Source: an uncultured Bacteroidota bacterium
GTDB taxonomy: Bacteria; Bacteroidota; Bacteroidia; Bacteroidales; P3
DNA: 42,280 nucleotides
Direction of reading: 5' to 3'
Assembly: GCA_902783595.1 (NCBI GenBank)
Contig: CACZRR010000037.1
Location: 1 to 42,280 of the forward strand
The notes under the pieces are model-generated. The model was not told where the DNA came from, did not search any database, and worked only from the letters and a program-made list of their open reading frames with translations. The position numbers and the translations under genes were made by a program. How positions within the stretch are numbered: the stretch's first letter is position 1; the number at the start of each line of letters is the position of its first letter. This document shows, in pieces, positions 1-42,280 of this stretch.

Positions 1-1215
1 ACAGAGGAGCAGCGTGCGGCGGCGACCTACGGTGGTGCCGACGACGAAGTGGTCGCCGCCCTCGCGGAGGCCCAGCTGACGCTGCAGCGTGGCGGCTTCG
101 GCGGGGTAGTTGCGGGTGACGACATGCGCGCGGCCGTCGGGGAGCAGCGCGGCGAGTTCTTTGCGACCGCCCTTGACTTCCTGCACCACACGCAGCACGC
201 GGCCGGGGAAGCCCTCGACGCGGCGGTCGGCGGTGTAGAGGTGGGTGTTGGGGCCCAGCATCAGCAGCCCGTAGCGTTGTGCGAGGAGGCGGTAAGGGGC
301 GGCCTTCATCAGTGCGGCGCCGGGCTCGTAGAGCCAGGCACCCACGGCATCGCAGAGGTCCGCCTCGGCGGCGGCCTCCTCCGAGCGAGTGAAGGTGAAG
401 GTTTTCTGAATATTCTGAATACTCGGATTATTCAGATTGACACACACTGTTTGTGGTTCCTCGGCGGCGTCGCCGCCGAGGAGGAAGAGCACCTCCTTGC
501 ACTCGCCCCTGAGTTCCACGACATGCACCTCGCTCACGCCGCCCAGCTGGCGACAGGCGAGGGCGAGGTCTATCATGGGGCTGGCCTTGACGAGGAGCCG
601 CTGGCAGCTGCCGCGCAGCAGCGCGAGGTTTGCCAGCAGGTCGGGCGTGCAGTCCTCGAAGGCCGCCACCTTGTGGCCGGCGGCATCGCGGCGCGCAGGA
701 TCGAGATATAGGACGGACAGCGGCGAGGGGTTGGCGGCGAGCCACAGGAGGCTGTCGGCGCAGTGGACGGTGACGTTGGTGACGCCGAGGGCACGGAGAT
801 TGTGCTCCATGAGGGCGCAGAGCTGCGCGTCGCGCTCCACATAGTCTACATGCTCCGCCACCTTGGCGAAAGCCAGCGTGTCGACGCCCATGCCGCCCGT
901 GAGGTCGGCTATTCTTAAGCCCGCCGTGGGCTTCGTGAGCCCGCAGGGCGCGCAGGAGGATATGATACGAGATTTATAGAGTGCGGCGGCTTCGGATGAC
1001 GACTGTTCGCGGTTGAGGCGCGGGGGATACAGATACTCCGCGCACCCCACCAGCGACGGCCATTTCTCCCGCGCCGTCCGCAACCCCTCGATCTGTTGCA
1101 CGGCGGCTTTCATGTCGATGCCAGGATAGCGCCCCGCCGACAGCAGCAGCCGCGCCGTATCCTCCCCCTCATGCTCCCTGGCAAACGCCATTACCTCCCG
1201 CTCCGCGAAATCCAT
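1..1215 (-). CDS. THUMP-like domain SAM-dependent methyltransferase, 3' end cut by the window
   Basis: An open frame runs without a stop from the ATG at 1215 to the left edge (405 codons), so the C-terminus is missing. The N-terminal ~100 residues are helical and unassigned. Near residue 104 there is a Rossmann-type SAM-binding motif (DLTGGMGVDTLAFA), followed by an acidic strand end (YVERDAQL) and LDPARRD near residue 171, which resembles the motif IV region of RNA or small-molecule methyltransferases. The part after ~residue 290 (EPGAALMKAAPYRLLAQRYG) matches the THUMP-like C-terminal region of a Bacteroidota methyltransferase family. The substrate is unknown; RNA is an inference from the THUMP-like domain. 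The start is the first ATG after a repeat-bearing intergenic stretch. The following gene points the same way but is separated by repeats. Confidence 0.8.
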   Translation of the reverse strand, partial: MDFAEREVMAFAREHEGEDTARLLLSAGRYPGIDMKAAVQQIEGLRTAREKWPSLVGCAEYLYPPRLNREQSSSEAAALYKSRIISSCAPCGLTKPTAGLRIADLTGGMGVDTLAFAKVAEHVDYVERDAQLCALMEHNLRALGVTNVTVHCADSLLWLAANPSPLSVLYLDPARRDAAGHKVAAFEDCTPDLLANLALLRGSCQRLLVKASPMIDLALACRQLGGVSEVHVVELRGECKEVLFLLGGDAAEEPQTVCVNLNNPSIQNIQKTFTFTRSEEAAAEADLCDAVGAWLYEPGAALMKAAPYRLLAQRYGLLMLGPNTHLYTADRRVEGFPGRVLRVVQEVKGGRKELAALLPDGRAHVVTRNYPAEAATLQRQLGLREGGDHFVVGTTVGRRRTLLLC

Positions 1216-1239
1216 ATTTTTTTTCCTGAGTTTTTTATT

Positions 1240-1268
1240 CTCCCGCCTGCGGCGTAATCCATAGATCC
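1240..1268 (-). repeat. Hairpin repeat, left copy 1
   Basis: Reverse complement of the right-hand repeat copy at 1893-1921, identical over the full 29 bases. It contains the stem CGCC/GGCG. It lies between the methyltransferase start and the GxxExxY gene. Confidence 0.9.
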
Positions 1269-1282
1269 AGTTTTTTTCTCCT

Positions 1283-1306
1283 CTCCCGCCTGCGGCGTAA
1301 TCCATA
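1283..1306 (-). repeat. Hairpin repeat, left copy 2
   Basis: A 24-base copy in the same orientation as 1240-1268, lacking the GATCC end. A separate short inverted repeat (GCTCG...CGAGC, about 1331-1349) follows between it and the end of the GxxExxY gene. Confidence 0.85.
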
Positions 1307-1355
1307 AAACCAATAGATAGATCTGTGGGGGCTCGTGAGCGCAGCGAGCAGGAAA

Positions 1356-1754
1356 TTATACGTGGAAATCGTAATTGTCTAATTTGATCATCCCTTTTGA
1401 AAAATCCCCTTCTCCAAAGTTTATAAGCCAGCCTTGCGGCTTATTTAGCAACTTCAGGTATGTCCGCAGCTGCTTGTAATGAACTTTCTTTATCTCTTCA
1501 AGAGATTTAAGTTCAATGATCACTGTATCATCGACAAGTAAATCTACCCTCAAATCGTTACCCACCACAGCGCCTTTATACGTTATGTTGACAGGAACCT
1601 GCGATACCACTTTTATTTCACGGAGCTTGAATTCCTGTATAAGAGCATTCTCATAAACCGATTCTAGCAGGCCAGGTCCAAGCTCATTGTACACCTCCAT
1701 GGCAGCCCCGCGTATTTCATAAGCGAGATCGTCCAAATACTCCAATGGTATCAT
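1356..1754 (-). CDS. GxxExxY protein (PD-(D/E)XK superfamily)
   Basis: A 132-residue protein of the GxxExxY family. The signature is in GLLESVYE near residues 28-35 (G-LL-E-SV-Y). It is followed by the nuclease-type core DLRVDLLVDDTVIIELKS, which provides the D...ExK pattern. Family knowledge: these are PD-(D/E)XK-fold proteins, abundant in Bacteroidota and of unproven function. Size is normal and no frameshift is seen. The gene is more AT-rich than its neighbours and sits alone between two inverted clusters of a short hairpin repeat (1240-1306 and 1828-2088), which suggests acquisition as a unit or a working link between protein and repeat. A weak inverted repeat (GTTTT 1775-1779 with AAAAC 1803-1807, CCCC with GGGG inside) lies just upstream of its start. 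Confidence 0.88.
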   Translation of the reverse strand: MIPLEYLDDLAYEIRGAAMEVYNELGPGLLESVYENALIQEFKLREIKVVSQVPVNITYKGAVVGNDLRVDLLVDDTVIIELKSLEEIKKVHYKQLRTYLKLLNKPQGWLINFGEGDFSKGMIKLDNYDFHV

Positions 1755-1827
1755 GGTGATTGTATCTTTTTCTGGTTTTCTGTCCCCCCTCTTCAGGTGG
1801 GGAAAACAGTGTCGAGTATTAATATTT

Positions 1828-1860
1828 GGATCTATGGATTACAGCCCGCAGGGCTGGGAG
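1828..1860 (+). repeat. Hairpin repeat, right copy 1
   Basis: First of four right-hand copies in the 337-base gene-free stretch 1755-2091. It begins GGATCTATGGATTAC and then carries the hairpin AGCCC-GCA-GGGCT. It is inverted relative to the two left copies. A partial hairpin-only copy (CCCGC...GGCGGGG) follows at 1868-1884. Confidence 0.92.
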
Positions 1861-1892
1861 ATAGAAACCCGCGCCGGCGGGGAGAAAAAACT

Positions 1893-1921
1893 GGATCTAT
1901 GGATTACGCCGCAGGCGGGAG
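1893..1921 (+). repeat. Hairpin repeat, right copy 2
   Basis: Same 15-base head as the copy at 1828, but the stem is CGCC-GCA-GGCG. Exact reverse complement of 1240-1268. Confidence 0.92.
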
Positions 1922-1972
1922 AAAACCCCCAATCCATCGCACGCAGTCGCGATACCATAAAAAGGATTTATT

Positions 1973-2005
1973 GGATCTATGGATTACAGCCCGCAGGGCT
2001 GGGAG
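1973..2005 (+). repeat. Hairpin repeat, right copy 3
   Basis: Identical to the copy at 1828-1860 over all 33 bases, although the flanking sequence differs. Confidence 0.92.
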
Positions 2006-2056
2006 AAAATAGTTGGCTACAAGCAATCTGTAGATTCAAAGGTTTAAAGATAAATA

Positions 2057-2088
2057 GGATCTATGGATTACAGCCCGCAGGCGGGGAG
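2057..2088 (+). repeat. Hairpin repeat, right copy 4
   Basis: Same head as the other right copies. The third hairpin variant is CCCGC-AG-GCGGG. It ends 4 bases before the stop codon of the nucleotidyltransferase gene. Confidence 0.9.
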
Positions 2089-2091
2089 ATA

Positions 2092-2982
2092 TCAATAGAC
2101 GCCGTCGGCGTGGAGCTTGGCGAGGCGCGCAACCACCATCGGCCGGTCCTCCTGGTACGTGACGCCAAACCACTGCGCCGTGGTCTTCAGCACACGCATC
2201 GTAGCACGCCCGTCGGCAATGAACGTGTTGACGGCAAAAGGTATGTAGTACTCGCTCTTCATCTCGCCGCCGTGCTCCTTGAGGAAGTCCACGAAGAGGG
2301 CCTCGCTCTTGGCGAAATAGTCGGGTGTGAAACCGAAGAGGTTCATGCTCACCGTGGCGTCGCCACTCAGCGGATGCATGCTGCCGTCGCCATCCTTGTA
2401 CTCGATGCCGTTAGCCGTGCGGCCTATTGCCGTGCGCTCCGTCATGCCCACCAGCATGCCGTCGGCGTCGGTCTCGCAGACGCCACGGCTCACCGTGCCG
2501 TTCTCGCTCAGCGTGTTCTCCAGACGGTAGCCCACCATGCAGTAGTCGCCCTCCTTGCCGTCGAGGGTGCGCAGGTGGTCGGCCATCACCTGGAAGGAGT
2601 CGCGACCGTAGAAGTCGTCGGCGTTGATGATGGCGAAGGGCTCGTGGATCACCTCCTTGGCCATGAGGATGGCGTGGTTGGTGCCCCACGGCTTCTCGCG
2701 CCCCGCAGGCACGCTGAAGCCCGCAGGCAACTTGTCGAGCTCCTGGTAGACATACTCCACGGCGATGCGGCCACCGTAGCGCTCGGCGTTGACGTGGGCA
2801 CGGAAGGCCTCGTCGAAGGAGTGACGGATGACGAAGACCACCTTGCCGAAGCCGGCACGGATGGCGTCCTCCACGCTGTAGTCGAGGATGGTCTCGCCGT
2901 GAGGCCCTACGCCGTCCATCTGTTTCAGCCCACCATAGCGGCTACCCATACCGGCAGCCAGAACAAGTAATGTAGGTTTCAT
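2092..2982 (-). CDS. Sugar-phosphate nucleotidyltransferase-like protein
   Basis: A 296-residue cytosolic enzyme of the NTP-transferase (GT-A fold) family. The N-terminus carries the nucleotide-binding signature LAAGMGSRYGGLKQ (residues ~8-21), followed by a strand-helix pattern and the metal-binding acidic stretch FAIINADDFYG near residue 120. This chemistry joins an NTP to a sugar phosphate to give an NDP-sugar. The specific sugar cannot be told from sequence; related Bacteroidota proteins are annotated only as nucleotidyltransferases. Start is ATG 2982 with an A/T-rich leader. Spacing to tadA (80 bases) makes it probably a separate unit, though no clear promoter was found. Confidence 0.85.
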   Translation of the reverse strand: MKPTLLVLAAGMGSRYGGLKQMDGVGPHGETILDYSVEDAIRAGFGKVVFVIRHSFDEAFRAHVNAERYGGRIAVEYVYQELDKLPAGFSVPAGREKPWGTNHAILMAKEVIHEPFAIINADDFYGRDSFQVMADHLRTLDGKEGDYCMVGYRLENTLSENGTVSRGVCETDADGMLVGMTERTAIGRTANGIEYKDGDGSMHPLSGDATVSMNLFGFTPDYFAKSEALFVDFLKEHGGEMKSEYYIPFAVNTFIADGRATMRVLKTTAQWFGVTYQEDRPMVVARLAKLHADGVY

Positions 2983-3062
2983 AATCGTTGTTTTTCTTTA
3001 TAATAAAAAATAATTGTATCGTTAAATTCGAGTAATTCGCCGTAACAAAAAGATTAAATTCT

Positions 3063-3509
3063 CTACCGTTTCTTTCTAAAAAACTCCTTCACCAACTCGC
3101 CGCACTCCTCCGCCAATACGCCGTTCGTCACCTCCGTCTTAGGGTGCAGCATACTCCGCCCCAGCCGTTCGAAGCCCCGTTTCTCGTCGCTGGCGCCGTA
3201 GACGATGCGTCCCACCTGCGCCCACCCCAGCGCCCCGGCGCACATCACGCAGGGCTCCAGGGTGACATAAAGGGTGCAATCCGTCAGGTATTTGGCACCC
3301 AGGTGCTCGCTGGCGGCGGTGATGGCCAGCACCTCGGCATGCGCCGTTACGTCGTGCAGCCGCTCCGTCTGGTTGTGGCCCCGCGCCACGATCTGGTCCG
3401 CGGCGACCACCACGGCACCCACTGGCACCTCGCCCTCGGCGGCGGCGGCACGCGCCTCGCGCAGCGCCTGCTGCATATAGTATTCGTCGGGATTGTCAAA
3501 GATGCTCAT
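3063..3509 (-). CDS. tadA: tRNA-specific adenosine deaminase
   Basis: Deaminates the wobble adenosine 34 to inosine in tRNA-Arg(ACG). The 148-residue protein has the cytidine/deoxycytidylate deaminase zinc site: H57-A-E59 (ligand and proton shuttle) and P86-C87-V-M-C90 (two Cys ligands), with MCAGAL as in TadA. Length is normal. The start overlaps the stop of the upstream DUF4292-like gene by four bases (ATGA), so it is the last gene of a three-gene operon with two outer-layer lipoproteins. A translation enzyme there is a context oddity, not a functional clue. Confidence 0.95.
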   Translation of the reverse strand: MSIFDNPDEYYMQQALREARAAAAEGEVPVGAVVVAADQIVARGHNQTERLHDVTAHAEVLAITAASEHLGAKYLTDCTLYVTLEPCVMCAGALGWAQVGRIVYGASDEKRGFERLGRSMLHPKTEVTNGVLAEECGELVKEFFRKKR

Positions 3510-3982
3510 CGTCTCTTGTTATAGGGGAATGTCAGTGTCTCTACGCGCTCGCGCCGTGTGATCTTCACCGTGGCCTGGTAGCCCAGCCGACGCGCCAGCT
3601 CGGCGATGCGCCGCTCGGCGTCGCCGCTCTCGAGGATGCCCTGCAGCATGTCGAAGGTGACGCGCTGACCTATGGCTTTCTCCACGCCGGCGTAGTCGGT
3701 GGCGACGTCGAGGCCCGTCCACGTCGACCGCACCCACACCGAGTCGCGTGTGGCCATGGCGCGCCCCACCTCCACGATCTTGTTGGCGCTGGCCCAGATG
3801 ATGCTGTCGTGCGCTATGCGCACCTGCCCGCTCACGGTGATGCCTTCCACCGTAGCCGTCAGCGTCAGCACCTCGTAGCGCCGCGCCTCCTGCCGCTGGG
3901 TCGTGGCACCCTCGCGGCTGCTGCAGCACGACGCCAGCAGCAGCGCCCCCGTCAGCGCCAGTATGAGCACGCCCGTCTTCAT
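3506..3982 (-). CDS. DUF4292-like lipoprotein
   Basis: A 158-residue exported protein. The N-terminus is a lipoprotein signal (MKTGVLILALTGALLLASC; Cys19 would be the lipidated residue), followed by a Ser/Arg/Glu-rich linker. The body alternates short beta strands (ITVSGQVRIAHDSIIWASANKIVEVGR is typical) as in DUF4292 proteins of Bacteroidota, which are thought to share a LolA/LppX-like fold. It is shorter than the usual family member (around 250 residues in my recollection), ending soon after the second strand block. It overlaps both neighbours by four bases, so it is translationally coupled to the TPR lipoprotein before it. Confidence 0.7.
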   Translation of the reverse strand: MKTGVLILALTGALLLASCCSSREGATTQRQEARRYEVLTLTATVEGITVSGQVRIAHDSIIWASANKIVEVGRAMATRDSVWVRSTWTGLDVATDYAGVEKAIGQRVTFDMLQGILESGDAERRIAELARRLGYQATVKITRRERVETLTFPYNKRR

Positions 3983-5640
3983 GGCTCCACCTCCTTCAGA
4001 TGACGCTGCAGCGTCTCGCTCTGTGGGTCGAGATGTACCGCTTTACGCAGGTATTTCAGCGCCTCGCCGTCGCGACCCAGCAGGTGCAGGATCCACCCGT
4101 AGGTGTCAAGGCTGTTGGCGTTGTCGGGCTCCAGCTCTATGGCGTGGCGGCTCAGCCGCTCGGCTTTCTCCAGCTCCGTATGCTGCTCGGCAAGGTACCA
4201 GGCGTAGTTGTTCAACGTCCCCGCCTCGTCGGGCAGCAGCGCCAGGCACGCCTCGAAGGCACGCCAGGCCTCGTCGTAGCGCCCCGTGCGGTAGCAGGCC
4301 TCACCCATCAGCGCCTGGCATTCGGCCTCGAGGTGCCCCTTGTCGAAGCCCCATTTCATGGCTTGCCGCAAGGGCGCCAGGGCCTCCTCGTAGCGCTTGT
4401 GGATCACGGCGTCGCGCGCCAGCAGGAAGCAGGGCAGCGTCTGCATGGGGAAGAGCGCCATGGCGCGCCGCGCACGGTCGGCGAGGTACCCCGTGGTGTC
4501 GCCCTTGGCATCGAGGGTGACGAGCAGCAGCTCCCACACGTCGTACTGCGAGCTGTCCTTGGCCAGCGCACACTCTATCCACCGCACCGCCTCGTCGTGG
4601 CGCCCCTGCAATAGCAGCACATGGCCATAGAAAGCTCCGTAGTCGGCGCTGTCGCGGCAGTCGCGCAACGCCATCTCCGCCAGCCGGAAGGTGGTGGCAC
4701 GGCGCGTGGTGTAGAACTCCTCGGTGGTGTAGAACTGCGTGAGCACCTGCAGCTTGGAGCGCGTGTCGAGGCCGTCGATGCTGAAGGCCTTCACCATCGC
4801 GCTGTCGGCATCGGCAGGACGCCCCGTGGCTTTGTAGTACTCCGCCAGCTGTATGTGTATGTAGGGGTCGTCGGGGTGCGCCGCCACGATGCGGTCGTAG
4901 TAGCGCTTGGCCTTCTTGTATTGCCCCTGCTGCATGTACATCTCGGCAAGGATGGCGTTGTAGCGGCGCTCCTGCGGCAGGGCCTCCGCCAACTTCTCCA
5001 CCTCCTTCATGGCCTTCTCCTCTTTGCCCGCCGCTATCCAGATGCGCTGCTTGGCCAGCGACACCTCCTCCGTCACCCCCACGCGATCCTCCAGCCGGTT
5101 CAGCGCCGCCACGGCACGGTCGGCTTTGCCGCCCTGGGCATACGCCTCGGCCAGCGCGAAGTGGTACTGCGCCACCTCGGGACGCAAGGCTACGGCACGC
5201 TCCCAGGCCTCCGCAAGACCCGCGGCGTCGCCGCTCATCTCCTCCGCTTGCGCCAGCGCCAGAACATACCAGATGTTGTCGTCGTGCAGCGCCACAGCCC
5301 TGCGGGCACAAGCCCTCGCGCTGTCCGTCCACCCGCGCTGCAGCAACAGCTGGCTCATGCCGTACCATGCCGCCGCGCAGCTCGCATCCTCGCTGGCCAG
5401 ACGGCTGTAGAGTGCCAGCGCCTCGGCCTGGTGACCGCTCTCGGTCAGCGCTACGGCATCCACAAGGCGCCCCTCCTGCTGCAAGCGCTCCGCGCTCACC
5501 TCCACCAAGGGGGCGCGACGGTAGCGGTCGGCGGAGGAAGAGGCTACGCTGCCTTTCTCGCTGCTGCGACAGCCGCAGAACATAAGAAACAGCAAGAAGA
5601 CTATATATGTTCTATTCCTAATAATCAGTAAGTGGGACAT
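3979..5640 (-). CDS. TPR-repeat lipoprotein
   Basis: A 553-residue protein made almost wholly of tetratricopeptide repeats (helical pairs such as AAAWYGMSQLLLQRGWTDSARACARRA and NNYAWYLAEQHTELEKAERLSRHAIELEPDN). The N-terminus has a hydrophobic segment ending in FCGC near residue 24, a plausible lipoprotein signal, so it is probably envelope-anchored. TPRs mediate protein-protein contacts; the partner is unknown. It is the first gene of an operon with the DUF4292-like lipoprotein and tadA, with four-base overlaps at both junctions. In related genomes the TPR-DUF4292 pair often precedes a peptidoglycan hydrolase; here tadA takes that place. A weak promoter-like box (GATATTTG on the minus strand, 5673-5666) lies just upstream. 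Confidence 0.85.
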   Translation of the reverse strand: MSHLLIIRNRTYIVFLLFLMFCGCRSSEKGSVASSSADRYRRAPLVEVSAERLQQEGRLVDAVALTESGHQAEALALYSRLASEDASCAAAWYGMSQLLLQRGWTDSARACARRAVALHDDNIWYVLALAQAEEMSGDAAGLAEAWERAVALRPEVAQYHFALAEAYAQGGKADRAVAALNRLEDRVGVTEEVSLAKQRIWIAAGKEEKAMKEVEKLAEALPQERRYNAILAEMYMQQGQYKKAKRYYDRIVAAHPDDPYIHIQLAEYYKATGRPADADSAMVKAFSIDGLDTRSKLQVLTQFYTTEEFYTTRRATTFRLAEMALRDCRDSADYGAFYGHVLLLQGRHDEAVRWIECALAKDSSQYDVWELLLVTLDAKGDTTGYLADRARRAMALFPMQTLPCFLLARDAVIHKRYEEALAPLRQAMKWGFDKGHLEAECQALMGEACYRTGRYDEAWRAFEACLALLPDEAGTLNNYAWYLAEQHTELEKAERLSRHAIELEPDNANSLDTYGWILHLLGRDGEALKYLRKAVHLDPQSETLQRHLKEVEP

Positions 5641-5701
5641 AGAGGGAGGTTTGGGTGGTATGCTGCAAATATCTTGCCTTCACGACAACGAGCTATTCTT
5701 T

Positions 5702-5735
5702 TTTTTATTGTGTGCCGGTTTTTATTGTGTGCCGG
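5702..5735. repeat. 17-bp perfect tandem duplication
   Basis: TTTTTATTGTGTGCCGG occurs twice without a gap (5702-5718 and 5719-5735) in the 300-base gene-free stretch 5641-5940. That stretch otherwise holds the promoter at 5799 and an A-rich leader. Confidence 0.95.
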
Positions 5736-5798
5736 CAGGGGAGGGCAGGACGAAAACATAAAAAATCCAAAAAATATATATGTATTCGGAAAAATGGC

Positions 5799-5807
5799 TA
5801 TATTTGC
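5799..5807 (+). promoter_or_regulatory. Bacteroidota -7 box for the 935-aa T9SS protein
   Basis: TATATTTGC matches TAnnTTTG. No clear -33 TTTG is seen at the right spacing. It predicts a leader of about 125 bases, whose last 50 bases are A-rich and G-poor, as is usual before strongly translated Bacteroidota genes. Confidence 0.6.
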
Positions 5808-5940
5808 ACCGTGAAAAAGTGCGCTCAGCAGTTGCCTGACATGGTTTAACGCCCTGTCTGTCAAGATGAAATGGTATTCTGCCCCGCACCAAAAAAACGA
5901 AAACGAAACAAAGTAATAACAAACCAAAAACTTCACAACA

Positions 5941-8748
5941 ATGAAAAAAGTATTTATGTTTTTGGGTCTTGCCCTGTGCGTCACCGGCGCCATGGCTCAG
6001 ACCAACGACGGACTTCGTCGTGTGAAGACCCCCACCGCCGAGCGGTTCCAGCAGCTCCGCCAGGATGCTGAGCGCGTGGACTACAAGGCCTCCATCTTCA
6101 CCAAGGACGAGGTGCGCGACACCCTCACTGGCGGTTACTTTGACTTCGGCAGCATGACCGGTATCAACTATGGTGTCAACTCCAAGGTCAACGTGGGTGA
6201 TGTGATCGGCGAAGACACCGCCAAACGTGCCACCTCTCAGCAAGCTGCCCGTGAGGCTAACCTCCTCCCCCACACCCGCTCCGGTGCCAACTCTCACTGG
6301 AAGCACTACGACAGCGTGGCCGCTCTGCGCGCTGACAACACCAATCTGTTCAGTGGTGATAACTTTGGAATCACAACCTACATGGGTGCTCAGTACATGG
6401 GTAATGACAATGGATTCATGATGTTCGATCTGTACGATATCGCGTCGAACCCCAGCGTGGCTCAGGGTACCATCAGCTCCTATATCGAGTTCCCCACCAT
6501 AACCCGCAACACGGAAGATGTGGGCAAGCTCGTCAGCGTCAGCCTGGGTCAGCTGGTCTATCGTGCCTACGAGCGCCACTTCATCGACTACAAAGTGGGC
6601 GATCACTGGTACACCCGCGAGATCAACACCGATATCGACAACTGGGACCAGAACTACTACATCTTCCAGGGCTTTGTACTCCCCTTTAACCTCCGCAACG
6701 AGCAGGAAATCAAGATCCGTATCCGCGTGCAGTCCTACGGCGCCGGTGGCCGCTATGGTGTTTACTGGGCTATCGACAATGTGGCCGTCTGCGTACAGAA
6801 CCGTCAGATTGGCGGCACCACCTCCGGCGATGCCTACATCGATGGCTTCTATGGCACCATCCCCCAGGGTATGAACATCCCCCTCACCTATGGTGTCAAT
6901 GTGCGTAACACCGCTGTCCAGGATCTCCCCAAGGTCCGCACCATCGGTGTGGGTGGCGCCGCCGAGAACCCCGCTTCCTGGAGCATCTTCGTAGAGGGCG
7001 ATAGTGTCACTGTCCCCGCCGGCGACATCGATGCTAAATACAGCGTCTATATCAATGGCCGTGGCTTCATCGATCCCGACCAGCCCCTCGACTCTGTCTA
7101 TCGTGGCCTCTTCAACTCCGCCGAGACCTACGCCACCACCAGCGACCTCTATGACATGGGCTTCGTCCCCAGCGGCCTCCCCGCAGCTGACGTCGAGCCC
7201 GGCACCTATGGCTACCAGCTCTGGACCGTGTATGACGACTCCGCACGTACCATCAACTATACCGATACCATTTACTACACCGTGTCGCAGACTGAGAACC
7301 CCACCATCACCGGTGCTACCGTCGACGGCGCCCGCTGGTCTCACGACAATGGCGCTATCCCCTCTGGCTCCCTCTTCGGCTACCAGCTCTACGAGGTGAC
7401 CCGCGATGGTGAGACCTATAGCTACTACGGCAATGGTCCCGCCCTCATCGATAGCACCAACGGTGTTTACACCTATGCACGCCACTACCTCGAAGAGGGT
7501 TACACCATCTGGGTGTCCTATACCACCGGTGACGAAATCCCCGAAGGCTATGTCTTCCGCGGCATCGAGTACATCCCCTCTACCGACACCAACACCTCCC
7601 TCGCAGGCTCCCAGATCAGCGTCGAGGCCTACCGTGTGGGCGCTGGCGGTCAGCAGTACTACCTTGGCACTGGTTGCGACGCAGCCTATGCCCTGACCGA
7701 CGACATGAAGGACCTCACCTTCACCACTGGCTATAAACTGCCCGGCGAGAACTACCAAGCCGTGAACATCCAGTTCCCCATGCAGCCCGAACTCGAGCCC
7801 AACACCACCTACCTCTTCGGTTACAAACTCCAGAACACCGGTAACTTCTCCGTGGCCTCTACCTCCAACCGCTACAAGGTCAATGCCGACAGCAACAGTT
7901 ACCTCTCCCGCAACACCGACTCCAAATTCTATGCTCACCATGCTCGCCCCTATGGTTTCTGGACCATCTTCGTCGAGCAGGATGAGGACAACTACCTAGG
8001 CGGTCACTACTTCAATTCCGGTGAGGAATGGCCTATGATCCGTCCCATCGTGGGTGAACCCCTCGAAGTGGCTCAGTCCTTCGTCTCGGTTGACTGCGAG
8101 AAGAGCCTAAATGGTCACGAAGAGGACGATGTGAAGGTCACCGTCGAGTTCGGTAACACCGAGATTGGTTGCGGCGAGAGCGACCAGGCTCCTGCCGGCC
8201 ACAACCTCACCGTCTACTTCATCCCCGACACCCTCGATGCCAACCACACTATCATCGACTCTGTCTACCTCAATGGCGAGAAGCTCACTGCCTACAACCA
8301 GGCTACCGGTACCGGCCGTCTGAACACCATCTCCGCCAATAGCATGGATGTCAACGTCTACAGCGAGGATGGCGGTTCCATCCTCCTGCGCCGTAACGCC
8401 TACGGTGTGGTGGTCTTCGACGACGAGCTCGTCGACGAAGAGAACGGCGCTGAGTTTGTGGTCTATGCTCACTATGCCGACTTCAACGGCATCGACCCCG
8501 TTGCTGCCAACATCAGCATGAGCCTCGTCCCCAACCCCGCCACCGGTATGGTCAAGATGAACCTCGACGGCGTGGAAGGCACTGTGAACTGCAGCATCAT
8601 CGACATGAGCGGCCGCGTGGTCTACAACGCCAACGTCAACGCTGCTGTCGAGAACAGCATCAACCTGAGCGGCATCCCCGCCGGCGCCTACTTCGTGCGC
8701 GTCACCAACGACCTCTTCAGCAAGGTTGAGAAACTCATCGTCCGCTAA
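5941..8748 (+). CDS. Large secreted protein with T9SS type A sorting domain
   Basis: A 935-residue exported protein. Residues 1-20 form a Sec signal peptide (MKKVFMFLGLALCVTGAMAQ). Around residues 230-290 a beta-rich block ending in YGVYWAIDNVAVC resembles the jelly-roll (cleaved-adhesin/MAM-like) domains of Bacteroidota surface proteins. The middle is strand-rich with no recognised enzyme motif. The last ~75 residues are a classical T9SS sorting domain (SLVPNPATGMVKMNL ... GRVVYN ... LSGIPAGAYFVRVTND ... KVEKLIVR), so the protein should cross the outer membrane by T9SS and be surface-attached or released. Codon choice is strikingly uniform (CTC, CCC, ACC, GGT, CGT), suggesting high expression. 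It has its own promoter and ends at a strong terminator. Substrate or binding role unknown. Confidence 0.88.
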   Translation: MKKVFMFLGLALCVTGAMAQTNDGLRRVKTPTAERFQQLRQDAERVDYKASIFTKDEVRDTLTGGYFDFGSMTGINYGVNSKVNVGDVIGEDTAKRATSQQAAREANLLPHTRSGANSHWKHYDSVAALRADNTNLFSGDNFGITTYMGAQYMGNDNGFMMFDLYDIASNPSVAQGTISSYIEFPTITRNTEDVGKLVSVSLGQLVYRAYERHFIDYKVGDHWYTREINTDIDNWDQNYYIFQGFVLPFNLRNEQEIKIRIRVQSYGAGGRYGVYWAIDNVAVCVQNRQIGGTTSGDAYIDGFYGTIPQGMNIPLTYGVNVRNTAVQDLPKVRTIGVGGAAENPASWSIFVEGDSVTVPAGDIDAKYSVYINGRGFIDPDQPLDSVYRGLFNSAETYATTSDLYDMGFVPSGLPAADVEPGTYGYQLWTVYDDSARTINYTDTIYYTVSQTENPTITGATVDGARWSHDNGAIPSGSLFGYQLYEVTRDGETYSYYGNGPALIDSTNGVYTYARHYLEEGYTIWVSYTTGDEIPEGYVFRGIEYIPSTDTNTSLAGSQISVEAYRVGAGGQQYYLGTGCDAAYALTDDMKDLTFTTGYKLPGENYQAVNIQFPMQPELEPNTTYLFGYKLQNTGNFSVASTSNRYKVNADSNSYLSRNTDSKFYAHHARPYGFWTIFVEQDEDNYLGGHYFNSGEEWPMIRPIVGEPLEVAQSFVSVDCEKSLNGHEEDDVKVTVEFGNTEIGCGESDQAPAGHNLTVYFIPDTLDANHTIIDSVYLNGEKLTAYNQATGTGRLNTISANSMDVNVYSEDGGSILLRRNAYGVVVFDDELVDEENGAEFVVYAHYADFNGIDPVAANISMSLVPNPATGMVKMNLDGVEGTVNCSIIDMSGRVVYNANVNAAVENSINLSGIPAGAYFVRVTNDLFSKVEKLIVR

Positions 8749-8774
8749 GCTACGCTAAGCGACGTATAAAACAA

Positions 8775-8809
8775 GAGAGGGCCGCCCGGATGGGCGGCCC
8801 TCTTCTTTT
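8775..8809. terminator. Bidirectional intrinsic terminator
   Basis: A 12-bp perfect stem (8776-8787 with 8792-8803) with a GGAT loop, followed by TCTTTT on the plus strand and a T-rich tract on the minus strand. It lies between the convergent T9SS gene and yicC and can serve both. Confidence 0.92.
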
Positions 8810-8825
8810 CTGCCTTTTCAAGCAT

Positions 8826-9701
8826 TTAGAGCACGTTGCCCAACTGCTCTTTGATTTTCTCTAACTCGTCTTTCATCTCCACCACCAGCTTCTGTATGGC
8901 TACATGGTTGGCCTTGGAACCGGTGGTGTTGATCTCGCGCCCCATCTCCTGCGCCACGAAGCCCAGCTTCTTGCCGCACACGACCTCGTCGGCCATCGTC
9001 TGGCGGAAGTAGTCGATGTGCTTCTGCAAGCGCACTTTCTCCTCCGTGATGTCGAGCTTCTCGAGGTAGTAGATGAGCTCCTGCTCAAAGCGGTTCTCGT
9101 CAACCTCCTTGACTTCGGCATCGGCCATATAGCGACGTATGCGCTCTTTGGCGGTGGCGATGCGCTCGCTCTCGTAGGCAGGCACCTGGCGCAGCTTCTC
9201 TTCGATGAGGTCCACGTGTTTGTGGAAGTCGTGCTCAAGCACGGCCCCCTCGTGACTGCGGAACTCGTCGCAGAGGTCGATGGCATGCTGTAGGCAGGCG
9301 CTGAACTGTTGCCAGTCGTCGTCGCTGAGGATGTCGTCGCCTCCGCTGTTCCAGATGTCGTTCATGCCCACAAGGGTGTTGAAGAGGTCGGCACGCGAGC
9401 CACCATCACCACCCACCAGGGTGTCGGCAACAGGACAGAGGGCACTGTAGCGCGACAGGAGCAGCTCTTTGTTGAAGGCCGCGGCGGCGCTGTCGGCACT
9501 CTCTTCGCTGATCAGGCATTCCACCTTGCCACGCTCCAGCTGGGAGAGCAGCGCACGGATGTCGAGCTCGCGGGAGCGGCACGAGGAGGGCAGCTTGACG
9601 ATGAGGTCGAGCTGCTTGCTGTTGAGGGTCTTGATCTCGATATTGAATTTCTTTGTGGCCAGGGCGCAGGACACCTTGGCGTAGCCAGTCATGGATTTCA
9701 T
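8826..9701 (-). CDS. yicC: YicC-family endoribonuclease
   Basis: A 291-residue cytosolic protein with the diagnostic N-terminus MKSMTGYAKV and the YicC_N domain (NIEIKTLNSKQLDLIVKLP), and a C-terminal DUF1732 block (QELIYYLEKLDITEEKVRLQKHI ... GKKLGFVAQEMGREINTTGSKAN). E. coli YicC is an RNase implicated in small-RNA turnover; the role in Bacteroidota is not established. In many genomes yicC precedes gmk, but gmk is not next to it here. It lies 53 bases after apbE and probably shares its transcript; the terminator at 8775 ends the unit. Confidence 0.93.
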   Translation of the reverse strand: MKSMTGYAKVSCALATKKFNIEIKTLNSKQLDLIVKLPSSCRSRELDIRALLSQLERGKVECLISEESADSAAAAFNKELLLSRYSALCPVADTLVGGDGGSRADLFNTLVGMNDIWNSGGDDILSDDDWQQFSACLQHAIDLCDEFRSHEGAVLEHDFHKHVDLIEEKLRQVPAYESERIATAKERIRRYMADAEVKEVDENRFEQELIYYLEKLDITEEKVRLQKHIDYFRQTMADEVVCGKKLGFVAQEMGREINTTGSKANHVAIQKLVVEMKDELEKIKEQLGNVL

Positions 9702-9754
9702 ATCGTTATGTTATATGTTTTATTTTTCTTGCTGTTGTTGGCGTGTTGTGAGCA

Positions 9755-10798
9755 TCAGCGCTCCACGCTGAGGCTGTTCCACGCTTCTGTGGCGTGGGAG
9801 CGCAGGGTGCCGTGGTCGTCGTAGAGGAAGAGGACGGCGTCGGTGCCGGGTTCGCCAGGATGGCACGCGATGAAGGCAAGGGCACTGTCAAGACCCATGA
9901 CCATATAGGCGGTGGCCATAGCGTCGGCAAGCCAGCATTCCTTCTCCACCACCGACACACTGAGCAATGTGTGTTCCACGGGGCGCCCGGTGGCAGGATT
10001 GATGGTGTGCGAGTAGCGCACGCCGTCGCGCTCGTAGTATTTGCGGTAGCTGCCCGAGGTCACCACGGCGGCGTCGCGCAACGCGATGGAGGTCTCTACG
10101 ACAGGAGCACTGTAACGGTCCTCGGCAGGGCGTTCGATGCCTACGCGCCAGGCTTTGCCTCCCTCTTTCTCTCCGCGGGCGATCACCTCGCCACCGATGT
10201 CGACCAAGTAGCGCTCGATGCCCTGATGCTCAAGCCAGCGCGCCACGAGGTCGCTGGCGTAGCCCTGGGCAATGGCGTTGAAGTCGAGCTCGGTGCCGGC
10301 GTTCTCACGCACCAGGGTGTCGCCATGCAGCGCTATGCCACCGCGGGCTTCTGCCAGGAGGGTGGCCAAGGTGCTGCTGTCGGGTTCGCTGCGCTCACGG
10401 AAGCTGAAGCCCCACGCCTGGACGATGCGCCCGATACGGCAGTCAAAGGCTCCGTCGGTGTAGCGGTTCATCAGCAGGGCTTTGTCGAGAATGTCGGCAA
10501 AGAGGGGTGTGACAAGGGTGGTGCTACCGGCGTTGAGGCGACGGAGCAACGAGCTGTCGACCCACAGGGAGGCCGTCTGGTCGAAGGCGTCGAGCAACGA
10601 GTCAATCTGCGCCGTGAGGTCGCGGTGTTGGCGGTCGTAGTAGAGCACGCTGTAGTAGGTGCCTTGGGCTTCGCCGTCGGCACGCATAGGCTGCTCCGTG
10701 CGTGTGCAGGCACCGCAGAGGAATGCCGTGGCGGCTATGATGACAAGAAAGCGTCCGGCGGCACGCCGAACGCTTTCTCTATGATGGAAAGGTTCCAT
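9755..10798 (-). CDS. apbE: FAD:protein FMN transferase (lipoprotein)
   Basis: Attaches FMN covalently through a phosphoester bond to Thr/Ser of exported flavoproteins such as NqrB/NqrC and RnfG/RnfD subunits. The 347-residue protein has a lipoprotein signal (TAFLCGAC, Cys near residue 31), the substrate region GTYYSVLYYD, ELDFNAIAQGYASDLVARWL and the C-terminal SGSYRKYY ... YSHTINPATGRPVE ... WLADAMATAYMVMG, all typical of ApbE with its Mg- and FAD-binding acidic residues. The ATG directly follows the TAA of the T9SS cargo gene with no base between, so the two are co-translated or at least co-transcribed. No flavoprotein target lies in the window. Confidence 0.93.
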   Translation of the reverse strand: MEPFHHRESVRRAAGRFLVIIAATAFLCGACTRTEQPMRADGEAQGTYYSVLYYDRQHRDLTAQIDSLLDAFDQTASLWVDSSLLRRLNAGSTTLVTPLFADILDKALLMNRYTDGAFDCRIGRIVQAWGFSFRERSEPDSSTLATLLAEARGGIALHGDTLVRENAGTELDFNAIAQGYASDLVARWLEHQGIERYLVDIGGEVIARGEKEGGKAWRVGIERPAEDRYSAPVVETSIALRDAAVVTSGSYRKYYERDGVRYSHTINPATGRPVEHTLLSVSVVEKECWLADAMATAYMVMGLDSALAFIACHPGEPGTDAVLFLYDDHGTLRSHATEAWNSLSVER

Positions 10799-13081
10799 TT
10801 ATTTATTGACAATAAATTTACGTGTGACGTAGCTGCCGTCGTCGCCTTTGAGGCGCAGGGTGTAGCTGCCTACGGCAAGACCGCCCAAGTCGAGGGTGGC
10901 ATGGTTACCGGCAACGTCACGACGCTCGACAAGCTGTCCAACGGCATTGTAGATCATCACCTCGCTGATAGCCTCGGCAGCCTCAATGGTGAGGTAGCGG
11001 CTGGCAGGGTTGGGGAAGATGTTGACGTGGATGCCGTCGACATCGTCGATACCCACGTTGTAGGTGATGGTGACCCACGAGGTGTCGTTGCAACCCGTAG
11101 CAGAGGAGGCTACGAGCATGACGTCGTGGTTGTCGTCGTTGTCACTGCCGTCGAAGGTATAGCTGTCGCCAGAGGAAACATAGGCACCGTCAAGGTACCA
11201 GGTATAGCTGCTGGCATCGATGCTGCCGGTGTTGACGGCGGTGAGCTCGGCACTCTCGCCGGGAGCAAGGGTCCAGTCACCGTCAATGTGGATCTGCGGC
11301 GCGGCATGGATGGTGAGGTGCAGCACGGCAATGGAGTCGCAGCCCTCATGGTTCATACCGATGTTCTTGCGGTAGTCACCCGACTCGGTGTAGATACGAC
11401 CGGTGCGCGGCCACAGGTACTGGAAGCAGTATTCTCCAACGGTGTCTTTATAACCCGATTTGAGAATGGTGAGGTTCAGGTGGTTGGCATTGCGACGGCA
11501 GCTCGAGGTGTTGAGCTCGCCAACGGGAATCTCGCCATTGAAGGATTCGGTGTAGTGGATGCTCGGAGTCACCATGGAGTAGTTGTAGCTGTCGCAAACG
11601 GTGATGGTGTCGTAACGCAGCACACTGTCGATAGGACGGTTGACGGTGAGCTCCAGAGTGTGGTAGGTCTTGCAGCCTGTGGCGGTGAGAACACCACGGC
11701 TACCATTGAGGTTACGGCCCGTGGAGTAGAGAGGCTCGCCCTCGTAGCTGTTGTAGCTGCCGCTCTCGTAGAAGTAGGCATGGTCGCGGTCGCCCTGACG
11801 CGTGCTGTACTGGCGCGGCATGAACTTGAAGTCGTAGGCATCGCCCTCATCAAGGCAAGCGGTGGCGGTGATGGTGTCAAGGTTGTCAACGAAGGTGAGC
11901 TCCAAACGGTGGTACTTGGCGCACTGGGCACTGCTGTTGTCGATCACCACGGTGTCGAAGGAATAGGTGGCATAGTTCTCAGGACGGTTGACGATGATGT
12001 CGTGCCATTTGCCCGAGGCAGGATAGCGCTGACCGCAATGTTCGGCAACGGTGGTGTCGCGCTCAATACCGGTGAGGGCAACCACCGTCATACCAATGAG
12101 GCTGTCGCAGCCGTAGGCACTGGTGACGACAGCATAGGCGGTGTCGTCAACGGCAGTGTAGTTGTGGTTGCGCCAGCGGATGGTGCAGTCGCCACTGAGC
12201 TGCTCGAGGACAACGGCAGTAGTGTCGCGGTAGGAAGGACGGATGGTGATGTCCTTGACGTGCTTGTAGGTGCAGGAGGGCTTCACCTCGTCGATGACGT
12301 AGTACTGGCTGGTGCGGATGGTGTCGGTGCCGTGGATGTAACGGTCGCAGGCGTCGACGGCAACGGTGTCAAACTGCGTGCCGGTGTAAGATATCACCTT
12401 GACAGCGGCCAACGAGTCGCAACCATGGACGCTACGCAGCATCTTGTAGTGTGCCTTGTTGGTGTCGCTGATGGTCATGCCATGCCACGAGAAGGTGCAT
12501 CCCGCTATCGCTTCCTCGACAACCACATCGGTGGTGTCGGTGAGCGTGGGATGGATGGTGAGGTCGGCATTGATGTGCAAGTCACAGTTGCCCACCATGA
12601 TGTCGATCTCGCCAGTGTTGCTCGAGGTGAGACGCTGGTGCAAGGTCAGGTAGTGGAAGTCATAGTAACCACAGGCGGCAGTGTCCACCTCAACGGTGTC
12701 GTGGTTGGTGAGGGTGAGGTTCACCTTGATGATACTGTCACAGCCATTGGCGGCGGTGAGGGTGGCAAAGTTGATGCCCTCGGTCCTCAACGTGTCTTTG
12801 CCGGCAACCACATAGCAGCGACCCTCCATGGGCAATGCCACCAGGGTGTCGTAGACGGGATCCAGACGGGTGATGTTGAGAACATAAATCACGCTGTCCA
12901 TGGGGTAGGTGGCCACGGTGGTGGTGGAGTACTCGTTGCCATCAATCCAGGTGAAGGCACTGCAGATGGTGGTGTCCTTCTCAGAGAGGGTGTACCCCTT
13001 TGTGGCATTGCCGTTGGTCTGACCCATGGTCATGGGTATGAAGGCAAAAGCCAGAAGCAGACTCAATAATGCTTTTTTCAT
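10799..13081 (-). CDS. Secreted repeat protein with T9SS type A sorting domain
   Basis: A 760-residue exported protein: signal peptide MKKALLSLLLAFAFIPMTMGQ, then a chain of related ~60-residue beta-rich repeats. Each ends in a motif of the form GCDSI/L followed by a short strand (for example NGCDSIIKVNLT, HGCDSLAAVKVI, YGCDSLIGMTVV, EGCDSIAVLHLT). Cysteine pairs in the repeats suggest disulfides. Toward the C-terminus is an Ig/PKD-like segment (APGESAELTAVNTGS ... YTWYLDG) and then the sorting domain (NIFPNPASRYLTIE ... YTLRLKGDDGSYVTRKFIVNK). Probably a surface adhesin or matrix protein; ligand unknown. First gene of a unit with apbE and yicC, from the promoter at 13194. Confidence 0.87.
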   Translation of the reverse strand: MKKALLSLLLAFAFIPMTMGQTNGNATKGYTLSEKDTTICSAFTWIDGNEYSTTTVATYPMDSVIYVLNITRLDPVYDTLVALPMEGRCYVVAGKDTLRTEGINFATLTAANGCDSIIKVNLTLTNHDTVEVDTAACGYYDFHYLTLHQRLTSSNTGEIDIMVGNCDLHINADLTIHPTLTDTTDVVVEEAIAGCTFSWHGMTISDTNKAHYKMLRSVHGCDSLAAVKVISYTGTQFDTVAVDACDRYIHGTDTIRTSQYYVIDEVKPSCTYKHVKDITIRPSYRDTTAVVLEQLSGDCTIRWRNHNYTAVDDTAYAVVTSAYGCDSLIGMTVVALTGIERDTTVAEHCGQRYPASGKWHDIIVNRPENYATYSFDTVVIDNSSAQCAKYHRLELTFVDNLDTITATACLDEGDAYDFKFMPRQYSTRQGDRDHAYFYESGSYNSYEGEPLYSTGRNLNGSRGVLTATGCKTYHTLELTVNRPIDSVLRYDTITVCDSYNYSMVTPSIHYTESFNGEIPVGELNTSSCRRNANHLNLTILKSGYKDTVGEYCFQYLWPRTGRIYTESGDYRKNIGMNHEGCDSIAVLHLTIHAAPQIHIDGDWTLAPGESAELTAVNTGSIDASSYTWYLDGAYVSSGDSYTFDGSDNDDNHDVMLVASSATGCNDTSWVTITYNVGIDDVDGIHVNIFPNPASRYLTIEAAEAISEVMIYNAVGQLVERRDVAGNHATLDLGGLAVGSYTLRLKGDDGSYVTRKFIVNK

Positions 13082-13193
13082 CGTCTATTAAATATATTTT
13101 ATTGTTTCTCTATTTAAAATATGTTCACGCAACGCATTAGCGTGCAAGATGTTGTGCACTTTCCTGAAGGCCGTATCGCGACGCGAACAACAT

Positions 13194-13202
13194 GCAAAGA
13201 TA
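13194..13202 (-). promoter_or_regulatory. -7 box for the T9SS repeat protein - apbE - yicC unit
   Basis: TATCTTTGC on the minus strand matches TAnnTTTG. It predicts a leader of about 105 bases before ATG 13081. The -33 region is only TTTTCG. Confidence 0.6.
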
Positions 13203-13264
13203 AGACTTTTTTTTGATGTGGTCGAAAAAATAATCTTTTTCCACCGAAAAAAACGTTAAAACAC

Positions 13265-13296
13265 TTGCATACCGCCGCCTTTTTTCGTATCTTTGC
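13265..13296 (+). promoter_or_regulatory. Orphan plus-strand promoter
   Basis: TTG at 13265-13267, 20 bases, then TATCTTTGC at 13288-13296: both boxes of a Bacteroidota housekeeping promoter at correct spacing. No plus-strand protein gene follows before the convergent rlmD gene. It points into the candidate RNA below. Confidence 0.6.
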
Positions 13297-13302
13297 AACC
13301 AT

Positions 13303-13390
13303 AACGCGAGGCACTTCGCAACCTCCCGATCGCTGTAACCGTTTGATCGGTAGTAGGATACGAAACAAATGCGGAAATGCTTATATCCGA
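13303..13390 (+). ncRNA. Candidate small structured RNA, unclassified
   Basis: Downstream of the orphan promoter, three small hairpins follow each other: GCGAG/TTCGC with a GCAC loop (13306-13319), CCGATC/GATCGG (13326-13350) and GGATA/TATCC (13356-13388). No open frame of note exists here. The transcript could run on into the 11-bp array (to ~13517); no clear terminator was found. It does not match a known RNA class that I can recognise. Together with the array at 13397 it accounts for the 453-base gene-free stretch 13082-13534. Confidence 0.35.
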
Positions 13391-13396
13391 AATCCC

Positions 13397-13517
13397 TGCA
13401 ACTCGCTAATTCCCAATACCCTATCTACAGCTGCTCTATAGTTGCTCTATAGTTACTCTATAGTTGCTCTATACCCGCGCTATGACCACTCCAAGATCAC
13501 TCCAAGATGCCTCCACG
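13397..13517. repeat. 11-bp-period degenerate tandem array
   Basis: Eleven successive 11-base units can be laid end to end. The core is GCTGCTCTATA, GTTGCTCTATA, GTTACTCTATA, GTTGCTCTATA (13430-13473). The flanks drift (CCCTATCTACA before; ACCACTCCAAG, ATCACTCCAAG, ATGCCTCCACG after) but keep the register. It is non-coding and lies between the candidate RNA and the 3' end of rlmD. Confidence 0.8.
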
Positions 13518-13534
13518 CATTTTCCCCCCGACAC

Positions 13535-14962
13535 CTATCGCCGCAACACCAACTCGGCAATGTTCTCCACATGCTGCGTGTGGGGGAACATATCCACGGG
13601 TTGGATGCGTCGCACTTCGTAGCGCTCGCCCAGCAAGGCAAGGTCGCGGGCCTGCGTGGCAGGGTTGCAACTGACGTAGACAATCTTGCGCGGCGCGGTG
13701 GCCAGCAGCTGCGCCACCACCTTCTCGTGCATGCCGGCACGCGGCGGGTCGGTGACCACAACATCGGGCTGCCCATGCTGCGCAATGAACTCCGGCGTGA
13801 GAACCTGCGCCATATCACCGGCTTCAAAATAAGTGTTGTCGAAACCGTTGGCACGCGCGTTGTTGCGCGCGTCGGCGATGGCCTCAGGTACGTATTCGAT
13901 GCCCACCACACGGCGGCAGCGCGACGCCAGAAAGAGGGCTATGGTACCCGTGCCGGTGTAAAGGTCGTAGAGCGTGTCGTCGGCCTTCAGCTCGGCAAGC
14001 TCGTCGACGAAGGTGTAGAGCCGCTCGGCTTGCGCCGAATTGGTCTGATAGAACGACTTGGGATTGATGATGTATCGCAGCGTGCGACCCGTGGGCGTGG
14101 TCATCTGCTCCTCGATGTGGTCGCTGCCGTGATAGGTCACCACGTCGAGGTCGCCATACGAGTCGTTGAGCTTGGTGTTGACGATGTATTGCAGCGAGGT
14201 GATCTGCGGGAAAAGCGCCTTGAGGTGGTCGAGCAGCGGGAAGAAGCGCGAGGTGTCGCTGTCGGCGACAATCAAGATCACCATCAGGTGCCCCAGCGAG
14301 GTGTTGCGGATGACAAGGTTGCGCAGCAACCCTGTGTGGTTGCGGATGTCGTAGTAGTCAAGGCTGTGCTCCAGAGCGTAGGCACGCACGGCATCACGGA
14401 TGGCGTTGCTCGGGTCGGGTTGCAGGGCGCAGCGACGGATGTCGAGCACTTTGTCGAACAGCTGCGGGATGTGGAAACCCAGGGCACCGGCATCCGGCGC
14501 AGGGTCGCCGGCCTCTAGCTCGGCGGCGGTGCGCCAGGCACGCGTGGAAAAGGTGAACTCCAATTTGTTGCGGTAATGGTCGATGGATTCCGAACCACAG
14601 ATGGGACGCATGCCGCAGCAATCCACATGCCCCAAACGCTCCAGGTTGTCACGCACCTGCCGCTGCTTGGCGTCCAGCTGGGCTTCGTAGCGCATCGTCT
14701 GCCATTTGCACCCACCACAGGTGCCAAAATGCGGACACAGTGGATCCACACGCAAAGGCGAGGCGCTGTGTAGCGTCACCACACGCCCCTCGGCGTAGCT
14801 CTTCTTCTTCTTGTAGAGCTGGATGTCAACCACATCGCCAGGAACGGCAAAGGGCACAAAGACCACCAATCCGTCGACCTTGGCTACTGCCATCCCCTCC
14901 GCTCCCGCATCCATGATCTCTACCTGCTCCAATAGCGGCAGCTCCTTATTTCTTCTTCCCAT
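13535..14962 (-). CDS. rlmD: 23S rRNA (uracil-5-)-methyltransferase, RlmD/RumA type
   Basis: A 475-residue enzyme methylating a uridine C5 in rRNA with SAM. Domains in order: N-terminal TRAM RNA-binding domain (~residues 5-65), an iron-sulfur cluster region with CPHFGTCGGC (three of the Cys ligands), then the class I methyltransferase domain with DLYTGTGTIALFLA (SAM binding), VTDPPRAGMH and the catalytic nucleophile Cys in VYVSCNPATQARDL. Length fits the RlmD/RlmCD group. Bacteroidota often carry more than one paralogue, so the exact uridine (U1939 or U747) is not certain. It stands alone, its 3' end facing the 11-bp array. Confidence 0.9.
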   Translation of the reverse strand: MGRRNKELPLLEQVEIMDAGAEGMAVAKVDGLVVFVPFAVPGDVVDIQLYKKKKSYAEGRVVTLHSASPLRVDPLCPHFGTCGGCKWQTMRYEAQLDAKQRQVRDNLERLGHVDCCGMRPICGSESIDHYRNKLEFTFSTRAWRTAAELEAGDPAPDAGALGFHIPQLFDKVLDIRRCALQPDPSNAIRDAVRAYALEHSLDYYDIRNHTGLLRNLVIRNTSLGHLMVILIVADSDTSRFFPLLDHLKALFPQITSLQYIVNTKLNDSYGDLDVVTYHGSDHIEEQMTTPTGRTLRYIINPKSFYQTNSAQAERLYTFVDELAELKADDTLYDLYTGTGTIALFLASRCRRVVGIEYVPEAIADARNNARANGFDNTYFEAGDMAQVLTPEFIAQHGQPDVVVTDPPRAGMHEKVVAQLLATAPRKIVYVSCNPATQARDLALLGERYEVRRIQPVDMFPHTQHVENIAELVLRR

Positions 14963-15067
14963 AACAGCAAAATCTCTAGAACAGTTTGTTATATGATGAG
15001 TAACGCCCTATATAACGAATTATTTTGTTTTTGCCCTTGAAAAAAAACACCCCGCTCCGTACACCTC

Positions 15068-15508
15068 CTACAGGATTCCCGCCAGATTGATCACTCCGGC
15101 TATGACGGCGTATCGCAGGGCTTTGCCAACGAACATGAGCAGCGCTGTCTTCCAAGGGCTTGTGCGCATCAGCCCCATGGCTATGGCTATGGGGTCGCCC
15201 ACCAGCGGCAGCCAGGTGAGCAAGGCCGCCCACACACCGTAGCGCGACACCTTGGCACTCAACTTATCCAACTTCTCGCGCTTTATGTGAAACCATTTCT
15301 CCAACCATGCCCACTTCACCAACCATCCCATCAGGAAACTCACCATCCCTCCGGCGGTGTTGCCGGCACTGGCGACAAGCACCAGCAGCCAGCGTGGATG
15401 CGCTGTGAGTAACGCGGCGGTAAAGACAGCCTCCGACGAAAACGGCACCACCGTGGCAGACAAGGCGCAGGCAATAAACAAGCCCAATAGTCCCAATGAT
15501 TCGAGCAT
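15068..15508 (-). CDS. YqaA/DedA-like membrane protein (VTT domain)
   Basis: A 146-residue inner-membrane protein with about four hydrophobic segments and the VTT-type core (LSATVVPFSSEAVFTAALL, NTAGGMVSFLMGW, LTWLPLVGDPIAIAMGLMR). DedA-related proteins are linked to phospholipid scrambling or envelope maintenance; a specific role for the short YqaA subgroup is not known. An in-frame ATG at 15544 would add 12 residues, but that start lies inside the rpmH terminator hairpin (15531-15555), so ATG 15508 is preferred. Transcription probably reads through the rpmH terminator or starts in the 35 bases after it. Confidence 0.82.
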   Translation of the reverse strand: MLESLGLLGLFIACALSATVVPFSSEAVFTAALLTAHPRWLLVLVASAGNTAGGMVSFLMGWLVKWAWLEKWFHIKREKLDKLSAKVSRYGVWAALLTWLPLVGDPIAIAMGLMRTSPWKTALLMFVGKALRYAVIAGVINLAGIL

Positions 15509-15520
15509 GACGGCAAGGTA

Positions 15521-15555
15521 TAAAAAAAACGGAGACGCCGCCATACGGTGCCTCC
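15521..15555 (-). terminator. Intrinsic terminator after rpmH
   Basis: On the minus strand a 9-position stem (15555-15547 with 15539-15531; one mismatch, one G-U) with a 7-base loop is followed by eight T (15529-15522). It ends rpmH and precedes the YqaA-like gene. Confidence 0.75.
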
Positions 15556-15584
15556 GCCTCTGGTGTTACCCTTCAACGAAAGGA

Positions 15585-15731
15585 CTATCTCTCGTCAGAA
15601 ACGGTCAGTCTCTTTCTGCCTTTGCGGCGACGGGCGGCTAGCACTTTCCTACCATTGGCGGTAGACATTCTCTTGCGGAATCCGTGCTTGTTTGCTCTTT
15701 TTCTCAGCGAGGGTTGGAATGTTCTTTTCAT
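15585..15731 (-). CDS. rpmH: 50S ribosomal protein L34
   Basis: A 48-residue, very basic protein with the full L34 signature: [19 protein letters not shown], then [26 protein letters not shown]. It is part of the large ribosomal subunit. It is slightly shorter at the C-terminus than many Bacteroidales L34 proteins. It is monocistronic or leads the YqaA-like gene, with its own -7 box upstream (15786-15779) and a terminator downstream. The expected partner rnpA is not adjacent. Confidence 0.97.
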
Positions 15732-15778
15732 CTTTCTGTCTCAATTTTAGGAGCCGTTTGTATTCAAATTTGGAAGTG

Positions 15779-15786
15779 CAAAAGTA
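15779..15786 (-). promoter_or_regulatory. -7 box for rpmH
   Basis: TACTTTTG on the minus strand (TAnnTTTG), predicting a leader of ~40 bases. No convincing -33 box. Confidence 0.5.
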
Positions 15787-15911
15787 CACAAAAATTTCAA
15801 TATGGTGATAAATTTTTATCTCACCACCTCCTCCGCACTATTTAAACAGCAAATTACCAGCGCGTTGCAATAAAAAAATAAATTCCTCTTCTCTATTTCA
15901 AAAATTGTTAG

Positions 15912-15920
15912 TAACTTTGC
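15912..15920 (+). promoter_or_regulatory. -7 box for the TPR-like gene and secG
   Basis: TAACTTTGC matches TAnnTTTG. Transcription would start near 15927, which argues for ATG 15970 as the true start of the downstream gene, not the TTG at 15931. Confidence 0.6.
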
Positions 15921-15969
15921 AAATCTTTTCTTGCAAACTAAAAAGTTGTTAAAAGAGCAATACTTCGGC

Positions 15970-16623
15970 ATGGACAAAAAACAATTTGTTGAAAGGGTGG
16001 CACACGGGGGACAATACTCTTCCCAAGACCGTGGCTGGCTCAAGGCCATGGTGTCCAAGTTCCCCTTCTCGTCGGTGGTGGCTCTGCATGCCCTGCTTGC
16101 CGACAAGGCCTACGGTTTCGACACCCCGGAGCAGCATCGTGCCGTGGCCCTCGCTATGTGCGACGCCCATGGCCTCAAGGCCATGCTGGCATCGGCACAG
16201 CAAGCACAACCAACGCAGCCGGCACAACCGACACAACAGTCGCAGCCAGCACCATCCACCGAAACCAAGCGCGTGGCGGATAACGGAAAATTCGACATCC
16301 TTAGCGAAATCAATACCTTCCAGGAGGTGTCGTTCAAGACGGCCCCCAAGAGCGTGATACTCTCCAATTTTCTCCCGGAAGAGGCCCAGGAAGACCTCGC
16401 CGCACAGCCCGCAAAGGTCTCCTCAAACGACCTCACCGACAAAAAAAGCCTCCAACCCAACGAAGCCTTGGGAACTGAAACTCTTGCAATTATACTCGAA
16501 AAACAAGGCAACTACGCTCGCGCACTCGCCATTTATAAGAATTTATTAGCGCGTAATCCCGAAAAAAGTAGTACTTTTGCAGCCCGAATTGAACATCTCG
16601 AATCGCTCATCATCAGAAAATAA
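15970..16623 (+). CDS. Conserved hypothetical protein with C-terminal TPR-like segment
   Basis: A 217-residue cytosolic protein, no signal peptide. The N-terminus (MDKKQFVERVAHGG ... WLKAMVSKFPFSSVVALHALLADK) is helical. The middle is a Gln/Pro/Thr-rich linker (~residues 80-100) followed by a low-complexity stretch. The last ~50 residues (TETLAIILEKQGNYARALAIYKNLLARNPEK) form one TPR-like helical pair. It lies 14 bases before secG and probably shares its transcript, a placement that suggests a link to secretion. Function not recognised. Confidence 0.72.
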   Translation: MDKKQFVERVAHGGQYSSQDRGWLKAMVSKFPFSSVVALHALLADKAYGFDTPEQHRAVALAMCDAHGLKAMLASAQQAQPTQPAQPTQQSQPAPSTETKRVADNGKFDILSEINTFQEVSFKTAPKSVILSNFLPEEAQEDLAAQPAKVSSNDLTDKKSLQPNEALGTETLAIILEKQGNYARALAIYKNLLARNPEKSSTFAARIEHLESLIIRK

Positions 16624-16637
16624 ACATCACTAAAACT

Positions 16638-16982
16638 ATGGTTTATACAATTCTTATCGTTCTGATTATCATCGTGTGCGTATTGCTCGGTCTCGTAGTC
16701 CTCGTGCAGAATTCGAAGGGCGGCGGCCTCGCTGCCAACTTCTCTGCACCCACCCAGGTAATGGGTGTCCGTCAGACCGCCGACTTCCTTGAGAAAGCCA
16801 CCTGGTGGCTCGCCGGCATCCTCGTGGCGCTCAGCCTCGCCGCCACAGTATCCATCCATCGCGGCCACGCCGAGGATCCCCTCCAGACAGAGGTGCAAGT
16901 GGGCGACCTGAGCCCCGTACAGCAGCTCCCGGCAGCAACCACCGCTACCCCCGTTGCAACACCTGACGGCGAGCAGCAGTAA
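16638..16982 (+). CDS. secG: Preprotein translocase subunit SecG
   Basis: A 114-residue membrane protein of the SecYEG translocon. First transmembrane helix: residues ~3-24 (TILIVLIIIVCVLLGLVVLVQN). Then the diagnostic cytosolic loop SKGGGLAANFSAPTQVMGVRQTADFLEKATW and the second helix (LAGILVALSLAATVSI). The C-terminal tail is Thr/Pro-rich and periplasmic, longer than in E. coli but usual in Bacteroidota. It follows the TPR-like gene and precedes the helicase gene by 5 bases. Confidence 0.95.
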   Translation: MVYTILIVLIIIVCVLLGLVVLVQNSKGGGLAANFSAPTQVMGVRQTADFLEKATWWLAGILVALSLAATVSIHRGHAEDPLQTEVQVGDLSPVQQLPAATTATPVATPDGEQQ

Positions 16983-16987
16983 GCGCC

Positions 16988-18418
16988 GTGGACGGCATCA
17001 CGAGCAACGTACAACGTCTCATCCTATCCCGCTTTCCGCACGATCCTACCGTCGGACAGCGGGATGCTTGTGCTTTGATGGCACGCTTCCTGTTCGACAA
17101 GGACCCACGATCCCTTTTCCTGCTCAAAGGCTATGCCGGCACCGGCAAGACGTCCCTGGTGTCGGCACTCATACAGACACTGCCGCAACTGCGCGTCAAC
17201 GCCGTACTGCTGGCACCTACGGGTCGCGCAGCTAAGGTCATCGCCGCCTACTCCGGCCGACAGGCATACACCATACATAAGAAGATCTATATGACGGCGA
17301 CCGACGCCTCCGGTGCCCTCCACACCGTGCGCGCCATCAACCGCCACAGCTACACGCTCTTCATCGTCGACGAGGCATCGATGATAGGCCTCGAACCTAC
17401 AGCATCGCACAACAGCCTCCTTGAGGACCTTATCGACTACGTCTACGACGGCAACCATTGCCGCCTGATGCTCATAGGCGACGGCGCTCAGCTGCCTCCC
17501 GTTGGACAGACCGACAGCCCTGCCCTCGACGTACGATTCCTCACCGCCTCCTTCGGCCTCAACGTGATGGATTGCGAACTAACCGAGGTGGTACGCCAGC
17601 AGCACCACTCCGGCATCCTCGCCAACGCCACCGCCCTACGGCAGCAGATAGCCACCATCGGTGACGGCGACAGCGCGACATTGCCCCTCTTCAACGTCGA
17701 AGGATGCGACGACATTGTGCGCATCAATGGCGAGGAGCTCATGGAGACCCTCTACCATGAGTATGGCGACTATGCCCTCGACGAGGTGGTGGTGATATGC
17801 CGCTCCAACAAGCGCGCCAACCTCTTCAACCAGGGCATACGCAACAGCGTGCTCTACCGTGAGGAGGAAATCAACGCCGGCGACTACCTCATGGTGGTGA
17901 AAAACAACTACCACTGGCTCGACAACGACTCCACCATAGGATTCATCGCCAACGGCGACCTGGTGGAGGTGCTCAGCGTACGCCATGTGCAGGAAATCTA
18001 CGGATTCCGCTTCGCCGACGCTACGCTACGCTTCGTCGACTACCCCGATGAGGAACCGCGCGACTGCAAGGTGCTGCTGTCAACGCTCTACTCCGAATTG
18101 CCAGCACTGTCGCGCGACGAGGCAGAGCGTCTCTATAATGCCGTGATGGAGGACTATGCCGACCTGCCACACAAGGCCGACCGCTTGCGCGAGCTGCGGG
18201 CCAATCCTTACTATAATGCTTTACAGATCAAATTCGCCTACTCCCTCACCTGTCACAAGACGCAGGGCGGACAGTGGAGCACGGTGATTATCGACCCAGG
18301 GTTTGTAGGTGAAAACGGCATCGACCGCGAATATCTGCGGTGGCTCTACACCGCCTTCACGCGGGCATCACGTAAAGTCTATCTGCTCAATTTCAACGAC
18401 AGCTTCTTTACCGCTTAG
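16988..18418 (+). CDS. RecD-like ATP-dependent DNA helicase
   Basis: A 476-residue superfamily 1 helicase. Walker A is GYAGTGKTS (residues 48-56). Walker B with the Glu base is LFIVDEASM (~124-132). IGDGAQLPPVGQ is motif III, and FAYSLTCHKTQGGQW ... YTAFTRASRKVYLLNF is the C-terminal UvrD_C_2-type domain with motif VI. It lacks the N-terminal extension of RecD2 and stands alone, so it is a short RecD/Pif1-type helicase of unknown pathway, likely in repair or recombination. Start is GTG 16988, five bases after the secG stop. Its 3' end overlaps the convergent acyltransferase gene by 11 bases. Confidence 0.88.
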   Translation: MDGITSNVQRLILSRFPHDPTVGQRDACALMARFLFDKDPRSLFLLKGYAGTGKTSLVSALIQTLPQLRVNAVLLAPTGRAAKVIAAYSGRQAYTIHKKIYMTATDASGALHTVRAINRHSYTLFIVDEASMIGLEPTASHNSLLEDLIDYVYDGNHCRLMLIGDGAQLPPVGQTDSPALDVRFLTASFGLNVMDCELTEVVRQQHHSGILANATALRQQIATIGDGDSATLPLFNVEGCDDIVRINGEELMETLYHEYGDYALDEVVVICRSNKRANLFNQGIRNSVLYREEEINAGDYLMVVKNNYHWLDNDSTIGFIANGDLVEVLSVRHVQEIYGFRFADATLRFVDYPDEEPRDCKVLLSTLYSELPALSRDEAERLYNAVMEDYADLPHKADRLRELRANPYYNALQIKFAYSLTCHKTQGGQWSTVIIDPGFVGENGIDREYLRWLYTAFTRASRKVYLLNFNDSFFTA

Positions 18419-19508
18419 CGCTGATCACAGGGTTGGCGTACATCTTCAGCATGATCTGCCGGCGGCCCTCGTCAAGGGACGCCATACGCTGTGTGAAAGC
18501 GTTCTTCACATCGGCACTATAGTACTGGCGATAGTGGTTGCTGCCGGTGAGCAGGTCGTGGGCCAAGTAGTTGGTGGGCATAAGGTGGTAGAGATGCTGT
18601 ATGCGCCGGTCAAGCACAGCGGCCACATGGTCGGCAACCTCATGATCGTCGGCACAACGCAACTCGGCAGAGGTGAGCGGCTTGCCAATGGCTAAGTGGA
18701 TCTTGCCTTTCTGACCGATGATGCCTGTCACTACGCTGTTGTAGTCCTCACCCTCCACCTTCTCATAGCCACCGTGGGCTTTGAGGTAGAGCTCATTGGA
18801 TTTCATGTGGTCGCAGGGGTCCCACTCGTAGGATATCGCCACAGGCACGATGTGCAGGTCGGCAACAGCCTCGGTGGCGGGCTTGTCGCTGCCCAGCAAC
18901 AACATCTTGATGATGGCAGGAGCCGTGCTGTCAACGCCGTCTTTGCTGCGTCCGTTCTTCTGCGCTATCCACACCGACTGCTGCTTCTCAGCAATGATAT
19001 AGTGCAGGTACTGTGACAAGTGCTGGAGGCTGCGGTAGAAGGCTATGGGGTTGCCACCGCCGCGCTCCATCTGTATCATGTTGTTGCAGAGGAAAAGATC
19101 GCGCATGAGTGGCGTATCAATCAGGTTGTTGCCAAAAACGATATGGGAGGCCTCGCCGCCGCGATCCAAGAAGATCTTCTGCAGGAGGAAGGCGTCGAGG
19201 GTGATGTCGCGGTGGTTGGAGATGAAGAGGTAAGGTCGCCCGCGCTTGATGTTGTCCAGCCCAGAAAAGGTGAAGCCCGTCGAGGTGGTCTGCACGATGC
19301 GACGAATGGCATCGAGCATAAAGGTGGACTGCAACTCGTGGATGCCACGTATGCTCAGCAACCGATCCATGCTGTCGCGCGGATCCTCGTGCGGATAGAT
19401 GAAGCGCAATACCTGCGGGATGAGATCGTGCTGCGCTATGCGGCGCAACGCATCGGGAATCTCACTATCGTTGTAGGGTCGTATATCGTCGAAAATAGAG
19501 GGGTCCAT
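18408..19508 (-). CDS. 1-acylglycerol-3-phosphate acyltransferase-like protein
   Basis: A 366-residue enzyme of the PlsC/PlsB acyltransferase family; it would transfer an acyl chain to a glycerophosphate in phospholipid synthesis at the inner membrane. The catalytic block is ISNHRDITLDA (His99 to Asp105), where the usual HX4D becomes HX5D if Asp105 is the partner; Asp101 in HRD may act instead. Further blocks are FGNNLIDTPLMRDLF and VWIAQKNGRSKDG (binding arginine region). The N-terminal ~75 residues are extra. It starts one base after gpsA ends, so the two form an operon that links glycerol-3-phosphate supply to its acylation. Confidence 0.85.
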   Translation of the reverse strand: MDPSIFDDIRPYNDSEIPDALRRIAQHDLIPQVLRFIYPHEDPRDSMDRLLSIRGIHELQSTFMLDAIRRIVQTTSTGFTFSGLDNIKRGRPYLFISNHRDITLDAFLLQKIFLDRGGEASHIVFGNNLIDTPLMRDLFLCNNMIQMERGGGNPIAFYRSLQHLSQYLHYIIAEKQQSVWIAQKNGRSKDGVDSTAPAIIKMLLLGSDKPATEAVADLHIVPVAISYEWDPCDHMKSNELYLKAHGGYEKVEGEDYNSVVTGIIGQKGKIHLAIGKPLTSAELRCADDHEVADHVAAVLDRRIQHLYHLMPTNYLAHDLLTGSNHYRQYYSADVKNAFTQRMASLDEGRRQIMLKMYANPVISAKR

Positions 19509-20501
19509 TTAGAAGACGGTGTCGATAAGTGTGTCTATTTCAGTTTTAGGGTCGGAGTTCTCGTAGAGCACACGGTAGACGGCCTCCACGATGGGCATCT
19601 CGTCACCCTTGCCGGTGAGCAGGCCCAGTTCATGATAGTTCTTGGCAGAAAAATAGCCTTCGGCGATCATGCCCATCTCGCTGAAGATGGTGTCAAGATT
19701 TTTGCCTTGCGCAATGGCCTCTCCAAGACGCCGGTTGCGGCTGTGGTGCGACCAGCAGGTGACCATCAGGTCGCCAAGGTAGCAGCTGTTGGCAGTGTCG
19801 AAGGAGGTAGAGGTGTAGCTCTTGGTGAGCCTGTTGAGCTCGCGCATGGCGGCACTCACCATCACGGCATTCAGATTGTCGCCGTAGCCCAACCCCTGGC
19901 AGATACCAGCAGCAATGGCGTAGATGTTCTTCAACAACCCCAAACGCTCCACTATCCAAATATCGGTGGTGTGGCTGGTGTGAAGATAGCTGCACTGCAT
20001 GAGTTGCTCTACCTCGATGGCAAGCGTCGGACTGTTGGAGGCCATGGTGAGGAAGGTGGGCATCCCTCGCCCCACCTCCTCGGCATGGGTGGGACCACTG
20101 ATGACGCAGATGTCGTTCTTCTTGATTTTGAAGACACTCTCTAAGTACACCGACACACTCATCTTCTTGTCGGGAATGATACCTTTTGTGGCAGAAATGA
20201 ATTTCTTACCTTTGTATGCCGCACGCGGCAACTGCTCGAGCACCTGCGCAATGTAGGCCGACGGGGTGACCAAAAAGAGGTATTCACTCTCCGCCACCAC
20301 CTGCGACAGATCGCCACTCACATGCAGACGTGAGGCGTCGAGATCCACAGACGCCAGGTACTTCGGATTGTGCCCGTCACGGGCTATCCCTTCGCGTATC
20401 TCGGGACTCCGCACCCACCAGTTGATATGGCGGTCGGGCTGCTCGAGGAGTATCTTGACAATGGCGGTGGCCCATGTGCCACTCCCAATGATGCCAATCA
20501 T
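19509..20501 (-). CDS. gpsA: Glycerol-3-phosphate dehydrogenase [NAD(P)+]
   Basis: Reduces dihydroxyacetone phosphate to sn-glycerol-3-phosphate, the backbone of phospholipids. The 330-residue protein has the N-terminal dinucleotide motif IGIIGSGTWATA, then FLVTPSAYIAQVLEQL, the ISATKGI block with the catalytic-site Lys, ISGPTHAEEVGRGMPT, and the C-terminal substrate block LKNIYAIAAGICQGLGYGDN, all typical of GpsA. A minus-strand TATTTTTG (20570-20563) upstream could be the -7 box. In other Bacteroidales gpsA follows lysS; that gene is absent here, and gpsA is paired with an acyltransferase instead. Confidence 0.95.
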   Translation of the reverse strand: MIGIIGSGTWATAIVKILLEQPDRHINWWVRSPEIREGIARDGHNPKYLASVDLDASRLHVSGDLSQVVAESEYLFLVTPSAYIAQVLEQLPRAAYKGKKFISATKGIIPDKKMSVSVYLESVFKIKKNDICVISGPTHAEEVGRGMPTFLTMASNSPTLAIEVEQLMQCSYLHTSHTTDIWIVERLGLLKNIYAIAAGICQGLGYGDNLNAVMVSAAMRELNRLTKSYTSTSFDTANSCYLGDLMVTCWSHHSRNRRLGEAIAQGKNLDTIFSEMGMIAEGYFSAKNYHELGLLTGKGDEMPIVEAVYRVLYENSDPKTEIDTLIDTVF

Positions 20502-20665
20502 GTTTGTCTATACTATTAATTAATAATATATTATACCGCTTAATGGCGGCGTATGCAAAATGCAAAAATACACATTTATTTTGGAAATAATAACATTCTT
20601 CTGCTAAATTTCCTTAACAGATATCCCGACCCTCATAATACCCTCCCCGTGATCAGCACCTCCGT

Positions 20666-20699
20666 CAAAAAAGAAGGACGAGCCATACGACTCGTCCTC
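20666..20699 (-). terminator. Intrinsic terminator after the HU gene
   Basis: On the minus strand a 9-position stem (20699-20691 with 20682-20674; one G-U) with an 8-base loop is followed by TTCTTTTTT. Confidence 0.9.
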
Positions 20700-20725
20700 A
20701 TGGTTAAAACCTAAGCAACTAGCTC

Positions 20726-20989
20726 TTATTTCAGGAGCTTGCTACCAGCCTTGAATTTGGCAACTTTCTTGGCGGCCACTTTGACGGGCTTGCCAGTGCG
20801 CGGGTTCTTGGCGGTGCGGGCTTTGCGTTTGGTCACGCTGAAGGTACCAAAGCCAATGAGAGTCACTTTCTCGCCTTTCTTCAACTGCTCCTGGATGGTG
20901 GTGAAGCAAGCGTTCATAGCCTCTTTGGCGGCCACTTTGGTCATGCCGGTCTTTGCGGCCATTGCGTTAACGAGTTCGGTTTTGTTCAT
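20726..20989 (-). CDS. HU-family DNA-binding protein
   Basis: An 87-residue nucleoid protein. MNKTELVNAMAAKTGMTK begins the HU helix pair; the beta arm carries GFGTFSVTKRKARTAKNPRTGKP with the intercalating Pro, and the tail is Lys-rich. It binds and bends DNA as a dimer. The frame extends 17 codons upstream, but those codons overlap the leader and promoter; ATG 20989 fits the family start. It is a single-gene unit with its own promoter and terminator, as expected for an abundant protein. Confidence 0.96.
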   Translation of the reverse strand: MNKTELVNAMAAKTGMTKVAAKEAMNACFTTIQEQLKKGEKVTLIGFGTFSVTKRKARTAKNPRTGKPVKVAAKKVAKFKAGSKLLK

Positions 20990-21037
20990 GATAATGATGT
21001 TTAAAGGGTTATTAATTTGTGATTTCTTTTCACGGTG

Positions 21038-21070
21038 CAAATATAAGGTATTTTTTCAATACGCACCAAA
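21038..21070 (-). promoter_or_regulatory. Promoter of the HU gene
   Basis: On the minus strand TTTG (21070-21067), 21 bases, then TATATTTG (21045-21038): both boxes of the Bacteroidota consensus. Leader about 40 bases. Confidence 0.8.
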
Positions 21071-21106
21071 TTTTTTTTTCATTTTTTTACCCTTTAAATC
21101 AATGAG

Positions 21107-22048
21107 TTACAAATAACTTATTAATTCCCAGTCTTTTACATTTGTGCCGCGAAGAAAATCTTCGATGTTATTTTTCCTTTTTCCGCTCATTTGCAAACTC
21201 AAAATGCTTACAAAACCGTCTGTTGTAGCGATTTTTAACACCCTTTTTTCATCGGTTTTGAGGCTTCCAACAGGTCCGCACTCCCCCTCTTCGCCTACCA
21301 CCTCATATATTTTGAAGGGCACTTCTTCGCCTTTCGGATTGCGTAGGGTGAGGGTGGCGGCAGGATAAGGGGAAAGACCTCGGATGAAGTCCACCACGCG
21401 ACGGCATGGCTGATGGAAGTCAATACGGGTGTCTTCTTTGAAGATTTTTGGCGCTGGGGTGGATTCACCTTCCTGGGGACGGGGCGTCAGGGTGCCTGCC
21501 TCTATTCCGTCGAGGGTCTCCACCACAAGGCGACGGCCCATGGCGGCTAAACGGTCGTGTAGGCTGCCGGCATCGTCGCTATCATTGATGGGCGTACTTT
21601 GTTGCAGCAAGATGGCTCCCTCGTCGATGTGATGGTTGAGAAGGAAGGTGGTGACACCCGTTTCTTTGTCACCATTGATAATGGCCCAATTGATGGGGGC
21701 TGCTCCGCGGTAGCGAGGCAGCAACGAGGCGTGCAGGTTGAAGGTACCATGCTCGGGCATGTTCCATACAGCCTCGGGAAGCATGCGGAACGCTACCACA
21801 ACGAACATGTCGGCACGGTAACTCCGTAGCGCTTCCAAAAAGGACTCTTCGCGTAGCTTCTCGGGTTGCAACAGGGGCAGACTGTGCTCAAGGGCATATT
21901 GTTTCACGGCGCTGAAGACCACCTTCTGCCCGCGTCCAGCAGGACGGTCGGGTACCGTGACCACTGCAGCAACTTCGTGGTGGCTCTGTAGAATGGCGTC
22001 AAGACTCTCAACAGCAAAGTCAGGGGTGCCGAAAAAGACTATTCTCAT
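21107..22048 (-). CDS. fmt: Methionyl-tRNA formyltransferase
   Basis: Formylates initiator Met-tRNA with 10-formyl-THF. The 313-residue protein starts MRIVFFGTPDFAV. It has the catalytic Asn and His in FNLHASLLPRYRGAAPINWAI and the Asp region HIDEGAILLQ, then the C-terminal tRNA-binding domain (PYPAATLTLRNPKGEEVPFKIYE). The open frame extends 22 codons upstream into ribH, but ATG 22048 fits the family start exactly. It is the last gene of the S46 peptidase - RpoN/M23 - ribH - fmt series, 32 bases after ribH. Confidence 0.96.
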   Translation of the reverse strand: MRIVFFGTPDFAVESLDAILQSHHEVAAVVTVPDRPAGRGQKVVFSAVKQYALEHSLPLLQPEKLREESFLEALRSYRADMFVVVAFRMLPEAVWNMPEHGTFNLHASLLPRYRGAAPINWAIINGDKETGVTTFLLNHHIDEGAILLQQSTPINDSDDAGSLHDRLAAMGRRLVVETLDGIEAGTLTPRPQEGESTPAPKIFKEDTRIDFHQPCRRVVDFIRGLSPYPAATLTLRNPKGEEVPFKIYEVVGEEGECGPVGSLKTDEKRVLKIATTDGFVSILSLQMSGKRKNNIEDFLRGTNVKDWELISYL

Positions 22049-22080
22049 AGCGATTAATGGGGACTTTTTTTCTCCCAAGC

Positions 22081-22575
22081 CTATTTGTGGCTCAGGTTTT
22101 CTGCAAAGCGGCACATCTTGAGGGCGGTGACGGCACCCTCTATACCTTTGTTGCCGTGTTTGCCGCCAGCGCGGTCAAGGGCTTGCTGCATATCGTTGGT
22201 GGTGAGCACACTAAAGATCACGGGACGGTGATGCTTCAGCGCTACGTTGGTGATGCCCTGCGATACCGCCTGGCAGATAAACTCAAAATGACGGGTGTCG
22301 CCCTGTATGACGCAGCCTATGCAGATGACGGCGTCGACTTTGTCGTCGTGCTCTAATATCATGTCGGCGGCCGACGAGAGCTCAAAGGTTCCGGGCACGT
22401 GATAGACGAGAAGGTTCTGCTCCTTAATGCCATTGGCTCTCAGCGTCTGCACAGCGCCGTCAAGTAGGGCGTTGGTGACCTCGGGATTCCATTCGGCGGC
22501 GACAACGGCTATCTTGTACTTGCTGCCATCGGGGACGCCCGTGGGATCGTAGTCGGAGAGGTTGGTCTTTTTCAT
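22081..22575 (-). CDS. ribH: 6,7-dimethyl-8-ribityllumazine synthase
   Basis: Condenses the pyrimidine and a 4-carbon phosphate in riboflavin synthesis. The 164-residue subunit has AAEWNPEVTNALLDGA (substrate aromatic pocket), VPGTFELSSAADM, CIGCVIQGDTRHFEFIC with the catalytic His, and VIFSVLTTNDMQQALDRAGGKHGNKG (phosphate-binding). ATG 22575 (MKKTNLSDYD) is preferred; five more codons are possible to ATG 22590. It starts 18 bases after the stop of the RpoN-M23 gene. Other rib genes are not nearby. Confidence 0.95.
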   Translation of the reverse strand: MKKTNLSDYDPTGVPDGSKYKIAVVAAEWNPEVTNALLDGAVQTLRANGIKEQNLLVYHVPGTFELSSAADMILEHDDKVDAVICIGCVIQGDTRHFEFICQAVSQGITNVALKHHRPVIFSVLTTNDMQQALDRAGGKHGNKGIEGAVTALKMCRFAENLSHK

Positions 22576-22593
22576 ATCTGTGAATGACAAATG

Positions 22594-24939
22594 TTAGAAA
22601 TCATGAGAATTGATAGGTGTGGTGGTGGGAACGCCGCGCACCCCCCTTTTGCTCTCTTTGATGATGCTGTGATCGGCCTTGTAATCCAACGTTTCGCCAC
22701 GTCGCGGTTTGCGTATGCCAAAATAGCTCTTGTCGAGATGCAGGCGGCGTGTGCGTAGTGTGTGAGTGGTGAAGTCTAGTATCCACTCAGGATCGAACGA
22801 CAAGTAGAGAAAACGGCACTCGAAGTGTAGATGGGGCCCGGTACTGTTGCCAGTGTTGCCACCGAGGCCTATCACTTCGCCAGCCTCTACATGCTGGTTG
22901 GTCCGCACATTGATTTTTGAGAGGTGCCCATAGAGGGTCTCTAACCCATTGGGGTGCCGCAGCACGATACAGTTGCCGTAGCCTCCCATGCGTGACGCCA
23001 CGCGTACCGTACCTCCGAATGCTGCATGCACAGGGTCTCCGGTACGCAGGCTGATATCCACACCATGGTGGCCACGTTGCCAGCGCCAGCCGTAGTTGGA
23101 GGTCTTGGACCCCAGCACAGGGAAGCAGAACTCCCCACTATCGTGCACAAGCTGAAGATTGATCTCGTCAGGCAACGACTCTATATGTGTGCGTCCGTAG
23201 GGGTTGACGCGGTGCGAGGGAAAGGCGTCGTACCACAACGGCGCCAGCTCGGGGGCAAGGGGGGAAGGGACGCTACGGGCACTTTCTTCAGCACCGCCTT
23301 GTTGGCTGGCTGCCTGCGTGCGCCGCGCCTCCTGCTGTTTGGCAACCTGCCGTCGTGAGACCTCTGCCTGGGCCTGCTGCCGCCGCTCTTCGCGCTGCTC
23401 CAGCAGCCGCGAACGCTCCAGACGTGCCGCTATCACAGAGTCGTAGTAGGAACTCTGTGCCGATAGGCTCCCAAATGAAGATGTTGCAAGCAGCAGCACG
23501 ATGCCTACGATACGCCGCAGACGGGCTACAGGAATGCCTAACAACTCGCGGTATTTGGCTACCGTGCGACGCGCTATGGGCAACCCCTGGCTCTGCAGCA
23601 GACGGGTGAGGGCGTCGTCAGAAAGCGGCTTATGCTTGTCCTCTCCCTCTATGGCGGCCATAAGACGCTGTTTGGCAGACTCGACCGACACCTCCTCGCC
23701 AGCTTCGTTAGCGAGACCTAATGAGAAGCAATCCTTAAGAGGAATAGTCCCAAAGGGAGTCTGCAGATATTTGCTATTGGCCATGCGTGAGATGGTGCTG
23801 ATATCGAGACCTGTGGCTTCTGCCACCTCTCGTTGGCGTAGGGGCTGCAATAGATCGGGGTTGCCGGTGAGCAAATAGCGGCGTTGATGTTTGATGATGT
23901 AGCTCATGACGCGCGCAATGGTGTTGTGACGCTGCTGTAGCAGGTCAATAAAGCTTTGCGCATCGCCCTGTTTACTGCGTAGGAAGTTGATGGTCTCTCG
24001 GTCACCATGGCGCTTCTCAAGATCGGCCAGCATGTCAGTATAATAGCTGTTGAGACTCAGTCTTGGTAAGTGACCATCATTGATGAAGAAACGAAGGACA
24101 CCGTCATCATTCTGGAGTATGATGTCGGGAATGACGGGGGTGGCAGCCATGGTGCTCTCGGACTCCGAACTGCCGGGTTTGGGATTCAAACGGCGTATGA
24201 GTGCTGTGGCTTCGGCAAGGGTGGCGTTGTCAATAGACAGAAGACTCGCCAAACGGTCGTAGCGGTGGTTGGCAAAATCATCGAAATGATCGCTTACGAT
24301 GGTTGTGGCCAACTGTAGCGTCGCAATGTCAACATCGCTACCACTATTGTCAATTTGCTTGCGTTGCAACTGCAGCAACAGGCATTCCTGCAGGTTGCGG
24401 GCACCGATGCCAGGAGGATCAAGACGCTGGATGAGATGTAGCACCTCAAGGGCTTCGGATTCCGTCACCTCGATATTGTGGCGGAAGGCCATATCATTGG
24501 CTATTAATGCCAAATCGCGGGCTAAGTAGCCTGCGTCGTCGAGGCTGCCAATAATCTCGTCGGCAATGAGGCGCTGGCGCTCATTAAGAGAGAGGTTGAT
24601 GAGCTGTGACGAGAGCCTGTTAGAAAAGGACAGGGCATCGGCTACAACATATTCGCGGCGTTGGACGTTGGGATCGCGCTCCTCATGCTCGCGATAGTTA
24701 TAAGAACCGAAAACATCGTCATCCTCGTCGCTATCCCAGTCGGAATGGCTGTTCTCATCAGCAACAAGAGTGTCGATGTCTTCGGTGTCGGGAACCTCGG
24801 CATCAAGGAGCGGGTTCTTTTCTATCTCCTCCTTGATGGCCTGTTCCAGTTCGGTGACAGGCAACTGCAGCAGTCGCATGAGCTGTATCTGCTGCGGTGA
24901 TAATTTCTGCTGCAGTTGCTGTCGCTGAACCTGTCTCAT
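22594..24939 (-). CDS. rpoN: Sigma-54 factor RpoN fused to a periplasmic M23 peptidase
   Basis: One uninterrupted frame of 781 codons. Residues 1-~475 are a full sigma-54: activator-interacting region (QLQQKLSPQQIQLMRLLQLP), an acidic linker (~residues 50-85), the core-binding region, the HTH (REVAEATGLDISTISRMANSKY), and the RpoN box ARRTVAKYRE (456-465) followed by the normal end LLGIPVARLRR (466-476). Instead of stopping, it runs into a 17-residue hydrophobic helix (477-493) shaped like a signal peptide (cleavage candidate LSA494-Q495). Then come a coiled-coil Arg/Gln/Glu stretch (~505-550) and an M23 domain with zinc ligands H624...D628 and H703-L-H705. So the sigma part would be cytosolic and the peptidase periplasmic. 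An internal CTG at 23520 (Leu474) would give a normal-looking signal peptide (RRIVGIVLLLATSS). It follows the S46 gene by six bases. Confidence 0.9.
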   Translation of the reverse strand: MRQVQRQQLQQKLSPQQIQLMRLLQLPVTELEQAIKEEIEKNPLLDAEVPDTEDIDTLVADENSHSDWDSDEDDDVFGSYNYREHEERDPNVQRREYVVADALSFSNRLSSQLINLSLNERQRLIADEIIGSLDDAGYLARDLALIANDMAFRHNIEVTESEALEVLHLIQRLDPPGIGARNLQECLLLQLQRKQIDNSGSDVDIATLQLATTIVSDHFDDFANHRYDRLASLLSIDNATLAEATALIRRLNPKPGSSESESTMAATPVIPDIILQNDDGVLRFFINDGHLPRLSLNSYYTDMLADLEKRHGDRETINFLRSKQGDAQSFIDLLQQRHNTIARVMSYIIKHQRRYLLTGNPDLLQPLRQREVAEATGLDISTISRMANSKYLQTPFGTIPLKDCFSLGLANEAGEEVSVESAKQRLMAAIEGEDKHKPLSDDALTRLLQSQGLPIARRTVAKYRELLGIPVARLRRIVGIVLLLATSSFGSLSAQSSYYDSVIAARLERSRLLEQREERRQQAQAEVSRRQVAKQQEARRTQAASQQGGAEESARSVPSPLAPELAPLWYDAFPSHRVNPYGRTHIESLPDEINLQLVHDSGEFCFPVLGSKTSNYGWRWQRGHHGVDISLRTGDPVHAAFGGTVRVASRMGGYGNCIVLRHPNGLETLYGHLSKINVRTNQHVEAGEVIGLGGNTGNSTGPHLHFECRFLYLSFDPEWILDFTTHTLRTRRLHLDKSYFGIRKPRRGETLDYKADHSIIKESKRGVRGVPTTTPINSHDF

Positions 24940-24945
24940 TCTTTT

Positions 24946-27120
24946 TTATTTCACTATCTCCATCTCAGCAATGAGATTCTTGGCACCGGCATAGACGTCA
25001 ATGACCCAGAGCATGTAGCGGCTATCAAGGCATATGCAGCGCTGCAGGTTCTCTTCAAAGTCAATGTCACCGCTCATGGCTTCGCTGTTGCCGTCGAAGG
25101 CCAAACCAATAAGCTGGCCGTGGGCGTTGATGACGGGAGAACCGGAGTTGCCACCAGTGATGTCGTTATTGGTGATGAAGCAGGTGGGAAGCTCGCCACG
25201 GGAGTTGGTGTAAGTGCCAAATTCTTTGTTCATGTAGAGCTTCTTGAGGCGCTCGGGAATGGCAAATTCACTGCTCTCGGGATCCTCCTTCTCAATGACG
25301 CCTCGCAGGGTGGTGTAGTAGTGATAGGAGACACCGTCGCGGGGATCATAGGACATCACGTTGCCATAGGTGAGACGGATGGTGCTATTGGCATCGGGAC
25401 AAAGGAAGCGCTTGCCGTCGTTGATCTGCAGGATGCCATCGGTGAAGTCACGAATACCGCGCTCAAGACCGTCGGCGGTCTCCTGAGGCAACGCTTGGTT
25501 CACCTCTATGTATTTTTCATAGGCACTCTGACCGGCGAGGTAGATGGGGTCTTTGGCAAGCTTTTTAAGGTCGGGCTTATCCATGAATTTGGCGAAGGAT
25601 TCCTCGGTGGAGAAAATCGATTTCTTGAAGAGTTTCTCAACGTATTCTCCAAAATTGCCTTTGTATTTTTTGCCTGCAGTCAGGAGGAATTCAGGCATGT
25701 AGGTGGCATCCATGTGCGAGTAGACGTGGGCCAGCAGACCTGCCATTACGCGCTTCTCAGTGGCGACATTATAGTCCTTGTAAAAGTCGGCAGCTTTTTT
25801 CTTGACTCCCTCAATGATAGCCTCGCGGTAGTCAGCATAGTCGGGACGCTCGGCAGCGTTGAGGTTGTTGTATACGCGCACAGCCTGCAGCAGCAGTTCG
25901 GGACCCGTGAGGAGACCTTCGACGATGTACTGATTTGCGGCCTCAATCTCTTTGCGGGCAGCATAGCCTTTCTCAATGAGCTCAAGGGCGCGGAGATACT
26001 TTGAATTGGTCTGACGCGAAGCCCATTCTTTGTAGTTCTTCTCCACATTTTTCTTCACCTCCATGGTGTTGAGGGCCTTGAGGGCTTTGTTCTGCTCGTT
26101 GCTGTATTTCCAATAGTTGGAGCAGGAGGCATACTTGGAGGCATATTTGATACGTGTGGCTTGGTCGGCAGCCATCTCTTCGCGGAGAATCTTGATCTTT
26201 ACATCACGTATCTCGTAACGCAGTTTGTTGGTGATATTCATGGTCTCCTCAAGACCATAAGAAGTGAGGAAACGATCGGTGGTGCCAGGAAAGCCCATCA
26301 CCATGGCGAAGTCGCCATCGTGTATCTCTCCACTGCTCACAGGCAGGTGGTGCTTGGGTTTGAGAGGCACATTGTCTTTGGCATATTCGGCGGGACTGCC
26401 GTCGGGAGCAGTGTAGATGCGGAAGAGTGAAAAATCACAGGTGTGACGGGGCCAGGACCAGTTGTCGGTATCACCACCGAACTTGCCCATGGACGAAGGT
26501 GGAGCTCCCACCAAGCGCACGTCTTTGTAAATGATGTGCACGAAGAGGAAGAACTGGTTGCCGTTGAACATGGGAATCACCTTGGCGGCATATTTGCCAC
26601 CCTCGGTATTGGCATCGGCTATCTTGCTGCTGATCTCATCGATGGCTTTCTGACGCTCCTGCTCACTCATGGCGTCGTTGAGTGCCCCCTTAACCTCTTT
26701 GGTGACATCCTCTATGCGCACGAGAATGGATGCAGTGAGACCGGGATTGGGAAGTTCCTGATCAAGACTGTAGGCCCAGAAACCATCGCGCAAATAGTCG
26801 TGCTCCACGGTGGAATGCTCTTGCAGCTTCCCATAGCCGCAGTGGTGGTTGGTACTCATAAGACCCTGCGTGGAGATAATCTCTCCAGTGCAAAAATGCC
26901 AGAAAGGCTGTCCGTCGTTGCCAAGACCCACGATGGCATCCTTGAGGCAGCTCTGATTGACGTTGTAGATGTCCTCTGGGGTCAGTTTAAAACCGGCTTT
27001 TTGCATCTCCTGGTAGTTCTTGCCAAGAAGAGAAAGAAGCCACATGCCTTCATCGGCGCGTACTGCGTTGGGCAGTAGCAACGTCATCGCTAAGACGACT
27101 ACTAATGTGCGGATTTTCAT
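24946..27120 (-). CDS. S46-family dipeptidyl-peptidase, DPP7-like
   Basis: A 724-residue periplasmic serine peptidase that releases dipeptides from peptide N-termini, the feeding route of asaccharolytic Bacteroidota. Signal peptide residues 1-22 (cleavage near VRA-D). The chymotrypsin-like halves carry the catalytic His in STNHHCGYG (His93), an Asp in GGDTDNWSWPRHT, and the nucleophile Ser659 in GGNSGSPV. The residue 18 after the Ser is Gly677 (FDGN), where DPP11 enzymes have the Arg that selects Asp/Glu; Gly points to DPP7-type, broad or hydrophobic P1 specificity. That assignment is inference from spacing. It leads the operon with RpoN-M23, ribH and fmt. Confidence 0.92.
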   Translation of the reverse strand: MKIRTLVVVLAMTLLLPNAVRADEGMWLLSLLGKNYQEMQKAGFKLTPEDIYNVNQSCLKDAIVGLGNDGQPFWHFCTGEIISTQGLMSTNHHCGYGKLQEHSTVEHDYLRDGFWAYSLDQELPNPGLTASILVRIEDVTKEVKGALNDAMSEQERQKAIDEISSKIADANTEGGKYAAKVIPMFNGNQFFLFVHIIYKDVRLVGAPPSSMGKFGGDTDNWSWPRHTCDFSLFRIYTAPDGSPAEYAKDNVPLKPKHHLPVSSGEIHDGDFAMVMGFPGTTDRFLTSYGLEETMNITNKLRYEIRDVKIKILREEMAADQATRIKYASKYASCSNYWKYSNEQNKALKALNTMEVKKNVEKNYKEWASRQTNSKYLRALELIEKGYAARKEIEAANQYIVEGLLTGPELLLQAVRVYNNLNAAERPDYADYREAIIEGVKKKAADFYKDYNVATEKRVMAGLLAHVYSHMDATYMPEFLLTAGKKYKGNFGEYVEKLFKKSIFSTEESFAKFMDKPDLKKLAKDPIYLAGQSAYEKYIEVNQALPQETADGLERGIRDFTDGILQINDGKRFLCPDANSTIRLTYGNVMSYDPRDGVSYHYYTTLRGVIEKEDPESSEFAIPERLKKLYMNKEFGTYTNSRGELPTCFITNNDITGGNSGSPVINAHGQLIGLAFDGNSEAMSGDIDFEENLQRCICLDSRYMLWVIDVYAGAKNLIAEMEIVK

Positions 27121-27167
27121 TGTTTTTTGCTTTTTTTATTGTTGTTTGTTTAAATGTATCAAGACTG

Positions 27168-27175
27168 CAAAGATA
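27168..27175 (-). promoter_or_regulatory. -7 box for the S46 peptidase operon
   Basis: TATCTTTG on the minus strand matches TAnnTTTG. Leader about 40 bases. It lies in the 344-base gene-free stretch 27121-27464, shared with the MraZ boxes and palindrome of the other strand. Confidence 0.6.
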
Positions 27176-27378
27176 CAAAAAATCTGGGAAATAATAGCTG
27201 AGAAAAGTTTTCAACAACCAGCCTTGATTCCTTCCTTCCGCATTTCAATATCAGAAAAGAGAGTCCGTTGATTCTTAAATTATTGTTATTCAGGAGAAAA
27301 TATGTGATTTGGAGATCCGGTACAATGAAGGTGGTCTCTCCCCCCGCTCACTGTTTTCTGAATTATGAACAATAAAAA

Positions 27379-27424
27379 TGGAGAAAAAAAACAAAAAATG
27401 GAAAATATTGGTAAAATTTGGAAA
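27379..27424 (+). promoter_or_regulatory. Candidate MraZ operator: TGG-A-rich boxes at 10-bp spacing
   Basis: TGG followed by an A-rich run occurs at 27379, 27399, 27409 and 27419, so spacings are 20, 10 and 10 bases. MraZ in other bacteria binds direct TGGG-type repeats with one-helical-turn spacing upstream of its own gene. Position (45-85 bases before ATG) and spacing agree; the base consensus differs slightly. Confidence 0.55.
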
Positions 27425-27429
27425 AAAGT

Positions 27430-27443
27430 TTGTAATTTTACAA
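27430..27443. promoter_or_regulatory. Perfect palindrome upstream of mraZ
   Basis: TTGTAATTTTACAA, six-base arms, 22 bases before the mraZ ATG. It could be an operator overlapping the promoter; no regulator is known. Confidence 0.4.
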
Positions 27444-27464
27444 CTTGAAATTTTATAGTAAAAT

Positions 27465-27929
27465 ATGTCGTTAATACTTGGAAAAGAATACTGTAAGGTT
27501 GATTCGAACGGCAGGTTCAAGTTCCCAATTGCGCTAAAGAGGCAGTTGGACAGCGAGGACAACCGCTTCGTTATTCGACAAAGTGTCTATGCCGAGTGTC
27601 TGGAACTCTGGACCTATGCCAGCTTCAAGGAGGAGGTGGAGAAGTTGCAGAGCCTGCTTAATCCCTTCCGCCGCGAGCACCGCGAGTTGCTGCGCAAATT
27701 GACGGAGGGTAATATCATTGAACTTGACTCAAACGACCGCCTGCTGGTGCCGCCAGAACAGAAACGCCTCATTGCGGGAGCTAAGGAGTTGGTGTTACAG
27801 TCAAGCGGCAAGATGATTGAGGTGTGGGGACGTGAGGCATACGACCGCATGAACGCCGCCGGCAGCGATTATGCTGCACTGGCAGAAGAACTGCTGGGAA
27901 CGATTGTGGAGGCGAAAACGGATAATTGA
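27465..27929 (+). CDS. mraZ: Transcriptional regulator MraZ
   Basis: First gene of the dcw cluster and its likely autoregulator. The 154-residue protein has two SpoVT/AbrB-like MraZ repeats: residues ~8-55 (GKEYCKVDSNGRFKFPIALKRQL) and ~83-130 (IELDSNDRLLVPPEQKRLI). MraZ forms ring-shaped oligomers that bind repeated boxes near its promoter; candidate boxes sit at 27379-27424. Its 3' end is separated from rsmH by 13 bases. Confidence 0.95.
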   Translation: MSLILGKEYCKVDSNGRFKFPIALKRQLDSEDNRFVIRQSVYAECLELWTYASFKEEVEKLQSLLNPFRREHRELLRKLTEGNIIELDSNDRLLVPPEQKRLIAGAKELVLQSSGKMIEVWGREAYDRMNAAGSDYAALAEELLGTIVEAKTDN

Positions 27930-27942
27930 AAACAAAGAATCG

Positions 27943-28890
27943 ATGAACGAAGGTTACCACATACCGGTAATGGTTGACGAGGTTATGGATGGCCTCGTCA
28001 TATGCCCTGACGGCACGTATGTGGATGTTACCTTCGGTGGTGGCGGTCATTCTCGCGTTATCCTGTCGCAACTGGGGGCTGAGGGCCATCTCTATGCCTT
28101 CGACCAAGATGGTGATGCTGCAGCGCGTGTGGAGAATGGCGAATGGATGGAGGCGAATGGAGAGTGCAAGGTGGAATGTGAGGGGCGGTTCACCTTCATC
28201 AATGAGAATTTCAGACATCTGAAAAATTTCCTGCGTCTCTATGGGGTGCGCCGTGTCGATGGTATTCTGGCCGACTTAGGGGTGAGCAGCCACCAGTTCG
28301 ATGTGGCAGAACGTGGTTTCTCTACCCGCTTCGAAGGAGCGCTGGACTTGCGCATGGATCGCCGTAGTGATGTTACGGCGCGTGATATTGTGGCCTCCTG
28401 GAGTGAGGACGATCTGGCGCGTCTGCTGACGCTATATGGGGAACTGCCCAATGCACGCCAGATGGCACGTGCCATCGTGACGACACGATCGACGCGGGAG
28501 ATTGCCACGACGACGGACCTCTGTACTGCAGTAAGCCGTCATTTGCCTCACGGCAAGGAAAACAAATACCTGGCGATGCTTTTCCAAGCTTTACGCATCG
28601 AGGTGAATGGCGAGTTGGAGGCCCTGAAGGCTCTGCTCACGCAGAGCGCCGAGGTGCTGGGTGAGGGGGGGCGTCTGGTGGTCATCAGCTATCATTCGTT
28701 GGAGGATCGTCTGGTAAAGAACTATATGCGCAGCGGCAATTTCGACGGCAAGGTGGAGCAGGATTTTTATGGCAACGTGGTGGCGCCGATGAAGATGATC
28801 AGCCGTGGTGCAGTGAAGGCTGGTGACGACGAGGTAGAGCGTAACCCCAGGGCACGCAGCGCACGACTGAGGGTGGGAGAGAAGAGGTGA
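27943..28890 (+). CDS. rsmH: 16S rRNA (cytosine-1402-N4)-methyltransferase
   Basis: Methylates C1402 of 16S rRNA with SAM. The 315-residue protein begins MNEGYHIPVMVDEVM, with the SAM loop YVDVTFGGGGHS (residues ~26-37), DGILADLGVSSHQFD, GALDLRMDR and the C-terminal VVISYHSLEDRLVKNYM. The frame opens 24 codons earlier inside mraZ, but ATG 27943 fits the family. Confidence 0.96.
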   Translation: MNEGYHIPVMVDEVMDGLVICPDGTYVDVTFGGGGHSRVILSQLGAEGHLYAFDQDGDAAARVENGEWMEANGECKVECEGRFTFINENFRHLKNFLRLYGVRRVDGILADLGVSSHQFDVAERGFSTRFEGALDLRMDRRSDVTARDIVASWSEDDLARLLTLYGELPNARQMARAIVTTRSTREIATTTDLCTAVSRHLPHGKENKYLAMLFQALRIEVNGELEALKALLTQSAEVLGEGGRLVVISYHSLEDRLVKNYMRSGNFDGKVEQDFYGNVVAPMKMISRGAVKAGDDEVERNPRARSARLRVGEKR

Positions 28891-28964
28891 GAATGGAAAG
28901 TGAAGATAATACATATTATATATATAAAGGTTTGAGAAACAAAAAGGCTTAAAAAGACGAGTCG

Positions 28965-29441
28965 ATGGGAAACAGGTTTAGAGAGAAGGTGGTGGAAGAG
29001 GGTCTGACGGGTGAGCAGGAGAGCACGGTACAGACCCACAACACGGCTGCACCGCAGCAGATGGCTGCCGGACAGGATCCTTTCTTTGCCCACGACGAGG
29101 TGATGGAGCGTCCTACGCGTGAGGGAGGCGGAAAGGCCGCCAAGAGGGTGGCTAAGGTGTTGGGCGGTGACGTGTTGGCCGACAAGATGGTGCTCCGCCA
29201 GATACCCTTGCTGCTGCTATGTCTCCTCTTTCTCCTGCTCCTGGTGGCTAACCGCTACAGGGTGGAGAGCCTAAGCCGTGAGAAGATGGCCACGGAGGAA
29301 CGTATCAACGACCTGCGCGAGCACCGCATACAGATGCTCAAACACTACCAAGAGAATGTGAAGATCTCACATATAGCCGATGATTTGAAGGAAACAGGTG
29401 TGGGTATTACCAATGGCCCGCCGTATGAGATAGAAAAGTGA
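28965..29441 (+). CDS. ftsL: FtsL-like division protein
   Basis: A 158-residue bitopic membrane protein: a long charged cytosolic N-terminus (~residues 1-75), one transmembrane helix (~78-95, PLLLLCLLFLLLLVANR), then a periplasmic coiled coil (VESLSREKMATEERINDLREHRIQML). The position between rsmH and ftsI is that of ftsL. The long N-terminal tail is usual in Bacteroidota. It would form the divisome subcomplex with FtsQ; FtsB is not recognised in the window. Its stop overlaps the GTG start of ftsI (GTGA). Confidence 0.85.
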   Translation: MGNRFREKVVEEGLTGEQESTVQTHNTAAPQQMAAGQDPFFAHDEVMERPTREGGGKAAKRVAKVLGGDVLADKMVLRQIPLLLLCLLFLLLLVANRYRVESLSREKMATEERINDLREHRIQMLKHYQENVKISHIADDLKETGVGITNGPPYEIEK

Positions 29442-31687
29442 AAGAGAAACGCGACAAACGCATGAACAAGGGCATGACTGGCCTCTACCTACTGCTGACG
29501 CTGGTGGGCGGGTTAGCCATTTTCTGGGCCATGATAAAAATACAATGGGTGCACGGCGACGAATGGCGCGAGCGCGGCAGCAAGCGCGAGGTGGGTATGA
29601 GGGTAGACCCTGCACGACGCGGCAATATCTACTCCTCCGATGGCAAGATATTAGCCACCACGGTGACAGTCTGCGACCTATACCTTGACCTGCGTAACGG
29701 CATCGAGAAAGATGACCAGGGCGACACGGTCTACGACTCTCGCAGCCACCGCCCCAAGGAAACAGGCTCTATCGCCGACTCCAGTTACCGCCGCTATATA
29801 GACACCGTTTGCTTGATGCTGCACCAGGCAACGCCGTCACGGTCGAAGCAGCATTACTTGGACCGCATTGGTGGCGAACGCGCCAAGAAAAAGGCGAGCC
29901 GCTGCTTCCTCGTACAACGTGGCGTGCCTTATTCTGTATGGTTGGATATCTCACGGTTGCCGGGATGGCGTGCCGGGGTGGTGCGTCAGGTGGACGGCCG
30001 CAGCGTGGTGCGTCAGGAACGTGCACATATCTATGGCAACATGGCGGGCAACACCATTGGTTTCCGTAACCAACGCGAGAGCCGTTCCTTCACAGGTCTC
30101 GAAGGCGCCTACGACTCAATACTGCGAGGCCAGGATGGCATCTTCAACCTTCGCCGTCTCACGAAAGGCATCTGGCTCGCCGACGAGCCACATGGCCGCA
30201 AGGAGATACCCCAGCGCACCGACAACGATCGTGTGGACACCCTTGTGCTGCAGAACCGCATCGATGGCATGAGCATCGTATCTACCCTCGATACCCGATA
30301 CCAAGACATTGCGGAGAGTTCGCTCCGAAAAGCCCTTGAACAATATGGCGGAACGGCAGGGTGCGCCTTGCTGATGGAGATGCAGACGGGGTATGTGTTG
30401 GCATGCGCCAATCTGGCTGTCGACACCCATGCGCATACATTCATGGAGGTGAAAGACCGCAATGTGGCCGTCAGCGATGTCTACGAGCCCGGGTCGACAT
30501 TCAAGACAGTGATCCTCACCGCTATGCTCAACGACCCTGCAGTGAAGATAGACACGGCTATGAAGGTACAGGCCTTCTATAAAAATTTTGGTGGCAAGTA
30601 TGGCGAGATAAAGGATTCGCACAAAAAACACGACTCGCTGACGGTGAAAGAGGTGATGGAGGAGTCGTCGAATGTGGGTATGTGCGAGTTGGGGTGGAAG
30701 TACTACAATCATCGCCGCGATACGCTGCGGCATATAGTTGAGCGCATGTTCCCCTACGGCAAGCTGAATCCCGATGTGGTAGCACGTGAATATAAGACCT
30801 ACGTCAACGACCTGCACCTCTCCAACCGCGACTTCCTCAATTTCTGCTATGGCTATTCCACACGCGTGTCGGCGCTGCAACTCCTCACCTTCTACAACGC
30901 CCTCGGTGCGGAGGGGCGCATGGTGAAACCTCAGTTCTGCAAGGGAGTGATGAAAGGAGAGAAATTGGTGGAGAACGGACCTATCGTGCTCAACGAGAGT
31001 ATATGCAGCCGCGAGAGCGCCCGCATGATGCGTGCGCTGCTGGAAAGTGTAGTGGAGAATGGCACCGGCAACAATATCAAGAATAGCACCTACGGCATCG
31101 CGGGCAAGACGGGCACGGCGGTACACAGCTATGCCAACCGCCACAGCTACAACGCCTCGTTCTGCGGCTTCTTCCCCTCGGAGAACCCGCGTTACACATG
31201 CCTGGTGGTGTTGGAGAATATTCCCTACTATGGACGTCAAGCCGCACTGGTATTTAAGAATATCAGCGATTGTGTGGTGGCTGTCGACAAGCGCCTCAGC
31301 GAGGGTGGTGTGAAGAGTGTGTGGCCGCGTCTGGAAGACGACAGCACCAAAGCACGGCAGCACCCTGTGACGCTGCGTGCCAACGGGGAGCAGCTGGCAG
31401 AGGCCTACAACATCGTCCGCCAGCCCTATACTACTGTCGACCGACACAGCCGCTGGGTGACATATCGTGAGGCAACGGACAGCACGGCATCAGGCTACTA
31501 CCCCTACTACCCCTCGTCAGGAACCGTGGCAGAGTGTTATGGTATGACGGCTAAGGACGCCGTGGCTCTGCTGCAACAGCAAGGCTATCGCGTGAGGGTG
31601 GTGGGCTACGGAAAGGTGTGCTCGCAGAGCCCCAAAGGAGGAGCCATCGCCAAGAAAGGGTCGCTCGTGACAATAACGCTTAAATAA
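29438..31687 (+). CDS. ftsI: Division-specific transpeptidase FtsI (PBP3) with C-terminal PASTA domain
   Basis: Crosslinks septal peptidoglycan. The 749-residue protein has a transmembrane anchor (~residues 14-30), an N-terminal pedestal domain, and the transpeptidase with S353-T-F-K356 (active Ser), SSN (VMEESSNVGM) and K557-T-G-T. The C-terminal PASTA domain (GMTAKDAVALLQQQGYRVRVVGYG) ends the protein. Start GTG 29438 overlaps the ftsL stop; ATG 29462 is an alternative eight codons in. Confidence 0.95.
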   Translation: MKEKRDKRMNKGMTGLYLLLTLVGGLAIFWAMIKIQWVHGDEWRERGSKREVGMRVDPARRGNIYSSDGKILATTVTVCDLYLDLRNGIEKDDQGDTVYDSRSHRPKETGSIADSSYRRYIDTVCLMLHQATPSRSKQHYLDRIGGERAKKKASRCFLVQRGVPYSVWLDISRLPGWRAGVVRQVDGRSVVRQERAHIYGNMAGNTIGFRNQRESRSFTGLEGAYDSILRGQDGIFNLRRLTKGIWLADEPHGRKEIPQRTDNDRVDTLVLQNRIDGMSIVSTLDTRYQDIAESSLRKALEQYGGTAGCALLMEMQTGYVLACANLAVDTHAHTFMEVKDRNVAVSDVYEPGSTFKTVILTAMLNDPAVKIDTAMKVQAFYKNFGGKYGEIKDSHKKHDSLTVKEVMEESSNVGMCELGWKYYNHRRDTLRHIVERMFPYGKLNPDVVAREYKTYVNDLHLSNRDFLNFCYGYSTRVSALQLLTFYNALGAEGRMVKPQFCKGVMKGEKLVENGPIVLNESICSRESARMMRALLESVVENGTGNNIKNSTYGIAGKTGTAVHSYANRHSYNASFCGFFPSENPRYTCLVVLENIPYYGRQAALVFKNISDCVVAVDKRLSEGGVKSVWPRLEDDSTKARQHPVTLRANGEQLAEAYNIVRQPYTTVDRHSRWVTYREATDSTASGYYPYYPSSGTVAECYGMTAKDAVALLQQQGYRVRVVGYGKVCSQSPKGGAIAKKGSLVTITLK

Positions 31688-31728
31688 AAAAGGTTGAACG
31701 ACCCAAAAAGTCAGAAAAAAGGACGACA

Positions 31729-33180
31729 ATGAAACTGAATGATATCATCCGCGGAATAGAGGCTGAAGTGACGGGCAGCGTCGATGTGGAGGTGAAAGAC
31801 CTGCAGTTCGACTCGCGTCGTGTCGGCAAGGGGACCCTTTTCGTGGCCCAACGCGGCACACGTGTTGACGGCCATGCCTTCATCGATGGCGCTATCGATG
31901 CCGGCGCTACGGCTGTGCTATGTGAGAATCTCCCCTCCAACCTCCGCGCTGAGGTGACCTACATCCGTGTGGCGGACAGCAGCCGTGCCCTCGGTTTGGC
32001 TGCCGCGGCTTTCTATGGTCATCCTTCGTCGCACCTCAAGTTGGTTGGAATCACTGGTACTAACGGAAAAACCACCACCGTCACACTGCTGCACCGACTC
32101 TTCCGTCAGGCAGGTTACCATGTGGGCCTCATCTCCACTATCGTCAACAAAATCGACGACGACGAGGTGCCCACAGGCCATACCACCCCCGATGCCCTTG
32201 AACTCAATGCACTGCTTCGCCGCATGGTCGACAACGGATGCACCCACTGCTTCATGGAGGTGAGTTCGCACGCCGTGGTGCAGGAGCGCATCGCCGGTCT
32301 GCAGTTTACAGGCGCTCTTTTCAGCAACATCACCCACGATCATCTGGACTTCCACAAGACCATGGCAGCGTATGTGGCGGCCAAGAAGGGATTCTTCGAC
32401 GGCCTCGCTAAGGAGGCTTGGGCACTCACAAACCTTGATGACCGCAATGGCATGGTGATGGTACAGAACACACGTGCCCAAATCTATACCTATGGCCTTT
32501 CTCACAAAGGCGATTTCCATTGTCGTATTGTCGAAGAGGGCTTCGATGGCATGCTCCTCGAACTGGATGGTAGAGAGCTTTGGTGCCGTCTCGTGGGACG
32601 TTTCAACGCCTACAACCTCTTGGCTATCTATGCCGCCGCAACACTCCTCGGCATGGAACGCGACGAGGTGCTGCGACAGCTATCCACCCTTGCTCCCGCT
32701 CCCGGACGTTTCCAATATGTCAGCGGGCGCGGCATCACCGCCATCGTTGACTATGCCCATACCCCCGATGCGCTGCAGAATGTCATCGACACCATCAACA
32801 GCCTGCGACGTCAGAACCAGATGCTCATCACCGTGGTGGGCTGCGGCGGAGACCGCGATCGTACGAAGCGCCCCGAAATGGCTCAGATTGCCTCGCGGGG
32901 TAGCGATAAGCTGGTGCTCACCTCCGACAATCCGCGCAGCGAACGCCCCGACGCTATTCTTGACGATATGGAGGCAGGCCTCAACGCCGACGCCCTCAGC
33001 CACACCGTGCGTATCACCGACCGCCGTCAGGCTATACGTACAGCCTGCATGATGGCACGCGAAGGTGATATCATACTCGTGGCAGGAAAAGGACATGAGA
33101 AGTACCAAGAAGTGAATGGCGTACGCAGCCATTTCGACGATGTGGAGGAACTGGAGAAGGAATTGAAGAACGAGAATTGA
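31729..33180 (+). CDS. murE: UDP-MurNAc-L-Ala-D-Glu:meso-DAP ligase
   Basis: Adds meso-diaminopimelate to the peptidoglycan precursor. The 483-residue protein has all three Mur ligase domains: N-terminal UDP-binding region, central ATP site GITGTNGKTTTVTLLHRLF (~residues 105-123) with FSNITHDHLDFHKTM, and C-terminal domain with VVGCGGDRDRTKRP and the D400-N-P-R403 motif that selects meso-DAP over L-lysine. Length normal. It is intact, in contrast with the MurD remnant two genes on. Confidence 0.96.
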   Translation: MKLNDIIRGIEAEVTGSVDVEVKDLQFDSRRVGKGTLFVAQRGTRVDGHAFIDGAIDAGATAVLCENLPSNLRAEVTYIRVADSSRALGLAAAAFYGHPSSHLKLVGITGTNGKTTTVTLLHRLFRQAGYHVGLISTIVNKIDDDEVPTGHTTPDALELNALLRRMVDNGCTHCFMEVSSHAVVQERIAGLQFTGALFSNITHDHLDFHKTMAAYVAAKKGFFDGLAKEAWALTNLDDRNGMVMVQNTRAQIYTYGLSHKGDFHCRIVEEGFDGMLLELDGRELWCRLVGRFNAYNLLAIYAAATLLGMERDEVLRQLSTLAPAPGRFQYVSGRGITAIVDYAHTPDALQNVIDTINSLRRQNQMLITVVGCGGDRDRTKRPEMAQIASRGSDKLVLTSDNPRSERPDAILDDMEAGLNADALSHTVRITDRRQAIRTACMMAREGDIILVAGKGHEKYQEVNGVRSHFDDVEELEKELKNEN

Positions 33181-33190
33181 AAATTGAAAT

Positions 33191-34369
33191 ATGTTGTATT
33201 ATCTGTTTGACTGGTTGGATAAGAGCCTGGATGTGCCCGGTGCGGGCGTCTTCCAGTACATCTCTTTCCGCTCTGCCGCCAGCATGGTGACGTCGCTGCT
33301 CATCATGCTTCTCCTGGGCAAGCCGTTCATACGCTGGATGAAGAATAAATTGGGAATGATGGATCAGGTGCGCACCGAACTCGGATTGGAGGGAGCCGTA
33401 CGCAAAAGCCAGACACCTACCATGGGAGGTCTGCTCATACTTGGCGCCATCATCATACCTACTCTTCTCTTCGCCAAACTCGACAATATCTATGTGCTCA
33501 TCATGTTGGGTACCACGCTATGGATGGGTTTGGTGGGTTTCCTCGACGACTACCTCAAGAAGACCCGCGGCAAGGCTGGCCTGCCAGGCAAATACAAGGT
33601 GATGGCACAGGTGCTGCTGGGTCTGGTGGTAGGCTTGCTCATCATTTATCACCCCGACATTACCGGTTCCACCACCACTACCATCCCCTTCGTGAAGAAC
33701 AACGAATTCGACTATGCCTGGCTGGTCACATGGATGGGGTCATGGGCTAACGACCTCATTTGGGTGGTATATGTTATCATCATCATCTTTATAGTGACCG
33801 CCATCAGCAACGCCTCCAACCTCACCGACGGCATCGACGGCATCGCCACCGGTATCGCCGCCGTCAATGGCGGTGCGCTGGCACTGTTGGCATGGGTTAG
33901 CGGCAACGTGGTGATGGCCAGCTACCTCAATATCATGTACCTGCCTAACATCGGCGAGATGGCTATTTTCAGCACAGCCTTCGTGGGGGCCACGCTCGGT
34001 TTCCTCTGGTTCAACGCCCACCCTGCCGAAATATTTATGGGCGACACCGGATCATTGGCCATCGGCAGCATCATAGCGGTCTTCGCCGTACTCATCAAGA
34101 AGGAATTGCTCCTCCCCGTGCTGTGCGGCCTCTATGTGGTGGAAAACCTCTCCGTCATCATCCAGACCTCCTACTGCAAGTACTACCGTCGTCGCCACAA
34201 GTTGCCGCCCTCCGAAATGGTGCCCGTCGAGAAACGCCCATTCCTCATGACCCCCCTCCACCATCACTACCAGAAGAAGGGTGTGGCGGAAGAAAAAGTG
34301 GTACTCCGCTTCATCATCATCGCCATCTTGCTTGCCATCTTCACCCTCTCGACACTCAAATTGCGATAA
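33191..34369 (+). CDS. mraY: Phospho-MurNAc-pentapeptide transferase
   Basis: Makes lipid I at the inner membrane. The 392-residue protein has about ten transmembrane helices. The active-site blocks are QTPTMGGLLIL, FLDDYLKKTRGKAGLPGKYK (the DD pair), SNASNLTDGIDGIATG, the FMGDTGSLAIG block and the HHH loop TPLHHHYQKKG, all present. It starts 10 bases after murE. Confidence 0.97.
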   Translation: MLYYLFDWLDKSLDVPGAGVFQYISFRSAASMVTSLLIMLLLGKPFIRWMKNKLGMMDQVRTELGLEGAVRKSQTPTMGGLLILGAIIIPTLLFAKLDNIYVLIMLGTTLWMGLVGFLDDYLKKTRGKAGLPGKYKVMAQVLLGLVVGLLIIYHPDITGSTTTTIPFVKNNEFDYAWLVTWMGSWANDLIWVVYVIIIIFIVTAISNASNLTDGIDGIATGIAAVNGGALALLAWVSGNVVMASYLNIMYLPNIGEMAIFSTAFVGATLGFLWFNAHPAEIFMGDTGSLAIGSIIAVFAVLIKKELLLPVLCGLYVVENLSVIIQTSYCKYYRRRHKLPPSEMVPVEKRPFLMTPLHHHYQKKGVAEEKVVLRFIIIAILLAIFTLSTLKLR

Positions 34370-34404
34370 AACAAATACAACTACATAAAACACAACACCG
34401 ATAT

Positions 34405-34938
34405 ATGACTATCGACACTCTCGTCAAACAATCCTCTGCCAACACACACGTAGGTCTGGCTGGCATCGATACTCAGCGCCTCAAGGCCATGCGCAATGCC
34501 TCTCTGCGCGAATGTTTCCGTCGCATAGAGGAAACCAGCAACCGCATGGAGTTCGTCGCCCGTGTCTATGGCCGCGAATACATCTGCGACGCTGCTGCCC
34601 GTTCGGTCAACGCTACCTGGTACACGCTTGAGAGCCTTCAGGGTGGCCTCATCTGGATCGCTGATGCCGCCGATGGCGATTTCAGCCGCCTAATCCCTGT
34701 AGCACTGCGCAAAGTACACATGCTCCTCATCCTCGGCGAGGGGGGCGAGGCTATGCGTGATGCTTTTGCCGGCGTGGTACCAACGGTACAGTGTTGCTCC
34801 TCCATGACCGAGGCCATCGGAAAAGCATGCCACTACGAGGACGGCGATGTCAAGGTGGTCTATTCTCCAGCCTGCCACAACGGCATGAATACCGCTGATC
34901 TGGGGGCTCAATTCCGCCGCGAAGTCAACGAAATCTAA
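34405..34938 (+). CDS. Stand-alone MurD C-terminal-domain remnant in the murD position
   Basis: A 177-residue open frame between mraY and ftsW, exactly where murD belongs. From residue ~47 it aligns by eye with the end of MurD: RMEFVARVYGREYICDAAARSVNATWYTLESLQGG corresponds to the hinge and DSKATN-containing start of the C-terminal domain, and KVHMLLILGEGGEAMRDAFAG ... SSMTEAI ... GDVKVVYSPAC to its core. The N-terminal UDP-binding and the ATP-binding domains (roughly 270 residues) are absent. Ligase residues are lost: DSKATN became DAAARS (62-67), the DKG loop became ADG (89-91), and SPACAS became SPACHN (154-159). The frame, start, spacing (9 bases to ftsW) and codon use look maintained. 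It cannot be a MurD enzyme; a structural or regulatory role, or a slowly decaying pseudogene, are both possible. A longer frame to 34123 overlaps mraY and is not preferred. Confidence 0.82.
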   Translation: MTIDTLVKQSSANTHVGLAGIDTQRLKAMRNASLRECFRRIEETSNRMEFVARVYGREYICDAAARSVNATWYTLESLQGGLIWIADAADGDFSRLIPVALRKVHMLLILGEGGEAMRDAFAGVVPTVQCCSSMTEAIGKACHYEDGDVKVVYSPACHNGMNTADLGAQFRREVNEI

Positions 34939-34947
34939 TCATCCACA

Positions 34948-36231
34948 ATGAAGTTCTCCAAGGTATTCAGAGGCGACCGGACAATATGGGTGGTATTTCT
35001 GCTGCTCACTGTCTTCTCGTTGGTGGAGGTCTACAGCTCCATAGGGCTGCTGGCCTACTCGCTGGGTGGCGCTCATCCCCTCAGCCTCTTCCTGAAGCAC
35101 CTTGCCATTGTAGTGGCTACCTGGGTGGTGGTCGCTCTCGCCTCACATGTCAACTACCGCTATTTCTCGCGGTTCGCAGTACTGGGGTTTTGGGCTTCCA
35201 TAGTACTCCTGGCGGTGGTGCTTATGATGGGCGGCCGTTGGATGAACATACCCCTTGTGGGCCAGTTTCAACCCTCCGAAGTGGCCAAGGTGATGCTGGT
35301 CATCTTCGTGGCACGTATGCTCGCTCTGAAGAAGGATCAGACCGACGACCTGGGGACCTTCCTCTCTCTGCTCATTTACATCGGCGGCATCGTCGTCCTC
35401 GTGCTTCCTGAGAACTTCTCTACCGCCGCGCTCATCTTCCTCTCATGCTATCTGATGATGCTCTTCGGCGGCGTCAACCGCAAGTGGTGGTGGCGTCTCA
35501 TGCTCGCAGGACTCCTCCTGGTGGGTATCGGACTTGGTGTGACCTATGTACGCTACGACCATAGCCGTCTCACCACCGAGGTAGCACCTCAGCAAGAACA
35601 GCTCCTCGAACGCTCCTCTACATGGGGACACCGTATCTATTCATGGATAAACCCCGATCCTGACGAACTCTCACAGGAGAATATGGCTCGCATGGCCATA
35701 GCACGTGGCGGTTTCTTCGGAAAAGGACCCGGCAACACCGTCCACGCTCGCCTCATGACGCAGGCTCACAACGACTTTATCTATGCCATCATCATCGAGG
35801 AAACCGGCATGTTCGGCGGCCTGCTCGTCTTCGTGCTCTACAGCGTATTCTTCTTCCGCTGCATCCGTATCTCATGGCGTTGCAAAGGACGCTTCGGCGC
35901 ACTGGTGGTGGCAGGATTCGGCACCATGATATACATCCAGGCACTGGCCAACATGTGCGTGGCTGTAGGCGTGCTCCCCGTCACCGGACAGACGCTGCCT
36001 TTCATCAGCGCCGGTGGTACTGCCTACCTCTTCCTGGGATGCGGACTGGGGGTCATCCAGTCTGTGGCAGCCGACGAACAGAATCAGGCCATCGCAGCGG
36101 CAGCAGCAGAAGGCCCCGACGACAATAACACACCGACCAACATCGGTAGTCCAGATACAACACCCACCGAACCATCCTCAGACGACGAGCACCTCGTGGT
36201 CAGCGGACGTCGCATCGCAAAAGGTGAATAA
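34948..36231 (+). CDS. ftsW: Peptidoglycan glycosyltransferase FtsW
   Basis: SEDS-family enzyme polymerising lipid II at the septum together with FtsI. 427 residues, about ten transmembrane helices. Signatures: GGRWMNIPLVGQFQPSEVAKVML, LPENFSTAALIFLSCY (the Bacteroidota form of the PD-GT motif), GGFFGKGPGNTVHARLMTQAHNDFIYAIIIEE, and GQTLPFISAGGTAYLF near the end. A Thr/Pro/Asp-rich cytosolic tail follows (~residues 385-427). Confidence 0.94.
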   Translation: MKFSKVFRGDRTIWVVFLLLTVFSLVEVYSSIGLLAYSLGGAHPLSLFLKHLAIVVATWVVVALASHVNYRYFSRFAVLGFWASIVLLAVVLMMGGRWMNIPLVGQFQPSEVAKVMLVIFVARMLALKKDQTDDLGTFLSLLIYIGGIVVLVLPENFSTAALIFLSCYLMMLFGGVNRKWWWRLMLAGLLLVGIGLGVTYVRYDHSRLTTEVAPQQEQLLERSSTWGHRIYSWINPDPDELSQENMARMAIARGGFFGKGPGNTVHARLMTQAHNDFIYAIIIEETGMFGGLLVFVLYSVFFFRCIRISWRCKGRFGALVVAGFGTMIYIQALANMCVAVGVLPVTGQTLPFISAGGTAYLFLGCGLGVIQSVAADEQNQAIAAAAAEGPDDNNTPTNIGSPDTTPTEPSSDDEHLVVSGRRIAKGE

Positions 36232-36268
36232 TAACAAACGATAAGGCAACCAAACTCAATAGATACTC

Positions 36269-37444
36269 ATGAAAATCATTATTAGTGGAGGCGGTAGTGG
36301 CGGACACATATTCCCCGCCATAGCCATAGCAGGTGCCGTCAAGGCCCGTTGGAACGACGCCGATATCCTCTTTGTCGGCGCCGAAGGTCGTATGGAGATG
36401 GAAAAGGTACCCGCCGCCGGCTACAAGATAGTGGGACTCCCTATCGCAGGACTGCAGCGCAAAATCACTCCGGCTAACATTATCAAAAACCTGCAACTGC
36501 CTTTCCGCATCATGAAGAGCCGCCGCATGGTACGTGAGATACTCTCTGAGTTCGCACCCGACATCGTAGTCGGGGTGGGTGGCTTCGCCAGCGAACCGAC
36601 CCTGCGTGCCGCCGCCAAGATGGGGTTCACAACGCTCATCCAGGAACAAAATTCCTATGCAGGCCTCACCAACAAGATGCTCGCCCGCCGCGCCGCCAAA
36701 ATCTGCGTGGCATACGACGGCATGGACCGCTTCTTCCCGCGCGAAAAGATTGTCCTCACAGGCAACCCCGTGCGCGACGATATCGAGAATATGAACGTCT
36801 CCGCCGCCGAAGGACGCGACCATTTTGGCTTGCATCCCGAAGGCCATGTGCTGCTCTCCGTGGGTGGCAGCCTCGGCGCGCGCACCATCAACGAGATGAT
36901 CATCCATCACCTCCACTTTTTCCGCGAGAATAAGATACAGATCATCTGGCAGACCGGACGCTGGATGTACGACGAAGCCCTCGCAGCTGTGCGCCGCGCC
37001 GGTGTCGAGGAGTGGGTCAAGGTGCACCAGTTCATATCACGGATGGATCTCGCCTATGCAGCCGCCGACGTGGTGGTGTCACGTGCCGGAGCTATAGCGA
37101 TCAGCGAGCTCTGTCTCGTGGGGAAACCAGTGGTACTCATCCCTTCTCCCAATGTTGCCGAAGACCACCAAACCAAGAATGCGCTCGCCCTCGTCGACCG
37201 CGGCGCCGCAGTCATGGTGAAGGACGCCGACGCCGATGCGCAAGGCCTCACCACCGTGCGCGAACTATTCGACGCCCCTGACCGCAGACGCGCCATGAGC
37301 ACCGCCATATCCCGCATGGCCACACACCAGGCCGCCACGAAGATCGTCGGCCAGATAGCCGCTCTTATCGAGAAGAAAACACCCTCCACGCCCAAAGAAA
37401 TCCTCGACCTCGAAAATCTCTCCCAAATAGGCAAGAATAGCTAA
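36269..37444 (+). CDS. murG: UDP-GlcNAc:lipid I GlcNAc transferase
   Basis: Converts lipid I to lipid II at the inner face of the membrane. The 391-residue GT-B enzyme begins IIISGGGSGGHIFPAIAIA. It has VVGVGGFASEPTLRAA, LIQEQNSYAGLTNKM, GGSLGARTINEM and the UDP-GlcNAc site VVSRAGAIAISELCLVGKPVVLIPSP...HQTKNA. Length is slightly above E. coli MurG, with an extended C-terminal tail. Confidence 0.96.
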   Translation: MKIIISGGGSGGHIFPAIAIAGAVKARWNDADILFVGAEGRMEMEKVPAAGYKIVGLPIAGLQRKITPANIIKNLQLPFRIMKSRRMVREILSEFAPDIVVGVGGFASEPTLRAAAKMGFTTLIQEQNSYAGLTNKMLARRAAKICVAYDGMDRFFPREKIVLTGNPVRDDIENMNVSAAEGRDHFGLHPEGHVLLSVGGSLGARTINEMIIHHLHFFRENKIQIIWQTGRWMYDEALAAVRRAGVEEWVKVHQFISRMDLAYAAADVVVSRAGAIAISELCLVGKPVVLIPSPNVAEDHQTKNALALVDRGAAVMVKDADADAQGLTTVRELFDAPDRRRAMSTAISRMATHQAATKIVGQIAALIEKKTPSTPKEILDLENLSQIGKNS

Positions 37445-37471
37445 AAGCGGAACAACCCCCACATACACAAT

Positions 37472-37525
37472 CTAAAACCTCTATTATCTCTAAATTTTCT
37501 TTAACCTCTAACCCCCTAAACCTGC
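37472..37525 (+). repeat. 9-bp-period array between murG and murC
   Basis: Six 9-base units end to end: CTAAAACCT, CTATTATCT, CTAAATTTT, CTTTAACCT, CTAACCCCC, TAAACCTGC. The strand is nearly free of G, so the murC leader is unstructured. Confidence 0.65.
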
Positions 37526-37526
37526 A

Positions 37527-38948
37527 ATGATACTTTTCTTCCTCGGCATCGGAGGCATTGGCATGAGCGCTCTGGCGCGCTATTATCATCGTCGCGGCGA
37601 CCACGTTTCGGGCTACGACCGTACCCCTTCGCCGCTCACCGCCGAACTAGTGGCCGAGGGAATCAACGTCGTATTTGATGACGACCCCGCACTCCTGCCC
37701 GACACCGTCGACCTCGTGGTATACACACCGGCAGTGCCTACCGAGACGCGCCTCTTCCAGGCCTGCGTCGAACGCGGCATCACGATGAAGAAACGTGCAC
37801 AGGTCCTCGGCGACCTCACGCACGGCCACCGCTGCATCGCCATCGCAGGCAGCCACGGCAAGACCACCACCACAACACTCGTCGCCCATCTTCTGCATTC
37901 CTCCAAGGTGGGATGCAGCGCCTTCCTCGGCGGCATCAGCAAGAACTACGACAGCAACCTCATCATCGACGAGCAGAGCGACTATGTCGTGGTGGAAGCC
38001 GACGAGTACGACCGCTCTTTCCTCCAGCTCCACCCACACATCGCCGTCATCACCGCTACCGACCCCGATCATCTCGATATCTACGGCTCCCACGAAGCTA
38101 TGATGGATGCCTACATCCAGTTCGCCGCTCAGGTCGACGCCGATGGCATGCTGCTCTTCAAGCAGGGCATCTTCCGTACCCTCGACGGTGACGAATATTT
38201 CGAATATGGTGACCACGATCACCACGACCACGATCATCACGAGGCCCACCACCACACCCGGCTCGCCACTCCGCTCTCCACCTACACCGCCCAGGGCGTC
38301 GAGGCCGACTACTATGCTATCAATGTACGCAACTACGGGGGCAACCTCTTCTTCGACCTGCGCACCCCTGATGGCGTGCTCTTCGACCTCGAACTCGATG
38401 GAGCCCCGCTCGTCAACGTCGAAAATGCCGTCGCTGCAGCTGCCGTGGCTCTGCGCTGCGGTGTCGACCAGTTCGAGCTGCGCCACGGCCTCAAGACTTT
38501 CGCGGGTGTGCGCCGGCGCTTCGACTACCGCATTCGCACCAAGGACCTCATCTATATCGACGACTATGCCCACCACCCCGAGGAGATAGCACGCACCATC
38601 GAGTCCGTACGCTACCTCTACCCGGGCAAGCGCATCGTGGGCATCTTCCAGCCGCACCTCTACAGCCGCACCCGCGACCTCGCCGACCAGTTCGCTCAGG
38701 TGCTCGCTACCCTCGACGAGATCATCATGCTGCCCATCTACCCCGCCCGCGAGAAACCTATCCTCGGCGTCACCTCGTCCATGGTCCTCCGCAAGGTCGA
38801 CAGCATGTCCAAATACCTCTGCACTCCCGACCAGGCACTCGAACTCCTGCCAGCCCTCTGCCCCGACATCGTCCTCACCCTCGGCGCAGGCGACATCGAC
38901 CGCCTCGTCCCGCGCATCGAACAACTCCTCACCTCCCTCTCCGACTGA
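37527..38948 (+). CDS. murC: UDP-MurNAc:L-alanine ligase with a His-rich insertion
   Basis: First Mur ligase. 473 residues: N-terminal dinucleotide-like motif FLGIGGIGMSALARYY, ATP site IAGSHGKTTTTTLVAHLL (~residues 107-124), EADEYDRSFLQLHPHIAVITATDPDHLDIY, and the C-terminal domain with YIDDYAHHPEEI and GIFQPHLYSRT. It appears fully catalytic. Unusual: residues 229-243 in the central domain carry nine His and five Asp/Glu in fifteen positions, followed by HTR; this surface loop is not a family feature. It could bind metal. Confidence 0.95.
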   Translation: MILFFLGIGGIGMSALARYYHRRGDHVSGYDRTPSPLTAELVAEGINVVFDDDPALLPDTVDLVVYTPAVPTETRLFQACVERGITMKKRAQVLGDLTHGHRCIAIAGSHGKTTTTTLVAHLLHSSKVGCSAFLGGISKNYDSNLIIDEQSDYVVVEADEYDRSFLQLHPHIAVITATDPDHLDIYGSHEAMMDAYIQFAAQVDADGMLLFKQGIFRTLDGDEYFEYGDHDHHDHDHHEAHHHTRLATPLSTYTAQGVEADYYAINVRNYGGNLFFDLRTPDGVLFDLELDGAPLVNVENAVAAAAVALRCGVDQFELRHGLKTFAGVRRRFDYRIRTKDLIYIDDYAHHPEEIARTIESVRYLYPGKRIVGIFQPHLYSRTRDLADQFAQVLATLDEIIMLPIYPAREKPILGVTSSMVLRKVDSMSKYLCTPDQALELLPALCPDIVLTLGAGDIDRLVPRIEQLLTSLSD

Positions 38949-38954
38949 TCATAT

Positions 38955-38999
38955 CTAAATAATCTAAAATCTCTAAAGCTTCTAAAACCTCTATTCCCA
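38955..38999 (+). repeat. 9-bp-period array between murC and ftsQ
   Basis: Five units: CTAAATAAT, CTAAAATCT, CTAAAGCTT, CTAAAACCT, CTATTCCCA. It shares the 15-mer TCTAAAACCTCTATT with the array before murC (37471-37485 and 38981-38995). Confidence 0.75.
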
Positions 39000-39013
39000 C
39001 CAAAAAACCACCC

Positions 39014-39775
39014 ATGAGCCGCTCCACACAACGCATCCTCTTCGCCGCCGCCATCTTCGTGGCCGCCGTGCTTGTCGTCGTGGCCAATGTGGCACGCTCG
39101 CACTCACAGGTGCGCGGCATCGAGGTGGACATACACTATGGTTCGGCGCCGCAACTCGTCGACAGCCAGACCGTCATCGACACCATCTTCGCCATCCTGC
39201 CCACTCTGTCGCTGCAGCGCGTGGCAGATGTCGACTGCCCCGCCGTCGCCGAAGCAGCAGCACGCGTGCCGGCGCTGCGCGACGTCTCCGCCACCACATC
39301 GGTGAGCGGCAAGGTGGTCGTACGCGCCCGTCAGCGCCGTCCGGTGGCACGTCTCTACTACGGTGCTCACGAACTCTATTTCGACAGCGAGGGATGCCTC
39401 TTCCCCACCTCCCAACGCGCCTCAGCCGACGTACTCGTGGTGGGGGGCGATTTCATCGAACCACTCCGCACCGACACCATCCCGGCTCAGCTCCAGGCCC
39501 TCGTGCAGGTGGCTTCATTCCTCGACGAGAACAGCGACTATAGCCCCCTCATCGACCAGGCCTACATACTCGCCAATGGCGACATCATGCTCACTCCTAA
39601 ACTCGGCGATCATGTCATCGAACTCGGCACAGCCACCAACCTTACAGACAAGTTCGACGCGCTCCTCGCTTTCTACCGCCACGGTATGCCGCGCGCCGGA
39701 TGGAACACCTACTCCAAGCTCAGCCTCAAGTTCAAAAATCAGATTGTCTGCACAAAGAAACCTCAAAATATCTAA
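39014..39775 (+). CDS. ftsQ: Cell division protein FtsQ
   Basis: A 253-residue bitopic protein: short cytosolic start, one transmembrane helix (residues ~8-28), then the periplasmic POTRA-like region (VRGIEVDIHYGS...LVDSQTVIDTIF) and beta domain (VSGKVVVRARQRRPVARLYY...YFDSEGCLFP). FtsQ links FtsL/FtsB to the septal synthases. Sequence conservation is low in this family, so position in the cluster carries weight. Confidence 0.88.
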   Translation: MSRSTQRILFAAAIFVAAVLVVVANVARSHSQVRGIEVDIHYGSAPQLVDSQTVIDTIFAILPTLSLQRVADVDCPAVAEAAARVPALRDVSATTSVSGKVVVRARQRRPVARLYYGAHELYFDSEGCLFPTSQRASADVLVVGGDFIEPLRTDTIPAQLQALVQVASFLDENSDYSPLIDQAYILANGDIMLTPKLGDHVIELGTATNLTDKFDALLAFYRHGMPRAGWNTYSKLSLKFKNQIVCTKKPQNI

Positions 39776-39807
39776 CAAGCATTCTGTAAATTTAAAATAT
39801 CCCACCC

Positions 39808-41223
39808 ATGGAAAATGAAATCATCGTAGGACTTGACATCGGTACCACCAAAATAGCCTGCTTCGTGGGCATCCGCGCCGACGACGGCAAAGTGAAAATC
39901 CTCGGATTCGGCAAGACCGAGTCCAAGGGCGTGGAACATGGCGTCGTCAAGAGCGTAACAGAGACAGCCGACTCCATCCGCCGCGCCGTCAGCCAGGCAG
40001 CCGACCAGGCCGACGTCGACATCGACGAGGTGTGGGTGGGCATCGCCGGACAGCACATCAAGTCGCGCCCCTCACACGGCAGCGTCATGATTCCCGCCGA
40101 CCATCGCCTCATCGAGGCTCAGGATGTCGAACGACTCACAACAGAGCAGTACAACACCATGCTCGAACCCGGCGAGGAGATCATCCACGTCTTCCCGCAG
40201 CAGTACATCGTCGACCGCGAGCCACTCAGCCGCGACATATCCCCCGTAGGCGTGGTGGGCAAAACACTCGAAGCCGACTTCCACATGGTCACTGCCAACG
40301 TCCAGAACCTCCAGTACATCAAGTATGCCGTGCAGGATGCCGGACTCAAAATCAAAGGCGTGGTCCTCGAGCCTGTGGCATCAGCCAAAGCCGTACTCGA
40401 CGACGCCGACCGCGACGCAGGAGTGGCAATGGTCGACATCGGAGGCGGCACCACCGACATCGCCATCTTCCACGACGGCATCATACGCCACACTTCCGTG
40501 CTGCCTCTCGCAGGCAACGCCATCACCAACGACATCCGCGAGGGCTGCAACATCTTGAAGCGCCAGGCAGAGACACTGAAGGTGAAGTTCGGATCTTGCC
40601 TCGCTCAGGCCGTATCCGAAAACGACGTCATCTCCATCCCGGGCATCCGCAGCCAGGCTCCTCGCGAAATCTATGTCAAAACACTCGCAGGCATCATCGG
40701 CGCTCGCACCAAGATGATCCTTGAACAGGTGGCATACGAGATCGACCTCTCAGGCTACAACCGCCGACTCATAGCGGGCGTAACACTCACCGGCGGCGGC
40801 GCACAGCTCGGGCACATCAAGGAACTCTCCGAACTCATCACAGCTACCGACACGCGCATCGGCGTGCCCAACGAGCACCTCTCACACGACAGCGTGTCCT
40901 TCGCCGAACTCGCTCACCCCATGTACGCCACAGGCATCGGCCTCGTACTCTACGGCATCGAGAAATCCGAGGAGGCTCAGCAGCCCGACGACGAGCAGCG
41001 TGCCTCGCCACGTCGCCAGAAGGCGACAGGCAAAGTCGACATCTTCGCCGACATGGACCACGATGCTCCCGCCTCTCCCTCCAACACTACTCCACAACCT
41101 CAGGAAAAGGAGGATACAAAACACACCAAAGGCGACGAGAAAGGAGCTAAAAAGGGCGAAAGCTTCCAAAACGTCATCGGCAATTTCATCGGCCGCGTTT
41201 TCGGCGAAAGCATAGACGACTGA
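39808..41223 (+). CDS. ftsA: Cell division protein FtsA
   Basis: Actin-like membrane tether for FtsZ. 471 residues: phosphate 1 loop GLDIGTTKIACFVG, phosphate 2 VDIGGGTTDIAIF, adenosine site LTGGGAQLGHIKEL. The C-terminal ~80 residues are a charged linker ending in a short amphipathic helix (FQNVIGNFIGRVFGE), the usual membrane-targeting tip. Intact, but the FtsZ gene that should follow is absent and a terminator stands 30 bases on. Confidence 0.96.
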   Translation: MENEIIVGLDIGTTKIACFVGIRADDGKVKILGFGKTESKGVEHGVVKSVTETADSIRRAVSQAADQADVDIDEVWVGIAGQHIKSRPSHGSVMIPADHRLIEAQDVERLTTEQYNTMLEPGEEIIHVFPQQYIVDREPLSRDISPVGVVGKTLEADFHMVTANVQNLQYIKYAVQDAGLKIKGVVLEPVASAKAVLDDADRDAGVAMVDIGGGTTDIAIFHDGIIRHTSVLPLAGNAITNDIREGCNILKRQAETLKVKFGSCLAQAVSENDVISIPGIRSQAPREIYVKTLAGIIGARTKMILEQVAYEIDLSGYNRRLIAGVTLTGGGAQLGHIKELSELITATDTRIGVPNEHLSHDSVSFAELAHPMYATGIGLVLYGIEKSEEAQQPDDEQRASPRRQKATGKVDIFADMDHDAPASPSNTTPQPQEKEDTKHTKGDEKGAKKGESFQNVIGNFIGRVFGESIDD

Positions 41224-41254
41224 TTTTAACATTTGAGTTAATTATCCTTAAAAT

Positions 41255-41293
41255 ATTGAGGATGAAGCGCATCATAAACGCTTCATCCTCAAT
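41255..41293. terminator. Strong hairpin ending the dcw cluster
   Basis: A 15-bp perfect stem (41255-41269 with 41279-41293) and a 9-base loop, 32 bases after the ftsA stop. The plus-strand tail is only GTGTTTA; the minus-strand flank is T-richer. Part of the 358-base gene-free stretch 41224-41581. Confidence 0.75.
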
Positions 41294-41308
41294 GTGTTTA
41301 CAAGCCCT

Positions 41309-41363
41309 TCTCCCAGTCCGCTCCCAGTCCGCTCCCATCTCGCTCCCATATTCTCCCATCTCT
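41309..41363. repeat. 11-bp-period array, second locus
   Basis: TCTCCCAGTCC, GCTCCCAGTCC, GCTCCCATCTC, GCTCCCATATT, then CTCCCATCTCT with one base lost. Same period and a similar CTC core as the array at 13397. Confidence 0.85.
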
Positions 41364-41539
41364 CACCTCTTTTTTACCCCCCTCCAAATGTTAAAATTTT
41401 CATCCCCTCCACACACCCCACCACACATCCTACCTAACCACTGTCGTCCTCCGCTCCCCACGGCAAATAACCACGTCTCACAACAACCCTAATTGCCTAA
41501 AAAAAAGCACAATAAAAACCCTCCCTCTCCGTTCCCGCT

Positions 41540-41553
41540 AATATATATTAGGC
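41540..41553. promoter_or_regulatory. Palindrome upstream of the last gene
   Basis: CTAATATATATTAG, a perfect 14-base palindrome 28 bases before ATG 41582. It overlaps the right arm of a wider inverted repeat (TTGCCTAA 41493-41500 / TTAGGCAA 41550-41557). Operator, or AT-rich promoter core. Confidence 0.4.
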
Positions 41554-41581
41554 AACTATTCAAACAACCTGCCGATAAGCC

Positions 41582-42280
41582 ATGAAAAAGATATTGCCTT
41601 TTTTATTTTTAATTTTAGCGCTTTCATCAGCAAAGTCTCAAGATACAGTCCATTATGGCGACTCGTGTTACCTTTTTAATCCACGTTGCGGAGATAATGG
41701 ATGGAGAAGCATTTCTATAGATGGGAGGAATCGTGAGAATTATAGAATATGGATGAGGTATATTTCTCCCGATACAACGCAAGTCTATGGAATTGCTATA
41801 ACGGCCATCATGTCGGAACAGCATGACACTGTCACAGTGGGTTTTGCAAGACGTCTTGCCGATGGCTCTTTTGTGAGCGTGAGGGAGGATACGCTAAGTA
41901 ATCTTTCTCCGCGAAAAACGAACTTCTATTATGATACCAGATTTAATGCGCAGGTTGCGCCGTGCTACGAGTTTTATTACGAAAAAGAACTATTTGCATT
42001 GGTGGATACTTTGTATCTGTTTGTACATGCGAAGGTAAGGGCAGGACGAGGTGACTTTATGGCAATTAGAACATGGTATCTTGATGAAGATTCATTAGAA
42101 TCGGGCTGCCCTAATAAAACTTATTTTGATGACGAGCCAACAGATGGTTTTCCATCTAATTCTCTTTCAGATACTCGCGGCTTCCTTTTCCCTATCCTCA
42201 CCCCCGACCGCCCCTACGCCATCCCCGTGACAGGCCTGCGCCGCACAGGACAGGGACCCGACAACGCCACCTTCGTGTGG
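41582..42280 (+). CDS. Secreted protein, 3' end cut by the window
   Basis: 233 codons to the window edge with no stop. The start MKKILPFLFLILALSSAKSQ is a Sec signal peptide. The mature part is Cys-containing and strand-rich (YGDSCYLFNPRCGDNGW), with no recognised domain; a T9SS cargo protein is plausible but the C-terminus is outside the window. The first ~590 bases are AT-rich, then composition turns abruptly GC-rich near 42175, suggesting a mosaic gene. Confidence 0.75.
   Translation, partial: MKKILPFLFLILALSSAKSQDTVHYGDSCYLFNPRCGDNGWRSISIDGRNRENYRIWMRYISPDTTQVYGIAITAIMSEQHDTVTVGFARRLADGSFVSVREDTLSNLSPRKTNFYYDTRFNAQVAPCYEFYYEKELFALVDTLYLFVHAKVRAGRGDFMAIRTWYLDEDSLESGCPNKTYFDDEPTDGFPSNSLSDTRGFLFPILTPDRPYAIPVTGLRRTGQGPDNATFVW

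Follow-up and report, generated by a model that had tools for sequence, protein, structure and literature searches.

σ54 is normally controlled through its activators. Membrane-bound σ factors are already known in the ECF family: PMC5411451 describes IutY of Pseudomonas putida as a fused σ factor which is released by Prc and RseP, and further ECF σ factors with C-terminal membrane parts (ECF48, ECF52 and ECF53) are treated in part of PMC8999054. The E. coli σ32 needs SRP-mediated bringing to the membrane for its proper control (PMC3866087). In the Bacteroidota, σ54 has already been linked to GroES, GrpE, DnaK, Hsp90 and ATP-dependent proteases (passages of PMC12316311). No report of a σ54 fusion was found in the open-access literature by title or abstract, in agreement with the preceding sequence-only reading of the DNA analysed here, which knew of no described σ54-peptidase fusion. 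The words 'fusion' and 'peptidase' are absent from the main text of PMC12316311, as are 'Bacteroid', 'fused', 'fusion' and 'peptidase' from PMC3162934.

The window, i.e. the whole 42,280-nucleotide stretch of an uncultured Bacteroidota bacterium that was analysed, carries an rpoN frame which runs without a stop into an M23 peptidase domain (Table 1), and the σ54-M23 fusion proposed from the letters alone was thus confirmed as a true in-frame fusion. The RpoN part is complete, including the RpoN box, as had been claimed: three Pfam domains cover it, the NCBIfam rpoN equivalog TIGR02395 matches the fusion ORF with 394.9 bits (cut-off 277.35), and all four Pfam domains of the ORF lie above their curated cut-offs. 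In the RpoN box, A456, R457, R458, T459, Y463 and R464 are invariant in 43 of the 43 aligned fusions. The same holds for H624, D628, H672 and H703-L-H705 of the M23 part (HxxxD ... H ... HxH), and the His and Asp positions are also unchanged in all 29 sequences of another alignment. We take these positions to be the zinc ligands, the full set of which the earlier reading had seen; the M23 part is a predicted peptidoglycan-type peptidase. Behind the RpoN box, the order is LLGIPVARLRR, then IVGIVLLLATSSFGSLSA and, after the predicted cut, QSSYYDS, which bears out the suggestion that the junction merges ARLRR with the n-region of a signal peptide. A complete S46 peptidase gene (24946-27120, minus strand) lies directly upstream of the fusion.

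Table 1 Features of the rpoN-M23 fusion in the window
Feature	Coordinates	Strand	Basis
rpoN-M23 fusion ORF	22594..24939	-	781 aa/codons, ATG at 24939, TAA at 22594-22596
σ54 region I / activator-interacting domain, residues 2-46	24802..24936	-	PF00309 Sigma54_AID, E 1.3e-13
σ54 core-binding domain, residues 98-300	24040..24648	-	PF04963 Sigma54_CBD, E 1e-52
σ54 DNA-binding domain, residues 319-476	23512..23985	-	PF04552 Sigma54_DBD, E 1.4e-45
RpoN box ARRTVAKYRE, residues 456-465	23545..23574	-	translation; AF2 helix 457-466
Junction and internal signal-peptide-like segment ARLRRIVGIVLLLATSSFGSLSA, residues 472-494	23458..23526	-	apolar run and [AGS]Q; AF2 helix 472-491
Variable linker with conserved S-YYDS-type motif, residues 495-622	23074..23457	-	alignment of relatives
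M23 peptidase domain, residues 623-710	22810..23073	-	PF01551, E 4.8e-31, 107.3 bits

Among 47 distinct PDB sequences matched at E ≤ 1e-10, the best stretches were confined to one part of the protein or the other: the σ54 chains stop by residue 477 and the M23 chains start at residue 597 or later, except one starting at 496. Foldseek also matched σ54 chains and M23 chains separately. In an AF2 model based on a 43-row alignment, the σ54 part was well modelled, with a loop between the two helices listed in Table 1 (10-residue pLDDT means of 70-74 with the second one), whereas the M23 half was poor and the pTM was 0.45. The coiled coil of the earlier reading has a counterpart in the window protein (AF2 helix 496-535) but is not conserved, the relatives having K/A/P-rich linkers.

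The genus, a large one of uncultured Bacteroidales, was scanned in 120 genomes, 116 of which gave a match at E ≤ 1e-50 (the other four gave none at this threshold). One uninterrupted RpoN and M23 frame was found in 85 of the 116, separate neighbouring rpoN and M23 genes in 29, and rpoN with no M23 gene beside it in two. The split count includes L066, in which the rpoN frame is broken and the match ends at residue 388, two loci in which another gene separates rpoN from M23 (L050 and L056) and one which starts at a contig edge (L068). Six fused genomes gave two rows each, which are two stretches of one frame, and no second rpoN was found in the fused genomes at E ≤ 1e-50. The fusion is also present in the public records ONJY01000004.1 (isolate RUG377) and CACYIK010000011.1 (RUG11969), which probably correspond to two of the 85 and add no extra cases. 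The window protein is 44-67% identical to 42 aligned relatives. A missed stop or an indel at the junction had been a worry, and the source genomes are indeed mostly drafts in many contigs. Nevertheless, the recurrence of this unbroken frame in 85 of 116 genomes, each at species level, rules out chance or a sequencing or assembly error, and the probability that the fusion is an artefact is in our view negligible. A search of relatives for the same architecture had been proposed, and a stop codon between the parts in close relatives, or proteins that are always separate, had been named as evidence against the fusion; separate genes exist in the 29 genomes given above, and the 28 of these placed in the RpoN tree fall outside the fused clade.

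Beyond the genus, a scan of 393 genomes of the order (E ≤ 1e-110) gave no further full-length fusion at a threshold which would miss a case like that of G204 described below. A scan of the phylum with TIGR02395 detected rpoN in 178 of 178 genomes; among the matches listed, only the frame of the window exceeds 700 aa. The next, of 642 codons, belongs to another member of the class (G626:C6:2586-4010) and might be another extended σ54. From 70 genomes of other genera of the family, 20 loci were fetched, chosen partly for long frames. One is fused, 12 have a separate M23 gene nearby, and none was seen near rpoN in the remaining seven.

The continuous frame with an intact σ54, a signal-like segment with A-Q and a complete M23 domain is, as read from the sequences, common to a large clade. 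A quick RpoN tree (LG+G4) was built from 135 rows: 85 fused, 28 split (L066 was omitted), two without M23 and 20 from other genera, the latter comprising all 19 unfused loci and the fused L205. All fusions of the genus fall into one clade of 87 rows (SH-aLRT 88, not starred) which includes both M23-less rows; the fusion is thus present in 85 of 87 clade rows, the split rows branch outside, and the fusion in the genus looks like the product of a single origin. The link of RpoN to M23 is dispensable, since it is missing from L063 and L069. L063 has a long branch and a tail of the unfused type (RLRKEL) and may be misplaced, and L069 ends with LRRTH; in both, rpoN is followed by a ribH-like gene (assigned by eye). 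In an M23 tree of 36 rows the fused rows were not gathered, and the branches mostly lacked strong support. The fusion L205 (G204:C45), from another genus of the family, has the same layout, with ARLRK-GFFLALFLFIFNFISFGQ at the junction. Since both the RpoN and the M23 part of L205 group with the unfused relatives of its own genus, the layout appears to have two origins, of which the second is seen in this one genome. The tail of L205 behind M23 is LysM-like by eye. In the split relatives, M23 begins with a start of its own and the two genes adjoin or overlap, with an ATG overlapping the rpoN stop (ATGA) in six loci (L053, L054, L058, L059, L067 and L068). In five loci (L203, L208, L211, L050 and L056), the gene for a membrane protein about 200 residues long stands between rpoN and M23, which suggests that its loss brought these two together; Pfam gave no match for the one such protein tested.

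The σ54 part of the fusion looks functional, judging from its domains above cut-off, the single rpoN match in G000 (the genome of the window, which is 80% complete), the presence of a GAFTGA-loop activator and an excess of -24/-12 sites. PF00158 matched in all 120 genus genomes, weakly in some, and the one G000 match better than about 6e-9 is a 402-aa protein (L220:1633-2841, minus strand, G000:C40) with an AAA+ domain (12-182) and a Fis-type HTH (358-398). Its gene sits between dnaG-like and aroA-like genes. This activator has no N-terminal regulatory domain, a layout which is presumably PspF-like, and the σ chain itself is therefore a plausible place for control. The pattern TGGCAC-N5-TTGC occurs 13 times in G000, against once for the reversed pattern and five times for a spacing one longer. 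Similarly, in 23 genomes of the genus, 20 of which are fused, TTGGCACNNNWWTTGC gave 63 matches and the control 3; a further set gave 23 and 2, respectively, in 29 split genomes and 20 and 3 in 14 fused ones. Both sets include G014, which had no matches. Fifteen of the 63 matches come from G016; 13 of these lie within frames of more than 200 codons and look like chance.

We inspected 78 sites (47 of the 63 and 30 of the 43 in the two sets, plus L237, which lacks the first T). Twenty-five of them, 22 from fused and 3 from split species, stand before genes of proteostasis type, and 10 of these 25 fall within another frame of more than 200 codons. The genes preceded by sites include clpP, mrp, lon, secA, htrA-type, groES, dnaK, hsp20 and htpG, and in the fused relatives chaperone, protease and secA genes are represented; a clpC-like gene and htpG have such sites in split species too. 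The families ClpP, Mrp, Lon, SecA, HtrA-type, Band_7, thioredoxin, Cpn10, Hsp70, Hsp20, ClpC-like and HtpG were confirmed for examples, and the genes on which Pfam or NCBIfam was not run were named by eye; L229, a short htpG-type fragment of G000, had no Pfam match at 1e-8. In L231, L237 and L258 of G000 and in the loci of its relatives, chaperone, protease, mrp and secA genes have -24/-12 sites in front of them, which suggests a σ54 proteostasis regulon in the genus. Such a regulon is nothing new, nor is it bound to the fusion, since such targets are known for σ54 in the Bacteroidota (passages of PMC12316311) and the sites are also found in split species.

The segment that follows RpoN resembles a signal peptide, as the sequence-only reading had described it, and carries an A-Q motif of the Bacteroidetes type. 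According to passages of PMC5837995, signal peptidase I of Bacteroidetes exposes Gln in most of its substrates (the Q-rule), and an apolar core followed by [AGS]Q was detected with a simple scale and motif in all 85 fusions and in 28 of the 29 split relatives. A basic n-region, apolar core and [AGS]-Q site, as in substrates of signal peptidase I, are combined in each of the 85; the segment departs from such substrates in starting at about residue 472 and not at the N-terminus. The cut is predicted between A494 and Q495, at the LSA-Q site pointed out earlier. In 77 of the 85 fusions Ala occupies position -1, and in 36 position -3 has Leu instead of the ideal small residue. The apolar run has a median of 14 residues in the fusions (range 8-19, with one of the 85 reaching 19) and of 16 in the split relatives. 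Cleavage is favoured over a permanent anchor because the apolar segment is short and [AGS]Q is present throughout. The proposed topology, σ54 inside and M23 outside, is coherent with the sequence.

From these features we infer export, cleavage and a membrane location of the fusion products, and we put at slightly better than even the chance that the fusion is a natural polyprotein, in which the only σ54 found in the genome would be made as one chain with an M23 enzyme, exported through Sec and cut by signal peptidase to leave σ54 with a membrane tail. On leaving the ribosome, the segment after ARLRR would be delivered to the Sec channel. The M23 part would cross the inner membrane and be freed as an enzyme by signal peptidase I cutting before Gln, and σ54 would stay in the cytoplasm, held at the membrane by a hydrophobic tail of about 20 residues. 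This tail starts about 5 residues past the RpoN-box helix, and because of the short loop between them the tethered form would probably bind promoters poorly until the tail is trimmed, e.g. by an RseP-type site-2 protease. The one M50/S2P gene of G000 could serve this step, and E. coli RseP is known to remove signal peptides (PMC8144685). More speculatively, the success of export might set the ratio of tethered to free σ54 and so couple the proteostasis/envelope regulon to secretion. A direct role in sensing export or proteostasis is plausible; the specific proposal that export-coupled cleavage reports secretion capacity, with the enhancer-dependent σ54 sensing export and folding by linkage and driving a chaperone, protease and SecA regulon, is tentative and rather doubtful.

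The same sequences are also explained by a polyprotein that is exported, cleaved and trimmed as above with no regulatory meaning, a tolerated accident of an adjoining or overlapping gene pair. As a sub-case of the processing model, its probability overlaps with that of the latter; we consider it possible, though well short of probable. Adjoining or overlapping genes in the split relatives, the two lineages within the clade that lack M23, and the activator and promoter sites of split species would be expected of such an accident, whereas its persistence in 85 of 87 clade rows at 44-67% identity (42 relatives) and its having apparently been made twice would not. It is unlikely that the chain stays uncleaved, joining σ54 and M23 across the inner membrane as a bitopic protein and freeing the σ factor only by regulated proteolysis answering the state of the cell wall. 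The topology would suit such a protein, the ECF σ factors with C-terminal membrane parts are a precedent, and Leu at -3 is in its favour; on the other hand, the apolar run is short for it, [AGS]Q is kept in every fusion, and the free M23 proteins of the split relatives have the same kind of signal.

The formation of two proteins from one message, with a further start for M23 within the frame close to the junction, which would make the fusion partly formal, is likewise improbable. The CTG at 23520, offered earlier as a start, is the codon of Leu474; it is CTG in only 47 of 85 fusions, codon identity drops around it, and it was rejected. Identical-codon use at shared residues was measured in 10-codon windows over 45 close fusions. 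It averages 0.57 (sd 0.06) in the rpoN part examined and is raised to 0.79 by the true rpoN start, but falls to 0.44 and 0.31 in two windows at the junction. The linker is low as well, with three windows at 0.39-0.43 and one at 0.55, so the drop is not peculiar to the junction. Leu codons alone gave 0.30 near the junction against 0.45, but Val codons from -10 to +20 are more alike (0.64 against 0.51), for which codon 471 probably accounts: of the 40 Val codons at this position in these 45 fusions, 33 are GTG. This lies within the range of GTG use at their other conserved Val codons (0.37-0.90), and the share of GTG at 471 in the remaining 40 fusions (15 of 27) equals the background of 0.55. 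Codon 471 is ATG or GTG in 50 of 85 fusions, where MARLRR... would be a good n-region, but GTA in the window; 24 fusions have ATG or GTG only elsewhere within codons 466-479, and 11 have none there. In a 16-codon stretch directly behind the RpoN box, 49 of the 85 have no ATG, 12 no ATG or GTG, and 7 no ATG, GTG or TTG. Although split relatives sometimes overlap by ATGA, the AT content just upstream is low in the fusions and high before the split M23 starts (16 of 29 split loci with a usable ATG). A single chain is thus favoured, given the missing conserved start codon and the codon use less conserved at the junction than in rpoN; a GTG start at Val471 is possible in many fused relatives, not in the window.

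The sequence-only reading is thus borne out in its in-frame fusion, topology, junction and LSA-Q site, but not in its CTG start or a conserved coiled coil. Under the favoured polyprotein model, a signal for export and an enzyme of the cell-wall type would be part of the σ factor chain itself, and a stress-response switch could thereby be coupled directly to protein export; the fused, split and M23-less natural versions in related species make the question directly testable. Like canonical RpoN (TIGR02395), the protein has three domains, an RpoN box and a score above the cut-off; unlike it, the chain lacks the customary KEL-type end and runs on into an export segment and an M23 part about 290 residues long. 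The unfused M23 orthologues of the genus share the domain, its invariant residues and the [AGS]Q type of site, but have their own start and n-region. Chaperones and ATP-dependent proteases are likewise targets of σ54 in the Bacteroidota (passages of PMC12316311). The case of E. coli σ32 (PMC3866087) is an analogy of working only: a heat-shock σ factor is brought to the inner membrane by the export-targeting machinery, but it is unrelated, has no canonical signal sequence and is not fused. With IutY and the ECF σ factors (PMC5411451 and PMC8999054) the fusion shares an N-terminal cytoplasmic σ factor, a membrane segment and a periplasmic domain in one chain. Those are, however, σ70-family factors with anti-σ or carbohydrate-binding parts, whereas here Pfam and NCBIfam give RpoN only for the σ part, followed by a signal-peptide-like segment and M23. 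The σ54-M23 protein would thus be a variation on the membrane-tethered σ factors known from the ECF family.
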